Assembly: GCA_015222055.1 (NCBI GenBank)
Contig: JADFUR010000062.1
Coordinates: 1-60,263, forward strand
Length of the DNA: 60,263 nucleotides
Direction: 5' to 3'
Source of the DNA: Bacteroidota bacterium
Lineage (GTDB): Bacteria > Bacteroidota > Bacteroidia > Bacteroidales > B39-G9
The notes below the pieces were generated by a model that was not told the DNA's origin, did no database searches, and saw only the letters and a program-made list of their open reading frames with translations. The position numbers and the translations under genes are program-made. Below, in pieces: positions 1 through 60,263 of this stretch (positions are counted from its first letter, which is position 1; every line of letters begins with the position of its first letter).

Positions 1-1149
1 GAAATTGTGTTTTTTCTTTTTGAGCATTTATTTTTAAAAGAAAAAAAAAGTTTGCTTTTTTTTATTTGGGGACAAGAAATATTTAGCGACAACAGCAAGT
101 ATTTGTTTGAGTATCTAAACAAAAAAAATGATTTTGAAGTAAATCTTTTTGTAAAAGACAAAAAGATTTATAAAGAATTGTTTCGAAAATATCCCCAACA
201 AACAATATATGCATTAAGTTTGAAGGGATTTAAGCTTTTTTTTAAATCCAAAACCGTTATTATTTCTAATGGTCTTGATAAATTTTATTTTTTACCGTAT
301 TATTTAAGTCCACGAAATAAAAATATTATTCAGTTATGGCATGGTAGCCTGTTTAAGCGATTAGGTTTTCAAGTAAAAAATTGGGAAAAAATTAAAAGCA
401 AAAAAGTATTTCAAAAGTATTCAAAATTTATTGTTTGCTCTACTCTTGAAAGATTTATGGTGTCGTCTTGTTTCGATATGAAAATTGATGATGTGTGGGT
501 TTGCGATTATCCACGTAACGATTATTTTTTTAACACCGATAATAATTTATTAGAAGAACATCCGTATTTAAACAGTAAAGTAATATTATACGCACCTACT
601 TGGAGGGAAGAAGGATATAAAGTTAAGTTTTTTCCTTTTGAAGATGCTGATATTGCTCAAATACAAAATTTTCTTGAACAAAACGATACTTATCTCTTAA
701 TAAGAGGACATAAAGAAGAGTGTGAAAGAATATATAACAACTACGATTTACCAATAGACCAAACTAGTAGAATATTGCCAGCAAGTCAGGAAATATTTCC
801 TGATGGTGAAAAATTATTACAATATGTAAATATATTGATTACTGATTATTCCGGAATTTATAACGATTTTTTACTACTTAACAGGCCGATAGTATTTATC
901 CCCTATGATTTAAAAGAATACTCAACTTACAGAGGGGTTTTGCTTAACTATGATAAATTTACAGCAGGACCAAAAGTTTTTAATCAGAAAGATTTTTTAA
1001 ATGAGATTGAAGCCTATCTTAACAATCCAAAGAAAGATTCTGAATTGAGATTGAAATTGAGAGATGTCTTTCATGATTATTCAGATGGAAAAGCTTGTGA
1101 AAGGATAGAAAATTATATTGTTGAATTTTTAAATGAGAAAAATAATTAA
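1..1149 (+). CDS. CDP-glycerol glycerophosphotransferase family protein (5' end possibly outside window)
   Basis: This is a TagB/TagF-like transferase (Glyphos_transf family) that moves a glycerol-phosphate or similar phospho-alditol from a CDP-activated donor to a surface glycan at the inner face of the membrane. Family landmarks in order are QLWHGSLFKRLG (about residue 110), CDYPRND (about 165), ILYAPTWREEG (about 195) and a C-terminal block containing ITDYSGIYNDFLLLNRP then PYDLKEY and RGVLLNYDKFTAGP. The frame is open to base 1; GTG at 7 is the first possible start in the window, so the true start may lie upstream. It is followed after 24 bases by methyltransferase genes on the same strand. 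The neighbouring phosphonate operon makes an unusual CMP- or CDP-linked donor a real possibility, but the donor is inference. Confidence 0.85.
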   Translation, partial: EIVFFLFEHLFLKEKKSLLFFIWGQEIFSDNSKYLFEYLNKKNDFEVNLFVKDKKIYKELFRKYPQQTIYALSLKGFKLFFKSKTVIISNGLDKFYFLPYYLSPRNKNIIQLWHGSLFKRLGFQVKNWEKIKSKKVFQKYSKFIVCSTLERFMVSSCFDMKIDDVWVCDYPRNDYFFNTDNNLLEEHPYLNSKVILYAPTWREEGYKVKFFPFEDADIAQIQNFLEQNDTYLLIRGHKEECERIYNNYDLPIDQTSRILPASQEIFPDGEKLLQYVNILITDYSGIYNDFLLLNRPIVFIPYDLKEYSTYRGVLLNYDKFTAGPKVFNQKDFLNEIEAYLNNPKKDSELRLKLRDVFHDYSDGKACERIENYIVEFLNEKNN

Positions 1150-1173
1150 TTAGGAAAATAATACATAAAAAAT

Positions 1174-1989
1174 ATGAAAACATTTAATTGCCCTATATGC
1201 TCTTCTGAATTAATAAAAACAGGATATAGAAACATAATATTTAATGCAGAAAATTATTATTGTTCCAATTGCCATTCTTATCATATAATGTCTTATTTTG
1301 ATTTTTCTGATTATTATGCAAAACAATATCATGATGATTTTTCATTCGTGAAAGCAAAAAAACATTATAAATTATTTTGTGGCTTTCAGAATTCAAGAGC
1401 ATATTCCAGATGTAGATTTTTTAGAAAACACACCCAGAAACAAAGGTTCGATAATTTTTTAGAAATCGGGGGAGGAAATGGCCAAAATTTTTTAGTTTTC
1501 GATTTATTTAATAAACCTAAATCATATATTATTGTTGAACCAAATATAAAATTTAATATTAACAAACCAAATTTAAGATATTATAACAATCTTTTTGAAA
1601 ACACTGAAGATTCTTCTTTAGGGAAAGTAGATTTAATAATGTTATTTCATGTATTGGAACATATATATGATGTTAATAGTTTTTTAGAAAGGGTTAGAAA
1701 ATAGGGTTGTAAGTATATGTTTTTTGAGGTTCTGAATATTGAAAATAAAAAAGTTTTAGAAGAAGATCTTTTAAATTACCCTCATTATCATCACTATTCA
1801 ATAAAATCTTTAGAATGTCTTTTTAAATCGACGAATATTAATGATTATAAATTATTTGGGATTAATCCAATTACTTATCATCCATATAAAAAAGTGCCTT
1901 TTTTAAAGCGTATAATATTTAAAGGATTAGGAATAAATGAAATTATTGACAAAAAAGGATTATATATTAGAGGATTAATAAAATTTTAA
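1174..1989 (+). pseudogene. Class I SAM methyltransferase interrupted by one in-frame TAG
   Basis: Two open segments (1174-1704 and 1717-1989) lie in the same reading frame and are separated only by TAG at 1702-1704 and four further codons. Joined, they give about 271 codons. The N-terminal half has a CPICSSEL...YYCSNCHSY zinc-ribbon-like pair of CxxC motifs, a glycine-rich SAM loop (LEIGGGNGQNF) and LIMLFHVLEHIYD. The second half begins FFEVLNIEN, the strand expected just after the stop in methyltransferase_23-type proteins, and ends with PHYHHYSIKSLECLF. The stop falls between the post-motif helix and that strand, so neither fragment is likely to be active alone. TAG is used as an ordinary terminator by other genes here (for example at 2639 and 18130), which argues against reassignment. 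Either a nonsense mutation or a base error explains it. The likely role is glycan modification in this cluster. Confidence 0.75.
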
Positions 1990-1990
1990 C

Positions 1991-2641
1991 ATGAAATATA
2001 AATATAAAACACACACACAATTTAAAAAAACCAGAGATGAAGTTCTTTTAGAATATTGTGACGGTAAGAAAGTTTTGCATATTGGAGCAACAGATTCTCC
2101 ATATACAGAACAAAAATTTTCAGATAACTTGCTTTTGCATACTAAAATTCAAAAGAAAGCAAGTGAATTACTAGGAATTGATATTGATAAAGATTCAATA
2201 GATTTTTTATGTAAAAAGGGTGTTGATAATATTATTGAGTTTAACATGAATAATTTAAAAGAGCTGAATTTTGAACCAGAGATAATTATTTTTGGAGAAA
2301 CTATAGAACATTTAATGAATCAAGAGATTGCTTTGTCTATTTTGAAAAAAAGCATGAATAAAGACACAAAATTACTTGTTTCAACACCAAATGCTATGTG
2401 GCTAAATAAAATAATAGATACTTTTAAATTTCAGGAAATTCAGCATACAGATCATAAAATGATTTTTAGCTATGCAACAATAAAAAATTTGTTTGAAACA
2501 AATGGTTTTGTTTTAGATACTCTATATTTTACATTTCTGAATCGTAAACGCGAAGGGGGGACAAAATTTTTTAAAAAATGTTTTTGTAAAATTTTTATGG
2601 GCTTTTCAGAGACAATTGTTGCTGTTATAAAATTGGCATAG
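1991..2641 (+). CDS. Class I SAM-dependent methyltransferase
   Basis: The 216-residue protein has a Rossmann-type methyltransferase layout: KKVLHIGATDSPYTE is a degenerate motif I (residues about 26-40), LLGIDIDKDSIDFL is the acidic strand-2 motif, and EIIIFGETIEHLMN is the post-motif II segment common in methyltransferase_11/23 proteins. LLVSTPNAMWL and HKMIFSYATIKNLFETNGF complete the fold. The gene starts one base after the preceding interrupted methyltransferase, so the two are almost certainly co-transcribed and probably act on the same polysaccharide or its lipid carrier. The substrate cannot be read from the sequence. It ends convergently with the KpsS-like gene on the other strand, only 5 bases away. 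Confidence 0.8.
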   Translation: MKYKYKTHTQFKKTRDEVLLEYCDGKKVLHIGATDSPYTEQKFSDNLLLHTKIQKKASELLGIDIDKDSIDFLCKKGVDNIIEFNMNNLKELNFEPEIIIFGETIEHLMNQEIALSILKKSMNKDTKLLVSTPNAMWLNKIIDTFKFQEIQHTDHKMIFSYATIKNLFETNGFVLDTLYFTFLNRKREGGTKFFKKCFCKIFMGFSETIVAVIKLA

Positions 2642-2646
2642 AATTA

Positions 2647-4026
2647 TTATTTAAAATGCAATCTTAATTTATCTAAACTTTTTTGAAATTTTTCAGGGTC
2701 TGTGTTTGCTTTAATATTACCAACACCGAAATAATTGAAATGATAGAAATTTTTGTAAATAATTTTTGCAAATAAATTGAAATTTTCACTTTTTACGGAT
2801 TTGTCATAGCATTCAATTGCTTGGCGCAAATTTTTAAATTTATCTGTATATTCTAATAAGAAATTAAATCCTGAATATAGCGATTCTCCAAAGGAAATAA
2901 CCTTTTTTCCAGAGAGTAATGCATCAATTCCAAATGTTGAATTAATTGTTGCTATTATATCGTATTCATTTTTTTCAAAAGTATCGACTAATCTAATTTG
3001 AGGGAATTTAGATGATAATTTATTCAATACGAGTATGATTAGTTTATTGTACTTGTTTTGTTCTGCAGGATGGAGTTTAAAATCAACATAGATATTACTA
3101 TCAATAAGCTTAACAATATTTTGAATGAAATCAACAGGGGATTTATATTTTGAAAAAACATGTAGTTGTGTGTCACTATATATTTGCAGAGGAATTAAAA
3201 TTTTATATATAGGTTCTTTGCTTTCAGGTATAGAGAAGTAATTTAAATCTAACCATTCACCACGATTTATTAGTTGAGAAAGATACTTTTCCTTTTCGAA
3301 ATTTAATTTAAACTTTGTTTTTAAAGTTTTAAATAGATTAAAACGGCTTCCGTTTCTGAATAAATAATTTTGAAATCCAGATAGAAAAAAATATGCTTTG
3401 ACAACTTTTTTTTGATTTGATTGAGGTATTTTTTTTTGATTTGCTTTTAATGATAATAAAATTTTTTTATACTTGTCGCCTATCGGAGATTCTGAATCAA
3501 TGGTTTTTAATTGATTTTTAAAATCGTTTCGTATTGATGAATAGTAATTTGTTCCCTTTTTATCAAAATAAATAGTTTGTGGAAAATTCGTTATTTCTCC
3601 AAAAAATACAGTTCCTTTACATTGGATTATCGCTTTAGAAAAAGCAAGAGCTTCACTTTTATTACCACTCCAGCATAACCCGATAGAATTTTTTTCTATT
3701 TTATTTGAAATCCATTCGATATTGTACAAGTACTGACTTTTTGCTTTTTGGGGAGACTTGCCAAAATATTGAATTAAGTAGTTTAATACTTTAGTTTCTC
3801 TTCCATCTAAATCTCTTTCTGGTTTTCTCTTTTTTTTATTGTAATACGGAGGGATAAGATAAACCGTATGAAAAACTTTTTTAAATCTTTTTTGTGATTT
3901 AATAGTTAAAAATAGTGAAATATTGTCACTAAACACAATGACTTCGTTTTTGGTTTCTAAAAATTCAAATAAACTTAAATAAAAAAAAGCATGATTAAGA
4001 TGTTGTACGTAAACATATGTTTTCAT
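2647..4026 (-). CDS. KpsS/LipB-like capsule polysaccharide transferase family protein
   Basis: The 459-residue protein resembles the Capsule_synth (KpsS/LipB) family, whose characterised members are Kdo glycosyltransferases that act on capsule lipid anchors. Matching signatures are IPLQIYSDTQLHVFSKYKSP (residues 278-297), VDFKLHPAEQNKY (314-326) and ATINSTFGIDALLSGKKVISFGES (359-382). The last is the donor-nucleotide region typical of these GT-B enzymes. No signal peptide or membrane span is visible, which suggests a cytoplasmic enzyme. The gene is the last of a four-gene operon, 6 bases after the phosphonate alcohol dehydrogenase gene. That placement makes it a candidate for attaching the phosphonate, or the sugar carrying it, to the surface polymer; this is inference, and ordinary glycan chemistry is equally possible. 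Confidence 0.65.
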   Translation of the reverse strand: MKTYVYVQHLNHAFFYLSLFEFLETKNEVIVFSDNISLFLTIKSQKRFKKVFHTVYLIPPYYNKKKRKPERDLDGRETKVLNYLIQYFGKSPQKAKSQYLYNIEWISNKIEKNSIGLCWSGNKSEALAFSKAIIQCKGTVFFGEITNFPQTIYFDKKGTNYYSSIRNDFKNQLKTIDSESPIGDKYKKILLSLKANQKKIPQSNQKKVVKAYFFLSGFQNYLFRNGSRFNLFKTLKTKFKLNFEKEKYLSQLINRGEWLDLNYFSIPESKEPIYKILIPLQIYSDTQLHVFSKYKSPVDFIQNIVKLIDSNIYVDFKLHPAEQNKYNKLIILVLNKLSSKFPQIRLVDTFEKNEYDIIATINSTFGIDALLSGKKVISFGESLYSGFNFLLEYTDKFKNLRQAIECYDKSVKSENFNLFAKIIYKNFYHFNYFGVGNIKANTDPEKFQKSLDKLRLHFK

Positions 4027-4032
4027 AAAAAT

Positions 4033-5151
4033 TTATTTTAATATAGCATTAATAAACGTTTGTGATATTTTTCTAGGATTGTTTTTCATCCTTTCGGAAT
4101 TAATATTATCTAATATAATTTTAGCGTCAAAATTGTTCCCAATAAGCTTTTTTATGCTCGTTTCAATGCCTAACGAGAGAATAAATTCTGTTAGTGTGCT
4201 TTCTAAATTTTTTGTTTTTATGTTAATTAAAGTGCACATATCTTCTATGCTTTTCTTTACAAAAGAAGCTCCTCTTTTGTCGTTGCAATCATTTTCTGTA
4301 ACATTATAGTTAAATTCAAGAAAATGAGCTAAAGTTAATGCTACGGCGTGACCATGAGGGATTTTATAATGACTCGTAAAAGAATATGACACGGCGTGTG
4401 GAGCTGTTGTCTTTGCAATATTTATTGCTTTGCCAGCTAAATGAGACGCCCAAGATACTTTTTCTTTAGCTTTTTCATCATTTTTATTCACAGCCAATGG
4501 GAGATTATCCCATAAAACTTTTATTGCTTTCGTCGAATATTCTATGGATTCTTTATTAGAATTTACGCTCCAGTATGATTCTATAGCTTGAGCAAAAGCA
4601 TCAAGCCCTGTAACTGCTGTTAAATATTTTGAGGCTGAAAAAGCAAATGCAGGGTTTATTAGAACTGTTTCGGGTAATAATTTATTACTTGATACTGAAT
4701 ATTTTTTTTGGTCAACATAAGCAACTGCAAAATGAGTAGCTTCGCTTCCCGTTCCTGATGTTGTAGGTAAGGCAATAAAAGGTACAACACTGCCATTTGT
4801 AGTGTTTGAAATAATAAGTGTTTTTAAATTGCCTTGTTCTGAGTGAAAAATGTTAATCAATTTTGCCATATCAATAACGCTTCCACCTCCCACAGCCATT
4901 ATCAAATCACAATTGTTTTTGTTAAATAAAGATATTCCTCTTTCAACATCTTCAACTTTGGGGTTTCGCTCAAAGTCATAAAATGTTACATGACAAAAGT
5001 CGCTTAAAATTGGTTCTATTTCTTTATCTGCACCAGAATAGGTGTAAGAATTTTTTCCCCTTACAAGAAGAATTTTTTTAGGCGATTTTTCAGAAAGTAT
5101 CTTTTTTAAAAAAGATACTGCATCATATCCAAATTTAACTGTTTGTGTCAT
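4033..5151 (-). CDS. Iron-type alcohol dehydrogenase, probable phosphonoacetaldehyde reductase
   Basis: This 372-residue member of the Fe-ADH/dehydroquinate-synthase-like fold has the NAD-binding loop AVGGGSVIDMAK (86-97), ALPTTSGTGSEATH (127-140), the metal-ligand aspartate D184 in TGLDAFAQAIESYWS, H252 in TAPHAVSY, and H266/H268 in IPHGHAVAL. Q188 sits where ordinary iron alcohol dehydrogenases carry a metal-binding histidine. I recall a glutamine here in phosphonate-pathway members but could not check it. It directly follows phosphonopyruvate decarboxylase with a one-base overlap (ATG at 5149-5151, stop of the previous gene at 5151-5153). The expected reaction is reduction of phosphonoacetaldehyde to 2-hydroxyethylphosphonate. 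Because no aminotransferase is present, hydroxyethyl- rather than aminoethylphosphonate is the predicted product. Confidence 0.85.
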   Translation of the reverse strand: MTQTVKFGYDAVSFLKKILSEKSPKKILLVRGKNSYTYSGADKEIEPILSDFCHVTFYDFERNPKVEDVERGISLFNKNNCDLIMAVGGGSVIDMAKLINIFHSEQGNLKTLIISNTTNGSVVPFIALPTTSGTGSEATHFAVAYVDQKKYSVSSNKLLPETVLINPAFAFSASKYLTAVTGLDAFAQAIESYWSVNSNKESIEYSTKAIKVLWDNLPLAVNKNDEKAKEKVSWASHLAGKAINIAKTTAPHAVSYSFTSHYKIPHGHAVALTLAHFLEFNYNVTENDCNDKRGASFVKKSIEDMCTLINIKTKNLESTLTEFILSLGIETSIKKLIGNNFDAKIILDNINSERMKNNPRKISQTFINAILK

Positions 5152-6275
5152 TATTTTAGGGTGCTCATAAAATTATTTTTGTTTTCAATAGTAGTTAAAG
5201 TTGGTCTTCCAAGATTTTTTCTGGCTCCTTTATTAATTTTAACTTCTAGCAAAGCTGGCCCTTCGGTGTTTTTAAGTTTGATAATATTTTCCGACAAGCT
5301 TTTTTTATCATCGGCGATAAATACTTTTTTGTAATTAAAACCTTTGGCAATAGATTTAAAATCAATGCTGTGGCCAATTGTTGGTTGGCCTCCTACAGAA
5401 TCGTGAGCTCCATTATTAAAAATAATATGCTTATAATTTTTTGGGCATAAACTTCCAATAATTCCCATCGATCCGGTATGCATAATTACAGCACCGTCAC
5501 CGTCAAAACAAAAAATTTGTTTTTCTTTTTTTTGTAGGGCTATTCCCAAAGCTATTTGACTTGAATGGCCCATAGATCCAACTGTTAAAAAATCATTTTG
5601 ATGACCTTGGCATAACTCTTCTCTATATTCAAATAATTCCCTAGATGTTTTCCCTGTTGTTGATACAATTATATCATCCTTATTAAGAGCGTCTACAATT
5701 ATTTTAATTGCATCTTCTCTTTTCATTTCAAAATTTGTTTTTACCTTATTTTTTAATTCATAAGGCTCAAATAAATTTTTTCTAACAACAAAAGCAAAAG
5801 GACTGCTACTTTTTTTTATATGTTTTATTGATTTTTCAATTACAAGCTTTGCTTTTTCAAATTCCTCAGGTAATATTTCATAAGGAATATTCATTGCTTC
5901 AAGCAATTTTGTTGTTACTTCTCCTTGCTTAATATGCTGTGGTTCATCTTTTATGCCGGGTTCTCCTCGCCAACCAATCATTAATAATATTGGAATACTG
6001 TATACTTTTTCGTCAACCAGAGATAATAATGGATTAATTGCGTTCCCAATACCTGAATTCTGCATATATATTAGCGGAATTTTCCCTGTAGCAAGATGAT
6101 AGCCTGCACCTAAAGCAATTGCACCACCTTCGTTAGCAGCAATTATATTGTTTTCAGCCGCCACATTGTCTGTAAAATAAGCACATATGTTTTTTAAAAG
6201 AGAATCTGGTACTCCAGAAAAAAAATCAACACCATTTTTTTTTAATAATTCATAAAACGATTTAGTATTTATCAT
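5151..6275 (-). CDS. Phosphonopyruvate decarboxylase (ThDP-dependent)
   Basis: This enzyme decarboxylates phosphonopyruvate to phosphonoacetaldehyde, the irreversible step that pulls the unfavourable PEP mutase reaction forward. The 374-residue single-chain thiamine-diphosphate layout is clear: the catalytic glutamate E49 lies in [19 protein letters not shown], the pyrophosphate/Mg motif starts at FDGDGA (257-262), and the matching [11 protein letters not shown] block at 287-297 is highly characteristic of phosphonopyruvate and sulfopyruvate decarboxylases. Its start overlaps the end of the PEP mutase gene by four bases (ATGA), so the two are translationally coupled. Genomic context distinguishes it from sulfopyruvate decarboxylase: the upstream partner is PEP mutase. 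Confidence 0.93.
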
Positions 6276-7576
6276 CTTGTTCCGGGTATTAAATTAAGAA
6301 TTTCTTTAATCGATAAACATTTGTCATTAGCTTCGTATGACCTTTCGTTAATCAAAATTGATTTAGCTACGTCTACCATTGCAGGATAAGAACTTCTTAG
6401 CATGTGATTAGCATATATTACTACATTAACCCCTGCTTTAATTAGTTCATTTTCTGTTATTTGATTGTATGTGGTGGGGACGACAACCAATGGAATTTTG
6501 CTTTTGAATTTTTTATATTCTTCGCAAAAAGCTAATATTTCGTCGGGAGACTTTTCTTTACTATGAATCATTATTCCGTCAGCTCCTGCTTCTATATATG
6601 CTTTTGCTCTTTTTAATGCATCTTCTTGTCCTTGTTTTAGTATTAGACTTTCTATTCGGGCAATAATCATAAAATCTTCAGTAATTTGTGCATTTTTACC
6701 CATATTTATTTTATGACAAAAATTTTCAATTGTATCTTGACTTTGTGCAACATCTGTTCCAAATAAAGAATTCTTTTTTAAACCTATTTTGTCTTCAATA
6801 ATAATAGCAGAAATACCAAGTCTTTCGAGTGTTCTAACGGTAAAAACAAAATGTTCGGGTTTTCCTCCAGTATCACCATCATAAATTATGGGTTTTGTTG
6901 TGCATTCTAAGGTGTCGTTTAAACTATGAAGCCTGGTTGTAACATCAACTGCTTCTATATCTGGTTTGCCTTTTACCGTTGAGTCTGTTAAACTTGACGA
7001 CCACATGCCGTCAAATTCTTTTTTAATGCCATTAATTTCAACATTTGCATGCTCGCAAATTAATCCTGTTAAACCACTATGAGATTCGATTATTCTAACA
7101 ATTGGTTTTGCGTCAATTAATCGTTTTAATTTTTTTTGTCTTATTTCGGGTGTTGTTCCAATTTCTTTTATGCTTTTATTTAATCGTGTAGATGAAATTC
7201 CCTGTGTATAAGGTATCTCAATTAATTTTCCACCCCATTCTTTAAGAGTTTTGCATACATTTTCTCTAATGTCTTTTTGTACTCCTTTTGCCCAATCATC
7301 GCCATGTACAACAAAATCAGGTTTGAGTTTTTTTAGGTTTGGAACATAGTCTAAGGTAGTTTGTGGTACAACATTAACAACGCCCTTAATGTTTTCAATT
7401 ATTAATTTTCTTTGTTCAAAAGTCATATAAGGAAGCCGCTTATAGCTTGCAATAGCCTTATCGGTTAATACACCAACAGTTAATGTTCCCAACTTTTTTG
7501 CTTCATTGATAATATTTAAGTGACCTGGATGAATTATGTCTGCACTCATTCCTACATATACTGTTTTTCCTTGCAT
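6272..7576 (-). CDS. Cytidylyltransferase-phosphoenolpyruvate mutase fusion
   Basis: Residues 1-135 form a nucleotidyltransferase of the tagD/PCT type: HPGH at 16-19 (the HxGH nucleotide motif), [11 protein letters not shown] at 88-98 and ISSTRLN at 127-133. Residues from about 145 to 434 form phosphoenolpyruvate mutase: [12 protein letters not shown] at 188-199, YDGDTGG at 232-238 and the diagnostic EDKxxxxxNS motif at 261-270, which separates true PEP mutases from isocitrate-lyase relatives. PEP mutase converts PEP to phosphonopyruvate, the entry to almost all phosphonates. The fused N-terminal domain is expected to activate the end product with CTP, as PntC-type enzymes do. It is the first gene of a compact operon and starts 46 bases from the next divergent track. 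The domain fusion joins the first and a late step of one pathway in one chain. Confidence 0.92.
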
Positions 7577-7687
7577 GTTTAGATTTTTTTATATGTTAAA
7601 TTTCAAAATTAAAACTTTATTTTGAAAAACAAGAATATTTACCCATTAATGCTTAAATTTGTTTTTTCATATTTAATACGATTAATT

Positions 7688-8740
7688 ATGTATCATAAAA
7701 TTATAAGAATTTTTACATTGTTTGTTTTCTCAATAATGTTTTTTTCTTGTGTTCCTACACGACAATTTCAGGAGTTGAAAAATAAAAATGATAAATGTGT
7801 TGATGAAAGAGATTCTTTAAAAAGTTTTAACGAGAGCTTAACTGTGAAAAACACAGAATCTTTATCAGAAATAGAGGAACTTAAAAAGGAAATTGTCGAT
7901 TTAGCTTCGAGTAAAGCGGATATTGAAGACACCCTTTCTTTTTATTCAAAAAAATATAATGTTTATAAAAAATTATATGATGATAATACTTTAAATCAAA
8001 ACAAATATGATTCAAGTAATGATAATGAAACGAAGCTTTTACTCGCTGAAATACAGGCAACAAAAAACGATTTGCAAAAGAGGGAAGATAAGTTAAAGGA
8101 ATTAGAACTTGCTTTAAATTCTAAACAAAAGGAGATTGATGCTAAAAACAAAAATTTATTAGTGATAGATTCTGAACTGAAAGAAAAACAAAAAGAGCTT
8201 GAAGAACAAAGCAAAAAGTATATTGAATTACAAAATATTATAAACAGACAAGATTCTGCCGTTGCTGTGTTAAAAGAAAAGGTTACCGATGCCTTGCTTG
8301 GTTTTGAAAACAAAGGACTGTCTATTAATGTTAGGAATGGTAAGGTTTATGTTTCAATGGAAGAGAAATTGCTTTTTAAAAGCGGTAAATATAACGTTGA
8401 TAGTAAAGGCATAAATGCATTGAAGAAATTATCTGGAGTCTTAGAACAAAATAAAGAGATTAATATTTTGGTTGAGGGTCACACTGATAATGTTCCATAT
8501 CACGGAACAGGTAACATAAAAGATAATTGGGACTTAAGTGTAATGAGAGCAACTGCAATAGTTAAAACACTTCTTAATAATTCAAAAATAGAACCCAAAA
8601 GAATAACTGCTGCCGGAAGAGGTAAATATGTTCCTCTTGAGTCTGCAAAAACTTCAGAAGCAAGAAGAAAAAATAGAAGGACAGAAATTATTTTAACACC
8701 AAAGCTCAATGAGTTATTCCAGATATTAGAAAGCAACTAA
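7688..8740 (+). CDS. OmpA-family lipoprotein with long coiled coil
   Basis: ATG at 7688 is preferred because it gives a clean lipoprotein signal (YHKIIRIFTLFVFSIMFFSC) with a lipobox MFFSC. The frame is open further upstream to TTG 7622 and ATG 7649, but those starts would bury the signal. After the lipid-anchored cysteine comes a roughly 180-residue Glu/Lys/Asn-rich coiled coil with repeated LKEL, KEKQKELEEQ and KQKEIDA segments. A C-terminal OmpA peptidoglycan-binding domain (about the last 120 residues) contains LFKSGKYNVDSKG, VEGHTDNVPYHG, LSVMRATAIV and ITAAGRGKYVP. Such proteins tie the outer membrane to the cell wall. The gene diverges from the phosphonate operon and ends in a strong terminator at 8748-8776. 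Confidence 0.88.
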   Translation: MYHKIIRIFTLFVFSIMFFSCVPTRQFQELKNKNDKCVDERDSLKSFNESLTVKNTESLSEIEELKKEIVDLASSKADIEDTLSFYSKKYNVYKKLYDDNTLNQNKYDSSNDNETKLLLAEIQATKNDLQKREDKLKELELALNSKQKEIDAKNKNLLVIDSELKEKQKELEEQSKKYIELQNIINRQDSAVAVLKEKVTDALLGFENKGLSINVRNGKVYVSMEEKLLFKSGKYNVDSKGINALKKLSGVLEQNKEINILVEGHTDNVPYHGTGNIKDNWDLSVMRATAIVKTLLNNSKIEPKRITAAGRGKYVPLESAKTSEARRKNRRTEIILTPKLNELFQILESN

Positions 8741-8747
8741 TTTATTA

Positions 8748-8776
8748 AACAGTCTGAAAAACAGACTGTTTTTTTT
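8748..8776 (+). terminator. Rho-independent terminator after the OmpA lipoprotein gene
   Basis: A perfect 9-bp stem AACAGTCTG / CAGACTGTT with an AAAAA loop is followed by six T residues. It sits 7 bases after the stop at 8740 and only 12 bases before the TTG start proposed for the radical SAM gene. Confidence 0.9.
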
Positions 8777-8788
8777 ATATTATTTATT

Positions 8789-9805
8789 TTGAGAGCACAA
8801 ATTATTGATTGTTTTAGCTTTGTGAAAAATTTGTCTTTTAAAAAAGCAAGCAACTTTTTAAAAGTATTTATTAGTTTTAGCATATCAAAAGTATTAAAAA
8901 AGCCTATTGTTTGGGGATTGCCTTACAGTGTGTCAATTGAGCCCACAACTTCGTGCAACTTACATTGCCTTGAGTGCCCTAGTGGACAAAATCAATTTTC
9001 AAGAAAAACGGGAAACATTTCTTCTGAATTATATAAATCAGTCATTAAAGAACTTTATCCCCATTTATCATATTTAATTTTATATTTTCAAGGTGAACCG
9101 TATTTGCATCCTAATTTTTTTGATTTAGTTAATTATGCTAATAAGAAAAATATATATACAGCAAGCTCAACAAATGGTCATTTTTTAAGTGAAGAAAATG
9201 CAAAAGCAACAATACTCTCGGGCTTAAGTAGATTGATTATATCTTTAGATGGGACAACTCAAGATACTTATTCTTTTTATAGAAAAGGAGGCGATCTAGG
9301 CAAAGTAATAGAAGGTGTTAAGAATATTGTAAGAGCAAAAAAAGACTTAAAATCAAAGACGCCTTATTTAATATTACAATTTCTAGTTGTAAAGCAAAAT
9401 CAGCATCAAATTGAAGAGGCGAGGATACTTGCCAAACAGTTAAACGTTGATAAGATTGTTTTTAAATCTGCACAAATATATGATTTCCAAAATGGGAGCG
9501 AGCTTATTCCAACAATTAATAGATATTCGCGGTATCGAAAAATTAAAAGCAAATATTTTATTAAGAATAATTTGCCTAATTATTGTAGGCGACTTTGGAA
9601 TTCATCAGTAATAACATGGGATGGCTTAATTGTTCCTTGCTGTTTTGACAAAGATGCGAAATATATATTAGGAGATTTGCAGAAGGGCAAATTTAAAAAT
9701 ATATGGAAATCAGTCAAATATAACCAATTTCGAAAGAAAGTGCTACATTCCCGAAAAAGTACTGATATCTGTCAAAATTGTACAGAGGGGCTCAGAAAAA
9801 AATAA
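8789..9805 (+). CDS. Radical SAM/SPASM domain protein
   Basis: The 4Fe-4S radical SAM motif is CNLHCLEC (C56, C60, C63), preceded by SIEPTTS and followed by FQGEPYLHPNFFDL and the second strand LIISLDGT. The C-terminal SPASM-type auxiliary cluster has cysteines in NYCRRLWNS, IVPCCFDKD and DICQNCTEG. The 338-residue size and the CNLxCxxC...GEP...SPASM order match radical SAM proteins often found near glycan or peptide modification loci; the substrate is unknown. The start is uncertain: TTG 8789 is the first plausible codon after the terminator and there is no ATG in the first 80 codons. The preceding terminator implies its own promoter in a very short gap, or read-through. Confidence 0.85.
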   Translation: MRAQIIDCFSFVKNLSFKKASNFLKVFISFSISKVLKKPIVWGLPYSVSIEPTTSCNLHCLECPSGQNQFSRKTGNISSELYKSVIKELYPHLSYLILYFQGEPYLHPNFFDLVNYANKKNIYTASSTNGHFLSEENAKATILSGLSRLIISLDGTTQDTYSFYRKGGDLGKVIEGVKNIVRAKKDLKSKTPYLILQFLVVKQNQHQIEEARILAKQLNVDKIVFKSAQIYDFQNGSELIPTINRYSRYRKIKSKYFIKNNLPNYCRRLWNSSVITWDGLIVPCCFDKDAKYILGDLQKGKFKNIWKSVKYNQFRKKVLHSRKSTDICQNCTEGLRKK

Positions 9806-9823
9806 AAGAGTTCTTGAGTTTTA

Positions 9824-10123
9824 TTAATTACACTGAGAAACACAATTAATAATCTGACTTAATTTTTCGTGTTTTAAAAAATAATAAGTGTTTTTTCCTT
9901 CTCTTTTCGAAGAGAGAACTCCTTTATCTTTCAAAATACCTAGATGATGAGAGGTTGTTGACTGCTCAATTTGTAACATGTTGTGTATTTCTGTTACTGT
10001 TAATTTTTTTCCGTCTTCTAAAAATTTTAATATGGCGATTCTCATTGGATGAGCAATGGCTTTAAGCATATTTGCAGTATTTTCAAGCTTTTCAATATTT
10101 AAATCTTTTATTTTCACTCCCAT
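9824..10123 (-). CDS. ArsR-family winged-helix transcriptional regulator
   Basis: The 99-residue protein has the ArsR/SmtB layout: AIAHPMRIAILKFL forms helix 1-2, LTVTEIHNMLQIEQSTTSHHLGILKDKGVL is the helix-turn-helix with recognition helix STTSHHLGIL, and REGKNTYYFL is the beta wing. The usual ELCVCD metal-binding helix motif is absent; two cysteines occur only at the extreme C-terminus (NCVSQCN), so the sensed signal may be non-metal or use that C-terminal pair. It is monocistronic and convergent with the radical SAM gene. A partly palindromic sequence just upstream may be its operator. Confidence 0.9.
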   Translation of the reverse strand: MGVKIKDLNIEKLENTANMLKAIAHPMRIAILKFLEDGKKLTVTEIHNMLQIEQSTTSHHLGILKDKGVLSSKREGKNTYYFLKHEKLSQIINCVSQCN

Positions 10124-10151
10124 AACATATGTTTTAAATGCAAATATATAA

Positions 10152-10172
10152 ATATGTTGACCAACTACATAT
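10152..10172. promoter_or_regulatory. Candidate operator for the ArsR-type regulator
   Basis: An imperfect inverted repeat ATATGTTG / CAAC(T)ACATAT is centred about 38 bases upstream of the regulator start, and a shorter perfect palindrome AACATATGTT covers 10124-10133 next to the start codon. ArsR proteins bind such AT-rich dyads and usually repress themselves. This is inferred from position and symmetry only. Confidence 0.45.
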
Positions 10173-10192
10173 GATAATTGTCATAAATTTAT

Positions 10193-10225
10193 AAAACCCC
10201 CCAAATAATTACTTTGGGGGGTTTT
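10193..10225 (-). terminator. Strong bidirectional terminator
   Basis: A perfect 13-bp stem (four A, six C, three A pairing with three T, six G, four T) encloses a 7-base loop. It lies 9 bases beyond the end of the secreted endonuclease gene on the minus strand and can end transcription in that direction. Confidence 0.85.
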
Positions 10226-10233
10226 AGTGAAAT

Positions 10234-13182
10234 TTAATTTTTTATAAAGCTTGATGTTTTTATGCCAAGTTTATTGTCACATATTTTTATAAAATACATG
10301 CCTTTTTTAAGATTATTTATATTAATTTGTAAAGTAGAGTTCTGTTTATAAAAAGACAGAACCTTTTCTCCAATAATATTATAAATTTCAACACTTTCAT
10401 TGTTGCTGTCTGTGCTAAGAGTTAAAATATTGTTGGCAGGATTTGGATAAATATTTATATTGTGATTCTCGTCGATAGAATTAATTGAATTCCCTTTTAG
10501 CAATATATCCTGAGAGCTTGAAGTGCTTCCGCAAATATTTGTAACCGTATATACAACTTTATAATTTTCGTATGAACTGAACGAATGAATAGGATTCTTA
10601 CTTTGATTTGTAAATCCATCATTAAAGTTCCATAAAAATGAAGTTCCATAAGACGATTTATCTGTAAATGAAACTGTTTTACCATTAATTACATATGAAA
10701 AATTTGAAATTGGTAAGTTGTTAAGTGTTAAAGTGAAATAACTTGAAGTAGAACTATTTTCATTTTTAAAAACTTCAACATAATAATTGCCTTGTTTAGA
10801 AGCATAAAATGTGGCTTTTGTTCCTAAAATTTGAGAGTTCCCTTCCATCATCCAATTATAGCTATCGTAAGAACCATCGTTTAATGATAATAAGCTACTG
10901 TCTCCCTCACAAATTTTTTCTTCTCCAATAATAATGGGTGCTAAAATATTATTAGTGTAGCTTTTCGAATTTGAGGTCACTTTATTATTTTCGTTATCAA
11001 CAGCCTCTACTTTATAATAAACAGTTATTCCTTCTGCTTGAGCAGGAATTTTAGAGTCTGATTTATAAGTATTCTCTGTGCTAACAGACATGTTAATAAT
11101 GTTGTCGAAACTAGTTCCATCAGTGCACCATAATACTTTTGCAGTAGAAATAGAACCATCGTCTGTAATATCTGCAAATACATCAACATCATCATCAACA
11201 ATTGGTTGCTCCGGAGTTGTTGAAATGTTTGAAATATTTGGAATTGAAATCGAAGGAATTAAATAATTTAATGATGTGCCAGTTTGTTTATTTCCTTCAT
11301 TATCTGTAGCCTCTATTTTATAATAAACAGTTATTCCTTCTGCTTGAGCAGGAATTTTAGAGTCTGATTTATAAGTATTTTCTGTGCTAACAGACATGTT
11401 AATATTGTTGTCGAAACTAGTTCCATCAGTGCACCATAATACTTTTGCAGTAGAAATAGAACCATCGTCTGTAATATCAGCAAATACATCTACCGCATCG
11501 TTAGGTGTAGGCATCTTTGGCAAAATATTAATATTAAAAATTTCAGGAAATCCCTCATTGGTTTTTTCTTTTCCTGTTACCATAACATCTTCGATTTGCC
11601 AAGTTTTTCCATCGTTTGAACCAGATGTGTATTTAAAAGCAACATACACAGCGGTTTTGTTAAACGCTGAAATGTCAACATTTCCAGAAGGTGTCCATAC
11701 ATAATCTCCTGAAGAAAAAGTACAATTTGTTGTCAAACTAGTCCATGAGAACGATGTGCTTGAAGGATCGCTTGTTCCATCATAGTCTGAAGATATATAT
11801 ACATCAAAAGTATTGTCTGTACCATATTCTTTCATTGATGTTTTAAAAGCAAAAAATATGTTCTGATAATTTTTAAGATTTAATGAAGGAGATATTAACC
11901 AATCTTCGTTTGCATTACTTGTCGTACCATCAAAATTCGACATTTTAACATACATTGTTCCTTGATATTCAATGGGATGCCAAATTTGATCGGCACCGAT
12001 TACACTGTATTGAGAAAAAACTCCTAAATCACCGGTGTTAAAATCTTCCGACAAAATTGTTAATGTTGGATTGTTTTCTATTATATAAGATCTGCTTGAT
12101 GTTGTTGATGTATTACTTTCATCATCAGTAGCAAAAATTTTGTAAGAAACAGTTGTTCCGTTTTCTTGAGCTGGGATTTTTGTGCTCGACTGATATGTGT
12201 TGCCGGAACTAACAGTCATAGTAATATCATTATCATAACTTGAGCCATCGGTGCACCAAGAAATTTTAGCTGACGATATTGTTCCGTTGTCTGTTATGTT
12301 TGCAGAAATTGTTACCTCGTCGTTTGATTTGGGAATTTCTGGAGAAATAATAACATTTGATATTGAAGGAGTTGAATTTTCGCCCCAAACACTGTTTACA
12401 AATTCAGGATGATCAATAAAAGGGTTTCTGTTGTGTTGATAATCATTGTAAATTTTATTGTTTCTGTTAATCTCTTTTTGACTAACAGGATCCTGAGCAT
12501 CCCATTTTAGTAAAAGATTAATTGCCCATTCTTTGTAAGCAGGATAAGAAGAACCATCGAGCATTGCACTAGACCAGCCACTAATTCTGTTTTCATAACG
12601 AGTTGCCATATAAAAATATGTTCTGGCAAAATCGCCTTTATATTCATCAATAGGTTCAAAAACAGTACCGCTATATCCTGAAAAAGAACAAGGCCCTAAT
12701 TTGCAACCATTTTGAGATGTCCATTTTGGAGAAGAAACTTCCCCAAAAGGCCAATTACTTCGTTGACCATTAACTTTGCCATCTGTTGGATATATATGAA
12801 AAATGTCTGTTACCATTGGGCTTTCTTTGTTAAACCAGCTTTTGGGAAAAGAATGTTCTCTGTTGTAGCAATCTCCTTCAACTTTATAAGTTCCACATTG
12901 TCCACTTCCAAAAGTATATTCATAAGGAGGTGTTCCTCCGGGAACATCAGAATACATATCCCAAACTTTACCATTTGGTTTTGCATCTGTGTTGTAATAG
13001 GCCGTCCATAAGCCACTGTATGAGAGAGAGGTGTGGCCTGAAATTATTCCGTAAAGTGCTGTTTTTAAATCAGCACCGGTTTTTCCATCTGCATCATCAT
13101 AATAGCCCGTTGGCTCTTGTGCAAATATTATTGAAGAAAACAATAATATATTAATAATAATAAAAAGCACTCTTTTTTTCAT
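10234..13182 (-). CDS. Secreted endonuclease I with T9SS type A sorting domain
   Basis: The 982-residue protein starts with a signal peptide (MKKRVLFIIINILLFSSIIFAQ). Residues about 25-265 are an endonuclease I (NucM/Vvn) domain with the metal-binding motif CYNREHSFPKSWF (105-117) and HIYPTDGKVNGQRSNWPFG. Then come an immunoglobulin-like repeat (about 271-370), a choice-of-anchor J domain (about 375-540), two further copies of the repeat (about 547-648 and 649-750), a PKD-like domain containing SFTDKSSYGTSFLWNFNDG, and a C-terminal T9SS domain (INIYPNPANN... to the end). It should cut extracellular DNA at the cell surface or in the medium. Two of the repeats are nearly identical at DNA level. 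It ends at a strong terminator and is monocistronic. Confidence 0.93.
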   Translation of the reverse strand: MKKRVLFIIINILLFSSIIFAQEPTGYYDDADGKTGADLKTALYGIISGHTSLSYSGLWTAYYNTDAKPNGKVWDMYSDVPGGTPPYEYTFGSGQCGTYKVEGDCYNREHSFPKSWFNKESPMVTDIFHIYPTDGKVNGQRSNWPFGEVSSPKWTSQNGCKLGPCSFSGYSGTVFEPIDEYKGDFARTYFYMATRYENRISGWSSAMLDGSSYPAYKEWAINLLLKWDAQDPVSQKEINRNNKIYNDYQHNRNPFIDHPEFVNSVWGENSTPSISNVIISPEIPKSNDEVTISANITDNGTISSAKISWCTDGSSYDNDITMTVSSGNTYQSSTKIPAQENGTTVSYKIFATDDESNTSTTSSRSYIIENNPTLTILSEDFNTGDLGVFSQYSVIGADQIWHPIEYQGTMYVKMSNFDGTTSNANEDWLISPSLNLKNYQNIFFAFKTSMKEYGTDNTFDVYISSDYDGTSDPSSTSFSWTSLTTNCTFSSGDYVWTPSGNVDISAFNKTAVYVAFKYTSGSNDGKTWQIEDVMVTGKEKTNEGFPEIFNINILPKMPTPNDAVDVFADITDDGSISTAKVLWCTDGTSFDNNINMSVSTENTYKSDSKIPAQAEGITVYYKIEATDNEGNKQTGTSLNYLIPSISIPNISNISTTPEQPIVDDDVDVFADITDDGSISTAKVLWCTDGTSFDNIINMSVSTENTYKSDSKIPAQAEGITVYYKVEAVDNENNKVTSNSKSYTNNILAPIIIGEEKICEGDSSLLSLNDGSYDSYNWMMEGNSQILGTKATFYASKQGNYYVEVFKNENSSTSSYFTLTLNNLPISNFSYVINGKTVSFTDKSSYGTSFLWNFNDGFTNQSKNPIHSFSSYENYKVVYTVTNICGSTSSSQDILLKGNSINSIDENHNINIYPNPANNILTLSTDSNNESVEIYNIIGEKVLSFYKQNSTLQININNLKKGMYFIKICDNKLGIKTSSFIKN
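11003..11190 (-). repeat. Intragenic near-identical domain repeat, copy A
   Basis: This part of the endonuclease gene matches 11309-11496 at an offset of exactly 306 bases (102 codons), with about three differences in the roughly 180-bp core. The third copy of the same protein domain near 12100-12350 is far more diverged, so the two close copies were duplicated or homogenised recently. Confidence 0.85.
11309..11496 (-). repeat. Intragenic near-identical domain repeat, copy B
   Basis: Partner of the repeat at 11003-11190. The encoded segments both run from YYKxEA...NxxG through PAQAEGITVYYK to SKVLWCTDGTSFDN in minus-strand orientation. The reading frame is kept, so the protein gains one whole Ig-like unit. 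Confidence 0.85.
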
Positions 13183-13461
13183 AGTTATAAAGATTAAAAA
13201 TTAAAAAAATTTTATGTTAAGTTTTTTTTTGGAGGAAGTTGCTTAAAAATTCCTTTAATTTTGTATTAAAACCATAAATTTTTACGAAAAATTGGGTGCG
13301 AAGTTACAAAAAAAATACAGCAATTTTTTGACAAATTTTAGAACTAATAAAATTATTATTCTGTAAAGTTTGAAAAAAGCATTGCTTTTTATTTCTTTTG
13401 TTGAAATATTCGTTTTTTTAAATTGCCAAATTTATTTTTCAAAACCTAGTATTAAATAAAA

Positions 13462-13917
13462 ATGAGAGCTGTTATACAAAGAGTTAAAAACACAAGTGTA
13501 AAAATTAACAATGCTGAGAAATCAAAAATTGATAAAGGGTTGTTAATTTTTATTGGAGTTGAAAATACAGATACAAATGAAGATGTGCAATGGTTAAGCG
13601 GGAAAATATCAAGGCTTAGAATTTTTGATGATGAGGATGGTGTTATGAATTTGTCAATTAATGATATTGAAGGACAAGCTATGGTGATTAGTCAATTTAC
13701 TTTACATGCCAAAACAAAAAAAGGAAATCGCCCATCATATATTCATGCGGCAAAACCCGAGATTTCTTTGCCAATTTACAATCGTTTTATTCAACAACTT
13801 TCGTCAGATTTAATTAATAAGGAAATTAAAACAGGAGAGTTTGGTGCTAATATGCAAATTTCTTTGACTAATGACGGTCCTGTAACCATTATTATTGATA
13901 CAAAAAATAAAGAGTAA
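13462..13917 (+). CDS. dtd: D-aminoacyl-tRNA deacylase
   Basis: This enzyme removes D-amino acids (and glycine from mischarged tRNA-Ala) from tRNA. The 151-residue length is standard. The start MRAVIQRV, LIFIGVE, the active-site SQFTLHAKTKKGNRPSY block, GEFGANMQI and the C-terminal LTNDGPVTIIID are all hallmark segments of the Dtd family, including the NxGPVT motif that enforces chirality. It is followed after 23 bases by a MazG-like gene on the same strand; the pair form a small quality-control operon with deoC further downstream. Confidence 0.96.
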   Translation: MRAVIQRVKNTSVKINNAEKSKIDKGLLIFIGVENTDTNEDVQWLSGKISRLRIFDDEDGVMNLSINDIEGQAMVISQFTLHAKTKKGNRPSYIHAAKPEISLPIYNRFIQQLSSDLINKEIKTGEFGANMQISLTNDGPVTIIIDTKNKE

Positions 13918-13940
13918 TTATTTAATATATATAATTAAAG

Positions 13941-14270
13941 ATGAAGATTGAACAGGCACAACAAGCAGTAGATAAGTGGATTAATACTTATGGTGTAAGG
14001 TATTTTGACGAGTTGACAAATATGGCTATATTAACAGAAGAGGTTGGAGAAGTGGCAAGAATAATTTCCCGAAAATATGGGGAGCAGTCATTTAAAGAAT
14101 CTGATAAAGGAAAAGATTTGTCAGATGAATTGTCAGATGTATTATTTGTTTTAATTTGTATTGCAAATCAGACGGGAATTAATTTGACCGAAGCATTTGA
14201 GAAAAATTTGCAAAAGAAAACCAAGAGAGATTCTCAAAGACATAAGAATAATGAAAAATTAAATAAATAA
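13941..14270 (+). CDS. MazG-like nucleotide pyrophosphohydrolase
   Basis: The 109-residue protein carries the single-domain MazG signature: EEVGEVARI (the EExxE metal-binding helix, about residues 33-41) and LSDELSDVLF (the ExxD helix, about 59-68). Such enzymes hydrolyse non-canonical or excess nucleoside triphosphates to monophosphate and pyrophosphate. The C-terminus is a charged tail ending NNEKLNK. It follows dtd closely and precedes a pair of REP-like palindromes and deoC. Whether it acts on dNTPs or another substrate cannot be read from sequence. Confidence 0.88.
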   Translation: MKIEQAQQAVDKWINTYGVRYFDELTNMAILTEEVGEVARIISRKYGEQSFKESDKGKDLSDELSDVLFVLICIANQTGINLTEAFEKNLQKKTKRDSQRHKNNEKLNK

Positions 14271-14308
14271 TGTATTTTTGCATTGTGATAAAAGATTTTT
14301 AATTTGTC

Positions 14309-14382
14309 TGCTCTTTCGGATTTGTAATCCGAAAGTATTAATATACAGCTTGCTAATTCGGGATTACAAATCCCGAACAGCA
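14309..14382. repeat. BIME-like pair of inverted REP palindromes
   Basis: The left arm 14309-14333 contains the perfect palindrome CTTTCGGATT-TGT-AATCCGAAAG. The right arm 14357-14382 contains TTCGGGATT-ACA-AATCCCGAA. The two arms are inverted copies of each other (TGCT...GAA against TTC...AGCA), separated by 23 bases, so the whole forms either two small hairpins or one long one. This is the architecture of bacterial interspersed mosaic elements. It fills the gap between the MazG-like gene and deoC. Enzymes of the RAYT family mobilise such elements, and a RAYT-like domain is encoded at 20881-24654. Confidence 0.75.
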
Positions 14383-14433
14383 GTGGATTTAATTATTACA
14401 GAAAAAACAATCATTAATTAAATATAAAAATTT

Positions 14434-15321
14434 ATGAAACAGTTATTAGAGAAATACAAAAAGACAATTATTGATGGGGATATACAAAAAAAGGTTGAAA
14501 AAATTGTAAGTAATGCTTGTTCTTTATATAATGTTGATAATCTGAAAAAGGCGTTTAGCTTTATAGATTTAACAACTCTTAATTCAACAGATACTTTAGA
14601 CAAAGGAAAACTTTTTGCTGATAATGTTAGCAATTTCAAATCAAAATTTCCTAATATGTCAAATGTTGCCGCAATATGTGTCTATCCTTCTTTGGTAGAA
14701 AGTGTAAGGAAAAATTTGACAGATAAAAATGTGCGTATTGCAGCCGTAGCTGCCGGGTTTCCTACTTCACAAACATTTCTTGAAGTTAAAATTCAGGAAT
14801 GCAAAATGGCTGTTGAAAAAGGAGCCGATGATATTGACATTGTGATTTCAATAGGTCGTTTTTTGGCAGGCGATTATCAAGTTGTTTTTGAAGAGATAAA
14901 AGCCATTAAGGAAGCTATTGGAGATGCTCATCTTAAAGTAATTCTTGAAACTGGAGTATTGCCTACATTACAAGATGTTAGAACAGCAAGTATTATTGCC
15001 ATGGAAGCAGGAGCAGATTATATTAAAACCTCAACTGGGAAATTAGAGCCGGCTGCTACACTCGAAGCCGTTTATGTAATGACAGACGCAATAAATGATT
15101 TTTTTAAAACAACAGGAAAAAAAGTTGGTGTAAAACCTGCAGGTGGTGTTTCTACACCAAAACAAGCAATTGAATATTTGGCTGTTGTGAAAAATAATCT
15201 TGATGAGAAATGGCTTAATTCAAATTTATTTAGAATTGGAGCAAGTCGTTTGGCAAATAATTTGCTTAACGAAATAATTAAATTGGAAACAGGAGAGAAA
15301 AAAGAGATTAAACATTTTTAA
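14434..15321 (+). CDS. deoC: Deoxyribose-phosphate aldolase
   Basis: The enzyme cleaves 2-deoxyribose 5-phosphate to acetaldehyde and glyceraldehyde 3-phosphate, the last step of deoxynucleoside catabolism. The TIM-barrel signatures are FIDLTTLN (43-50), GADDIDIVISIGRFL (130-144), the Schiff-base lysine K198 in YIKTSTGK, and K234 in VGVKPAGGVST. The 295-residue chain is longer than the E. coli enzyme (about 259) because of an N-terminal helical extension, which is usual for the Bacteroidetes form. The gene probably ends near a weak hairpin with a T-run at about 15350-15381. It fits with the secreted nucleases in the window as the internal end of a DNA-scavenging route. Confidence 0.95.
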   Translation: MKQLLEKYKKTIIDGDIQKKVEKIVSNACSLYNVDNLKKAFSFIDLTTLNSTDTLDKGKLFADNVSNFKSKFPNMSNVAAICVYPSLVESVRKNLTDKNVRIAAVAAGFPTSQTFLEVKIQECKMAVEKGADDIDIVISIGRFLAGDYQVVFEEIKAIKEAIGDAHLKVILETGVLPTLQDVRTASIIAMEAGADYIKTSTGKLEPAATLEAVYVMTDAINDFFKTTGKKVGVKPAGGVSTPKQAIEYLAVVKNNLDEKWLNSNLFRIGASRLANNLLNEIIKLETGEKKEIKHF

Positions 15322-15464
15322 TTTTTTTTCATAAAAAAGATACAGAAGAGACCTGCTGGAATAAAATTCGGTGGGTTTTTTTGTGCTTTGTTCAAGTTAT
15401 ATTTGTTAAACAGGAAGTGGTTTATTCTCAATTAGTTGTGCCGATTTGAAAATAATTATTTATA

Positions 15465-15498
15465 TTGTAAAATAATAAATTATTTATATATACCTTTG
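15465..15498 (+). promoter_or_regulatory. Candidate Bacteroidetes-type promoter for typA
   Basis: TACCTTTG at 15491-15498 fits the Bacteroidetes -7 consensus TAnnTTTG, with TTG at 15465-15467 as the -33 element and 23 bases between them. The ATG of typA follows 20 bases later, giving a short leader. Confidence 0.6.
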
Positions 15499-15518
15499 CA
15501 CCCATTTTTAAACAAGAT

Positions 15519-17321
15519 ATGCAAAAGATAAGAAATATAGCAATTATTGCACACGTTGACCACGGTAAAACCACATTGGTTGATAAAATTTTAATGCAGG
15601 CCAATTTATTTAAAGGACATGAACAGCCAGGCGAGTTAATTATGGATAGTAATGACCTTGAAAGAGAACGGGGCATAACAATATTATCTAAAAATGTTTC
15701 GGTTGTTTATAAGGACGTTAAAATTAATATTATTGACACACCAGGTCACGCTGATTTTGGTGGAGAAGTTGAAAGAGTTCTTAATATGGCTGATGGTGTT
15801 TTGCTTCTTGTCGATGCTTTCGAGGGAACAATGCCACAAACACGATTTGTGCTTCAAAAAGCCATTCAATTAGGTTTAAAGCCAATTGTAGTAATTAATA
15901 AAGTTGACAAACAAAATTGTAGACCCGAAGATGTACAAGAACAGGTTTTTGATTTAATGTTTAATCTTGAAGCAAATGAAGATCAACTTGATTTCCCAAC
16001 CATATATGGTTCTGCTAAGAATGGATGGATGTCTACAGACTGGAAAAAACCTACAAATGATATAGTGCCTTTACTCGATGCAATTATTAAATATATTCCT
16101 GAGCCAAAAGTTAATACGGGGAATCCACAACTACAAATAACATCACTTGAATATTCATCTTATGTTGGTAGAATTGCAGTTGGAAGAGTTCATCGTGGAA
16201 CAATAAAGTCTGGAATGAATATTTCTTTAATAAAAAGAGATAAAACCATTAAGCGATCAAAAATTAAAGAGCTTTATGTTTTTGAAGGTTTAGGAAAAGC
16301 AAAAGTTGAAAAGGTTGACGCCGGCGATGTTTGTGCTTTAGTTGGTCTTGACGATTTTGAAATTGGTGATACTGTTTCTGATTTCGAAAATCCCGAAGCA
16401 TTGCCTTCAATTTCAATTGATGAGCCAACAATGAGTATGCTTTTTACAATTAATAATTCCCCATTTTTCGGACAAGATGGTAAATATGTTACTTCTCGTC
16501 ACTTAAAAGATCGTTTAGGAAAAGAAATTGAAAAGAATTTAGCATTGCGTGTTGAAGAGACAGGCTCTGCAGATTCCTTTACAGTGTTTGGAAGAGGTGT
16601 TCTTCATTTGTCCGTTTTAATTGAAACAATGCGACGTGAAGGCTTTGAACTTCAAATAGGTCAGCCTCAGGTAATTATTAAAAATATTGGTGGAGAAAAA
16701 TGTGAACCTATAGAATTATTATCGGTTGATTTACCAGAAAATATTTCAGGAAAAGCAATTGAAGTTATTAATAAACGCAAAGGTGAGATGATTACCATGG
16801 AGCGTAAATTTGATCGTATTCATCTTGAGTTTACTATCCCGTCGCGTGGAATAATTGGTTTGAAAAATATTTTGATGACAGCTACCGCTGGTGAAGCATT
16901 AATTTCGCATCGTTTTAAAGCTTTTGAACCATATAAAGGATCAATTGTGACTCGACAAAATGGCTCGTTAATAGCCATGGAAACGGGAACAGCAATACCT
17001 TATTCTTTAAATAAATTGCAGGACAGAGGTAAATTTTTTATTCTTCCAGGAGTGGCTGTTTACCAAGGACAAGTTGTTGGTGAGAATACTCGTGCCGGAG
17101 ATATTGTTCTTAATGTAACAAGAGAGAAAAAACTTACAAACATGAGAGCTTCAGGATCTGATGACAAGGTGAAAGTTCCGCCTCCAATTATTTTTAGTCT
17201 TGAAGAGGCTTTAGAATATATTCAAAAAGATGAATATGTTGAAATTACTCCTAAAGCAATGCGATTGCGTAAAATTTTTTTAAACGAAACTGATAGAAAA
17301 AGATTGAATAAGTCAAATTAG
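15519..17321 (+). CDS. typA: Translational GTPase TypA/BipA
   Basis: This ribosome-associated GTPase helps assembly of the large subunit and growth under stress or low temperature. G motifs are clear: G1 AHVDHGKT (11-18), the switch I segment ERERGITI, G3 [11 protein letters not shown] and G4 NKVDK. Downstream are the domain II segment [12 protein letters not shown], the EF-G-like domains III/V with [19 protein letters not shown] and the BipA-specific C-terminal domain with [20 protein letters not shown]. Six hundred residues is the normal family length. It has its own candidate promoter and a terminator at 17365-17400. Confidence 0.97.
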
Positions 17322-17364
17322 TGTCTGTTAATATAGTCATTGAAATTTTATTAAAATTATTATT

Positions 17365-17400
17365 TTTTCTCCGCCAGCTGGGCGGAGAAAATTTTTTTTT
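17365..17400 (+). terminator. Rho-independent terminator after typA
   Basis: An 11-bp stem TTTTCTCCGCC / GGCGGAGAAAA with a 5-base loop is followed by nine T residues, 43 bases after the typA stop. Confidence 0.85.
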
Positions 17401-17514
17401 CATTAATAAGAAGGAGAGGAGTTTTCTCCCTAATGGTTGAAATAATAAATAGGAAAGTTTATAGATAAAAACTAATTAAATTAATTTTCGGGGTTTTTCA
17501 TAAATATTATGTAA

Positions 17515-18132
17515 ATGCTAATTTTTGGTCATAATCACGAGATTTTAAAAAAAATATTTCAGAGTGTTTATTGGAATTTTTCAGAAATAAAGACAAAGAA
17601 AATTTTTTTAACTTTTGATGATGGTCCAAATCCCGATGTGACAGCAAAAGTTTTAGATATTTTAGATAAATATAATGCAAAAGCCACATTCTTTTGTCTA
17701 GGCGAGAATGTTGAGAAATATCCTGAATTATTCTATAAAATAAAAGAAAAGAATCACTCTCTTGGAAACCACACATATAGCCATATAAACGGATGGTTCA
17801 CAAAAAATAAAAAATATTTTAAAGATATTGACCGAGCAAATTTTTTAATAAAATCAAATTTGTTTCGACCACCTTATGGGAAAATAACACCAGCTCAAAT
17901 AAAAACGTTGAAAAGGCAATTTAAGATTGTTTTGTGGGATGTTATGTCTATGGACTGGAATAATAACATATCGAAAGAGAAGTGCCTGAAAAATGTTTTT
18001 AGACACACAAGAAACGGTTCAATAATTGTTTTTCACGATACATTAAAAGCACAAGAAAAATTATTTTATTTATTACCCCTCGTTTTAGAAAAATATTCAA
18101 ACTTAGGCTTTGATTTTGTTTCGATAAAATAG
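17515..18132 (+). CDS. NodB-type polysaccharide deacetylase
   Basis: The 205-residue protein is a carbohydrate esterase family 4 domain. LTFDDGPNPD holds the catalytic and metal-binding aspartates (D35, D36), NHTYSH holds the metal histidines (H86, H90), FRPPYGK (117-123) is motif 3, and VFHDT near the C-terminus carries the last catalytic histidine. Such enzymes remove N-acetyl groups from peptidoglycan, chitin-like or surface glycans. The N-terminus has no clear signal peptide, only a short hydrophobic stretch, so either the start is misplaced or the protein works inside the cell. It is followed by tRNA-Ala. Confidence 0.88.
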   Translation: MLIFGHNHEILKKIFQSVYWNFSEIKTKKIFLTFDDGPNPDVTAKVLDILDKYNAKATFFCLGENVEKYPELFYKIKEKNHSLGNHTYSHINGWFTKNKKYFKDIDRANFLIKSNLFRPPYGKITPAQIKTLKRQFKIVLWDVMSMDWNNNISKEKCLKNVFRHTRNGSIIVFHDTLKAQEKLFYLLPLVLEKYSNLGFDFVSIK

Positions 18133-18172
18133 TTATATTAAAAATTTTTATTAGTTTTGTTTCATTATTGTA

Positions 18173-18246
18173 GGGGGCTTAGCTCAGTTGGCTAGAGCGT
18201 TTGGCTGGCAGCCAAGAGGTCGGGGGTTCGACTCCCCCAGTCTCCA
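18173..18246 (+). tRNA. tRNA-Ala (GGC anticodon)
   Basis: A full cloverleaf can be drawn: acceptor GGGGGCT / AGTCTCC, D arm GCTC...GAGC, anticodon stem TTTGG/CCAAG with loop CTGGCAG (anticodon GGC, reading GCC), and T arm GGGGG-TTCGACT-CCCCC. The G3:U70 wobble that defines alanine identity is present. CCA is not encoded. It lies 9 bases from the end of a convergent nuclease gene and next to a variable defence region. I found no second copy of its 3' end that would mark an integrated element. Confidence 0.97.
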
Positions 18247-18254
18247 CAAAAAAA

Positions 18255-19571
18255 TCACCTTTTAATAAATTTTTTCACAACGCATCTCTTTTTTTCATCA
18301 ACAACTTTCACAAAATAAATTCCCGGTTGAATACTGTTAAAAGGTATTGCTATATTGCTGTTGTGTGATAAATAGTTGTGGCTAAATATCTCTTTACCTA
18401 ATATTGAAATTATTGAAACATTGATTTTTTTTGTGCTTTGCTGGTTAAAAAATGACAATTTTAATTTATCATAAACAGGATTTGTAAGTTTAAAGTCAAA
18501 ACTATTTATTTGGGAGTTTTCTTTTATTGAAACATGTGTTTGATTAACCGATAAGTCTGTAATAATCGGCAAATGGTCAGACATGTTATAAAGAGCATTA
18601 ACAATACTGTCGGGAATGGTTCTGCTTGTTGAACTTAACAAAGAGCTGTTAAAAAACGTACCGTTTTGTCCCAGTGCATGATAAGAACCATTTATGTATT
18701 GAATATTATTTGTTCCATCAATAACCGATTTTGTCATAAGAATATAATCAAAGCGGTCATCCATCCCTCCATATGAGGGACACCCTAACTTTTCGGAGTG
18801 AGTTGACTGTGTGTGATAATTTGAATAATATGAATTATTATGCCATGAACCAATTTGATTTATTGGGTCGTAAAATTTTATTTCAGGATTATCATAATTT
18901 ATTAATGTTTGAAAAGCGGGTTCTGTGCTTTTATATAAATTAAAATCACCCATTATTAATATGTTGCCTGAGTAATTAATGTTATTTAAATAATCCATTA
19001 GAGTTTGAATCATTACACCTCTTTTTTCTACTTCATCAGCATCGCTACCGGCTTTTAAGTGTGCAACAATGCAAGTAATAAAAGCAGTGTCTTTTTTTGT
19101 GATTAAATCGGAAGAGTTGTAATAAAGTTTGTAAATATTGATATCCCTAATGGCTGTTGTTACAACATCTTCGTGTGCAAGAGTAAGTTTCTCCGAATTA
19201 TAATACAACATATTCACAATATAAGAATATCCTCCGTTTGAAAAGTTTGTATATGTTGCGTGTTTATATTTATTTGTGTTTACGTTTAATACGCTATTTT
19301 GTAAATGATCAACATTTGATGTTTTAGCACCCATTTCATTTACTGTGAAAATATCAGGCTTCACATAAGACATTATTTTTTTTAAACTAGCGTCTTTGTC
19401 TTCAATATTGTTGTTTGTTGATGTGCACCAATCAGTGTTCCAGCCGTAATACAGCAAATTATATTGCATTATTTTAATAGTGTCTTGTGCTTTTGTATTA
19501 CTGATAATAAATAATAATGCGATTATTATGTAATTTTTAAACGTAGAGTTTTTCATGAGATTTTTTTTCAA
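18255..19571 (-). CDS. Secreted endonuclease/exonuclease/phosphatase-family protein with T9SS domain
   Basis: After a signal peptide ending at about NTKAQ, residues about 30-340 form a DNase I-like (EEP) domain: IMQYNLLY, FTVNEMG (catalytic Glu), CIVAHLKAGSD, ILIMGDFNLY, DDRFDYILMT and MSDHLPI give the full set of catalytic motifs. The C-terminal 75 residues are a T9SS type A sorting domain (INVSIISILGKEIF, GIYFVKVVDEKKRCVVKKF). The substrate could be nucleic acid or a phosphoester. With the endonuclease I at 10234-13182 it gives the cell two secreted nuclease-like enzymes. It is monocistronic and convergent with the tRNA. Confidence 0.88.
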   Translation of the reverse strand: MKKNLMKNSTFKNYIIIALLFIISNTKAQDTIKIMQYNLLYYGWNTDWCTSTNNNIEDKDASLKKIMSYVKPDIFTVNEMGAKTSNVDHLQNSVLNVNTNKYKHATYTNFSNGGYSYIVNMLYYNSEKLTLAHEDVVTTAIRDINIYKLYYNSSDLITKKDTAFITCIVAHLKAGSDADEVEKRGVMIQTLMDYLNNINYSGNILIMGDFNLYKSTEPAFQTLINYDNPEIKFYDPINQIGSWHNNSYYSNYHTQSTHSEKLGCPSYGGMDDRFDYILMTKSVIDGTNNIQYINGSYHALGQNGTFFNSSLLSSTSRTIPDSIVNALYNMSDHLPIITDLSVNQTHVSIKENSQINSFDFKLTNPVYDKLKLSFFNQQSTKKINVSIISILGKEIFSHNYLSHNSNIAIPFNSIQPGIYFVKVVDEKKRCVVKKFIKR

Positions 19572-19682
19572 AATATATTTGACAAAATTAGTAAAGCTTT
19601 AGAGAATTAAAAACCAATAGATATTTGAATCTCTGTGCAGAAAGCGTTTTATAAGAATTTGCTTTAGGGTGTTTTTGTGTTT

Positions 19683-20537
19683 TTAGGAGTTGGGCGACGT
19701 AGATTTTATTTTATTTTTTAATGAATCAATAATTTTTACATCTAAATTCTTATATTTTGGAAGTTTAGTTATCAAATTTCTAAGATTGATTACTTCATTT
19801 TCAGGTACAATTATATCAGTAATATCTGCTAAGTCAAAGTCAATATTTTGCATATTTTTGTTTCGTTCATCACTAGAATTGAATGAATCATATTCCTGTT
19901 TGGTCATATAAGATTTAAAAAGCATCTTATCCGGTTTATAACGCCACTCTCGTTCGTCGTAAAATTTATGATTGTCGTTTTTATAATTCCCTTTCTCAAA
20001 AAAGCCGCTATAAGGCTTTACAAACATTGACAAATCAACAATAATATCATAAAAATTAATGACATCAATACACAATAGTTCTTCTCTAAATTTATTTTCT
20101 TTTCGCTTAGTTGTCTGACAATCATAAAGTTTCCTGATGTTTTTTTTATGGTTCCTAATTAAATTTTCAAATAATGCTCTTGTTTCTCCATAATCAGGTA
20201 AATAAATAACAGGACAAATAGCCAGTTTTTCCCCCCAATCTTTTTTTAATCCGATTGAATATTCACCATAAACTTTTACGTGGTTATATACAAGATTTAA
20301 TGGAATATCACAAAAACAGCACATAGGGATTGCAAATTCATCAGTTATGTTGTCTTCGGGAACCTTTCTATTTAGAATCTTAGCAAGCGAATTTAAAAAT
20401 CCATTTTTTTTTATAATCCCAAGTTTTTCTAATGAAAATCGTGTTTGAAATCCATTATTTAAAATGCTTATTAATATCTTCTTTGAAGATGTGTAATGAA
20501 AAAGTCGATTTGTACTTATTACAGTCTCTTTATCCAT
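19683..20537 (-). CDS. AbiGi-like abortive-infection protein
   Basis: The 284-residue protein resembles the AbiGi family (putative antitoxin of the two-component AbiG phage-exclusion system). It begins RLFHYTSSKKILISILNNGF, has IPMCCFCDIPLNLVYNHVKVYGEYSIGLKKDWG at about 80-112, and EREWRYKPD near residue 200. The FHYTS...GF and DEREWRY pattern is shared with DUF2971-type proteins. The expected partner AbiGii is not next to it. On the same strand upstream lie a decayed RhuM gene and a restriction-modification gene, so this is a defence neighbourhood. Whether the lone AbiGi works is unknown; it may serve with an unlinked partner or act as an orphan antitoxin. Confidence 0.7.
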   Translation of the reverse strand: MDKETVISTNRLFHYTSSKKILISILNNGFQTRFSLEKLGIIKKNGFLNSLAKILNRKVPEDNITDEFAIPMCCFCDIPLNLVYNHVKVYGEYSIGLKKDWGEKLAICPVIYLPDYGETRALFENLIRNHKKNIRKLYDCQTTKRKENKFREELLCIDVINFYDIIVDLSMFVKPYSGFFEKGNYKNDNHKFYDEREWRYKPDKMLFKSYMTKQEYDSFNSSDERNKNMQNIDFDLADITDIIVPENEVINLRNLITKLPKYKNLDVKIIDSLKNKIKSTSPNS

Positions 20538-20609
20538 GGGGTAAGGTGGTTTTTTATTGAGCCCAATGATTTCAATGTGATACGGTTGGTGCTTTTTAGC
20601 ACTTTCTTG

Positions 20610-20881
20610 TCAAATTGAAAATATGTTTGTTTTATATTTTTTACCGTCAGATGCAGTTACCGAGTAATACTCGACAACTGAATTTTTATCTAATTCGCCT
20701 GCTTTAATAATGTTTTTTAGTTGTAACGAAATATTATCTGTGCTACACTCAAACAGTTCTGCCATTAGTTTTTTTGCGTAAGCCATAAATTGTCTGCATC
20801 AAAATAAACGTCTATTTTTATTTCTCCGTCTTCGGTTTTGTATAATAGTATTTCTGAATTATTTTTTTGCATAATTTCCAT
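20610..20881 (-). pseudogene. Frameshifted, truncated RhuM-family gene
   Basis: On the minus strand an ATG at 20881 overlaps the stop of the restriction-modification gene (TAATG). It reads MEIMQKNNSEILLYKTEDG then IDVYFDADNLWLTQK and hits TAA after a run of seven A. In the neighbouring frame the reading continues LMAELFECSTDNISLQLKNI, AGELDKNSVVEYYSVTASDG and KKYKTNIFS before TGA at 20610. Together this is the N-terminal third of a RhuM virulence-family protein (typical WLTQKxxAELF...NISxHIKNI...TASDGKxY), broken by a slip in the poly-A tract and lacking its C-terminal part. The family is common in restriction and defence islands. The remnant explains the 343-base gap between the two defence genes. 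Confidence 0.75.
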
Positions 20882-23800
20882 TACACACCCTCCTCCACAA
20901 TTTTAATTTCATCTTCTGTTAAACCATAAAGTTCATAAACCATTTGGTCTATTTCTTTGTCTGTTTTTTCTATCTCTGATTTTAAGGTTTGGGCTTCTGC
21001 TTTTTTTTCTTCAAAAAGCTCCATCCATTCCATTTCGTCTTTTTTAGTCAAGTGGACATGTCCACTTGTTGTAGCTGTTGCTACTTCTTTATTTGCTTTT
21101 TTTATGGCTTTGTTCAACTCTTTTATAAAATCGGCAAATTCTAATTCGTGCCAGTTTTGTAGTTTATTGCTTAGTTTTTTTATGTTAAATTGAGATTGGA
21201 GATATTTTGAGAACCTTGTTTTTAATTCAGTTTCTTTTTTATTAGAAATTAATTGTGCATTTGCTAAAATTTCCAAATCTGTCTCAATTTTCGACAACTC
21301 TTTATGAATAGGTGTTTTCTCTATTGAAGGTCTTCTAAAATCCCAATATCCACCTTGTAATGTAGTGCAAGTATTCTTTAAAAAGAAAAAAGCTATTGAA
21401 GAATTCAAAAAAGCTAAAAGGGCTTTACTTCCTGAACTAATAAAAAAATTATTGTCAGATAAGCTATATTCTCCTGTTTCATCTAAAAAGAAATTACATT
21501 TATTATTAATTCTTGGATAAATAATTTTAGGTTGAGATAATAAATGCGAGTTTTTACTTCCGTAACGACTTAAACACCACCAATTAAAGCGTCCTTGTTT
21601 TACCTCTGGTCTTTTTTCTAATATAGCTTGATTAGATAATAAATATTCTTTTAAACTTTCATTACTATTTATATCATATTCCCAATCTAAGAAAAGTAAA
21701 TATAGATTTTGAAAATCTGCTTTATATCTCTTGACCTCCTTACCCATAAAGATTTTTTTCAATACCCCTGAAGAAGATATTTCTTTTTTAATATCTTCTG
21801 ATACAATAAATGCTTCATTGCAACCTGTTGATACTCCTCTGAAAATTTTGTCATCAACAACTTCCTTTAATAAATTTGAATTACAATTTATTTTATTTAA
21901 TAATTTGTTTACTTCAACATTTAAAAAACTCCACGAAGTATCTGTAAGTGAACTGTTAGAGACTATATGTTTTTTTTGTTCTAATGTTCCAATAGGGTCT
22001 TTTGTATTATCTCGCTTATTTATTTCAGAATAGAGGAACTTTTTTGATTTACTTTCTTTCTTATTTAATATATATATAATAGGATAAGTTGTTGCATCAT
22101 CGAATACGGGATAATCATCAAAATCAAAAATTAAATCAATATTAGCATCTTCTTTAATGACTTTTCTTATTTCTTTTCCGTAAGTGGCTTTTAAAAATTT
22201 ATTAGGTAGAATAAATGAAAATAAGCCGTTCTTATTCATTAATTCAATACCTTTTTCTATGAAATAAGTATATAAATCAGCAATGCTATTATAACATTTG
22301 TAATTTTGTTCTAAATACGGTTTTATTTCTCTAAATAATTCTTGTCTCACATAAGGCGGATTACCAATCACCACATCAAAGCCACCATTGTATTCTGTTC
22401 TAAAAGCTTGCTTTTTAGAGCATAAAAATTCTTTTTTTATTTTTTCTATTTCTTTACTTTTAGGCAGTTCGTGTTTTATACGGTTATTTCGTATATATTC
22501 AATTGCGTTATTTAGGTATTCTTCGTTTTTTATTTCGGATTTTCCGTATTTTTGCGTCCAGAGTTTCGTTTGCGTTTCTCCTCGTTCGGTATCAGTCGCC
22601 ATTGAGGCGGACAATGGGGCATGCCCCATTGTTGTATAACCCTTTGCTATATTTCTAGCACGAGCTGTCATAGATTTTATTTTCCCTACTATTTTCGGCA
22701 GTTCTTCCGCCTCACAAACCAGCAGTAGGTGCAGATGGTCGCCACAGATATTATATTCTACTACATTCAGATTATCTTTTTTTACTATCTCAGCAATAGT
22801 TTTCGTTATTATTATTTCGTCTTCATCATCTAGCCATATAGCATCACCAGTTTTCACGTTATTGTCGAACATTCGTTGCGAATATCTGGAATTATGTGTT
22901 GCAGTGGTTATATGCCATATGTTTTTCTTTTTCTCCGAGAAAATATGCGAAAATTCGTTTTGCCAATTAAATGCTTTATCTCCTGCAACTTTTGGGTCGT
23001 CAATTAGCGAGTTACCACATTTTATATTATTGTTTAATGTATTTAATTTTCTGCGTGGCTGTGCGGTGCGTAGCCAAAGCGAAAGTTTTGCAATTTCAAC
23101 GCTTTCTTCGTTTATATCAACACCATAAATATTATTTTCTAAAATGGTATTTTCAATATTTTTCATAACCATACCACCGCCAAGCAAAGAGGTTTCGAGT
23201 TCGTCAATGTAGGTATGTTCTTTTATTAAAAAATCCAAAGCTTGATTTAAGAAAGCACCCGAGCCACAAGCAGGGTCGAGAATTGTAAGTGTTAAAAGCC
23301 AATTTCGGTAAGTATCGAGTTTTGCTTTCAGCTTTTTTAATGTGTCTGTTTTTCGTCCTTTTCGGCTCTTTTGGTATTCTTCTTCTTCTATTTCGAGTTC
23401 TTGCTTTTTTTCTTCACAAAGTTTACCAATAGTGTTTTCTACAATATATTTGGTTATGTATTTGGGTGTGTAAAAAACACCGTCTTTTTTTCGTTTTGTT
23501 TTTTGTTTATCAAAATCTGTTCCCTCAATTTCGGCATTTATGCTTTCAATTTCGTTTAGCGAATTTTCAAAAATATGACCAAGAATATTTACACCTACTT
23601 GACTTTCAAAATCGTAATCGGAAAGTGTTTTTGTGTGTTTAAACAATAATTGGTCGTCTAAAATTAGGCTATCTAAAATCGGGTCTGGTTTAAACAATCC
23701 ACCGTTATATGCAAAAATTTCAGCTCTTGATTGTGTGCCTTTTCTTCCTGTATCCAAAAAGCGGAAATATTGCTTAAACAAATCGTAAAGCGGTCTTTCG

Positions 23801-24654
23801 TCTCCAAAATCACAATCGGCTTTCCATTTATTCAATATTTGCAAAGTTGAGTTTGGTGGCAGTAAGCCTTTGTCTTCGGCAAAAAAGATAAACAAAAAAC
23901 GGTCAATAAGTTTCTGTGATTTTTTGAATAATGTTTGTTTAATATTTTTAGTTGCTCGGTCTTTATCTTCTTTTAGTAGCTCGGCTCTAAAAATTTCATT
24001 ATTCATATTTTCTTTTACCAAATCTCTAAAAAGTTCTCTTTTAAACAGCGAATAATCGGCATAAAAAGTTTTTGTGACGCCTTCTTCGGCGACTATACTA
24101 TCATTTTTAATTTTTAGAGGTAGGTTATTTAAAATATTTTCTTTGTGTAAACATAAATACAGCAATTCAAATTCGTTTTCGTTGAGAGTAAACAAATTAA
24201 ATTCTTCAAAATCAACGGCGTTATTTATGTAAAATCGAAGTTTTTCAAAGTTTGATGTGATAACATAAACGCATTCGCTATGATTTGCTTTGTAATCAAA
24301 TGCTTGTTGTCTTATTTTTTCGAGATCTTTTGTTTTGGTGCTTTTCAGCTCTATAACTGCTAATGCTTTTTTATTTTTCAGAATTGCACCATCTGTTTTT
24401 TTTGCTCCTTTTTCGTTTTTTAATTCTGTTGTTAAATTAAAATGTGGTTCTGGATTTAAAGTATAGTCAAACACTTTTACAAAAAGTTCTCTTAAAAATC
24501 CTTCTTGAAATTGTTCTTCTTTACTTTCTCGTATATTTTCTTGTCTTTCTGGGTTATGAAAATAGGTAGCATATTTTTTATACGCCTTTTCAACCACCTT
24601 TTTATCTTGCAGGTTCCTATATTTTTTCAATACTGATGTCTGAAATAATCCCAT
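20881..24654 (-). CDS. Type IIG restriction-modification enzyme with embedded HUH (Y1/RAYT-like) transposase domain
   Basis: Domains in order on 1257 residues: a PD-(D/E)xK-like nuclease (D88 in KKTDGAIL, E102 and K104 in VIELK); a helical linker; an N6-adenine methyltransferase with GVFYTPKYITKYIV, motif I DPACGSGAFLNQALDFL (from 460) and YGVDINEESVEIAKLSLWLR. In homologues I remember, FNWQNEF...F runs straight into FDVVIGNPPYV. Here about 180 residues (575-755) are inserted between them, before NPPYV at 765-769. The insert has IWHITTATHN, the HUH metal motif GDHLHLLL (H640, H642), KLWTQKYGKSEI and LNNAIEYIRNN with candidate nucleophile Y720, all typical of Y1_Tnp/RAYT transposases. A TaqI-like specificity region follows to the C-terminus. 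The whole is open with no stop or frameshift, so a chimera is being maintained. Whether methylation survives the insertion is unknown. Confidence 0.85.
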   Translation of the reverse strand: MGLFQTSVLKKYRNLQDKKVVEKAYKKYATYFHNPERQENIRESKEEQFQEGFLRELFVKVFDYTLNPEPHFNLTTELKNEKGAKKTDGAILKNKKALAVIELKSTKTKDLEKIRQQAFDYKANHSECVYVITSNFEKLRFYINNAVDFEEFNLFTLNENEFELLYLCLHKENILNNLPLKIKNDSIVAEEGVTKTFYADYSLFKRELFRDLVKENMNNEIFRAELLKEDKDRATKNIKQTLFKKSQKLIDRFLFIFFAEDKGLLPPNSTLQILNKWKADCDFGDERPLYDLFKQYFRFLDTGRKGTQSRAEIFAYNGGLFKPDPILDSLILDDQLLFKHTKTLSDYDFESQVGVNILGHIFENSLNEIESINAEIEGTDFDKQKTKRKKDGVFYTPKYITKYIVENTIGKLCEEKKQELEIEEEEYQKSRKGRKTDTLKKLKAKLDTYRNWLLTLTILDPACGSGAFLNQALDFLIKEHTYIDELETSLLGGGMVMKNIENTILENNIYGVDINEESVEIAKLSLWLRTAQPRRKLNTLNNNIKCGNSLIDDPKVAGDKAFNWQNEFSHIFSEKKKNIWHITTATHNSRYSQRMFDNNVKTGDAIWLDDEDEIIITKTIAEIVKKDNLNVVEYNICGDHLHLLLVCEAEELPKIVGKIKSMTARARNIAKGYTTMGHAPLSASMATDTERGETQTKLWTQKYGKSEIKNEEYLNNAIEYIRNNRIKHELPKSKEIEKIKKEFLCSKKQAFRTEYNGGFDVVIGNPPYVRQELFREIKPYLEQNYKCYNSIADLYTYFIEKGIELMNKNGLFSFILPNKFLKATYGKEIRKVIKEDANIDLIFDFDDYPVFDDATTYPIIYILNKKESKSKKFLYSEINKRDNTKDPIGTLEQKKHIVSNSSLTDTSWSFLNVEVNKLLNKINCNSNLLKEVVDDKIFRGVSTGCNEAFIVSEDIKKEISSSGVLKKIFMGKEVKRYKADFQNLYLLFLDWEYDINSNESLKEYLLSNQAILEKRPEVKQGRFNWWCLSRYGSKNSHLLSQPKIIYPRINNKCNFFLDETGEYSLSDNNFFISSGSKALLAFLNSSIAFFFLKNTCTTLQGGYWDFRRPSIEKTPIHKELSKIETDLEILANAQLISNKKETELKTRFSKYLQSQFNIKKLSNKLQNWHELEFADFIKELNKAIKKANKEVATATTSGHVHLTKKDEMEWMELFEEKKAEAQTLKSEIEKTDKEIDQMVYELYGLTEDEIKIVEEGV
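22611..22632. repeat. 22-bp perfect palindrome inside the transposase-like insert
   Basis: ACAATGGGGC followed by ATGCCCCATTGT is a perfect 22-base palindrome with a GC-rich centre in an otherwise AT-rich gene. It encodes part of the TTMGHAPLSAS segment (about residues 675-682), a stretch lacking in the usual Y1 core. A short inverted CCATTG/CAATGG pair lies beside it. It may be a REP-like target captured inside the coding region. Confidence 0.6.
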
Positions 24655-25973
24655 TTTATTTATTTAAATTTAATCAGTTGTTAAAAGTATAAATAATTTT
24701 GGTGCGAAGAAAAAAATAGTTCTTTTGGTTTTCAACATTGTATTAACTTTTGTTCAAATTACCGAAAAAATCAAATGTGCTATTTGTACGGTAGGTTTTA
24801 ATTTTTTTTTTGCTGTGTATTTAAGGTTCTACCGTTCTTCTTGCTTGTGCCGAACGCTTCATTAAGCCACACTAGTGTGTCTTATTTCCACTATACCTCA
24901 CATTATAAACACCCGTAAAAAATATTTTATGATTGATACAGTTAATAGGTAAATGTATTAATAAATTTTTTTTAATCCCTAAAATTAGCAAACGAATTTT
25001 ATTCGTTTACAGATTAACCATTCCTGGGTGCTTGGGATTAACTCATATATATCAGCAAATTACAATCAACTTGTTGGTTAACTGTTTTAAGTCGCTAAGC
25101 TATTATTTTCCCAAGGTTTAAGATAAATGCATGATGGAATCGAAAAAAATATCGCGGGATGTTCCGCAGGGGAATAAAATTTTTATTTTAATTATCAGAC
25201 TGCTTCCTGCGGTTTTCTTGTTTTTTATCAACACCCCCGATTAATACCGAATTGCTTTTATACAATAATTTCAGTTCACTTCGTTTCTGAAATTAGGTAA
25301 AAAGTCTATCGGCATTATTCCAAAAACAATCGTTTTTCTAAACATTTCAGAAGAACGAAACTTGTCATAAAATCGGGGGCTATTCATATTTTTTCCTTAC
25401 AGGAAAATGTTATGTATGTCAAAACCGAATCGTTCTTTTTTTTCAATCCTTTATATAAAATAAATGCTTTAAGGATTTACAAACGCTGGAAGGTTTTTAT
25501 CGCAACAAAATCCCGTAGGGATTTAATATAAATAGCCCTGTATGAAATGCAGGGATAGGAATATGAAGTAGAAAAAGAACCCTGAATAGGGTTCAATATT
25601 AATTTCCTCGGCTGCGGATGGCTAAATATTTGCGAAGCCTCGACCTTAAATTCATTTCGTTAATTTTCGAATGAAATGGAGCGTTAAAAATCATAAACTG
25701 TTTGAACGACGATAGGAGTGAGTTTTTATGATTTAGCGTAGTGTAATGTAGAAAATAAGAAATCAATTTTCAGTCTTGATTTTTTCTAACTTTTTGATCA
25801 AGCAAAAAGTTAAGGTAAAGGAATTTGAAAATTTTCTAAATCTTTGAGATTTTGAAAATTATCCGTTTCGGAATTTCTTTCCGTGGAAAGTATAAAAAAT
25901 GAACATCTTTAATTATTATATGTAATATTACAAAAATATTATACTTTTATAAAAAATATTAATCATAAAAGAT
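24655..25973. other. Gene-free 1.3 kb block dense in hairpin-forming sequences
   Basis: No convincing gene is present; the longest open frame (24933-25121, 62 codons) has no family resemblance. The block is packed with inverted repeats: CCGCAGG/CCTGCGG at 25164-25212, AATTTCAG/CTGAAATT at 25267-25294, AATCCTT/AAGGATT at 25445-25477, the three-hairpin repeat at 25505-25592, TCATAAA/TTTATGA near 25691-25731, AAATCAA/TTGATTT near 25760-25782, AACTTTTT/AAAAAGTT near 25788-25811, AATTTTC-AAATCT/AGATTT-GAAAATT near 25830-25860, and CTTTCC-GT-GGAAAG near 25877-25890. The last ones may end transcription before the next gene. Several resemble dispersed intergenic repeats I remember from other Bacteroidetes, unverified. 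Confidence 0.7.
25505..25592. repeat. Three-hairpin dispersed repeat, copy 1
   Basis: Consecutive hairpins are AAATCCC-GTA-GGGATTT, CCCTG-TATGAAATG-CAGGG and GAACCCT-GAAT-AGGGTTC, separated by short AT-rich linkers. The same order, spacing and a 25-base identical core recur at 30068-30155. Confidence 0.8.
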
Positions 25974-27935
25974 ATGTATAAAAAACAGTTGTTCTTTTCA
26001 TTAATCATGGCCTTTTTCACTTTTTCGGCATCGGCTCAATCAGTAACAGAGTTGATAAAAAAATATGATAACACTCAAAAATATAAGGGCTATAACCTGC
26101 TTTTAATTTTTGATAGCACAAAAGTTGATGTGCAAGAAACAGGCTTGTGTTATAACAATCAACACACCTTGTATAAAGTTTTAACTTATGAGGGAGCAAA
26201 AAAAATAAGTAATCTAAAATTTGATTACGACCCACAATCTGCTTTTGTTCAAATTAAAAAAGTTGTTATTTATAAAAAAGACGGTACAAAAAAAGAGCTT
26301 GATATAAATACAACATTAGATTATCCTGCACCGGCACACATGATTTACTGGGGTGCACGACAAAAAATGATCGAAGTAGGAAGGTTAGAACCCGGCGATG
26401 CTGTTGAGGTAGTGATGTTTAAAAAAGGATTTACTTATGCTCTTTTGCAAGATGGTGAAAATAGCGACGATAGATATATCCCACCAATGAAAGGACAATT
26501 TTATGATATTGTTCCTTTTTGGAACAGTAACCCAATTGCAAAAAAAGTTTATCAGGTAAAAATACCTAAAGAGAAATATTTTCAATATAAATTTTATAAT
26601 GGAGATGTTGATTCTACAAAGAAACAAGTTGGAGAAAAAATTCAATATACTTTTACCAAAACAAACATTTTACCAATTCGCAGAGAATCTCGTTCTTTAG
26701 GTTTGTCAGATATTGCACCAAAATTATTGCTTTCGACAAGTCGCAATTGGGAAGAAAAATCTGTTTGGTTTAATAAGGTGAATGAAGACTATGGCAGTTT
26801 TGAATCAACAAAAGAAATTGACGAAAAGGTTGCGGAAATTTTACAAGGAGCTAAAGATGAAATGGATTCTGTTTCAAGACTAACTCATTGGGCTGGTGAT
26901 GAAATTCGCTATAGCGGAATATCAATGGGCGAAGGCGAAGGTTTCACTCTTCACAAAGGCGAAATGAATTTTCGTGATAGATGCGGTGTTTGTAAAGACA
27001 AAGCAGGTATGTTAATTACCATGTTGCGTGCTGCCGGATTTACAGCTTATCCTGCAATGACAATGGCCGGTTCGAGAATTGAAAATATTCCGGCTGATCA
27101 GTTTAACCATTGTGTTGTAGTTACAAAATTATCTGATGACAAGTATCATTTGCTTGATCCTACCTGGGTTCCGTTTGTTCGTGAGCTATGGTCAAGTTGT
27201 GAGCAGCAGCAAAATTATTTAATGGGTCTTCCCGAAGGGGCTGATTTAGGAGAAACACCAATCTCTGCACCCGAAAATCATTTGTTGAAAATTGTTGGAA
27301 ATTTAGAAATATCTAATGACGGAACACTTACCGGAGAAGTTATTCTTACAGCAACTGGACAATCAGACGCAAGTTTAAGAGGTGTTTTTAATTATTACAA
27401 AAAATCGCAATGGAAAGAAAATGTTGAAAACCAAATTCTTGCAATTAATCCTTTAGCAGAAATTATTGATATGAAATACACTAACACTTATGATTATCAA
27501 AAAATTCCTGTAGAAATTAAAGTAACATTTAGAATTCCTAATTATGCAATTGTTACTAACAATGAAATGATTTTTAAACCTTTTGCTGCTCAAAATTTTT
27601 TTAAATATGCACAATCTCAACTTCGTTTTAATACTGATTTAAAAGAAAGAAAATATGGCTTTAAAGATCGTTGCAGCAGATTGGTGGAGATTAACGAAAC
27701 AATAAAATTGCCAAAATTCGAAAGTGAAATATATTTGCCTAAAGCAGATAGTTCTGACGGCAGTGGAGCAAGCTTTGTGGGGAGTTATAATCTAAAAGAA
27801 AATATGCTTGTGATTAACGAAAAAGCAAGTTATAAAAAACGTGTTTATTCTTCAGATGATTGGCCTTCATTTAAAAAAGCCATTGAATCGCAAAACAAAT
27901 TTGCTGATGAATATGTTATTTTAAAAATTAAATAA
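25974..27935 (+). CDS. DUF3857/transglutaminase-like exported protein
   Basis: The 653-residue protein begins with a signal peptide (YKKQLFFSLIMAFFTFSASAQ). A DUF3857 domain (about 60-240) contains VVIYKKDGTKKELD and YPAPAHMIYWGARQKMIEV. A transglutaminase core follows with RDRCGVCKDKAGML (catalytic C340), FNHCVVV (H379) and LLDPTW (D395), so the Cys-His-Asp triad is intact. The C-terminal 240 residues are beta-rich. Such proteins sit in the periplasm or on the outer membrane of Bacteroidetes; their cross-linking or protease substrates are generally unknown. It is followed after 36 bases by a related lipoprotein, so the two are probably co-expressed. Confidence 0.88.
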   Translation: MYKKQLFFSLIMAFFTFSASAQSVTELIKKYDNTQKYKGYNLLLIFDSTKVDVQETGLCYNNQHTLYKVLTYEGAKKISNLKFDYDPQSAFVQIKKVVIYKKDGTKKELDINTTLDYPAPAHMIYWGARQKMIEVGRLEPGDAVEVVMFKKGFTYALLQDGENSDDRYIPPMKGQFYDIVPFWNSNPIAKKVYQVKIPKEKYFQYKFYNGDVDSTKKQVGEKIQYTFTKTNILPIRRESRSLGLSDIAPKLLLSTSRNWEEKSVWFNKVNEDYGSFESTKEIDEKVAEILQGAKDEMDSVSRLTHWAGDEIRYSGISMGEGEGFTLHKGEMNFRDRCGVCKDKAGMLITMLRAAGFTAYPAMTMAGSRIENIPADQFNHCVVVTKLSDDKYHLLDPTWVPFVRELWSSCEQQQNYLMGLPEGADLGETPISAPENHLLKIVGNLEISNDGTLTGEVILTATGQSDASLRGVFNYYKKSQWKENVENQILAINPLAEIIDMKYTNTYDYQKIPVEIKVTFRIPNYAIVTNNEMIFKPFAAQNFFKYAQSQLRFNTDLKERKYGFKDRCSRLVEINETIKLPKFESEIYLPKADSSDGSGASFVGSYNLKENMLVINEKASYKKRVYSSDDWPSFKKAIESQNKFADEYVILKIK

Positions 27936-27971
27936 ATTAGAGATTATAGTTAAATATAAAAATATAGGAAG

Positions 27972-29762
27972 ATGAAACGAGTAATTTTATTATTAATAAT
28001 TATAGGATTATATTCTTGTAATACTTTTGATGCAGAAAAATATAAAAATAACGACGCCGTTTATTTAAATATGGTAAAAGAATACCAGTTAAACGATGAT
28101 GGGTCAGTTGATTATCGTTATTCTCATAAATTGAGATTGTTAAGTTATTATGTTATTAATCGTGTGTATGGGGAAAGTTTTATTCCCTATAATTTAAAAC
28201 ATCAAACACTTACCATAAATAAGTCATTGACAACAATGGCAGATGGTACGGAAGTGAAATCACCCGATAATGCATTTAACAAAATTTTACCTTCGTATGC
28301 AGCTAATGCACCGTATTACAATAATATTCGTGAGATGGTTGTTACACATACCGGACTTGAAAAAAATGCGAGCATTGATTTGAATTATACTATTCATAGC
28401 GATAAAAATTATTATCCATACTTAATGAGCAACGAAACTCTTACTTCTGGTTCGCCAATTCAAAAATTAATAATTGTTGTAAAAGTGCCTCTTGATAAAA
28501 AATTGAATTATAAGCTTTTTAATTATCAACAAGAGCCAAAAGTGAAGGAAACAAGTTCGTTTATTCAATATAAATGGGTGTTTAATGATTTGCCTGCTAT
28601 TTCGAGAGAACAAATGAATTCGCAACAAACAGAACCTAAATTAAATTTTTCTACAGCCAAAGATATTAATCAGGCTTTTCAAAAATTTGTTGAAAACAAT
28701 CCTGTTAATGACTTAAATTTAAACGAGAAAATAACAAAAAAATCAACTACTCTTTTAACAGCTCTTGAGTGTCAGAAAAAAGTTGTTAATGAGCTTAATT
28801 ATTATGAAATTTCGCTAAAGCATAATGGATTTAAATTTAGAGATGCTAAAAGTGTTTGGGAAAGCAATGGGGGAACTAATATTGAAAGAACAATGGTGCT
28901 GGTTAACTTATTGAAAAACAATAATATTGATGCAGAACCGGTTGCTGTTATTGATAGTTGTTTTGATAATAAACCTTATGCTAATTTACTAAATGTAAAT
29001 AAATTTTTAGTTAAAGTAAATTTAGAGAATGATAACTATATTTACCTGTCTGCAAATGAGATAAACACTTTAGATTGTAAATATAAATTAGGCAATAAGA
29101 CCGTTGTAATTTTAAAGCAAGAAAAAATTAAAGCAATTAACGAAAAAACTTATGACAACGATTTGTCTGTTACTTCAGATTTAAAACTAACAGAAAAAAA
29201 TAAAATTTCAGGAACAATAAATTGCACATTAACAAATGGAGTAAATCCTTATTTTAAAACGATTAAGAATGAAAAATCAATAAAAAATATATTTAAAAAT
29301 TTATCATCTTCAAATATCAACAATTATTCATTAAAACAAAACACAGGAGAAGAAACCAATGTTGTTTTTAATGTTGAGATTAAAGATTTGAAAGAACAAG
29401 CTAAGTATATTTTTTGGAAACTTCCTGAGTTTAATATGGGATTTAATCAATGGTATTTAAGAAGTTTAACTAAAGAAAGAGCAACAACTTTAGAAATTCC
29501 ATTTTGTATAAACGAAAGCTATAAATTTAAATTATCTATTCCTGATAGTTACAAATTGCTTGCTACCGACACCATTATTTCTATTAATAATAAACTTGGA
29601 AGTGTTAATATAGAGATTGTTAAAGGTGAAAATAATATTATGATTTCTCGCTCAATAAAATTAAATAAATGTATTGTTGAAGCCTCGGAATATCAAGGTT
29701 TTAAAAATTTGATTGATGCTTGGTTAAATCCAAAGAATAAAGAAATCGTTTTAAAGTATTAA
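27972..29762 (+). CDS. DUF3857 lipoprotein with degenerate transglutaminase fold
   Basis: The signal peptide MKRVILLLIIIGLYSC ends in a lipobox cysteine (C16), so the mature protein is an anchored lipoprotein. A DUF3857 domain covers about residues 30-220 (VYLNMVKEYQLNDDG, LTTMADGTEVK). The following region aligns in order with the transglutaminase core, but the position that should be the catalytic cysteine reads NGGTNIERTMVLVNLL, with no cysteine. The protein is therefore probably a non-catalytic partner of the intact enzyme encoded just upstream. A strong terminator at 29783-29823 ends the pair. Confidence 0.78.
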   Translation: MKRVILLLIIIGLYSCNTFDAEKYKNNDAVYLNMVKEYQLNDDGSVDYRYSHKLRLLSYYVINRVYGESFIPYNLKHQTLTINKSLTTMADGTEVKSPDNAFNKILPSYAANAPYYNNIREMVVTHTGLEKNASIDLNYTIHSDKNYYPYLMSNETLTSGSPIQKLIIVVKVPLDKKLNYKLFNYQQEPKVKETSSFIQYKWVFNDLPAISREQMNSQQTEPKLNFSTAKDINQAFQKFVENNPVNDLNLNEKITKKSTTLLTALECQKKVVNELNYYEISLKHNGFKFRDAKSVWESNGGTNIERTMVLVNLLKNNNIDAEPVAVIDSCFDNKPYANLLNVNKFLVKVNLENDNYIYLSANEINTLDCKYKLGNKTVVILKQEKIKAINEKTYDNDLSVTSDLKLTEKNKISGTINCTLTNGVNPYFKTIKNEKSIKNIFKNLSSSNINNYSLKQNTGEETNVVFNVEIKDLKEQAKYIFWKLPEFNMGFNQWYLRSLTKERATTLEIPFCINESYKFKLSIPDSYKLLATDTIISINNKLGSVNIEIVKGENNIMISRSIKLNKCIVEASEYQGFKNLIDAWLNPKNKEIVLKY

Positions 29763-29782
29763 TTGTTTAAAAATTTTTAGAA

Positions 29783-29823
29783 AAAAACCAGTCAGCTTTT
29801 CAGAATCTGACTGGTTTTTTTTT
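29783..29823 (+). terminator. Rho-independent terminator after the DUF3857 pair
   Basis: AAAAACCAGTCAG and CTGACTGGTTTTT pair over about 13 bp around an 11-base loop, ending in nine T residues, 20 bases after the stop at 29762. Confidence 0.9.
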
Positions 29824-30067
29824 AGATAAAACCTATCAGGTTTGGGTAAATTTAGTTTGGTGGTTATTTTTTAAGAAAACCTACCAGGTTTGGGCTATTA
29901 AAAGATGTATGCGTTTAAATTAGTTGTAATCTGAATTGAATGAAACCTGATAGGTTTTGGTAAAATTAGTTTGGATGGGTTCTTAATTAATTAAGGGATT
30001 CCTCCCTATGGTCGGAATGACGAGTTGGGCAGGTTTGGGTAAAATTCGTTTAATGGTCAATAACCGA

Positions 30068-30155
30068 AAAATCCCGTAGGAATTAAATGTAAATAGCCCT
30101 GTATGAAATGCAGGGTAAAATGTGTGAAGTAACAAGAGAGCCCTGAAAGGTTTCT
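30068..30155. repeat. Three-hairpin dispersed repeat, copy 2
   Basis: Matches 25505-25592 over its whole length: a slightly broken AATCCCGTAGGAATT, an identical CCCTG-TATGAAATG-CAGGG and a third stem (GAGA...TCTC) whose bases differ from copy 1 while pairing is largely kept. Confidence 0.75.
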
Positions 30156-30205
30156 CTTGTTGGTTTTATAAGCGTAAAATTTAAGCGTCTATGTCAGAAA
30201 GTAAA

Positions 30206-30228
30206 AGCACAAGCGAGACGCTTGTGCT
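30206..30228. repeat. Perfect 10-bp hairpin
   Basis: AGCACAAGCG-AGA-CGCTTGTGCT is a perfect stem-loop between the three-hairpin repeat and the S41 protease gene. It lacks a T-run, so it is better read as a REP-like repeat than as a terminator. Confidence 0.6.
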
Positions 30229-30303
30229 ATAAGTTCAATAGTTGATTTTTTTATATAAAACCTGCCAGGTTTGGCTGAAATGAGTTTAAACGACTATTTT
30301 TTA

Positions 30304-31977
30304 TTATTTTTCAGCAACTTTTCCTGATAAAATATTTGTGTATTTTTTGTTATTTCCTAAAATTTCAAGAGCTTCTTTTATATCTGGGTCTTTTGATAAA
30401 GAAGAAGAAATTCTTCCTTTTTGGAAATAGTATCTGCTTATTATTTCTTCTTTAATAAGCTCTTTTATTTCATCTTTAAAAGTAATTAAATCTTTATTTT
30501 TATCATGAGCAAGATCTTTGTGTAATACTTCAAATTCTTTTGAAACTTTGTTATAATATTTTTCTTTTTTTGCAATTTTTTCTAACTCAATAAGTTTTTT
30601 CTCGCATTGCGTTTTGTAATCGAATTTTTTATCTCCTAAAAATAATTTAAAGGCTTCATAATCATCGTCTGTAAAAGTAAAATTAGTAGCAGAAGCAATT
30701 GAATCATGACTTATTTTGTAATCAGTAGCAAAATCGAAAATTAAATTTTTTATTACTAAACTAATGGCAATCTTACTAAAATATTCGGGCTCAAGTTTGA
30801 TGTCTGGTAAAACTCCACCGCCGTCATACACATCTCTTCCATTATTAGTTGAAAATTTTGTAATTAAAGTGTCTGGTATTTTTCCAACACTGCCGTCTTC
30901 GTTTCTGTGAGAGTAGTCAAGAGCCTGAATACATCTTCCACTGGGAATATAGTATTTGGCAGTTGTAACTTTCAGCTTTGAATTGTAACTGAGCGAACGT
31001 GTTGTTTGTACCAATCCTTTTCCATAAGTTCTTTGTCCAATAATAACTGCACGATCTAAGTCTTGCATGGTTCCCGAAACAATTTCTGAAGCCGAAGCAG
31101 AGCCTCGATTTACTATAATAGCGAGAGGCGTTTTTGTATCAATTGGTTGATTAGTTGCTTTATATGTTTTGTTCCATTGTTTTACTTTCCCTTTTGTGGT
31201 AACAATTGTTTGCCCTTTATCTACAAATAAATTACAGATTTTAACAGCTTCATGTAATAAACCTCCAGGATTGTTTCTTAAGTCAAACACAAAAGCTTTT
31301 GCATGCTGTTTTTCTTTTAAATCTAAAATAGCATTTTTAACATCTTTGCTTGATTTGTCTGTAAAAACGTTTAGTTTAACATACCCTATACTGTCATTTA
31401 ACATCCCATAATATGGAACGCTTTTTATTTTAATTTTTTCACGAGTAATACTTTTGTTAAATGATTTGTCAATACCTTTTCGTTTTATTGTAAGTTTAAC
31501 ATGGGTGTTTGGTTGGCCTTTTAATAGTTCGCTTATGTCTTTTGTTGATTTTCCTTTTGTTGATTTTCCTTCAATTTTAGTAATAATATCACCTGCTTCA
31601 ATTCCTGCTTTGTGGATAGGTGAATTTTCATAAGGCTCTGATATTAAGACATAGTCTCCACTTTTTCTTATCATTGCACCAACACCACCATATTGACCGG
31701 TTGTCATAAATTTAAAATCTTCTATCTTCGATTCTGGTATAAAAACAGTATATGGGTCTAATGACTTTAGCATTTCATCAATACTGTTTTTTATTATTTC
31801 TCCGGGATCAATTTCATCTACATAATAAAGATTGAGCTCTCTAAAAAGAGTATAATAAATGTCAAGATTTTTGGCTATTTCAAAATTGTCATTGTTAAAG
31901 CTTACAAATAAAATAGGGGTAATAATAATAAGAGACGATATTATTAAAAGTTTTATTTTTTTTGATAATTTTTTCAT
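30304..31977 (-). CDS. S41-family C-terminal processing peptidase
   Basis: The 557-residue protein has an N-terminal membrane or signal segment (KIKLLIISSLIIITPILFV), a PDZ domain (GGVGAMIRKSGDYVLISEP to LTIKRKG), and an S41 protease core with DLRNNPGGLL and the Ser-Lys dyad: S295 in GSASASE and K320 in GQRTYGKG, spaced as in E. coli Prc. It trims or degrades periplasmic proteins by recognising their C-termini. A tandem 15-bp duplication near 31541-31575 gives the repeated KSTKGKSTK in the PDZ domain. It follows yidD by 37 bases; the hemD-rnpA-yidD-ctp order is one I recall as common in this phylum. Confidence 0.93.
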   Translation of the reverse strand: MKKLSKKIKLLIISSLIIITPILFVSFNNDNFEIAKNLDIYYTLFRELNLYYVDEIDPGEIIKNSIDEMLKSLDPYTVFIPESKIEDFKFMTTGQYGGVGAMIRKSGDYVLISEPYENSPIHKAGIEAGDIITKIEGKSTKGKSTKDISELLKGQPNTHVKLTIKRKGIDKSFNKSITREKIKIKSVPYYGMLNDSIGYVKLNVFTDKSSKDVKNAILDLKEKQHAKAFVFDLRNNPGGLLHEAVKICNLFVDKGQTIVTTKGKVKQWNKTYKATNQPIDTKTPLAIIVNRGSASASEIVSGTMQDLDRAVIIGQRTYGKGLVQTTRSLSYNSKLKVTTAKYYIPSGRCIQALDYSHRNEDGSVGKIPDTLITKFSTNNGRDVYDGGGVLPDIKLEPEYFSKIAISLVIKNLIFDFATDYKISHDSIASATNFTFTDDDYEAFKLFLGDKKFDYKTQCEKKLIELEKIAKKEKYYNKVSKEFEVLHKDLAHDKNKDLITFKDEIKELIKEEIISRYYFQKGRISSSLSKDPDIKEALEILGNNKKYTNILSGKVAEK

Positions 31978-32014
31978 TTTTATCTATCTTAGTTTAAAAA
32001 TAATTGATAATATT

Positions 32015-32278
32015 TTAAGGAACAGGGTCATAACCATGGCCTCCCCAAGGATTACATGAAAATATTCTTTTTATTGCGTAATATCCACCTTTTATTGGTC
32101 CGTGCTTTTTTATTGCTTCAATACTGTACACAGAACAAGTTGGTGTGTATCGACAACTTCTTGGTGTTATTGGCGAAATGGCATATTGGTAAAATTTTAT
32201 TAAACCAATAAATAGAATCTGAATAATTTTTAAAGGGATATGAATTATTAATTTTAATATTTTAATTGCGTTTTTCAT
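32015..32278 (-). CDS. yidD: Membrane protein insertion efficiency factor YidD
   Basis: The 87-residue protein has an amphipathic hydrophobic N-terminal helix ([23 protein letters not shown]) followed by the family signature [28 protein letters not shown] and ending [14 protein letters not shown]. YidD assists YidC-dependent insertion of inner membrane proteins. It overlaps the end of rnpA by 17 bases, the classical rnpA-yidD arrangement. The three conserved cysteines of the signature are present. Confidence 0.96.
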
Positions 32279-32648
32279 ACTCTTTAATTAAACGAGGTAA
32301 AATTACAATTATTTTATTTTTAATATCATTATAATCTAAAATTTTATTGCTTTGGTATATAAGCATAATGGCTAATTGTGTATTTTTTTTGGTAAAATAG
32401 TCAAAAATTATTGATTTGTTAAGCCTGTATGCTTCTTTAGTTCTTCGTTTAATGAGATTTCTATTAACAGCCAATTTAATGTTTTTTTTTGGCACACTAA
32501 TGCATATTTGAATGGGATTTTCAGAGCCGGAATCCGTTTTAACCCAAATTATTCTAAAACGACTTTCTGTGAAAGAACAGCCTTTTTTAAATAGGGAATC
32601 GATTGTTTTTTTGCTTGATAAACGTTCTTCCTTTTTAAATGAAAACAT
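32262..32648 (-). CDS. rnpA: Ribonuclease P protein component
   Basis: This small basic protein binds the RNase P RNA and promotes cleavage of tRNA leaders. At 128 residues it is standard length. It opens [22 protein letters not shown], has a central [24 protein letters not shown] that contains the conserved RNR-type basic helix, and a C-terminal tail [11 protein letters not shown]. It overlaps yidD downstream, and a terminator-like palindrome separates it from hemD upstream. Confidence 0.95.
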
Positions 32649-32661
32649 ATGCCTAATAAAA

Positions 32662-32683
32662 AAGGGGAAATTAATTTCCCCTT
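32662..32683 (-). terminator. Terminator between hemD and rnpA
   Basis: AAGGGGAAATT/AATTTCCCCTT is a perfect 22-base palindrome. On the minus strand it is followed by a run of six T, so it terminates transcription coming from hemD, implying that rnpA has its own promoter or depends on read-through. Confidence 0.75.
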
Positions 32684-32754
32684 AAATGTTTATTTAATCG
32701 TTTTTGCAAAAACAATTGTAATTTTTGAGAAAAATTAATTTACTGGTTTAAGTA

Positions 32755-33510
32755 TTATTTTTTTCCGTTTTTATTGTATTTTTTAATATATTGATCTAAA
32801 GCCATTGTCATTGAAGGTGCCTGAGGCATTGGAGCCTGAATGTCTAATTTTAGACCTGCTTTTGTTACAGCTTTTGATGTTGTTGGTCCAAAGGCTGCTA
32901 TTTTAGTGCCGTTTTGTTTAAACTCAGGAAAATTTTCTAACAGAGAGGTAATTCCCGAAGGACTAAAAAATACAAGAATATCATAATTTACATCAGATAA
33001 GTCTGATAAATCGCTCATTAATGTTTTATATAATATTGCTTTAGAAAAATTTATATTGCTTTTTTCTAATTTTTTAGGCATTTCCGGTTTGTGAATATCT
33101 GATAAAGGCAAAAGATATTTTTCTTCGGGATGTTTGCTGATTACTTTTAATAAATCATCAAATTTTTTCTTGCCACAAAAGATTTTTCTTTTTCGATAAA
33201 CAATATATTTCTGCAAATAAAATGCAATAGATTCTGAAATACAGAAGTATTTAAATTCATCAGGAACAGTAATTCGTAATTCTTTACAAATTCTGAAAAA
33301 ATGATCAATTGCGGTTCTGCTTGTGAAAATCACAGCAGAGTGATCAAGAATGTTGATTTTCGATTTCCTAAATTCTTTTACAGAAACGCCTTCTACCTGT
33401 ATAAAAGGACGAAAATCTATTTGTAAATTGTGTTTTTCTGACAAATCAGCATAAGGCGATTTGTCATTTTCTGGTTTAGGTTGGGAAACTAATATACTTT
33501 TTATTTTCAA
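32755..33510 (-). CDS. hemD: Uroporphyrinogen-III synthase family protein
   Basis: The 251-residue protein follows the weakly conserved two-domain HemD fold: SILVSQPKPEND at the start, AVIFTSRTAIDHFF (about 79-92), KYLLPLSDIHKPEMPKKL, a second-domain strand ILVFFSPSGITSLLENFPE, and IAAFGPTTSKAVTKAGL near the C-terminus. The enzyme closes and inverts hydroxymethylbilane to uroporphyrinogen III in haem and corrinoid synthesis. The SPSGI and GPTTSKAV segments support the call even though overall identity in this family is low. It follows the DUF4271 gene on the same strand by 43 bases, an association I recall from other Bacteroidetes. Confidence 0.85.
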   Translation of the reverse strand: MKIKSILVSQPKPENDKSPYADLSEKHNLQIDFRPFIQVEGVSVKEFRKSKINILDHSAVIFTSRTAIDHFFRICKELRITVPDEFKYFCISESIAFYLQKYIVYRKRKIFCGKKKFDDLLKVISKHPEEKYLLPLSDIHKPEMPKKLEKSNINFSKAILYKTLMSDLSDLSDVNYDILVFFSPSGITSLLENFPEFKQNGTKIAAFGPTTSKAVTKAGLKLDIQAPMPQAPSMTMALDQYIKKYNKNGKK

Positions 33511-33553
33511 AGCGATAATGGATTTGTTAATAAATAATATTTGCTTTTACTTA

Positions 33554-34735
33554 CTATATATACGATGTGACTATTTTGTAAATAAAGAGTAATGGAATAA
33601 TTTCAAGGTCACAAAGGTATAAAAATAAATAAAAGAAAGAAAGTCTTATTTGAATACTTATTTGAATACCTCTTAAAAGTTTAAAGAAGTACATTATAAT
33701 AAGGATTATAAAAGAAATTTTTATTAATATACTACTTATATAATTTGATGTAAATGGTATGGCAAAGATTAATGGAAAAAAAGCAAGCCCGCAAATTTTG
33801 TTATATATAAAAATGTTGTAATAATATTCTTGAAATTTCTTTTTCGATAACAAAACAAAGTCAAGGGATTTTAATAAAAATAATTTTATTAAATATAAAA
33901 TAGACAATATAAAGAAAAAGATTAAAAATGTTTCTAATCCGTTAAAATTGGTTATTTGTAAATTATAATAATGAAAAGTAAAATAACAAATTAAAGATGT
34001 ATTAATAATAAATATTGTGTTTAAACCAAATGAAATTCTGTTTGTCATAATGCTCTTTTCTGCAAATAACTTGTTCGCTGTACTAAAATTTATTGCAGCT
34101 AAAAAATTTGAAGAAATAAATTTTTTATAAAGAATATTAATCCATGAAAAAAAAGCCAAAGACAATAAAGCAATTATTAGAATCCAGTCCGTGTGTAAAA
34201 AAATTTTGTCATTAACGGTTCTTCCGGAATTTGTAATAATAGTTTGAGAGAAATTATACTTTTGTTTAGTTTGACTTGTGCTAATTTTATTTTTTTGAAT
34301 ATCTGTTATTTTTTCCTTTGTTTTCAAATTGGAAACATCATAAAAAAAGCTTTGCTTTAAATTTGTATTTTTTTTATAAGGAAAAGCATACCTCATTTGC
34401 GATGCATCAAATTGTGGTGTTGCAACGGTGTCGTATTCTGTACCCCAAATAGTATCGTTAATGTTTTTTTCATAAAGATTAAAACTTTTTTTTATATGTT
34501 TTGTCTTACGAACAGGCTTGGGGGCTTGGATAATAATTCGTTCGGGAATTTCCTTAATTTGTATTTTACTGTTTTTAAGAATTAATTGGGGTTGATTGCT
34601 TGTTGAATCTTGTTTTAAAAATGAAGATTCGTTTAAAAGAATGGTTTTTTGTTTTATTGAGGTTGTATCTTGCAAAAATAAATTTAATGTGTTATGATTT
34701 TGTTTCATCATTTTTCCCTCATAAAATTTATGCAA
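33554..34735 (-). CDS. DUF4271 membrane protein
   Basis: The 393-residue chain has a low-complexity polar N-terminal half (about 1-175, no recognisable domain, rich in Ser/Gln/Lys/Asn) and a C-terminal half with six or seven hydrophobic spans, beginning WILIIALLSLAFFSWINILY and ending LCDLEIIPLLFIYKIV. This layout, and the position directly upstream of hemD, match DUF4271, a family largely confined to Bacteroidetes with unknown function. Two starts are possible: ATG at 34735 or the MM pair eight codons in (MMKQNHN). I see no catalytic motif. Confidence 0.72.
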   Translation of the reverse strand: MHKFYEGKMMKQNHNTLNLFLQDTTSIKQKTILLNESSFLKQDSTSNQPQLILKNSKIQIKEIPERIIIQAPKPVRKTKHIKKSFNLYEKNINDTIWGTEYDTVATPQFDASQMRYAFPYKKNTNLKQSFFYDVSNLKTKEKITDIQKNKISTSQTKQKYNFSQTIITNSGRTVNDKIFLHTDWILIIALLSLAFFSWINILYKKFISSNFLAAINFSTANKLFAEKSIMTNRISFGLNTIFIINTSLICYFTFHYYNLQITNFNGLETFLIFFFILSILYLIKLFLLKSLDFVLLSKKKFQEYYYNIFIYNKICGLAFFPLIFAIPFTSNYISSILIKISFIILIIMYFFKLLRGIQISIQIRLSFFYLFLYLCDLEIIPLLFIYKIVTSYI

Positions 34736-34804
34736 AATTAATAAAATATTGCATAATAAACTTGAAATAAGTGTTTCCTTTAATAAATAAATAAATAATT
34801 TTGT

Positions 34805-35941
34805 TTATTTATTCCCTAAAATGGCTTCTAAGTTTTGTAATTGTTCGTTAAGAAGATTTTTATTTTTTTTATTTTGTTCGTTGTCAATTGCGACCTTTAA
34901 ATCATTTATCGCATCAGTTCTTTCTAAATAAACGGTGAGTTTTGCTGCTAATAATCTCACATTAAAATTATTATCTCTAAGCATTGGTGGTATGCTTTTT
35001 TTTGCAGACCATGAGCACATATCTACAAGATTTTGCATAGCCTCAAGCTTTTCCTCTTTCGATTTTAGAAGATTATTATATGATTCTTGTTGTTTTTGTA
35101 ATTGTTCTGAAGTAAATAAAATTTCTTTTTTGTATATCTCTGGTCTAACAACTCTTTTGTGATAAAAAACAATTTCTTTTTTAGCTACAATCCTAACTAA
35201 TCGTGGAATTATCCAGCGCATACCGGGCGTGTTTTCGGGGTGACCAACGACTGAGGCGGTTTTTCCTTTTTCAACATTTGTTATAATTATAAAAGGACGA
35301 TTGTTTGTCATATTTGAAGGAGATCCGTCAATCGTGTGAACATCGCTTAACATTATGGCTAGCTTTTTGTATTTATATTTTGATTTTTTTGCAGGAATTA
35401 ATACAGGACCTTCATAATATTGCGAATAGCAGATGTTGAAATTTTTTAGTTCAGGGAAAAATTTTTCACCTTCTTTTGTGATACAAAATTTTACTAAACC
35501 ATGTCCACGATGGTCATGCTCAATATCAATTGCTTCGCCACCACTTAATCCTAAAGAGGGATATCCGGGAGTTTCGGAAAGAATATATGCACCTGCACAA
35601 ATTCCAACAACACCTTTGCCTTGTTTTTTTACAAGATCAATAATTTTTTGTTGCCCTAATTCGCCAAGACTTGTTGTTTCGCCTCTTCCACTTCCTCCAG
35701 GGAACAAAAAAACATCAATATCATTAGCTTTTTCCGACATTATTTCGGAAGCAGAGATTGTCCTTGCTTCAATGTCGCTATCAATTTTTAATGCTTCAAG
35801 AGCATCTGTTATGCAATAAGGACTATCTCCGTTTTTGTCAAAAACACCAACTTTTATAATGTTGGTGAAATTGTTTTTTTGTTTTTGACATGCTGAAAAA
35901 ACAATTGCTAAACTAAAAAATAAAATTGTTGTTTTTTTCAT
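34805..35941 (-). CDS. Lipoprotein with BPL_N (class I glutamine amidotransferase-like) domain
   Basis: The signal peptide KKTTILFFSLAIVFSAC gives a lipoprotein anchored at C18. Residues about 28-250 form the biotin-protein-ligase N-terminal (BPL_N) domain, a flavodoxin/GATase1-like fold: VGVFDKNGDSPYC, DVFLFPGGSGRGE and VVGICAGAYIL with a nucleophile-elbow cysteine. The last 120 residues are helical and charged (EQLQKQQESYNNLLKSKEEKLE). The function outside the cytoplasm is unknown. Its start lies 3 bases after the stop of the N-terminal-nucleophile hydrolase gene, so the two are translationally coupled. Confidence 0.8.
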   Translation of the reverse strand: MKKTTILFFSLAIVFSACQKQKNNFTNIIKVGVFDKNGDSPYCITDALEALKIDSDIEARTISASEIMSEKANDIDVFLFPGGSGRGETTSLGELGQQKIIDLVKKQGKGVVGICAGAYILSETPGYPSLGLSGGEAIDIEHDHRGHGLVKFCITKEGEKFFPELKNFNICYSQYYEGPVLIPAKKSKYKYKKLAIMLSDVHTIDGSPSNMTNNRPFIIITNVEKGKTASVVGHPENTPGMRWIIPRLVRIVAKKEIVFYHKRVVRPEIYKKEILFTSEQLQKQQESYNNLLKSKEEKLEAMQNLVDMCSWSAKKSIPPMLRDNNFNVRLLAAKLTVYLERTDAINDLKVAIDNEQNKKNKNLLNEQLQNLEAILGNK

Positions 35942-35944
35942 CTT

Positions 35945-37165
35945 TTATTCTGATAAAATTTCAAATTTTTTTGAATACGTTTCAATTATTATCGAATCAA
36001 GTTCGTTGTAATATTCTTTTATCTTTTTTGGTTTGGGAGATGTCTTTCTCCACTGTTTTAATTTTTTTTCTGTAGCTTTAAAAATTTTATTTTCAACAGG
36101 CTCAATTTTTTGTATTATTCCTGTATTATCAGAATTAAAAAGTTTTGAAATTTGTAAGTATTTGCTTCCCGAAGACCTTTTAATAGGATAGCACTGTTCT
36201 TTAAGTTTTAACGACATATTGTTTAGAGGAGCATTCCCCAATTTGTTTGCAAGCAATACTTTTGGCAATTTTTTTCCTCCTCTAACCCACAAAGGAAGGG
36301 CAATGCATGTGTTTGGATAACCAACAATTGTCCAGATTGTTGCTAAGTCTTTTGTTTCATTTGCTTTTGCAGAATGAACAAGAATTGCTGATACAGAGCT
36401 GTTTCGTGTTATTAAATCCCCGGAATTTATAAAATGTTCACCATCTCTCACTGTCTTATATTCTTCTCTAAAATCTTTGTTTAAAATTGGATGTTTGAAA
36501 CAACGAGAAAATTTTTGAATAATTGTTTTGTAATTTAATTCATTGGTAGCATCTGCTTGATAAAAAAGGCTTTGTGCCGTTTGATATCTTATAAATCCAT
36601 ATCCGATATCTTTTTTTCCTGTAAAAGAATAATTTGTTCGGATAATATACCCATGTGGTGCTTGAGCTGAATTATTAGCATCAAATTTTGTAAAACTGTA
36701 ATTATTAACTTCATAAAAAGCAGCACCTCCTATGCCATCAATTACACCAAAATGAGCTGATAAGCCCATTGGCTTACTTAATGTGTCGAGTAGATTTTCA
36801 AAGTCTTGAAGTGTTGCACACTTTTGAAGAGCAAGTTTCATGAAATATCCCTCTAAATCTTTTTTAGAAGAAGTATCATTAATATTTACATTAAATGAAG
36901 CACTATTCATAATTGCAAAATTTTCAGAATTTGCTCCTCCCCATATTTGCTCGCCGTTAATATCTTTTGAATTTACAAGACCAATATAGTCGAACTTGCC
37001 GTCATCAAAAAACATCATTTTGTTTTTTTCATAATCAGAATCTCGCAGTTTCCACATCATTGAACGACCGTCATTTGTGTATTTCCCTGATATTATAGCA
37101 GTTGTGCAGGCAATTCCGTTATTAATAAACAATAAAGAGGCTAATGCAATTAATATTTTTTTCAT
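35945..37165 (-). CDS. Exported C45/acyl-transferase-like N-terminal nucleophile hydrolase
   Basis: The 406-residue protein starts MKKILIALASLLFINNGIAC followed by TTAIISGKYTNDGRSMMWKLRDSD. In the Ntn-hydrolase families related to penicillin acylase and acyl-CoA:6-aminopenicillanate acyltransferase, the mature enzyme begins with a catalytic Cys followed by TT/TS and, about 18-20 residues later, an Arg in a KxRDSD-type loop. Here signal peptidase cleavage before C20 would expose that cysteine directly. Supporting segments are IWGGANSENFAIMNSASFN, GLSAHFGVIDGIGGAAFYEVN and RTNYSF. It probably hydrolyses an amide of an unidentified compound in the periplasm. It sits between the e(P4)-type phosphatase and the BPL_N lipoprotein genes. 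Confidence 0.78.
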   Translation of the reverse strand: MKKILIALASLLFINNGIACTTAIISGKYTNDGRSMMWKLRDSDYEKNKMMFFDDGKFDYIGLVNSKDINGEQIWGGANSENFAIMNSASFNVNINDTSSKKDLEGYFMKLALQKCATLQDFENLLDTLSKPMGLSAHFGVIDGIGGAAFYEVNNYSFTKFDANNSAQAPHGYIIRTNYSFTGKKDIGYGFIRYQTAQSLFYQADATNELNYKTIIQKFSRCFKHPILNKDFREEYKTVRDGEHFINSGDLITRNSSVSAILVHSAKANETKDLATIWTIVGYPNTCIALPLWVRGGKKLPKVLLANKLGNAPLNNMSLKLKEQCYPIKRSSGSKYLQISKLFNSDNTGIIQKIEPVENKIFKATEKKLKQWRKTSPKPKKIKEYYNELDSIIIETYSKKFEILSE

Positions 37166-37213
37166 CGAAAATTTAATTTTTTGAAATAAATAAGAATAGG
37201 GACGTCATTAAAA

Positions 37214-38020
37214 TTAATATCCCAGCAAACAATCTTTTAATTTTTTATTTTTTATTTCTTTTGATAGTTTATAGGTGTTTCCATAAATAGCTTTTTCCCA
37301 GTCACCATACATTGGGTTTGGAAGAATAATAAATTTTGTTCCAAAGTCACCACTGTTTTTGTCAACTATATCAATAGCAAGTTTTTCGTTACGGTTTTCA
37401 TAAATTTCTGAGTAATCGGTTAAATTATCACCAATTAAAAGTATTATTTTGTATTTTCCTTCAATATTGGCTCGTCTTTGTTTTTTGCCGGATTCTGTTG
37501 TTTTTAATAAAAAATGAGCAGAATCAACACAAGAGAATTTTAATTTTTTCATATTTTTCATTGTAACGTCCAACTCTTCTTCTAAACGATTTGAGATATA
37601 AAATACATCAACCCCATTATTTTTTGCATAATTCGTGAATTCTACAGCACCGGGCAATGCTTTTGCTTTTGACAAACTGGTCCATTCTTTCCACGTTTTT
37701 GTGCTGTAATTTTGTCCGGTCTTAACACATTTTACCTGAAAAGGACTGTTATCTAAAACCGTTTCATCAATGTCGAGCACAACAGCTTTTTTTTGACTTT
37801 TGCCAACTTCTGAAATGCTTTTGTCAACAATCATTTTTGCTAAATTAAAAGATTGATAATAAATGGCACGCATCTCCGCAGAATTTTGAAACCAAACAGT
37901 TGACATCAAAAGATGTTCGTTTGTTGTGTCTGCTTTTTTTTGTGTTTTTGTTTCTTTAATTACGTTTTGGCATGAAACAAAAATAAAAAACATTAGACTT
38001 AAAATTATAATTTTTTTCAT
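37214..38020 (-). CDS. Lipoprotein e(P4)-type 5'-nucleotidase / acid phosphatase
   Basis: A HAD-superfamily class C acid phosphatase anchored at the outer membrane: lipobox FVSC at C17, then VVLDIDETVLDNSPF (80-94, catalytic D83 and D85), VFYISNRLEEELD as motif II, and IGDNLTDYSE as the acidic motif IV. The 268-residue size is normal for e(P4) proteins, which strip phosphate from NMN and other nucleotides so the nucleoside can be imported. It is the first gene of a three-gene run of exported hydrolase-like proteins (spacing 48 and 3 bases). It fits with the secreted nucleases and deoC as part of nucleotide salvage. Confidence 0.9.
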   Translation of the reverse strand: MKKIIILSLMFFIFVSCQNVIKETKTQKKADTTNEHLLMSTVWFQNSAEMRAIYYQSFNLAKMIVDKSISEVGKSQKKAVVLDIDETVLDNSPFQVKCVKTGQNYSTKTWKEWTSLSKAKALPGAVEFTNYAKNNGVDVFYISNRLEEELDVTMKNMKKLKFSCVDSAHFLLKTTESGKKQRRANIEGKYKIILLIGDNLTDYSEIYENRNEKLAIDIVDKNSGDFGTKFIILPNPMYGDWEKAIYGNTYKLSKEIKNKKLKDCLLGY

Positions 38021-38177
38021 TGGTTATTTTTTGATTAATAATTATTATTTTTAGCAACTAGTTATTTTTTTTATTTGAAGTTAAAAAGTTTTTATTTTTA
38101 CAAAAGAACAAAAAAAAAATCATTTGTAACTTTTTAATTAGGATAAACGTTTTAATGTTGAATTTTGTACGTTTTTT

Positions 38178-38663
38178 ATGACTGTTGATGAATATAATAA
38201 GAGTGTTGACTTGTATTCTGATAATGTCTATCGCTTTATTTTAAAGAATATTAGAGATGTTGATAAGGCTAAAGATATTATTCAGGACACTTATGAAAAG
38301 TTATGGATAAATGCTGAAAAGGTTAATTTTTTAAAAGTTAAGTCGTATATATTTACTACGGCTTATCACACAATGATTGATTTGATTCGAAAAGAAAAGA
38401 AAAATGTTGATTTTGAGTGTGTTAACCCCGAGAATTATTCTCATTCTCAGCAATATTCTGATTTAAGTGAGTTGTTGAATGAAGCAGTTAATAGATTGCC
38501 GGAGATTCAACGTTCTGTAGTATTGTTGAGAGATTATGAGGGCTATTCGTATAAAGAAATAGCAGATATTACGAAATTAAACGAGTCTCAGGTTAAAGTG
38601 TATATTTATAGAGCAAGAGTTTTTTTAAAAAATTATATTGGCAGCTTAGACGCTGTTGTATAG
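38178..38663 (+). CDS. ECF-type RNA polymerase sigma factor
   Basis: The 161-residue protein has region 2 (YRFILKNIRDVDKAKDIIQDTYEKLW, IFTTAYHTMIDLIRKEKK) and region 4 (LPEIQRSVVLLRDYEGYSYKEIADI and the helix-turn-helix ESQVKVYIYRARVFLKNYI). ECF factors direct transcription of small stress or surface regulons. It is followed 12 bases later by a membrane protein with the usual features of its anti-sigma factor, and then by an outer-membrane barrel, together forming one regulatory unit. No matching -35/-10 box could be assigned by eye. Confidence 0.93.
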   Translation: MTVDEYNKSVDLYSDNVYRFILKNIRDVDKAKDIIQDTYEKLWINAEKVNFLKVKSYIFTTAYHTMIDLIRKEKKNVDFECVNPENYSHSQQYSDLSELLNEAVNRLPEIQRSVVLLRDYEGYSYKEIADITKLNESQVKVYIYRARVFLKNYIGSLDAVV

Positions 38664-38675
38664 AAGTTAATTGTT

Positions 38676-39914
38676 ATGAATATTAATAGAAATAATTACG
38701 AAAGTTTTTTTCTTGACTATTTTGACAGAAATCTGAATTCTGAGCAAGAAGAACAATTGTTTGTGTTTTTGTCTAATAATATTGACCTGAAATTTGAATT
38801 CGATGATTTTGAAAATTTTAGTATTTGTGAAGAGGAAAATTTTATTTTCCCCAATAAAAAAGATTTGAAAAAAGAATTAATCAGTAAAGATAAATTTAGT
38901 GAATATTGTATAGATAAAGTTGAAGGGAAATTTTCTCCTAATCAAGAAAAAAATTTTAAAGATTTTTTTAAAATAAACCCTGAATGCAAAAAAGATTACG
39001 AGTTTTATAAAAAAACAATTCTTCAACCTGATTTGTCTGTAAATTTTGATGAAAAACAGGAGTTGAAAAAGATAGACTTTAATTTGGATTTTGATCAAGC
39101 CTCTGTTGCTTGTCTTGAAAATGATTTATCTCTATCAGAAAAAAATAGATTTGAAAAATTTTTAAAACAAAATTCACAAAAACATAAAGAATATCTGCAA
39201 TATAAAAAAACAATATTAAAGTCGGATAAATCAATTGTATTTGAGAACAAGATATTGTTAAAAAAATATATTGCTAGCAAAACAAATAATATTAAAACAA
39301 TAATTTCTTATGCTTCAGCAGCTGCCGCAATTGTTTTGTTCTTTTTTGGATTCAACTATTATCAAGATCTTTTAAAAACAGAGACTGTGGCTATGTCAAA
39401 AATAGATTCTACAGAAACCAGAGTTTCATTTTCGAATTCAGCAGCTTTCCTAAATCCACCAGAAAAGCAAAAGAAACTGTTTGATGCGAAAAATTATGGC
39501 TCAAAACAATATAAAAAAATGATTAAAGAGCAGACAGAAGATCATAAGAAAAATGAAAGAGAAATTATAAAGCCAATTAAATCACTTCAAGACGTTCGTT
39601 TTGCCAATAATTATAAAAAAAGCTCTGCTATTAAACCAAAATTATATAAAATAATTAGAACTTACCCTAAAAAATACAACACAATTTCTGATGCAATAAC
39701 ACAAAAAATTACAGAAAAAATAATCAAACCAGAAAACGTTTCGAAAACAATTAATTTTTGGGATATTGCACAAGCAGGAATACGCACATTCAACAATTTA
39801 ACAGGTAGCAAAATTGAATTGAAAAAACAAAGTGTAAATAATGGAAAGAGCCAAGTATTGGCAGTTTATTCCAAAAATTTTAATTTCTCCACAAAAATTA
39901 AAAAAACAAAGTAA
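38676..39914 (+). CDS. Membrane-bound putative anti-sigma factor with three N-terminal repeats
   Basis: The 412-residue protein has a cytoplasmic N-terminal half built from three diverged copies of a roughly 65-residue unit: FFLDYFDRNLNSEQEEQL..., FSEYCIDKVEGKFSPNQEKNF... and FDQASVACLENDLSLSEKNRF.... Copies two and three each end in a YKKTIL...DKSI/DLSV...F motif. One transmembrane helix follows (about 209-229, ISYASAAAAIVLFFFGF) and then a Lys/Asn-rich periplasmic tail ending FSTKIKKTK. Position directly after the ECF sigma gene supports an anti-sigma role. No zinc HxxxCxxC motif is seen. Three sigma-binding-like units instead of one is unusual. Confidence 0.75.
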   Translation: MNINRNNYESFFLDYFDRNLNSEQEEQLFVFLSNNIDLKFEFDDFENFSICEEENFIFPNKKDLKKELISKDKFSEYCIDKVEGKFSPNQEKNFKDFFKINPECKKDYEFYKKTILQPDLSVNFDEKQELKKIDFNLDFDQASVACLENDLSLSEKNRFEKFLKQNSQKHKEYLQYKKTILKSDKSIVFENKILLKKYIASKTNNIKTIISYASAAAAIVLFFFGFNYYQDLLKTETVAMSKIDSTETRVSFSNSAAFLNPPEKQKKLFDAKNYGSKQYKKMIKEQTEDHKKNEREIIKPIKSLQDVRFANNYKKSSAIKPKLYKIIRTYPKKYNTISDAITQKITEKIIKPENVSKTINFWDIAQAGIRTFNNLTGSKIELKKQSVNNGKSQVLAVYSKNFNFSTKIKKTK

Positions 39915-40070
39915 GCCTGTAACAAATTAATCATAACAGCCGTCTTATTATCGAATTTGAATTAATTGTATGTTTTTGAGTTATATAATTTTATTCTTAA
40001 TTATAGGTCAAAAATTTATTGACTTTGTGCATAAAAATGAAAAATATTGAAATATTAAAATATTAAAAAA

Positions 40071-41192
40071 ATGAAAAAAATTACAAGCTTATTTTTAGTA
40101 ATGATTTTCTCAATGAGTATAATGGCTCAAATGCCGGGCACTCTTAATGAAGAAAATTTTGATGCAATTACAAGTAAGGCATCAGTGGACACTGTTATTT
40201 TAAAAGTCAAAGACAAAACAGTTGTAGAGAAACAAAAATTTCAGGCCGATAATCAAAAAAAACATTCGGAAGGAATAATTGACCCATTGCCTGTTGATAG
40301 TTCAGAAAATAATATGCATGTTAAGGTTAAAGGAAAAGATGTTGTTATAATTCAAAATGAAGATGGAACTACACGAGTAAATGTATCTCATGATGAAAAA
40401 AAGAAGAAAGTAACTCTGCATGTCGATTCTGATGCAGATTACAACTATAACTATTCTAATTCTGACACAACCCGAATTAGAATTGGTAAAAAGAAATTTA
40501 TGATAATTGACGATGGCGATAACAATCAAATATTTTTTGAAAACGATGATTCTGATAATAAAAAGAAATTTAAAGGGCACTACAGCGGATTTGACATTGG
40601 TATAAATAATTATTTTACAAGTGAATTTTCAACCAGTCTGCCAGCTAATGAAGAGTATATGAATCTTAATTCTGGAAAATCTTGGGGTGTTAATATTAAT
40701 CTTATTCAGAAAAGCATAGGTTTGTTTAACAATAATATTGGATTGGTTACTGGTATGGGGCTTGAGTTTAATAATTACCGCTTCGATAACAAACAATTAG
40801 TTATCGCCGGAGATTCTACCGTTTTGTATTCATATAAGGAAACTGAGCGCAATTATGAAAAAAATAAACTGGCTACTACTTATTTAACAGTACCATTAAT
40901 TATGGAATTTCAAATACCTGTTCGTGAAAAAAACAAATCAATATACTTATCTTTAGGTGTAACAGGAAGTATTAAATTAGGATCACATGTGAAATTAGAA
41001 GAGAAAAGTGGAAACAAAGAAAAAATACGCGATGATTTTAATTTATCTCCTTTGAGATATGGATTAACCGCAAGAGTTGGTTATGACGATTTTGGCATAT
41101 TTGCAAACTACAGTCTTCAGCAAATGTTTGAAAAAAATAAAGGCCCTGAGCTATATCCTTTTACAATTGGATTTTCGTTTATTTGTTTTTAA
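40071..41192 (+). CDS. Outer membrane beta-barrel protein of the ECF module
   Basis: After a signal peptide (KKITSLFLVMIFSMSIMAQ) lies an acidic, Asp/Asn/Lys-rich periplasmic segment (about 20-170). The last 200 residues have alternating beta strands typical of small PorT/OMP_b-brl_2 barrels: GHYSGFDIGINNYF, GVNINLIQKSIGLFNNNIGLVTGMGLEFNNY, TTYLTVPLIMEFQIP, IYLSLGVTGSIKLG and ending YPFTIGFSFICF with a terminal aromatic residue. It is probably the target or sensor partner of the sigma/anti-sigma pair. A 156-base gap precedes it and a strong terminator follows. Confidence 0.8.
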   Translation: MKKITSLFLVMIFSMSIMAQMPGTLNEENFDAITSKASVDTVILKVKDKTVVEKQKFQADNQKKHSEGIIDPLPVDSSENNMHVKVKGKDVVIIQNEDGTTRVNVSHDEKKKKVTLHVDSDADYNYNYSNSDTTRIRIGKKKFMIIDDGDNNQIFFENDDSDNKKKFKGHYSGFDIGINNYFTSEFSTSLPANEEYMNLNSGKSWGVNINLIQKSIGLFNNNIGLVTGMGLEFNNYRFDNKQLVIAGDSTVLYSYKETERNYEKNKLATTYLTVPLIMEFQIPVREKNKSIYLSLGVTGSIKLGSHVKLEEKSGNKEKIRDDFNLSPLRYGLTARVGYDDFGIFANYSLQQMFEKNKGPELYPFTIGFSFICF

Positions 41193-41209
41193 AAATAAAA
41201 AATTATGTA

Positions 41210-41241
41210 AAAAAACCGTTCTTTTTAAGAACGGTTTTTTT
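41210..41241 (+). terminator. Rho-independent terminator after the beta-barrel gene
   Basis: AAAACCGTTCTT and AAGAACGGTTTT pair around a short TTT loop, followed by a T-run. A second, looser GCGAATTT/AAATTCGC pair lies just downstream at about 41244-41283. Confidence 0.85.
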
Positions 41242-41463
41242 ATGCGAATTTTATATTTATTTTGTTGTTTTGTTTAAATTCGCAACGTTTTTAAGGATTG
41301 CTTTTAACAGATTTATTTAAAAATAAATGCAATTTTTTTATTTGCACATTACTATTAATTCAAGATAGTTTTGTATTCAATTTTAATAATAGTTTTCCCA
41401 AATCAGAAAAAAATAATTACTTTGGCACAAATATTATAAAGGCAGAAATATCATTAATTAAAA

Positions 41464-44025
41464 ATGAAAATTGTAAAAAAAATTGTAATCTGGTTTTTTC
41501 TAATAGTTCCATTGGTTATTACATCGGGAATAGCAATTGCTTATTTTTTCGAAAAAGATGTTAATGCGTTTTTTGTTAAGCAAATTGATAAGCATTTAGA
41601 AACAAAGATAGATGTAAAAAAAATTCACTTTTCGATATTGAAGAAATTTCCAAATGCGTCAGTTGAGTTTTCTGATGTTGTTGCTTTTTCAGCAAAAGAT
41701 TTGCAAAAGAAAGATTTTAAAATTAAGAATACTGACACTTTATTTACTGCTGAAAAATTATTTTTTGAATTCAACATTATAGATATTCTTAATAAGAAAT
41801 ATAAAATCCATAAAATTAATATTAGAAACGGAGAGCTCTACATTGCTGTTGATAAAAAAGGGAATGATAACTATCATTTTTTTAATAGTAATAAAATTGG
41901 AGGGGAAAGTTTTAACATTAATCTTAAAGAAATTTCGTTGTCAAATGTTAGAGTTATATATCATAATTTGTTAAAGCAAACACAACTACAAGTATATTCG
42001 AAAAATTTATCATTGCGAGGAAATTTCTCGGCTGAGAATTATTTAATGTCAACAAAGGGAGATTTAAAATTTGAGAAAATTATTTTTGGGAATGTTAATT
42101 ATGTTAAAACAAATGATGTTTCTTTGTCGCTTGGTGTTGAAGTGGAAAATAATAATTTTAAAATTTTAAAAGGTCAACTTTCAATTTCTGATTTGATTTT
42201 TGCAATTAGCGGAGAAATAAATATTGGGGAAAAAACTTATCCCAATATTATTATAAAAGGCAAAAAAATAAGGATCGAATCTCTTCTATCAATATTACCC
42301 AAAGGGCTTGACTTTCTTAAAAAAGATTATTCAGGAACCGGAGATGTTTTTTTTACAACTAAAATTAATGGACAAATAAGCAAATTCCAATCTCCTCATA
42401 TTGAAACAAATTTTAGTGTTAAAGATGCAACAATTATAAATAAAAAATCTAAAATAAAGATTACTGGTTTTTTTGCAAAAGGATTTTTTTCTACAGGGAA
42501 ACAGAATAAACCAAAGAGTTCCTATTTGAATGTTTCTGAGTTCAGAGCAGCATTAAACGAAAGTAATTTTAATGGTTCTGTTAGTTTTAAAAATTTTAAT
42601 TTACCAGATTTGCATGTAAAAATTAACGCCGATTGCAATCTTTCAGAAATGCAAAAGTTTTTAAAAATTAAGAACATACAACATATTAGTGGAAATTTAA
42701 AAACGACAATAGATTTTTTTGATAAAATAAAAAATTTTAACAATTATTCTTTTAATAGCTTTAAAAATTCTTTAACCGGAGGAAGTGTTTATTTGAAAAA
42801 TGTTAATTTTCAACTAACTAGGAGTAATTATAATTTTCTAAATATTAGCGGGAAAGCCAATTTTAACGGAAATGATGTTGATGTGAAAAAAATGACGTTT
42901 CAAACTTGTGGTAATAAGTTTAAATTTAGTGGTAAAATAAATAATTTGTTTTCATATTTATTTGAAGAAAAGCACACTTTATTTATTAATGGTTCTGTTT
43001 ATTCTCCAAATATTATTGTAGATAGTTTTTTGTTTGTAAATACAAATAGTGAACAAAAGAAAATGAATTTTTCAAGAAAAATAAATTTTAAATTAAATTT
43101 AAAAGCGGGAAATTTTTCGTGGGATAAGTTTTGTGCCAAAAATGTAACGGGGTTCTTAAATTATAGCAATAAGTCAATGTCATTTAGGTCTCTATTGTTT
43201 GATTCTATGCAAGGCAAAGTTTCTGCCGACGGTGTTTTTTCACAAAATAGAAACGGCAATTTTGCGTTAACATCAATTGCTGATTTGATAGATATTGACA
43301 TTAGTAAATTGTTTTTGAATTTTGATAATTTTGGGCAGGAATTTATTAGTTATAATAACCTTAAAGGATTATGTGTTGCTAATGTTAATTTATTTTCAGA
43401 GTGGAAAAATAATTTTGATTTTATCCCAAGCACATTCTATGTTACAAGTTCATTAACAATAAATAACGGAGAATTAATTGATTTTGATCCAGCAGAAAAA
43501 CTTTCTTCTTTTGCAAAAATAGAAGAGCTAAAACATATAAAATTTTCAAGCCTCACTAACGATATTATCATTAAAAATGAAAAAGTGATTATTCCTGAAA
43601 TGAAGGTTAACTCATCAGCTTTTAATTTGTCTTTTTCTGGAACTCAAAGTTTCAAAGGAAATATTTCTTATAAAGCAAAATTATTGTTGTCGGAATTATT
43701 AGCAAAAAAGGCAGGAATATCAAAAAAAGAAAACAATGAGTTTGGAGTTATTGAAGATGATGGCTTAGGTAAAACGAGTCTTTATTTTAAGATTTTTGGA
43801 ACCACAGATGATTATCAGATAAAATATGATACAAAAAGGGTTGAAAAGCAAATGAAAAATCGATTTAAACAAGAAAAAAAGGTGTTTAAAACAATATTAA
43901 ATGAGGAATTTGGTTTATTCAAAAAGGATAGCTCCATTATGATGGATAAAATAAATAAGAAAAATAAAAAGTCGCCTGTCCAGCCCTTTATTATTGAGTG
44001 GAACGAAGATGATACCATAAATTAA
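41464..44025 (+). CDS. AsmA-family protein
   Basis: The 853-residue protein has one N-terminal transmembrane helix (IVIWFFLIVPLVITSGIAIAYFF) and a long periplasmic part of repeating beta strands. AsmA N-terminal signatures are seen in DVKKIHFSILKKFPNASVEFSDV and INIRNGELYIAVDKKGNDNYHFF. The C-terminus has the AsmA_2-like TSIADLIDIDISKLF and SLTNDIIIKNEKVIIPEMKVNSS. AsmA-like proteins are now viewed as lipid-transfer or outer-membrane assembly factors that bridge the periplasm. It is followed after 14 bases by a histidine kinase gene, which suggests co-transcription. Confidence 0.88.
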   Translation: MKIVKKIVIWFFLIVPLVITSGIAIAYFFEKDVNAFFVKQIDKHLETKIDVKKIHFSILKKFPNASVEFSDVVAFSAKDLQKKDFKIKNTDTLFTAEKLFFEFNIIDILNKKYKIHKINIRNGELYIAVDKKGNDNYHFFNSNKIGGESFNINLKEISLSNVRVIYHNLLKQTQLQVYSKNLSLRGNFSAENYLMSTKGDLKFEKIIFGNVNYVKTNDVSLSLGVEVENNNFKILKGQLSISDLIFAISGEINIGEKTYPNIIIKGKKIRIESLLSILPKGLDFLKKDYSGTGDVFFTTKINGQISKFQSPHIETNFSVKDATIINKKSKIKITGFFAKGFFSTGKQNKPKSSYLNVSEFRAALNESNFNGSVSFKNFNLPDLHVKINADCNLSEMQKFLKIKNIQHISGNLKTTIDFFDKIKNFNNYSFNSFKNSLTGGSVYLKNVNFQLTRSNYNFLNISGKANFNGNDVDVKKMTFQTCGNKFKFSGKINNLFSYLFEEKHTLFINGSVYSPNIIVDSFLFVNTNSEQKKMNFSRKINFKLNLKAGNFSWDKFCAKNVTGFLNYSNKSMSFRSLLFDSMQGKVSADGVFSQNRNGNFALTSIADLIDIDISKLFLNFDNFGQEFISYNNLKGLCVANVNLFSEWKNNFDFIPSTFYVTSSLTINNGELIDFDPAEKLSSFAKIEELKHIKFSSLTNDIIIKNEKVIIPEMKVNSSAFNLSFSGTQSFKGNISYKAKLLLSELLAKKAGISKKENNEFGVIEDDGLGKTSLYFKIFGTTDDYQIKYDTKRVEKQMKNRFKQEKKVFKTILNEEFGLFKKDSSIMMDKINKKNKKSPVQPFIIEWNEDDTIN

Positions 44026-44039
44026 TTAAGAGAATTATT

Positions 44040-45194
44040 ATGAATGTTTATGCCAACAAAAAAAAATGGAAATTTTTACTTTTTATTGTAGCAGTAATAA
44101 TTGGTTTGTCTTCTTTAAAATATACCGACATATTAATTAAAAAATTATCCATAGAAGAAAGAAAAAAAGTTGAGATGTGGGCAGAAGGCACAAAGCAACT
44201 TGTCAATAATGAGAATCCCGAGCAAGATGTAACATTTATTCTGAAAACTATTGAAAAAAACGAAACCGTTCCTGTTATTCTAACAAACGAAAACGACAGT
44301 ATTATTGCATATAGAAATCTTAAGCACTTAAAATTTCATAAAAAAGAGTTTCTCAAGAGACAACTAAAATTAATGAAAGAAGAGCATGATCGAATAGAAA
44401 TAATTATTACAAAAGATAGTAAAAATTTTATTTATTATAAGAGATCAATATTATTAAAACAGTTGGCTATTTATCCATATGTTCAGCTAGGCGTAATAGT
44501 GTTGTTTATATTAATTTCATATCTTGCATTTAGCTCATCGAGAAAGTCTGAACAAAATAAAGTTTGGGTTGGTATGTCAAAAGAAACTGCACATCAATTA
44601 GGAACCCCAATTTCATCGTTAATGGCTTGGGTCGAAATATTAAGGGAAAATGAAGAGAATACTGAATATTTGCAAGAAGTAGAAAAAGACGTAAATCGTT
44701 TGCAGAAAATTGCCGATAGGTTTTCTAAAATTGGTTCGACCCCAATTCTTGTTGAGGCTAATATTATTGACTTATTATGCAATTCAATAAATTACATGAA
44801 AACAAGAGTGTCAAAAGATGTTGTTTTTAATTTGCATTTTTCTTCTGACAAACAAATTTTTGTGCCACTTAATAATTCTTTATTCTCATGGGTTGTTGAA
44901 AACTTGTTAAAAAATGCAACGGATGCAATTAATGGAAATGGAACAATAGACATTTTTCTTGAAGAAATTAAAAGAGGGGTAAATATAGATATTAAAGATT
45001 CTGGAAAAGGAATTCAGAAATCAAAGCAAAAAATAATTTTTAATCCAGGAGTAACAACAAAAAGCCGCGGCTGGGGCTTGGGATTATCATTGTCGAAACG
45101 AATTGTAGAGCAATATCACGCAGGGAAAATTTTTGTAAAAAATTCAGAAATTAATATTGGAACAACTTTTAGAATAGTTCTTCCAATAAAATAA
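44040..45194 (+). CDS. Membrane sensor histidine kinase
   Basis: The 384-residue protein has two transmembrane helices (FLLFIVAVIIGLSSL near 12-26 and YPYVQLGVIVLFILISYLAF near 144-163) around a small extracytoplasmic domain of about 115 residues. The kinase core follows: H-box KETAHQLGTPISSLMAW with phospho-acceptor H185, N-box NLLKNATDAI, G1 DSGKGIQ, F/G2 GWGLGLSLSKRIV. No response regulator gene is adjacent, so its partner is unlinked. The signal is unknown; its association with an AsmA gene hints at envelope state. Confidence 0.92.
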   Translation: MNVYANKKKWKFLLFIVAVIIGLSSLKYTDILIKKLSIEERKKVEMWAEGTKQLVNNENPEQDVTFILKTIEKNETVPVILTNENDSIIAYRNLKHLKFHKKEFLKRQLKLMKEEHDRIEIIITKDSKNFIYYKRSILLKQLAIYPYVQLGVIVLFILISYLAFSSSRKSEQNKVWVGMSKETAHQLGTPISSLMAWVEILRENEENTEYLQEVEKDVNRLQKIADRFSKIGSTPILVEANIIDLLCNSINYMKTRVSKDVVFNLHFSSDKQIFVPLNNSLFSWVVENLLKNATDAINGNGTIDIFLEEIKRGVNIDIKDSGKGIQKSKQKIIFNPGVTTKSRGWGLGLSLSKRIVEQYHAGKIFVKNSEINIGTTFRIVLPIK

Positions 45195-45310
45195 AGAAAC
45201 GATTTCGTTTTTTTTAAGCATTTATAGAGCTTATTCTAATTTAGTACACGAATAAAAAAACGTCATTTTTTGAATTTAAAAGAAAAGAAAAATAATCACA
45301 GTTTAATTTT

Positions 45311-45340
45311 TTGGTTTGTTAATATTAATTTATAATTTTG
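45311..45340 (+). promoter_or_regulatory. Candidate promoter of the DUF177-rpmF-fabH operon
   Basis: TAATTTTG at 45333-45340 matches the Bacteroidetes -7 consensus, with TTG at 45311-45313 nineteen bases upstream as the -33 element. The TTG start of the first gene is 24 bases downstream. Confidence 0.65.
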
Positions 45341-45363
45341 CACGGATTTTTATCTAACTAAAA

Positions 45364-45885
45364 TTGAAATATTTAAAACAATATTGTGTTCCTATAAGGG
45401 AATTAAAACAAGAGGGTTCAAGTTTTGATTTGTTTGTAGACGAAAAGTTCTTTGAGCAGTTTGAAAATTCAGATATAAAAAAAGGAAATGTAAATGTTAA
45501 CATAATATTAACAAAAACGGCTCAGAATATTATTTTAAGTTTTAATATTGTTGGAAGCGTTAATGTTATTTGTGACAGGTGCCTTGATTATTTTGATTTG
45601 CCAATTAAAATTAAAGAAAAATTGGTTTTCGTTTTTAGCGATGAAAACAAATCATTATCAGACGATTTCATTACTCTTAATAAAGATAAAAATGAAATTA
45701 ATGTGGCACAATATATTTATGAATTTATTACATTAAGTTTGCCAATAAAAAAAACTCATCCAAACGATGAATTCGGTAACAGTACATGTAACAAAAAAAT
45801 GCTTGAAAAGCTTAAAGTCTATACACAAAAAAAAGAAACGCAGATAGACCCTAGATGGAATAAATTAAAAAATTTAATTAAATAA
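45364..45885 (+). CDS. YceD/DUF177 family protein
   Basis: The 173-residue protein carries the DUF177 signature VNVICDRCLDYFDLPIKIKEKLVF (about 72-95) and ends ETQIDPRWNKLKNL, a conserved tail in the family. It lies directly before rpmF, the standard arrangement; the E. coli homologue YceD is linked to 23S rRNA accumulation. Only a TTG start (45364) is available, 24 bases after the candidate promoter. The second CxxC pair often present after the first is absent, although CNKKM near residue 140 keeps one cysteine. Confidence 0.9.
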   Translation: MKYLKQYCVPIRELKQEGSSFDLFVDEKFFEQFENSDIKKGNVNVNIILTKTAQNIILSFNIVGSVNVICDRCLDYFDLPIKIKEKLVFVFSDENKSLSDDFITLNKDKNEINVAQYIYEFITLSLPIKKTHPNDEFGNSTCNKKMLEKLKVYTQKKETQIDPRWNKLKNLIK

Positions 45886-45894
45886 AATAAGAAA

Positions 45895-46080
45895 ATGGCA
45901 CATCCGAAAAGTAGAATCTCAAAACAAAGAAAACACAAAAGAAGAACACATTACAAAGCAGAATTGCCAACATTGGCAACTTGTTCTAATTGCGGAGCTA
46001 CTGTAGAGTATCACAGAGTATGCGCAGAATGTGGTTATTACAGAGGGAAACTCGCAGTTGAAAAATTTGCTAAAGTATAA
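45895..46080 (+). CDS. rpmF: 50S ribosomal protein bL32
   Basis: The 61-residue protein opens AHPKSRISKQRKHKRRTHYKA and has a CxxC-x9-CxxC zinc ribbon (CSNCG...CAECGYYRG), so it is the zinc-binding form of bL32. Length and sequence are typical. It follows the DUF177 gene by 9 bases and precedes fabH by 69 bases. Confidence 0.98.
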   Translation: MAHPKSRISKQRKHKRRTHYKAELPTLATCSNCGATVEYHRVCAECGYYRGKLAVEKFAKV

Positions 46081-46149
46081 TTTAGAAAACTGTGGTTTTT
46101 TTTCGTTTGCTGTTTTGTGTTATTGAAGTGTGTTTAACATAAAAATTTA

Positions 46150-47157
46150 ATGATGGCAACAATTCGTGCAAAGATAACCGGAGTAGGAGCCTTTGTTCCT
46201 GAATACATTTTGAACAACCAAGAGTTGAGTAAAATGGTAGATACTTCTGATGAATGGATAATGACCAGAATCGGTATCAAAGAAAGAAGGATTTTAAAAG
46301 GAGAGGGAAAAGGATCTTCTTATTTAGGAGAAAAGGCGGTTACGCAATTACTTAAGAAAACGGGAACACTACCCGAAGAAGTAGATGTGCTTCTTTGTGC
46401 AACTGTTACTCCAGATGTTAAATTTCCTGCAACTGCTAATATTATTAGCGATAAAGTAGGAATAAAAAATGCATTTGGTTATGACATTAATGCAGGATGC
46501 TCAAGCTTTTTGTTTGCCTTATCGACAGGTGCAAAATATATTCAGTCGGGGCAATATAAAAAAGTTGTTATTGTTGGTGCAGAAAAAATGTCATCAATTG
46601 TTGACTATACAAACAGAAATGTTTGTCCAATTTTTGGTGATGGTGCCGTAGCTGTATTGCTTGAACCCACAATGGAAGATGTCGGTATAGTAGATGAAAT
46701 ATTACATACAGATGGTTTTGGACGTAAATATTTACATCAAGTTGCAGGCGGTTCAATAAAATCTGCATCACATGAAACCGTTGATGCTAAAGAACATTAC
46801 ATTTTTCAAGACGGGAAAACCGTTTTTAAATATGCAGTATCTGATATGGCTGATGTCTCTGTGGAGATGATGAAGAAACATAATTTGTCAAAAAGCGATT
46901 TAAATTGGTTTGTACCTCATCAAGCAAATATGAGAATTATTGAAGCGGTTGCTAAGCGTATGTGTATTGATAAAGAACAAGTAATGATAAATATTCAGAA
47001 GTATGGAAACACAACTTCTGCAACAATTCCTCTTTGTCTTTATGATTGGGAAAAAATGTTAAAAAAAGGAGATAATTTAATATTGTCAACTTTTGGAGCA
47101 GGATTTACTTGGGGAGCTATTTATTTAAAATGGGCTTATGATGGAAATAATATATAA
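46150..47157 (+). CDS. fabH: 3-oxoacyl-ACP synthase III
   Basis: This enzyme condenses acetyl-CoA (or branched acyl-CoA) with malonyl-ACP to start fatty acid synthesis. The Cys-His-Asn triad is C117 in [14 protein letters not shown]257 in [11 protein letters not shown] and N287 in [30 protein letters not shown] is the N-terminal signature and [14 protein letters not shown] the C-terminal one. 335 residues is standard. Bacteroidetes usually have plsX between rpmF and fabH; here that gene is absent. A terminator follows at 47166-47196. Confidence 0.97.
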
Positions 47158-47165
47158 AGGTTTTT

Positions 47166-47196
47166 AAAAACTCTCAAAAACGAGAGTTTTTTTTTT
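47166..47196 (+). terminator. Rho-independent terminator after fabH
   Basis: AAACTCTC and GAGAGTTT pair around a 6-base loop and are followed by a run of T residues, 9 bases after the fabH stop. It separates the fatty-acid and ATP synthase units. Confidence 0.85.
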
Positions 47197-47254
47197 GAAA
47201 AAAAATATACACCTTTGTGTTTAAAATAGAAAAAACAATTAAAATGATATAAAG

Positions 47255-47638
47255 ATGGCAAAAACTATTGAAGTAGAAAGCAAAGCAATAAATTTAATAG
47301 GTTCAGGAACAACTATTACTGGCGATATTAATTCCGATGGAGATATTAGGATTGAAGGCTCAATTATTGGGAATGTAAATGCTAGAGGAAAAGTTGTTGT
47401 AGGAATCACTGGAAAAATAGCTGGAGAAATTACATGTAAAAACTTTGATTTGTCGGGTAAGGTTGACGGAAAGGTTAATGCAGAAAAATTATTGTCGTTT
47501 AAATCAACAGCAAATTTTTTAGGCGATATTAATGCTGGTAAATTGGCTGTTGAGCCAGGTGCAGTTTTTACAGGCACCTGTAAAATGAAAGAAAACGGTG
47601 TAAATCCATCAACATTAAATCCAGGAAAAAAAGCTTAA
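47255..47638 (+). CDS. Bactofilin (polymer-forming cytoskeletal protein)
   Basis: The 127-residue protein is a right-handed beta-helix with the bactofilin repeat pattern: NLIGSGTTITGDINSDGDIRIEGSIIGNV, KVVVGITGKIAGEITCKNFDLSGKVDGKV and GDINAGKLAVEPGAVFTGTCKM. Bactofilins polymerise without nucleotide and scaffold cell-wall or envelope machinery. It is the first gene of the ATP synthase operon here, with only one base between its stop and the TTG of atpZ. I recall the bactofilin-atpZ pairing from other Bacteroidetes, which suggests conserved co-expression rather than chance. Confidence 0.92.
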   Translation: MAKTIEVESKAINLIGSGTTITGDINSDGDIRIEGSIIGNVNARGKVVVGITGKIAGEITCKNFDLSGKVDGKVNAEKLLSFKSTANFLGDINAGKLAVEPGAVFTGTCKMKENGVNPSTLNPGKKA

Positions 47639-47639
47639 G

Positions 47640-47852
47640 TTGAACAAGGAAAAACCAAATTGCCATAACTACTTAAAATACTCAGGTATTGCATTTCAAA
47701 TGCTTATAATAATTTTAATTGGAGTTTTTGGTGGAATGGAATTAGATAAATCTATTTCTTGGAATTTTCCTGTTTTTACCTTGATCTTTTCAATATTATC
47801 TGTGTCCTTTTCAATTTATTATGTAGTTAAAGATATAATAAAATTTAAATAA
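47640..47852 (+). CDS. AtpZ/AtpI-family ATP synthase assembly factor
   Basis: The 70-residue protein has two transmembrane helices (about 17-30 and 42-62) joined by GVFGGMELDKSISWNFPVF; the GxxxGxxLD motif is typical of the AtpZ/AtpI family, which helps assemble the c-ring or supplies Mg or Ca. Its start is TTG, one base after the bactofilin stop. It precedes a second small membrane protein and atpB. Confidence 0.85.
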   Translation: MNKEKPNCHNYLKYSGIAFQMLIIILIGVFGGMELDKSISWNFPVFTLIFSILSVSFSIYYVVKDIIKFK

Positions 47853-47853
47853 A

Positions 47854-48234
47854 TTGCTTAAAAAGTTTTTTAGAAAAATATTGTTTTCTTCAATTGTAAT
47901 TTTAATAATTGCAACAGTATTGTTTATGTCAGTATTGAAAGAATATTATATGCCAATATATTTTTATTCCTTTATATTCTGTTTTGTTGTTACCAGTCTT
48001 TTTCATTTTGTGTTAGTTAATGTTAGTAACAAAAAATCGGCAACATTTGCTAATAAATATTTACTATTAACAACTATTAAATTGTTTGTTTATTTAATTT
48101 TTGTTGCATCTTATTTGGTATTTGTAAAAATTAATGTATTTTGGTTTGTAATAAGTTTTGTAATAATATACGCCTTTTTTGCTGTCTTTGAGCTTTTTGA
48201 AGTATTATCAATGTTAAAAAAGAAAATGAATTAG
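47854..48234 (+). CDS. Small membrane protein in the AtpI position
   Basis: The 126-residue protein has four hydrophobic spans (FSSIVILIIATVLFMSVL, YSFIFCFVVTSLFHFVLV, LFVYLIFVASYLVFV and FWFVISFVIIYAFFAVFEL), the topology of AtpI. Position directly before atpB supports an ATP synthase accessory role, but sequence similarity to AtpI is weak by eye. Its start is TTG 47854, one base after the atpZ stop, so these three genes are closely coupled and two use TTG starts. Confidence 0.7.
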   Translation: MLKKFFRKILFSSIVILIIATVLFMSVLKEYYMPIYFYSFIFCFVVTSLFHFVLVNVSNKKSATFANKYLLLTTIKLFVYLIFVASYLVFVKINVFWFVISFVIIYAFFAVFELFEVLSMLKKKMN

Positions 48235-48293
48235 ATGAAAAAAAATAATTTCTATTGTTTTTTTCCGTTATTATAGATAAATGAATTTTGTAG

Positions 48294-49385
48294 ATGATTA
48301 ATTTAAGAAAGAACATAGTTAAATGTCTTTTAACAATTGTAATGATTTTTAGCATATCATTTGTTACAGTTGCAAATGAAAATCAAGAAGAAGAATCAAC
48401 CAAGTTTAAACCCGGAGAATTTATTATGCATCATATTTATGATGCACACGAATGGAATATATGCCGAGTGGGAGAAATTCAGGTTTATATTCCCTTGTTA
48501 ATTATTGTTCGTAGCGAAACAAAAGGATGGAATGTTTTTAGTTCAAGAAAATTTCAACACGGTGAAAAATCATACAAAGGATTTAGATTAGAAAAAAAAG
48601 GAAAATATAAAGGAAAGGTTGTTGAAGTTTTAGACGATGGTATAACAATTGATTCAAAAGCATCTTTACCACTAGATTTCTCAATAACAAAAGATGTTTT
48701 AGGTGTTTTTGTTAGTCTTATATTAATGCTTTGGGTTTTTTTGTCAGTCGCAAAAGCTTATGTTAAAAATCGGGGAAAAGCACCAAAAGGTATTCAATCG
48801 GCTGTTGAACCAATAATTCTTTTTGTTCGTGACGATATAGCCAAACAATCTATAGGCGAGAAACAATACGAACGCTTTACACCTTTTTTGTTGACAATAT
48901 TTTTCTTTATTTTAATAAATAATTTAGCTGGGCTAATTCCAATATTCCCTTTTGGTGCAAATCTTACCGGAAATATTACCATTACAATGGTTTTAGCTTT
49001 GTTTACATTCTTTGTCACAAATTTTAGTGGAAACAAGCATTATTGGAAAGATATTTTTAACTCATCAACAATTCCTTGGTGGTTGAAATTTCCAATACCA
49101 TTGGTGCCAATAGTTGAAATACTTGGAATGTTTACAAAACCATTAATTTTAATGATTCGTCTTTTCGCAAACATGTCTTCAGGACATATCATTGCATTAG
49201 GATTTTTTAGTCTAATATTTGTTTTTGGTGAAATGTCTGTAGGGATTGGTTATGGTGTTTCTGTATTATCAATTGCTTTTTCAATTTTTATGACAATGCT
49301 TGATTTATTGATTTCCGTTATTCAAGCTTATGTTTTTACATTGTTGTCAGCAATATATTTTGGAATGGCAACAGAAGAGCATTAA
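48294..49385 (+). CDS. atpB: ATP synthase F0 subunit a
   Basis: The proton-channel stator subunit. The 363-residue protein is longer than the E. coli form (271) because of a signal-like N-terminus (VKCLLTIVMIFSISFVTVANE) and an extracytoplasmic insert of about 110 residues before the first core helix, as is usual in Bacteroidetes. Core motifs are NNLAGLIPIFPFGANLTGN, the essential arginine in LILMIRLFANMSSGHI and VIQAYVFTLLSAIYF. It lies 42 bases upstream of atpE. Confidence 0.96.
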   Translation: MINLRKNIVKCLLTIVMIFSISFVTVANENQEEESTKFKPGEFIMHHIYDAHEWNICRVGEIQVYIPLLIIVRSETKGWNVFSSRKFQHGEKSYKGFRLEKKGKYKGKVVEVLDDGITIDSKASLPLDFSITKDVLGVFVSLILMLWVFLSVAKAYVKNRGKAPKGIQSAVEPIILFVRDDIAKQSIGEKQYERFTPFLLTIFFFILINNLAGLIPIFPFGANLTGNITITMVLALFTFFVTNFSGNKHYWKDIFNSSTIPWWLKFPIPLVPIVEILGMFTKPLILMIRLFANMSSGHIIALGFFSLIFVFGEMSVGIGYGVSVLSIAFSIFMTMLDLLISVIQAYVFTLLSAIYFGMATEEH

Positions 49386-49427
49386 TTTAATTTTAAATAT
49401 TTTTTTATTAACTAAATATATATAAAC

Positions 49428-49688
49428 ATGATTAATTTATTAATTGTTTTACAAGCCGTTGCAGGTGGTGCCGCTTTAGCAAAATTAGGAGCAGCAATTG
49501 GAGCAGCATTAAGTGTTTTTGGTGCAGCTTTTGGTATAAGTAAAATTGGTAATGGTGCAATGGAAGCTATTGCTCGCCAACCAGAGGCAGCAGGTGACGT
49601 TCGTTCAAATATGATTGTTTCTGCAGCCCTTATTGAAGGTGTTGCTTTTTTTGCAATTGTTGTTTGTCTACTTATTCTTTTTGTTTAA
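49428..49688 (+). CDS. atpE: ATP synthase F0 subunit c
   Basis: The 86-residue hairpin has a glycine/alanine-rich first helix (LGAAIGAALSVFGAAFGI), the polar loop AIARQPEA and a second helix with the ion-binding carboxylate E70 in ALIEGVAFFAIV. The residue after the glutamate is glycine and the first helix has no glutamine at the ion site, so a proton-type ring is more likely than a sodium type. A strong hairpin follows before atpF. Confidence 0.97.
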   Translation: MINLLIVLQAVAGGAALAKLGAAIGAALSVFGAAFGISKIGNGAMEAIARQPEAAGDVRSNMIVSAALIEGVAFFAIVVCLLILFV

Positions 49689-49700
49689 GTACAATTTTTT

Positions 49701-49737
49701 AACCCCATGTTTTAGCGGTTGGCTAAAACATGAGGTT
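49701..49737 (+). other. Intra-operon hairpin between atpE and atpF
   Basis: CATGTTTTAG (49706-49715) pairs perfectly with CTAAAACATG (49723-49732) around a 7-base loop, and outer AACC/GGTT extends the stem past one mismatch. It lies 12 bases after atpE, in the only sizeable gap (113 bases) inside the F0 genes, and is followed by TTTTATAAAA. It may partly terminate or protect the atpE message so that subunit c, needed in many copies, is made in excess. Confidence 0.65.
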
Positions 49738-49801
49738 TTATAAAACAATTTATTTTGATAATTACAGATTGTTTTTAGTATTAATTTAAAACATAATTGT
49801 A

Positions 49802-50296
49802 ATGGAATTAGTAACTCCTGGATTAGGTTTGTTTTTTTGGATGGTTGTCTCTTTTTCAATAGTTTTGTTATTATTGGGGAAATTTGCATGGAAACCAATT
49901 TTGAATGCATTGAAAGAAAGAGAAAATTCTATTGATGACGCATTGCAATCAGCAGAAAAAGCAAGAGAAGAAATGTCTCATTTAAAAGCAGATAATGAAC
50001 AAATTATTAAAGAGGCAAAGCTACAAAGAGAAAAGTTAATAAGGGACGCAAAAGAAGTTAGAGGGAAAATAATTGAAGAAGCTTCTGTTCTGGCCGATAA
50101 AGAAGCCAAGAAAATAATTGAAAAGGCTAAAATAACTATTCAAAATGAAAAGGAATCGGCAATAATTGAAATTAAAAATCAAATATCTTTAGTTTCTATT
50201 GATATTGCTGAAAAACTTATTAAACAAGAACTGTCGAAAGATAAAAAACAAGACGATTTAATTAATAATCTATTGGAAGAAATAAAGATTAATTAA
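49802..50296 (+). CDS. atpF: ATP synthase F0 subunit b
   Basis: The 164-residue peripheral-stalk protein has one N-terminal transmembrane helix (GLGLFFWMVVSFSIVLLLLGKFAW) followed by KPILNALKERENSIDDALQSAEKAREEM and a long charged coiled coil to the end, the classical b-subunit pattern. It lies between atpE and atpH. Confidence 0.95.
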   Translation: MELVTPGLGLFFWMVVSFSIVLLLLGKFAWKPILNALKERENSIDDALQSAEKAREEMSHLKADNEQIIKEAKLQREKLIRDAKEVRGKIIEEASVLADKEAKKIIEKAKITIQNEKESAIIEIKNQISLVSIDIAEKLIKQELSKDKKQDDLINNLLEEIKIN

Positions 50297-50338
50297 ATCC
50301 TCTTTGATTTCAATATAACAATTTAGAAGTTTTTACTT

Positions 50339-50899
50339 ATGAATGAAAGTAAAATTTCAGTAAGATATGCTAAAGCGATATTTGCTTATGCATTAGAAAA
50401 AAATATTTTAGAGACTGTTAAAACTGACATTTTTCTAATTTACGAAGTTTGTCAACAAGAAACAGATTTTATTACACTTTTGGAGAGTCCTGTTCTGAAA
50501 ACATCACAAAAGAAAAAAGTTGTTCAAAAAATATTTCAAGACAAAATAAATTCGGGCACACTTTCTTTTTTAAATTTAGTTTTTGTAAATAAAAGAGAGG
50601 CTTTTTTAAAGAATATTGCCAGAAATTTTTTTAGAATTTACAGAATCCATAAAGGTATTAAACAGGTTGTTTTTACAAGTTCTTGTGAAATTAATGATGA
50701 ATTAAGACAAAATATTCGAAAGCTAATAAAAAGTGAATTTAGTGAGAAATTTGAATTAACAGAGTTTGTTGATGAAAGTTTGATTGGAGGATTTGTTTTG
50801 CGTGTCGAAGATCAACAATATGATGCGAGTATGTTAAATAAATTAGATAAATTAAAAAGAGAGCTAATAGATTTATCCTTTGATAAAATTTATAGTTAA
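50339..50899 (+). CDS. atpH: ATP synthase F1 subunit delta
   Basis: The 186-residue protein begins [20 protein letters not shown], the delta-subunit signature, and ends [31 protein letters not shown], matching the conserved C-terminal GGxxxxxxDxxxDxSxxxxL motif. It joins the b stalk to the top of F1. It follows atpF by 42 bases. Confidence 0.95.
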
Positions 50900-50955
50900 A
50901 AAATTTATCAACTTTTTGTATATATAGAAATAAAAAACAATTTAATATTAAGAAT

Positions 50956-52533
50956 ATGACAAATATAAAACCGGCAGAAGTTTCAGAAATAATAAAACAA
51001 CAAATTGAAGGTTTTAAATCGGAAGTAGCTTTAGATGAGGTTGGAACAGTTTTAACTGTTGGTGATGGAATAGCACGTATTTACGGTTTGTCAAATGTTG
51101 AATCAAACGAAATTATTGAATTTAAAAATGGCATTGAAGGCATTGTGCTGAATCTTGAAGAAGATAATGTTGGAGCCGTTTTGTTAGGACCATCTCAACA
51201 AATAAAAGAAGGGGATATAGTAAAAAGAACAAAAAAAATTGCCTCAATAGAAGTTGGAGAAGGCTTACTCGGAAGAATTATAAATACAATTGGCCAACCT
51301 TTAGATGGTAAAGGGCCAATTCAAGGGAAAACATATGAAATGCCACTTGAAAGAAAAGCACCTGGAGTACTTTATCGTCAGCCTGTAAAACAGCCTTTAC
51401 AGTCGGGAATAAAAGCTATTGATGCAATGATTCCTGTTGGTATGGGACAAAGAGAGCTTATTATTGGCGATAGACAAACAGGAAAAACAGCAATTGCTAT
51501 TGACACAATAATTAATCAAAAAGAGTCTTATGAAAAAGGAAATCCAGTATACTGTATATATGTAGCTATAGGACAAAAGGGATCAACAATAGCAACAATA
51601 GCAAAAACGCTTGAAGAACACGGAGCAATGGAATATACGGTTGTTGTAGCGTCTACAGCCTCTGACCCTGCTGCTATGCAGTTTTATGCACCTTTTACAG
51701 GAGCCTCTATTGGCGAATTTTTTAGAGATACCGGACGAAATGCCTTAATTGTTTTTGATGATTTATCAAAACAAGCTGTTTCTTATCGAGAAGTTTCTTT
51801 ATTACTTCGTCGTCCTCCAGGAAGAGAAGCTTATCCAGGTGATGTGTTTTATCTTCATTCAAGATTATTAGAAAGAGCTGCAAAAATAATTGAGTCAGAC
51901 GTAATTGCGAGACAAATGAACGATTTGCCAGAATCGATTAAAAATTTAGTTAAAGGTGGAGGTTCGTTGACAGCATTGCCTATTATTGAAACTCAGGCTG
52001 GAGATGTGTCTGCCTATATCCCTACTAATGTTATTTCTATTACTGATGGACAAATTTTTTTAGAATCAGATTTGTTTAATTCTGGTATTCGTCCTGCTAT
52101 TAATGTTGGTATATCTGTATCACGCGTTGGAGGTAATGCCCAAATAAAATCAATGAAGAAAGTTGCCGGAACGTTAAAAATCGACCAGGCACAATATCGT
52201 GAATTAGAAGCTTTTTCAAAATTTGGCTCTGATATTGATGATGCAACAATGGCAGTTCTTGATAAAGGAAGAAAAAATGTAGAAATATTCAAACAAGGAC
52301 AATATTCCCCTGTAAAAGTAGAAAAACAAATTGCAATTATTTATTGTGGTATGAAGGGGCTTCTTTCTTCTGTACCTGTTGAAAAGATTGGTTATTTTGA
52401 AAAAGAATATTTAGAAAGGCTTGAAAATAATCACAGTGATGTATTAGAAAAAATAAAACAAGGTGATTTATCAGAAGAAGTTAAAATGGTTCTTGAACAG
52501 CTTGCAAAAGAAACAGCTCTTAATTTTGATTAG
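50956..52533 (+). CDS. atpA: ATP synthase F1 subunit alpha
   Basis: The 525-residue non-catalytic nucleotide-binding subunit has the P-loop [13 protein letters not shown] (about 169-181), [40 protein letters not shown] and the family signature [14 protein letters not shown]. Length and motif order are typical. It precedes atpG by 26 bases. Confidence 0.98.
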
Positions 52534-52559
52534 TATAATATAGACGTATTGAAATTCAT

Positions 52560-53444
52560 ATGGCAAATTTAAAAGAAATAAGAAATAGAATATCTTCAGT
52601 AGCGACTACTGAGCAGGTTACATCTGCCATGAAAATGGTGGCGGCTGCAAAGTTAAAAAAAACACAAGATGCCATAACAAAAATTAGTCCATATGCCAAT
52701 AAGCTTCATGAAATATTAACTAGTCTCTCGGATGACGAACAAATTACAAAAGAAAATGTTTATTTTCAGAAAAAGCCGGAAAAAAACATTTTAATTGTTT
52801 TTGTTTCTTCAAATAGAGGCTTGTGCGGGGCGTTTAATTCTAATGTAATAAAACGAGGCTTTGAAATAGCACAAAAAAAATATTCTAAGCAATTAGAATG
52901 TGGAAATGTAAGTTTCATTGCAATTGGTAAATATGCAAACGAATTTTTGAGAAAAAACAATCTAAATATTACAAGACGTTTTGGCAATGTTTTTGATAAT
53001 TTGACTTTTGAAAATGTTGTTCCAATAGCTCAATATTTAATGAATGGTTTTAGTTCCGGCTATTTTGATAAGATTGATATAATATATAATAGGTTTAAAA
53101 ATGCTGCTGTTCAAATTTTATCTGTTGAACAATTTTTGCCTATAAAAGCAAGTGATAACAAAGAAATTGAAAAATCAATTGAACAAGACTTTATTTTTGA
53201 GCCAACAAAAAAATATATTGTTAATGAATTAATCCCCAAATCATTAAAAATACAGTTGTATAAAGCCCTTTTAGATTCCTACGCTTCGGAGCATGGTGCC
53301 AGAATGACGGCAATGCATAAAGCAACAGATAATGCTAATAATATTATTAGAGATTTACGCGTTGAATATAATAAAGCTCGTCAAGCATCAATCACCTCTG
53401 AAATTCTTGAGATAGTAAGTGGTGCAGAAGCATTAAAAAAATAA
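52560..53444 (+). CDS. atpG: ATP synthase F1 subunit gamma
   Basis: The 294-residue central-shaft subunit begins LKEIRNRISSVATTEQVTSAMKMVAAAKLKK and ends LRVEYNKARQASITSEILEIVSGAEAL, the two coiled-coil termini; SSNRGLCGAFNSN is the conserved middle motif and ASEHGARMTAMHKATDNA precedes the C-terminal helix. It is the last gene of the operon here; atpD and atpC are not in the window, as is common in Bacteroidetes where they lie elsewhere. Confidence 0.97.
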   Translation: MANLKEIRNRISSVATTEQVTSAMKMVAAAKLKKTQDAITKISPYANKLHEILTSLSDDEQITKENVYFQKKPEKNILIVFVSSNRGLCGAFNSNVIKRGFEIAQKKYSKQLECGNVSFIAIGKYANEFLRKNNLNITRRFGNVFDNLTFENVVPIAQYLMNGFSSGYFDKIDIIYNRFKNAAVQILSVEQFLPIKASDNKEIEKSIEQDFIFEPTKKYIVNELIPKSLKIQLYKALLDSYASEHGARMTAMHKATDNANNIIRDLRVEYNKARQASITSEILEIVSGAEALKK

Positions 53445-53463
53445 AAACATTCAAATCAGTGAG

Positions 53464-53620
53464 ACTATGATTTTGATTACAAAATCATATAGCCGAACTG
53501 ATCCCGAGCGGTAGTCGAGGGATCTCAAGGGTTATATTCCCCGCACCTTGGTGCGTATGTAAAATAAAATATTCCATTGAGATACCTCGTCAGCTTGCTG
53601 CGAGGAGTTTTATTTTGCCA
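53464..53620. repeat. Nested inverted-repeat element downstream of atpG
   Basis: Within 160 bases are TATGATTTTG-ATTA-CAAAATCATA, GATCCC/GGGATC at about 53500-53524, GCACC-TT-GGTGC near 53543, CCTCGtCAGC/GCTGCGAGG near 53585-53606, and AAAATAAAA/TTTTATTTT that encloses the previous stem. A CTCAA...TTGAG pair joins the two halves. The CCCGAGCGGTAGTCGAGGGATC and GAGATACCTCG-type wording resembles dispersed intergenic repeats remembered from other Bacteroidetes. Confidence 0.65.
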
Positions 53621-53632
53621 GTTAATAAAATT

Positions 53633-53670
53633 AAAAAATGGGGAGTTGAATTTTCAACTCCCCATTTTTA
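53633..53670. terminator. Bidirectional terminator between atpG and the Na/Pi transporter gene
   Basis: AAAAATGGGGAGTTGAA pairs with TTCAACTCCCCATTTTT, a roughly 17-bp perfect stem with A/T flanks that can serve both convergent genes. Confidence 0.9.
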
Positions 53671-53690
53671 ATAATTTGAGAAAGAATTTA

Positions 53691-55382
53691 TTATTCCTTT
53701 ATTTCATTTAAAGCTTCAGAAACATTAATAACATAATCTCCTAATTTTTCACACTCTAAGAAAAGGTCGCTATAAATAACCCCTGATTGATAAGTGTATT
53801 TTTTATTTTTTATATTATTTAAATGCTCTATTCTTAATTGGGTTCTATAGTCATTAATTTTATTTTCAATGTCATTAGCCTTTCTTAAAGATACTGAATG
53901 ATAATCGTGTTCAAGATTAAAAATCATAGTCTCAATAGCAATGTCGATTAATTCAAACATATGAAGAATATTTGTGGCAGAATCTTCTTGAAAAAGTGAT
54001 TTTTGTTCGAATTTTCTTTTACATGCCTTTGTAAGATTGAAACAAGAATCAGCTATGCTTTCAATATCACTAACAATTTTTAACATTGAACTAATTCGCA
54101 CAGAAGCAGATGTGCTTAAATCGCCCTCTAAAATTTTAGTTAAGTAAGAAGCTATTTCAAGCTCAATATTGTCACTTATATCTTCATATTTTATTGAGTG
54201 GTCATATAATTTGTTAAAGTTTTTTTCATTTTTTTCATTGAATAATGTTTTAACAAAGCCAAACATTTGTTGAGTGTGATTGGCATATGAAGCAATTTCA
54301 TTTTTTGCCTGAATGGTTGACAATTCTGATGTTGACAACATTCCCATTGAAATATATCGTAAACGAAATTCTTCTTCTTCGTCTTCTTTTATCGGGATTA
54401 ATTTTTCAACAATCTTGACAATAAGAGGAGAAAATCCTATTAAGAGGAGAACGTTTGTAATATTAAAAATTGTATGGAACAATGATAAAGCAATTGGTAT
54501 AGCTGAATTTATTTTAAAAGGAGAGTTTCCTGTAACCTTAATCGAAATTAAGTCTATCATGTTTAAAAAAGAGTGGAAAATAAGTAAAATCCAAATTACG
54601 CCTAAAATATTAAAAATAAGGTGGGCAAGAGCGGCTCTTTTCGCAGAAGCATTTGCAACGAAGGCTGCAATATTTGCCGTTATTGTTGTACCAACATTTT
54701 CACCCAAAACCATTGCTGCCGCTAATTCAAATGGAATCCATCCATTATTACACATAACAAGAGTTAATGCCAAAGTAGCACTCGAAGATTGAATAACAAT
54801 GGTTAAAATTGTACCAATAGCTAAGAAAATTAATGTTGAACCAAAACCCATCTGAGTGTATTGGGCTAAGAAAGAAAATATTTCAGGACTATTTTGAATA
54901 TCCGGAACAGAAGATTTTAAACTATCTAAACCAATAAAAAGTATTGAGAACCCGAAAATTACTTCACCCCATGAGCTTAATTTTTTATTTTTTGAAAAAA
55001 TTAATGGAAAACCAATTCCGATTAAAGGGAAGGCCAAAGCACTAATTTTTACTTTAAATCCAATAAGCGAGATTAACCAAGCAGTTACAGTGGTTCCAAC
55101 ATTTGCCCCCATTATTACACCAACAGATTGTGTTAATGATAAAAGACCGGCGTTTACAAAACTTACAACCATCACAGTAGTTGCTGATGACGATTGAATA
55201 ATTGCTGTAATCAAAACTCCTGTAAGAACACCCTTAAATTTGTTTGATGTCATTGCTGACAAGATGTTTCTCAATTTGCTTCCCGCAACTTTTTGCAAGG
55301 CTTCACTCATAAGTTTCATTCCAAAAAGGAATAATCCTAAAGCTCCTAATAATGTAAGAAAATCAATTATAGAATAATTCAT
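53691..55382 (-). CDS. Na/Pi cotransporter family protein with PhoU-like C-terminal domain
   Basis: The 563-residue protein has the two inverted NptA-type repeats marked by QSSSATTVMVVSF and QSSSATLALTLVM (the QSSS motifs), with GANVGTTVTAWLISL and GENVGTTITANIAAF beside them, in about eight membrane helices over residues 1-320. The last 220 residues are a helical PhoU-like regulatory domain. It probably imports phosphate (or a related anion) with sodium. It could supply or salvage phosphate, but no link with the phosphonate operon is visible. Confidence 0.93.
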   Translation of the reverse strand: MNYSIIDFLTLLGALGLFLFGMKLMSEALQKVAGSKLRNILSAMTSNKFKGVLTGVLITAIIQSSSATTVMVVSFVNAGLLSLTQSVGVIMGANVGTTVTAWLISLIGFKVKISALAFPLIGIGFPLIFSKNKKLSSWGEVIFGFSILFIGLDSLKSSVPDIQNSPEIFSFLAQYTQMGFGSTLIFLAIGTILTIVIQSSSATLALTLVMCNNGWIPFELAAAMVLGENVGTTITANIAAFVANASAKRAALAHLIFNILGVIWILLIFHSFLNMIDLISIKVTGNSPFKINSAIPIALSLFHTIFNITNVLLLIGFSPLIVKIVEKLIPIKEDEEEEFRLRYISMGMLSTSELSTIQAKNEIASYANHTQQMFGFVKTLFNEKNEKNFNKLYDHSIKYEDISDNIELEIASYLTKILEGDLSTSASVRISSMLKIVSDIESIADSCFNLTKACKRKFEQKSLFQEDSATNILHMFELIDIAIETMIFNLEHDYHSVSLRKANDIENKINDYRTQLRIEHLNNIKNKKYTYQSGVIYSDLFLECEKLGDYVINVSEALNEIKE

Positions 55383-55400
55383 TTCATTAAATTTTAGTTT

Positions 55401-55426
55401 TTAATGTGCGTAAAAATACACATTAA
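55401..55426. promoter_or_regulatory. Inverted repeat between divergent transporter genes
   Basis: TTAATGTG and CACATTAA form a perfect 8-bp dyad with a 10-base spacer, 19 bases upstream of the Na/Pi gene start. It could be an operator or a leader hairpin. A TACTTTAG box at 55518-55525 with TTG at 55496-55498 is a weak promoter candidate for the divergent exporter gene. Confidence 0.35.
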
Positions 55427-55580
55427 ATTTAGATACTTATTGTTTTTAAAAAAAAATCTATTTTGTAATTTGTGAAATTAATAATTTTTTCTTTTTTGAA
55501 AAACATCAATAAAATATTACTTTAGCCAACTACTTTAAATAATTGTTTTGAATTTTAAGAATATATATATATTATTATAG

Positions 55581-57962
55581 ATGTGGAGATTAGTTGCAAG
55601 AGTGATTTTGCGTAAGAGAGTTTGGTTTTTATCAGCAATTACAATAATAACAATTTTTATGGCCTATCAGGCTAGTTTTATTAGCATGTCATACAAACAT
55701 GTTCAAATGCTTCCTGAAAAAGATACGGCATATTTAGAATACCAGTATTCCAAAAAAGTTTTTGGAGAGCAGGCAAATGTTTTTGTAATTGGCGTTAAGG
55801 ATACAAATTTTTTTCAACTTAACAAATTTAATGATTGGATTGCATTAAATGATACAATTAAGCAGATGGATTGTATAGATAATGTAGTTTCAATAGCACA
55901 AATAATAAATATACAGAAAAATTCTGAAGAGAAAAAATTTGAATTATCTTCAGTTTTCCCCAAACACATTAACACACAGGAAGAATTAGATAGTTTAGTT
56001 AGTGTTGCCAAAAATTTACCTTTTTATAAAAAATTATTATATAACGAGGCCGAAGATGTTTATATGATGGGAGTAACCGTGTCTCCAGAAAAGCTTAATA
56101 CAGAGGCACGCGTTGAAATTGTAGAAGAACTAGTTAAAAAAATTGACAAATATGGAGAGAAATACAATTTAAAATTTCATTATTCAGGACTCCCTTATAT
56201 TAGAACTGCGGTCTCCGATAAAGTAAAAGCAGAATTATATATGTTTCTTGTTCTTGCTTTTCTTGTTTGTGCTTTTATTCTTTATTTGTTTTTCAAGTCT
56301 TTTAAAGCAGTTGTCTTTCCTATGATTGTTGTTGGTGTAGGTGTTATTTGGGCTATGGGTTCAATTGTGCTTTTGGGTTATGAAATTACAATACTTACAG
56401 GGATGATTCCCCCTTTGCTTATTGTAATAGGTGTTCCAAATAGTATATTTATGTTAAATAAATATTATTCTGAATACCGGCTACACGGAAATAAAATAAA
56501 AGCATTGCAGAGAGTAATTCAAAAAACAGGAAATGCTATATTTTTGACTAACCTGACTACAGCATCTGGATTTGCAACGTTTATGATTACAAGCAGTAGT
56601 ATATTAACAGAATTTGGAATTGTTGCTGCATTAAACATTATTGGGATGTTTGTTTTGTCAATATTGTTGATACCAATATTTTTTAGTTTTATTGATCCTC
56701 CAAAAGAGAAACACACTAAGCACCTGGATAATAAAAGAGTACGGTTTATTATTGACAATCTTACTAATTTTACACTTAATCATAGAAGGTTAATCTATGT
56801 TGTTTTTGCTATAATAATTGGTTTGGGAATATATGGAATTAGTTTAATGAAGAGTACGGGATTTATTGTTGATGATCTTCCACAAAACGATCCTATTTAT
56901 GAAGACCTCGGATTTTTCGAGAAAAATTTTAATGGAGTTATGCCCCTTGAAATTTTAATTGATACCAAAAGGAAAAATGGTGCAATTAATATAAAGACAT
57001 TTAACAAAATTGAAAAATTAGAAAAAGCACTTAGAAAGTACCCCGAACTGTCAAGGCCAATATCTATGATTGATGCTTTTAAATTTTTACGACAAGCCTT
57101 TTATATGGGAAATCCACGAAAGTACAGTCTTCCTAATAACATGGATAAAAATTTTATCATGGCTTATGCCTCTAAGTTTCAAGATAATGGAAATTTAATA
57201 AGTTCTTATGTCGATACCACTCAACAAATTGCACGTATTAGCCTTCAAATGAAAGATATTGGTACAGATAAAATGAAATATTTAGATGAAAAAATACAAG
57301 CAGATATTAATACTGTTTTTCCACCAAATAAATATAAAACAATATTAACAGGGTCAAGTATAATTTTTTTTAAAGGAACACGATATTTAATTAAAAATTT
57401 ATTTGTAAGCTTACTTCTTGCCATCATTATTATTGCATTAATTATGTCGTGGATGTTTGCTTCGTTTCGTATGGTTTTTGTTTCGCTTATACCAAATTTA
57501 ATACCATTATTATTAACTGGAGCTCTTATGGGGTATTTCGGGATACCAATAAAACCGTCAACAATTTTAGTTTTTAGTGTTTCTTTTGGTATTTCTGTTG
57601 ACGACACAATTCATTTTTTGGCAAAATATAGACAAGAATTAGAAGTTCATGATTGGGATATTAAAACCTCTGTTGTCGAGGCTTTAAAAGAAACTGGAGT
57701 AAGTATGATTTATACATCGATAGTTTTGTTTTTTGGTTTTGCAATATTTATTGCTTCAAGTTTTGGAGGCACTAAAGCTTTAGGTATGTTAGTATCAGTA
57801 ACGCTACTTTTTGCAATGCTTTCAAATCTTATTTTATTGCCGTCTTTATTGTTATCATTAGAGAAAAGGATTACAACAAAAGCTTTTGCTGAGCCTTTAA
57901 TTCAAATATTTGATGAGGAAGAAGACATTGAGTTAAAAAGTTTGAGAATTATTAAAAAATAA
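55581..57962 (+). CDS. RND-superfamily (MMPL/patched-like) exporter
   Basis: The 793-residue protein has the MMPL duplication: TM1 (VWFLSAITIITIFMAYQA), a periplasmic domain, five helices from about 215-380 including GSIVLLGYEITILTGMIPPLLIVIGVPNSIFMLNKYY, a second periplasmic domain and a second bundle including PNLIPLLLTGALMGYFGI and FSVSFGISVDDTIHFLAKYRQEL, whose paired aspartates fit the proton-relay position of RND pumps. Members of this class export lipids such as hopanoids or acyl compounds. It is followed after 26 bases by an epimerase gene. Confidence 0.9.
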   Translation: MWRLVARVILRKRVWFLSAITIITIFMAYQASFISMSYKHVQMLPEKDTAYLEYQYSKKVFGEQANVFVIGVKDTNFFQLNKFNDWIALNDTIKQMDCIDNVVSIAQIINIQKNSEEKKFELSSVFPKHINTQEELDSLVSVAKNLPFYKKLLYNEAEDVYMMGVTVSPEKLNTEARVEIVEELVKKIDKYGEKYNLKFHYSGLPYIRTAVSDKVKAELYMFLVLAFLVCAFILYLFFKSFKAVVFPMIVVGVGVIWAMGSIVLLGYEITILTGMIPPLLIVIGVPNSIFMLNKYYSEYRLHGNKIKALQRVIQKTGNAIFLTNLTTASGFATFMITSSSILTEFGIVAALNIIGMFVLSILLIPIFFSFIDPPKEKHTKHLDNKRVRFIIDNLTNFTLNHRRLIYVVFAIIIGLGIYGISLMKSTGFIVDDLPQNDPIYEDLGFFEKNFNGVMPLEILIDTKRKNGAINIKTFNKIEKLEKALRKYPELSRPISMIDAFKFLRQAFYMGNPRKYSLPNNMDKNFIMAYASKFQDNGNLISSYVDTTQQIARISLQMKDIGTDKMKYLDEKIQADINTVFPPNKYKTILTGSSIIFFKGTRYLIKNLFVSLLLAIIIIALIMSWMFASFRMVFVSLIPNLIPLLLTGALMGYFGIPIKPSTILVFSVSFGISVDDTIHFLAKYRQELEVHDWDIKTSVVEALKETGVSMIYTSIVLFFGFAIFIASSFGGTKALGMLVSVTLLFAMLSNLILLPSLLLSLEKRITTKAFAEPLIQIFDEEEDIELKSLRIIKK

Positions 57963-57988
57963 AAAAAATAGATACTAAAATACTTAAT

Positions 57989-58933
57989 ATGAAAAAAATT
58001 TTAGTTACTGGAGGTGCCGGTTTTATTGGAAGTGTTCTTTCAGAAAAATTATTACAAGACAATGAAAATTATTTAGTTATAGTTGACGATTTGTCAACTG
58101 GGGATAGAAGGAAGTTGCCAGCATCAACATTTAAGAATTATAAGTTCATTAAGTGCGACGTTAATAATTATTCGGATATTGCGGAAATAATGTTGGCATA
58201 TAAATTCGACTATGTTTTTCATTATGCTGCTATGGTTGGTGTTCAACGAACGCAAGAGAATCCTGTTAAAGTGCTAAAAGATATTGATGGTATTAAAAAT
58301 ATACTTTCAATTTCAAAAAATACGGGTGTGAAAAGAGTCTTCTTTTCTTCATCCTCAGAAATTTATGGAGAACCCGTTGAGTTCCCTCAGAATGTTTACA
58401 CAACACCATTAAATTCACGCGTTCCTTATGCAATTGTGAAAAATGTTGGCGAGGCTTTTCTAAAGTCTTTTAAACAAGAATATGGTTTAGATTATACAAT
58501 TTTTAGGTTTTTTAATACTTATGGACCTAAACAAAGCAAAGATTTTGTAATAAGTAAATTTATTATGAAAGCTTTAAAAAATGACGACATTACTATTTAT
58601 GGTGATGGAAAACAAACACGAACTTTTTGTTATATTGACGATAATGTTGAAGCATGCGTTAAAGCTTTTAATAATAATTATGTGGTTAACGACGTTGTAA
58701 ATGTTGGTGGAAATAATGAAATAACAATAATATCATTAGCAGAAACAATTATAAGACTAACCAAATCAAAATCGAAAATTGTTTATTTGCCACCACTTAA
58801 AGATGGAGACATGAGAAGACGATTGCCTGATAATACAAACATGATAAAAATTTTGGGTCGTGATTTGATAGTCTTGGAAAAAGGAATAAAAAATATTTTA
58901 GACAAAGGATTGTTCGAGTTAAAGATGATTTAA
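57989..58933 (+). CDS. NAD-dependent nucleotide-sugar epimerase/dehydratase
   Basis: The 314-residue extended SDR begins KKILVTGGAGFIGS (GxxGxxG at 8-14), has the active-site SSSSEIYGEP region, catalytic Y147 and K151 in VPYAIVKN, FRFFNTYGPKQ and the RTFCYIDDNVEA segment shared by UDP-glucose 4-epimerases, dTDP-glucose dehydratases and UDP-glucuronate decarboxylases. Which sugar it acts on is not clear from motifs. It probably feeds lipopolysaccharide or capsule synthesis and is likely co-transcribed with the exporter upstream. Confidence 0.88.
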   Translation: MKKILVTGGAGFIGSVLSEKLLQDNENYLVIVDDLSTGDRRKLPASTFKNYKFIKCDVNNYSDIAEIMLAYKFDYVFHYAAMVGVQRTQENPVKVLKDIDGIKNILSISKNTGVKRVFFSSSSEIYGEPVEFPQNVYTTPLNSRVPYAIVKNVGEAFLKSFKQEYGLDYTIFRFFNTYGPKQSKDFVISKFIMKALKNDDITIYGDGKQTRTFCYIDDNVEACVKAFNNNYVVNDVVNVGGNNEITIISLAETIIRLTKSKSKIVYLPPLKDGDMRRRLPDNTNMIKILGRDLIVLEKGIKNILDKGLFELKMI

Positions 58934-59054
58934 AATAAAAATAATTTTTACTAAGAATCGTTATAGAATTTTCAAACTATTTTAATATTTGTTGTTTAAC
59001 TTACTGTTTTTATTTTTTTTAATATTTTGTTTTTCTAATATTTAAATTAATTTT

Positions 59055-60032
59055 ATGTATTCATATAAAACGCTTCAAGAGCTTGTTAATAAAGAGATTG
59101 CGTTGGGAGGCTTTGTAAAAGAACCAAAACAATTATATGAACCAATAAAATATATTTTGTCACTAGGTGGTAAACGAATTCGACCTGTTTTTGTATTAAT
59201 GGCATGTAATTTATTTTCTAACAAAATTGAAAACGCAATAAATGCCGCACTTGCTCTTGAAATATTTCATAATTTCACCCTCCTTCACGACGATATAATG
59301 GACAAATCTTCGTTAAGAAGAAACAAACCCACAGTTCATACAAAATGGAACTCAAATATTGCCATTCTTTCAGGCGATGCCATGTCTATTATTGCTTATG
59401 AATATATTACAAGAGTTAAATCAGATAATTTTTTAGAGCTTATAAACGTTTTTAATAAAACAGCCTTGCAGGTTTGTGAAGGACAACAATATGACATGAA
59501 CTTTGAAACAGAGAAATTGGTTTCTGAAACGAATTATCTGCAAATGATAAAGTTAAAAACCGCGGTATTAATATCGGCAAGTCTGAAAATTGGAGCATTA
59601 ATTGGCGAAGCTTCACAAGAAGACACTGAATTACTTTATTTATTTGGTATTAATATTGGAATTGCTTTTCAAATTCAAGATGATTTTCTGGATGTGTATG
59701 CTGACACAAAAGTATTTGGCAAAAAAATCGGGAATGATATTCTAACAAACAAAAAAACATACTTGTTAATTAAGGCGTTTGAATTAGCAAAAGAACATGA
59801 TTATGAAGAGCTGTACAACAAATTTTTTATTGATAATAACCCTTCAGAAGAAAAAGTTCATTCTGTAGTTAATATTTATAATAAATTAGGAATTAAAGAA
59901 ATAGCACAAAATAAAATTGCCGAGTACTTTAATAAAGCGTTTTCTTATCTTGATAAAGTATCTGTTAGCACAGAAAGAAAAAAAGAGTTGGCGTCATTTG
60001 TCAAAAATAGTTTAATTAACAGAGATAAGTAG
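59055..60032 (+). CDS. Polyprenyl diphosphate synthase (geranylgeranyl/farnesyl type)
   Basis: The 325-residue trans-prenyltransferase has GGKRIRPVFVLMAC (38-51), the first aspartate-rich motif LLHDDIMDKSSLRR (DDIMD at 79-83) and the second QIQDDFLDVYAD (DDFLD at 209-213), plus QQYDMNFE and KKIGNDILTNKKTYLL. It condenses isopentenyl diphosphate with allylic diphosphates. The residues before the first motif are bulky (FTLL), which suggests a short- or medium-chain product, but chain length cannot be fixed by eye. Confidence 0.93.
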   Translation: MYSYKTLQELVNKEIALGGFVKEPKQLYEPIKYILSLGGKRIRPVFVLMACNLFSNKIENAINAALALEIFHNFTLLHDDIMDKSSLRRNKPTVHTKWNSNIAILSGDAMSIIAYEYITRVKSDNFLELINVFNKTALQVCEGQQYDMNFETEKLVSETNYLQMIKLKTAVLISASLKIGALIGEASQEDTELLYLFGINIGIAFQIQDDFLDVYADTKVFGKKIGNDILTNKKTYLLIKAFELAKEHDYEELYNKFFIDNNPSEEKVHSVVNIYNKLGIKEIAQNKIAEYFNKAFSYLDKVSVSTERKKELASFVKNSLINRDK

Positions 60033-60097
60033 CTTCTTGTAACTACATAATTGCAGAATGATATGATTTTATTCAAATAGATGAGACTACTATGAAA

Positions 60098-60176
60098 ACT
60101 AAAGTTATCAATTTATAGCCGCTTAGCGGATTTCTAATAAATTGACGTGCAAGTTATTAACTTTTAGTCTTTTTAT
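60098..60176 (+). terminator. Nested stem-loop with T-run after the prenyl synthase gene
   Basis: Three stems nest: ACTAAAGTTA (60098-60107) with TAACTTTTAGT (60158-60168), CAATTTAT (60109-60116) with ATAAATTG (60137-60144), and CCGC-TTA-GCGG (60119-60129). CTTTTTAT follows. It is more elaborate than an ordinary terminator and may be a REP-like element placed there. Nothing further is recognisable up to 60263 except a TAATTTTG promoter-like box at 60231-60238. Confidence 0.5.
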
Positions 60177-60263
60177 AAAATTAACCGCTCGTATGTTTGC
60201 AAAAGTAATTAAAAAGGACCATTTAATTATTAATTTTGTAGTTTAGTAATTTTAAATGGGAGA

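Follow-up and report, generated by a model that had tools for sequence, protein, structure and literature searches.

A KpsS-like protein in a CMP-hydroxyethylphosphonate island is a probable Kdo transferase beside a likelier phosphonyl transferase

Which enzyme moves an activated phosphonate onto its acceptor is the question raised by a small gene island in contig JADFUR010000062.1 of a Bacteroidota bacterium, analyzed here as one stretch of 60,263 nucleotides (the window). In passages of Rice et al. (2019, PMC6697681), the steps of surface phosphonate pathways that follow C–P bond formation are called enigmatic. The original prediction was that a KpsS-like gene in the island's phosphonate operon encodes a phosphonate-glycan transferase, with the nearby CDP-glycerol-type transferase gene (PF04464) as an alternative candidate.

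The genes for CT/PepM, Ppd, Fe-ADH and the KpsS-like protein form a single tight unit that runs from 7576 to 2647 on the reverse strand (Table 1). Ppd overlaps CT-PepM by 4 bases and Fe-ADH by 1 base, and the KpsS-like frame, which opens with ATG, starts after a gap of 6 bases (4027–4032) behind the Fe-ADH stop codon, as originally described. The N-terminal domain of CT/PepM (residues 1–139) scores 211 bits against PDB 5x3d_A, an entry for a PEP mutase; we take this entry to be the HEP cytidylyltransferase domain of Fom1. An Fe-ADH stands in place of an aminotransferase, so the product would be HEP rather than AEP. For comparison, Fom1 is described as making CMP-HEP in a passage of Rice et al. 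(2019, PMC6697681). The CT/PepM–Ppd–FeADH operon should make CMP-2-hydroxyethylphosphonate (CMP-HEP). By eye, neither a polymerase nor an exporter was seen in the island (window ORFs plus the adjoining contig C83), and the only other glycan-polymer gene there is a GT4-like gene upstream of the PF04464 gene. One of two neighboring methyltransferase genes contains an in-frame TAG at 1702–1704, with the same frame continuing to 1989; this gene may be broken, or the codon may reflect an assembly error or read-through.

Table 1 Features of the phosphonate island and motif positions in the KpsS-like gene.
Feature	Position	Strand	Basis
PF04464 CDP-glycerol-type transferase, C-terminal 382 of 409 aa; best CMP-HEP transferase candidate	1..1149	+	209 bits
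Methyltransferase gene, in-frame TAG	1174..1992	+	ORF reading, profile match
Second methyltransferase, convergent with KpsS-like gene	1991..2641	+	ORF list, profile match
KpsS-like PF05159 protein, 459 aa; likely retaining CMP-Kdo-type glycosyltransferase	2647..4026	-	Pfam, motifs, profile
NST motif (362-364), CMP-phosphate binding position	2935..2943	-	alignment, published motif definitions
KXHP motif (K317-P320), CMP binding by motif	3067..3078	-	alignment, published motif definitions
QXXXD motif (Q281-D285): Kdo-carboxylate Gln and nucleophile Asp	3172..3186	-	alignment, published motif definitions
Glu144, position of WbbB general base	3595..3597	-	by alignment
Iron-containing alcohol dehydrogenase (Fe-ADH); presumed phosphonoacetaldehyde reductase yielding HEP	4033..5151	-	profile matches
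Phosphonopyruvate decarboxylase (Ppd)	5151..6275	-	TIGR03297 500.6 bits, cut-off 312.5
Cytidylyltransferase (PF01467) fused to PEP mutase (CT/PepM)	6272..7576	-	TIGR02320 416.4 bits, cut-off 319.55

The KpsS-like protein belongs to PF05159 (Capsule_synth; 41.7 bits, E 1.3e-10, cut-off 20), the sole Pfam family above its cut-off. Searches with phmmer reach crystallized KpsC at E 3e-4, and a profile of seven sequences including the KpsS-like protein matches KpsC (4e-14) and WbbB (2e-10) in the PDB, placing the family assignment of the original prediction beyond chance. Its identity to the six aligned homologues is 18–27%, and one of these matches the KpsS model at 440 bits. The window protein itself gave no match to the NCBIfam KpsS equivalog (NF050054) at E ≤ 1, and it is the only PF05159 protein encoded in its genome. 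If KpsC falls under PF05159, as we assume, this single gene means that the genome has no KpsC partner; inspection of the window ORFs by eye showed no ABC exporter of the kind that serves a group 2 KpsS. Identity as a canonical capsule KpsS was rejected on the lack of an equivalog match and the single PF05159 gene.

Passages on the active sites of KpsC, WbbB and KrkA (PMC10148158, PMC12887879) describe a recurring QXXXD motif, with an Asp nucleophile and a Gln for the Kdo carboxylate, together with (K/R)XHP, a Ser at the CMP phosphate and a general-base Glu. The KpsS-like protein retains every motif residue named there for retaining Kdo transferases. Twenty columns are invariant in the seven-protein alignment, including E144, Q281, D285, Q287, K317, H319, P320, N362, S363 and T364; E144 is present in all seven proteins, and its alignment to the WbbB Glu is a weak, sub-threshold segment. 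The two motifs quoted in the original prediction, TINSTFGIDALLSGKK (residues 360–375) and LHPAEQ (318–323), are both in place, and the most important catalytic features, QXXXD and E144, were missing from its list. Because the motifs that define β-Kdo transferases are kept, Kdo chemistry appears likelier than phosphonyl transfer. The genome's sole PF02348 protein is KdsB, so CMP-Kdo should be available, nor did the genome show a synthetase of this family for CMP-sialate or CMP-pseudaminate. The KpsS-like protein is not of a known phosphotransferase family (PF04464 or LicD). A single-sequence structure model reached a pLDDT of 36, too poor for analysis of the donor pocket. We dropped the argument that a CMP-linked phosphonate is chemically close to CMP-Kdo, as the nucleotide is common to both but the attacked atom is different. 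Transfer of Kdo takes place at the anomeric carbon of the sugar; with a CMP-phosphonate the attack has to fall on phosphorus, as it does in CDP-glycerol enzymes.

Three CT-PepM proteins were used to search 84,980 species genomes, where 345 relatives were found, and we surveyed the loci of the best 80 of these, with ORFs taken from a simple script rather than a gene finder. The slot was defined as a same-strand gene no more than 150 bases behind Fe-ADH and could be assessed at 51 of the 80 loci; contig ends, strand changes, wide gaps, an Fe-ADH that was upstream or not found, or an uncalled pepM ORF removed the other 29. Among these 51 slot genes from the best 80 of 345 relatives, Pfam assigns 20 to PF04464 and 15 to LicD, with one (L116) in both, so that 34 carry one or the other. 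Similarity labels, again within the best 80 of 345, gave 26 of 60 at position +1 and 0–3 at each of 11 other positions, an enrichment limited to a single position. At the level of predicted families, the gene directly behind Fe-ADH proved to be a transferase slot. One of the 51 slot genes (best 80 of 345) encodes a PF01066 protein, and two (L123 and L116) encode PF05159 modules, both fused to PF04464 and, in L116, to LicD as well.

Several slot proteins deserve description in their own right. In Stenotrophomonas daejeonensis (L116:13566–17186, +), the 1206-residue protein behind Fe-ADH is a PF04464–PF05159–LicD fusion, and in Stenotrophomonas mori (L114:13639–16467, +) the 942-residue slot protein joins PF04464 to all four Stealth regions. 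The slot proteins of L076, L078 and L101 combine a hydrophobic N-terminus bearing 'Y-[IL]-DP' with a PF04464 domain and may form a subfamily of HEP transferases anchored in the membrane. Two records filed as Woesearchaeota archaeon (L107 and L124) hold bacterial HEP-type CT-PepM, Ppd and Fe-ADH, with CT-PepM 70–71% identical to the query, which may reflect gene transfer or misbinning.

The wider occurrence of PF05159 was assessed in 77 of the best-80 genomes, where 10 of 47 and 3 of 30 genomes were positive, giving 13 genes. In seven of the 77 genomes the gene lies within the pepM locus (L071, L075, L087, L096, L116, L123 and L139), and all seven of these loci also hold PF04464 or LicD, adjacent or fused. 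Four of them share one 554-residue family, so the seven amount to about four independent cases. The remaining six genes fall outside the fetched pepM loci and include L156, which is GT4-like by eye and scores 20.3 bits. Among the in-locus proteins, only that of L116 combines QXXXD, KXHP and NS(T/G); the Asp is absent from L123 and QXXXD from L139, and in the 554-residue family (L071, L075, L087 and L096) His replaces the Gln of QXXXD, as judged by eye. This conserved PF05159-like family, from Ignavibacteria and Bacteroidetes MAGs, is encoded upstream of CT-PepM.

Of 395 genomes sampled from the phylum, 12 had a homologue of the KpsS-like protein (E ≤ 1e-3) and 10 had pepM (E ≤ 1e-50); the window's genome was the sole overlap, and pepM was found in none of the 11 other homologue-bearing genomes. 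Neighborhoods were inspected in four of these 11 (L061–L064): by eye, two have flippase and Glf-like genes and one has KpsE- and ABC-like genes, and no pepM match lies within ~20 kb in any of the four. The original prediction implied that homologues would travel with pepM, and the homologue count runs mostly against it; the part that stands is the recurrence of the PF05159 family, as distinct from homologues of this protein, in the loci of 7 of 77 HEP genomes (best 80 of 345). An earlier, class-level pepM search exceeded the cut-off in 1 of 247, the window's own, and searches of plasmid and phage collections gave no match, nor did scans of viral contigs for homologues yield anything useful. 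A weak PF05159 protein (27.2 bits) occurs in an AEP-type pepM cluster (L059), where its gene adjoins one that we label LicD-like.

The PF04464 protein of the window matches the TarL (E 2e-17) and TagF (5e-14) structures by phmmer. Contig C83 (L175) from this genome shares its final 42 bases with the start of the window, and the gene crosses this junction as one open frame of 409 residues; the GT4-like gene, so labeled by eye, lies upstream of it on C83. This is the genome's only PF04464 gene, it sits in the phosphonate island, and a profile search of the genome found no LicD. Five PF01467 proteins are encoded in the genome, namely the fused CT and four that resemble NadD, CoaD, RfaE-II and RibF; so assigned, they leave no glycerol-3-phosphate cytidylyltransferase of this family. 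CMP-HEP would be the obvious donor for the PF04464 enzyme, which is likely a better candidate for the CMP-HEP transferase than the KpsS-like protein. Thus, the alternative named in the original prediction is the better supported of its two candidates, given the slot survey and the genome inventory, and its remark that nothing else could use an activated phosphonate holds for the operon, although the island contains the PF04464 gene as well. There are counterpoints. The KpsS-like gene, not PF04464, fills the slot, which favors the original assignment, and the PF04464 gene lies on the strand opposite the HEP operon with its start on another contig. In addition, its product shows only 25–30% identity to its best matches among the PF04464 proteins of HEP loci and is no nearer to such proteins than to PF04464 proteins from other genomes of the phylum.

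Gene families, motifs, operon structure, genome inventory and slot survey can be read directly from sequence. Building on them, we infer both donors, the acceptor and joint action on one glycan. In the explanation that we consider on balance probable, the island makes CMP-HEP and places HEP on a surface glycan, with the PF04464 enzyme transferring HEP and the KpsS-like partner adding Kdo. CT/PepM, Ppd and Fe-ADH would synthesize HEP and activate it to CMP-HEP. The PF04464 enzyme would then move HEP from CMP-HEP with CMP as the leaving group, as CDP-glycerol enzymes do. Meanwhile, the KpsS-like protein would act as a retaining glycosyltransferase akin to KpsS, KpsC and WbbB: CMP-Kdo would give up its sugar to form a covalent adduct with Asp285, from which Kdo would pass to the glycan that carries, or receives, HEP. 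A fair guess for the acceptor is a decorated lipooligosaccharide core, since no polymerase or exporter was seen in the island. A counterpoint is that most PF05159 proteins of pepM loci lack parts of the motif set. What this explanation retains of the proposed phosphonate-glycan transferase is membership in the HEP system, the slot position and the recurrence of PF05159 at pepM loci; it parts from it on the use of CMP-HEP, given the Kdo motifs.

One competing possibility is that the KpsS-like protein is itself the CMP-HEP transferase, in place of the enzyme (PF04464 or LicD) that other HEP operons carry. Its gene occupies the slot 6 bases behind Fe-ADH and is the genome's sole PF05159 gene, the slot proteins of two proteobacterial HEP operons contain PF05159 modules, and the protein belongs to a CMP-binding fold family. 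However, both of those slot proteins also contain PF04464, and one LicD too; the Kdo-transferase motif set is complete; pepM is missing from all 11 further genomes of the phylum sample that encode a homologue; and the genome has a PF04464 enzyme for which no supply of CDP-glycerol is known. We consider this possibility unlikely but reserve some probability for it, because the KpsS-like gene holds the slot, the PF04464 gene is on the other strand, its product is no nearer to the PF04464 proteins of HEP slots than to others, and the structure model is poor. A specific form, in which a Kdo transferase was recruited to phosphonyl transfer and Asp285 serves as the covalent carrier of the phosphonyl group from CMP-HEP, filling the PF04464/LicD slot, seems quite unlikely.

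Comparably improbable to direct use of CMP-HEP is a role for the KpsS-like protein as an ordinary CMP-ulosonate transferase that builds a surface glycan and shares the operon with no part in HEP tailoring. The nearest homologues (L061–L063) do sit among sugar-glycan genes with no pepM match in ~20 kb, but the island holds no other glycan-polymer genes except the GT4 gene upstream of PF04464, and PF05159 recurs at HEP operons, even within fusions. We regard as very unlikely a route that bypasses both PF04464 and PF05159 and in which a CDP-alcohol phosphatidyltransferase, encoded at another genomic site, leaves HEP attached to a lipid or as a free compound. The single PF01066 protein among 51 slot genes (best 80 of 345), and a gene labeled PF01066-like by eye near AEP-type pepM genes in other Bacteroidota, are consistent with such a route; by contrast, no CDP-alcohol phosphatidyltransferase was seen in the island, and the slot statistics favor glycan phosphotransferases.

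More broadly, the survey points to one operon position for the presumed CMP-HEP transferase and to two families, PF04464 and LicD, that occupy it, with PF05159 modules as recurrent partners at HEP loci, even as fusions. In the titles, abstracts and passages that we covered of the open-access literature, we found no KpsS-like or PF04464 protein described as a phosphonate transferase. The natural fusions in L114, L116 and L123, together with a genome that has one PF04464 and one PF05159 gene, bring the question within reach of assays on a small set of purified proteins. Phosphonyl transfer by a KpsS-like protein, if true, would be new chemistry for the PF05159 fold.

The KpsS-like protein shares PF05159, QXXXD, KXHP, NST and the general-base Glu with KpsS and KpsC (GT107), the β-Kdo transferases of group 2 capsules, but it is only 18–27% identical to its six aligned homologues, does not match the KpsS equivalog and is encoded beside pepM. 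By motif, its catalytic scheme is also that of WbbB (GT99), which is reached by profile, and of KpsS1 (GT118). The donor of KpsS1 is described as CMP-Pse, whereas in the window's genome KdsB is unaccompanied by any gene of the PseF/NeuA type. The PF04464 family is common to the window gene and the TarF/TagF/TarL-type transferases that use CDP-glycerol and CDP-ribitol; in contrast to those systems, the genome has no glycerol-3-phosphate cytidylyltransferase, and the window gene accompanies CMP-HEP genes. Finally, as far as passages of Rice et al. (2019, PMC6697681) describe them, PntC/LicD phosphonyl tailoring and Fom1 have in common with this operon the PepM–cytidylyltransferase fusion and the logic of a CMP-phosphonate. 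Unlike the PntC/LicD systems, the window's genome has no LicD, and its operon combines a PF01467 fusion with an Fe-ADH, pointing to HEP rather than AEP.
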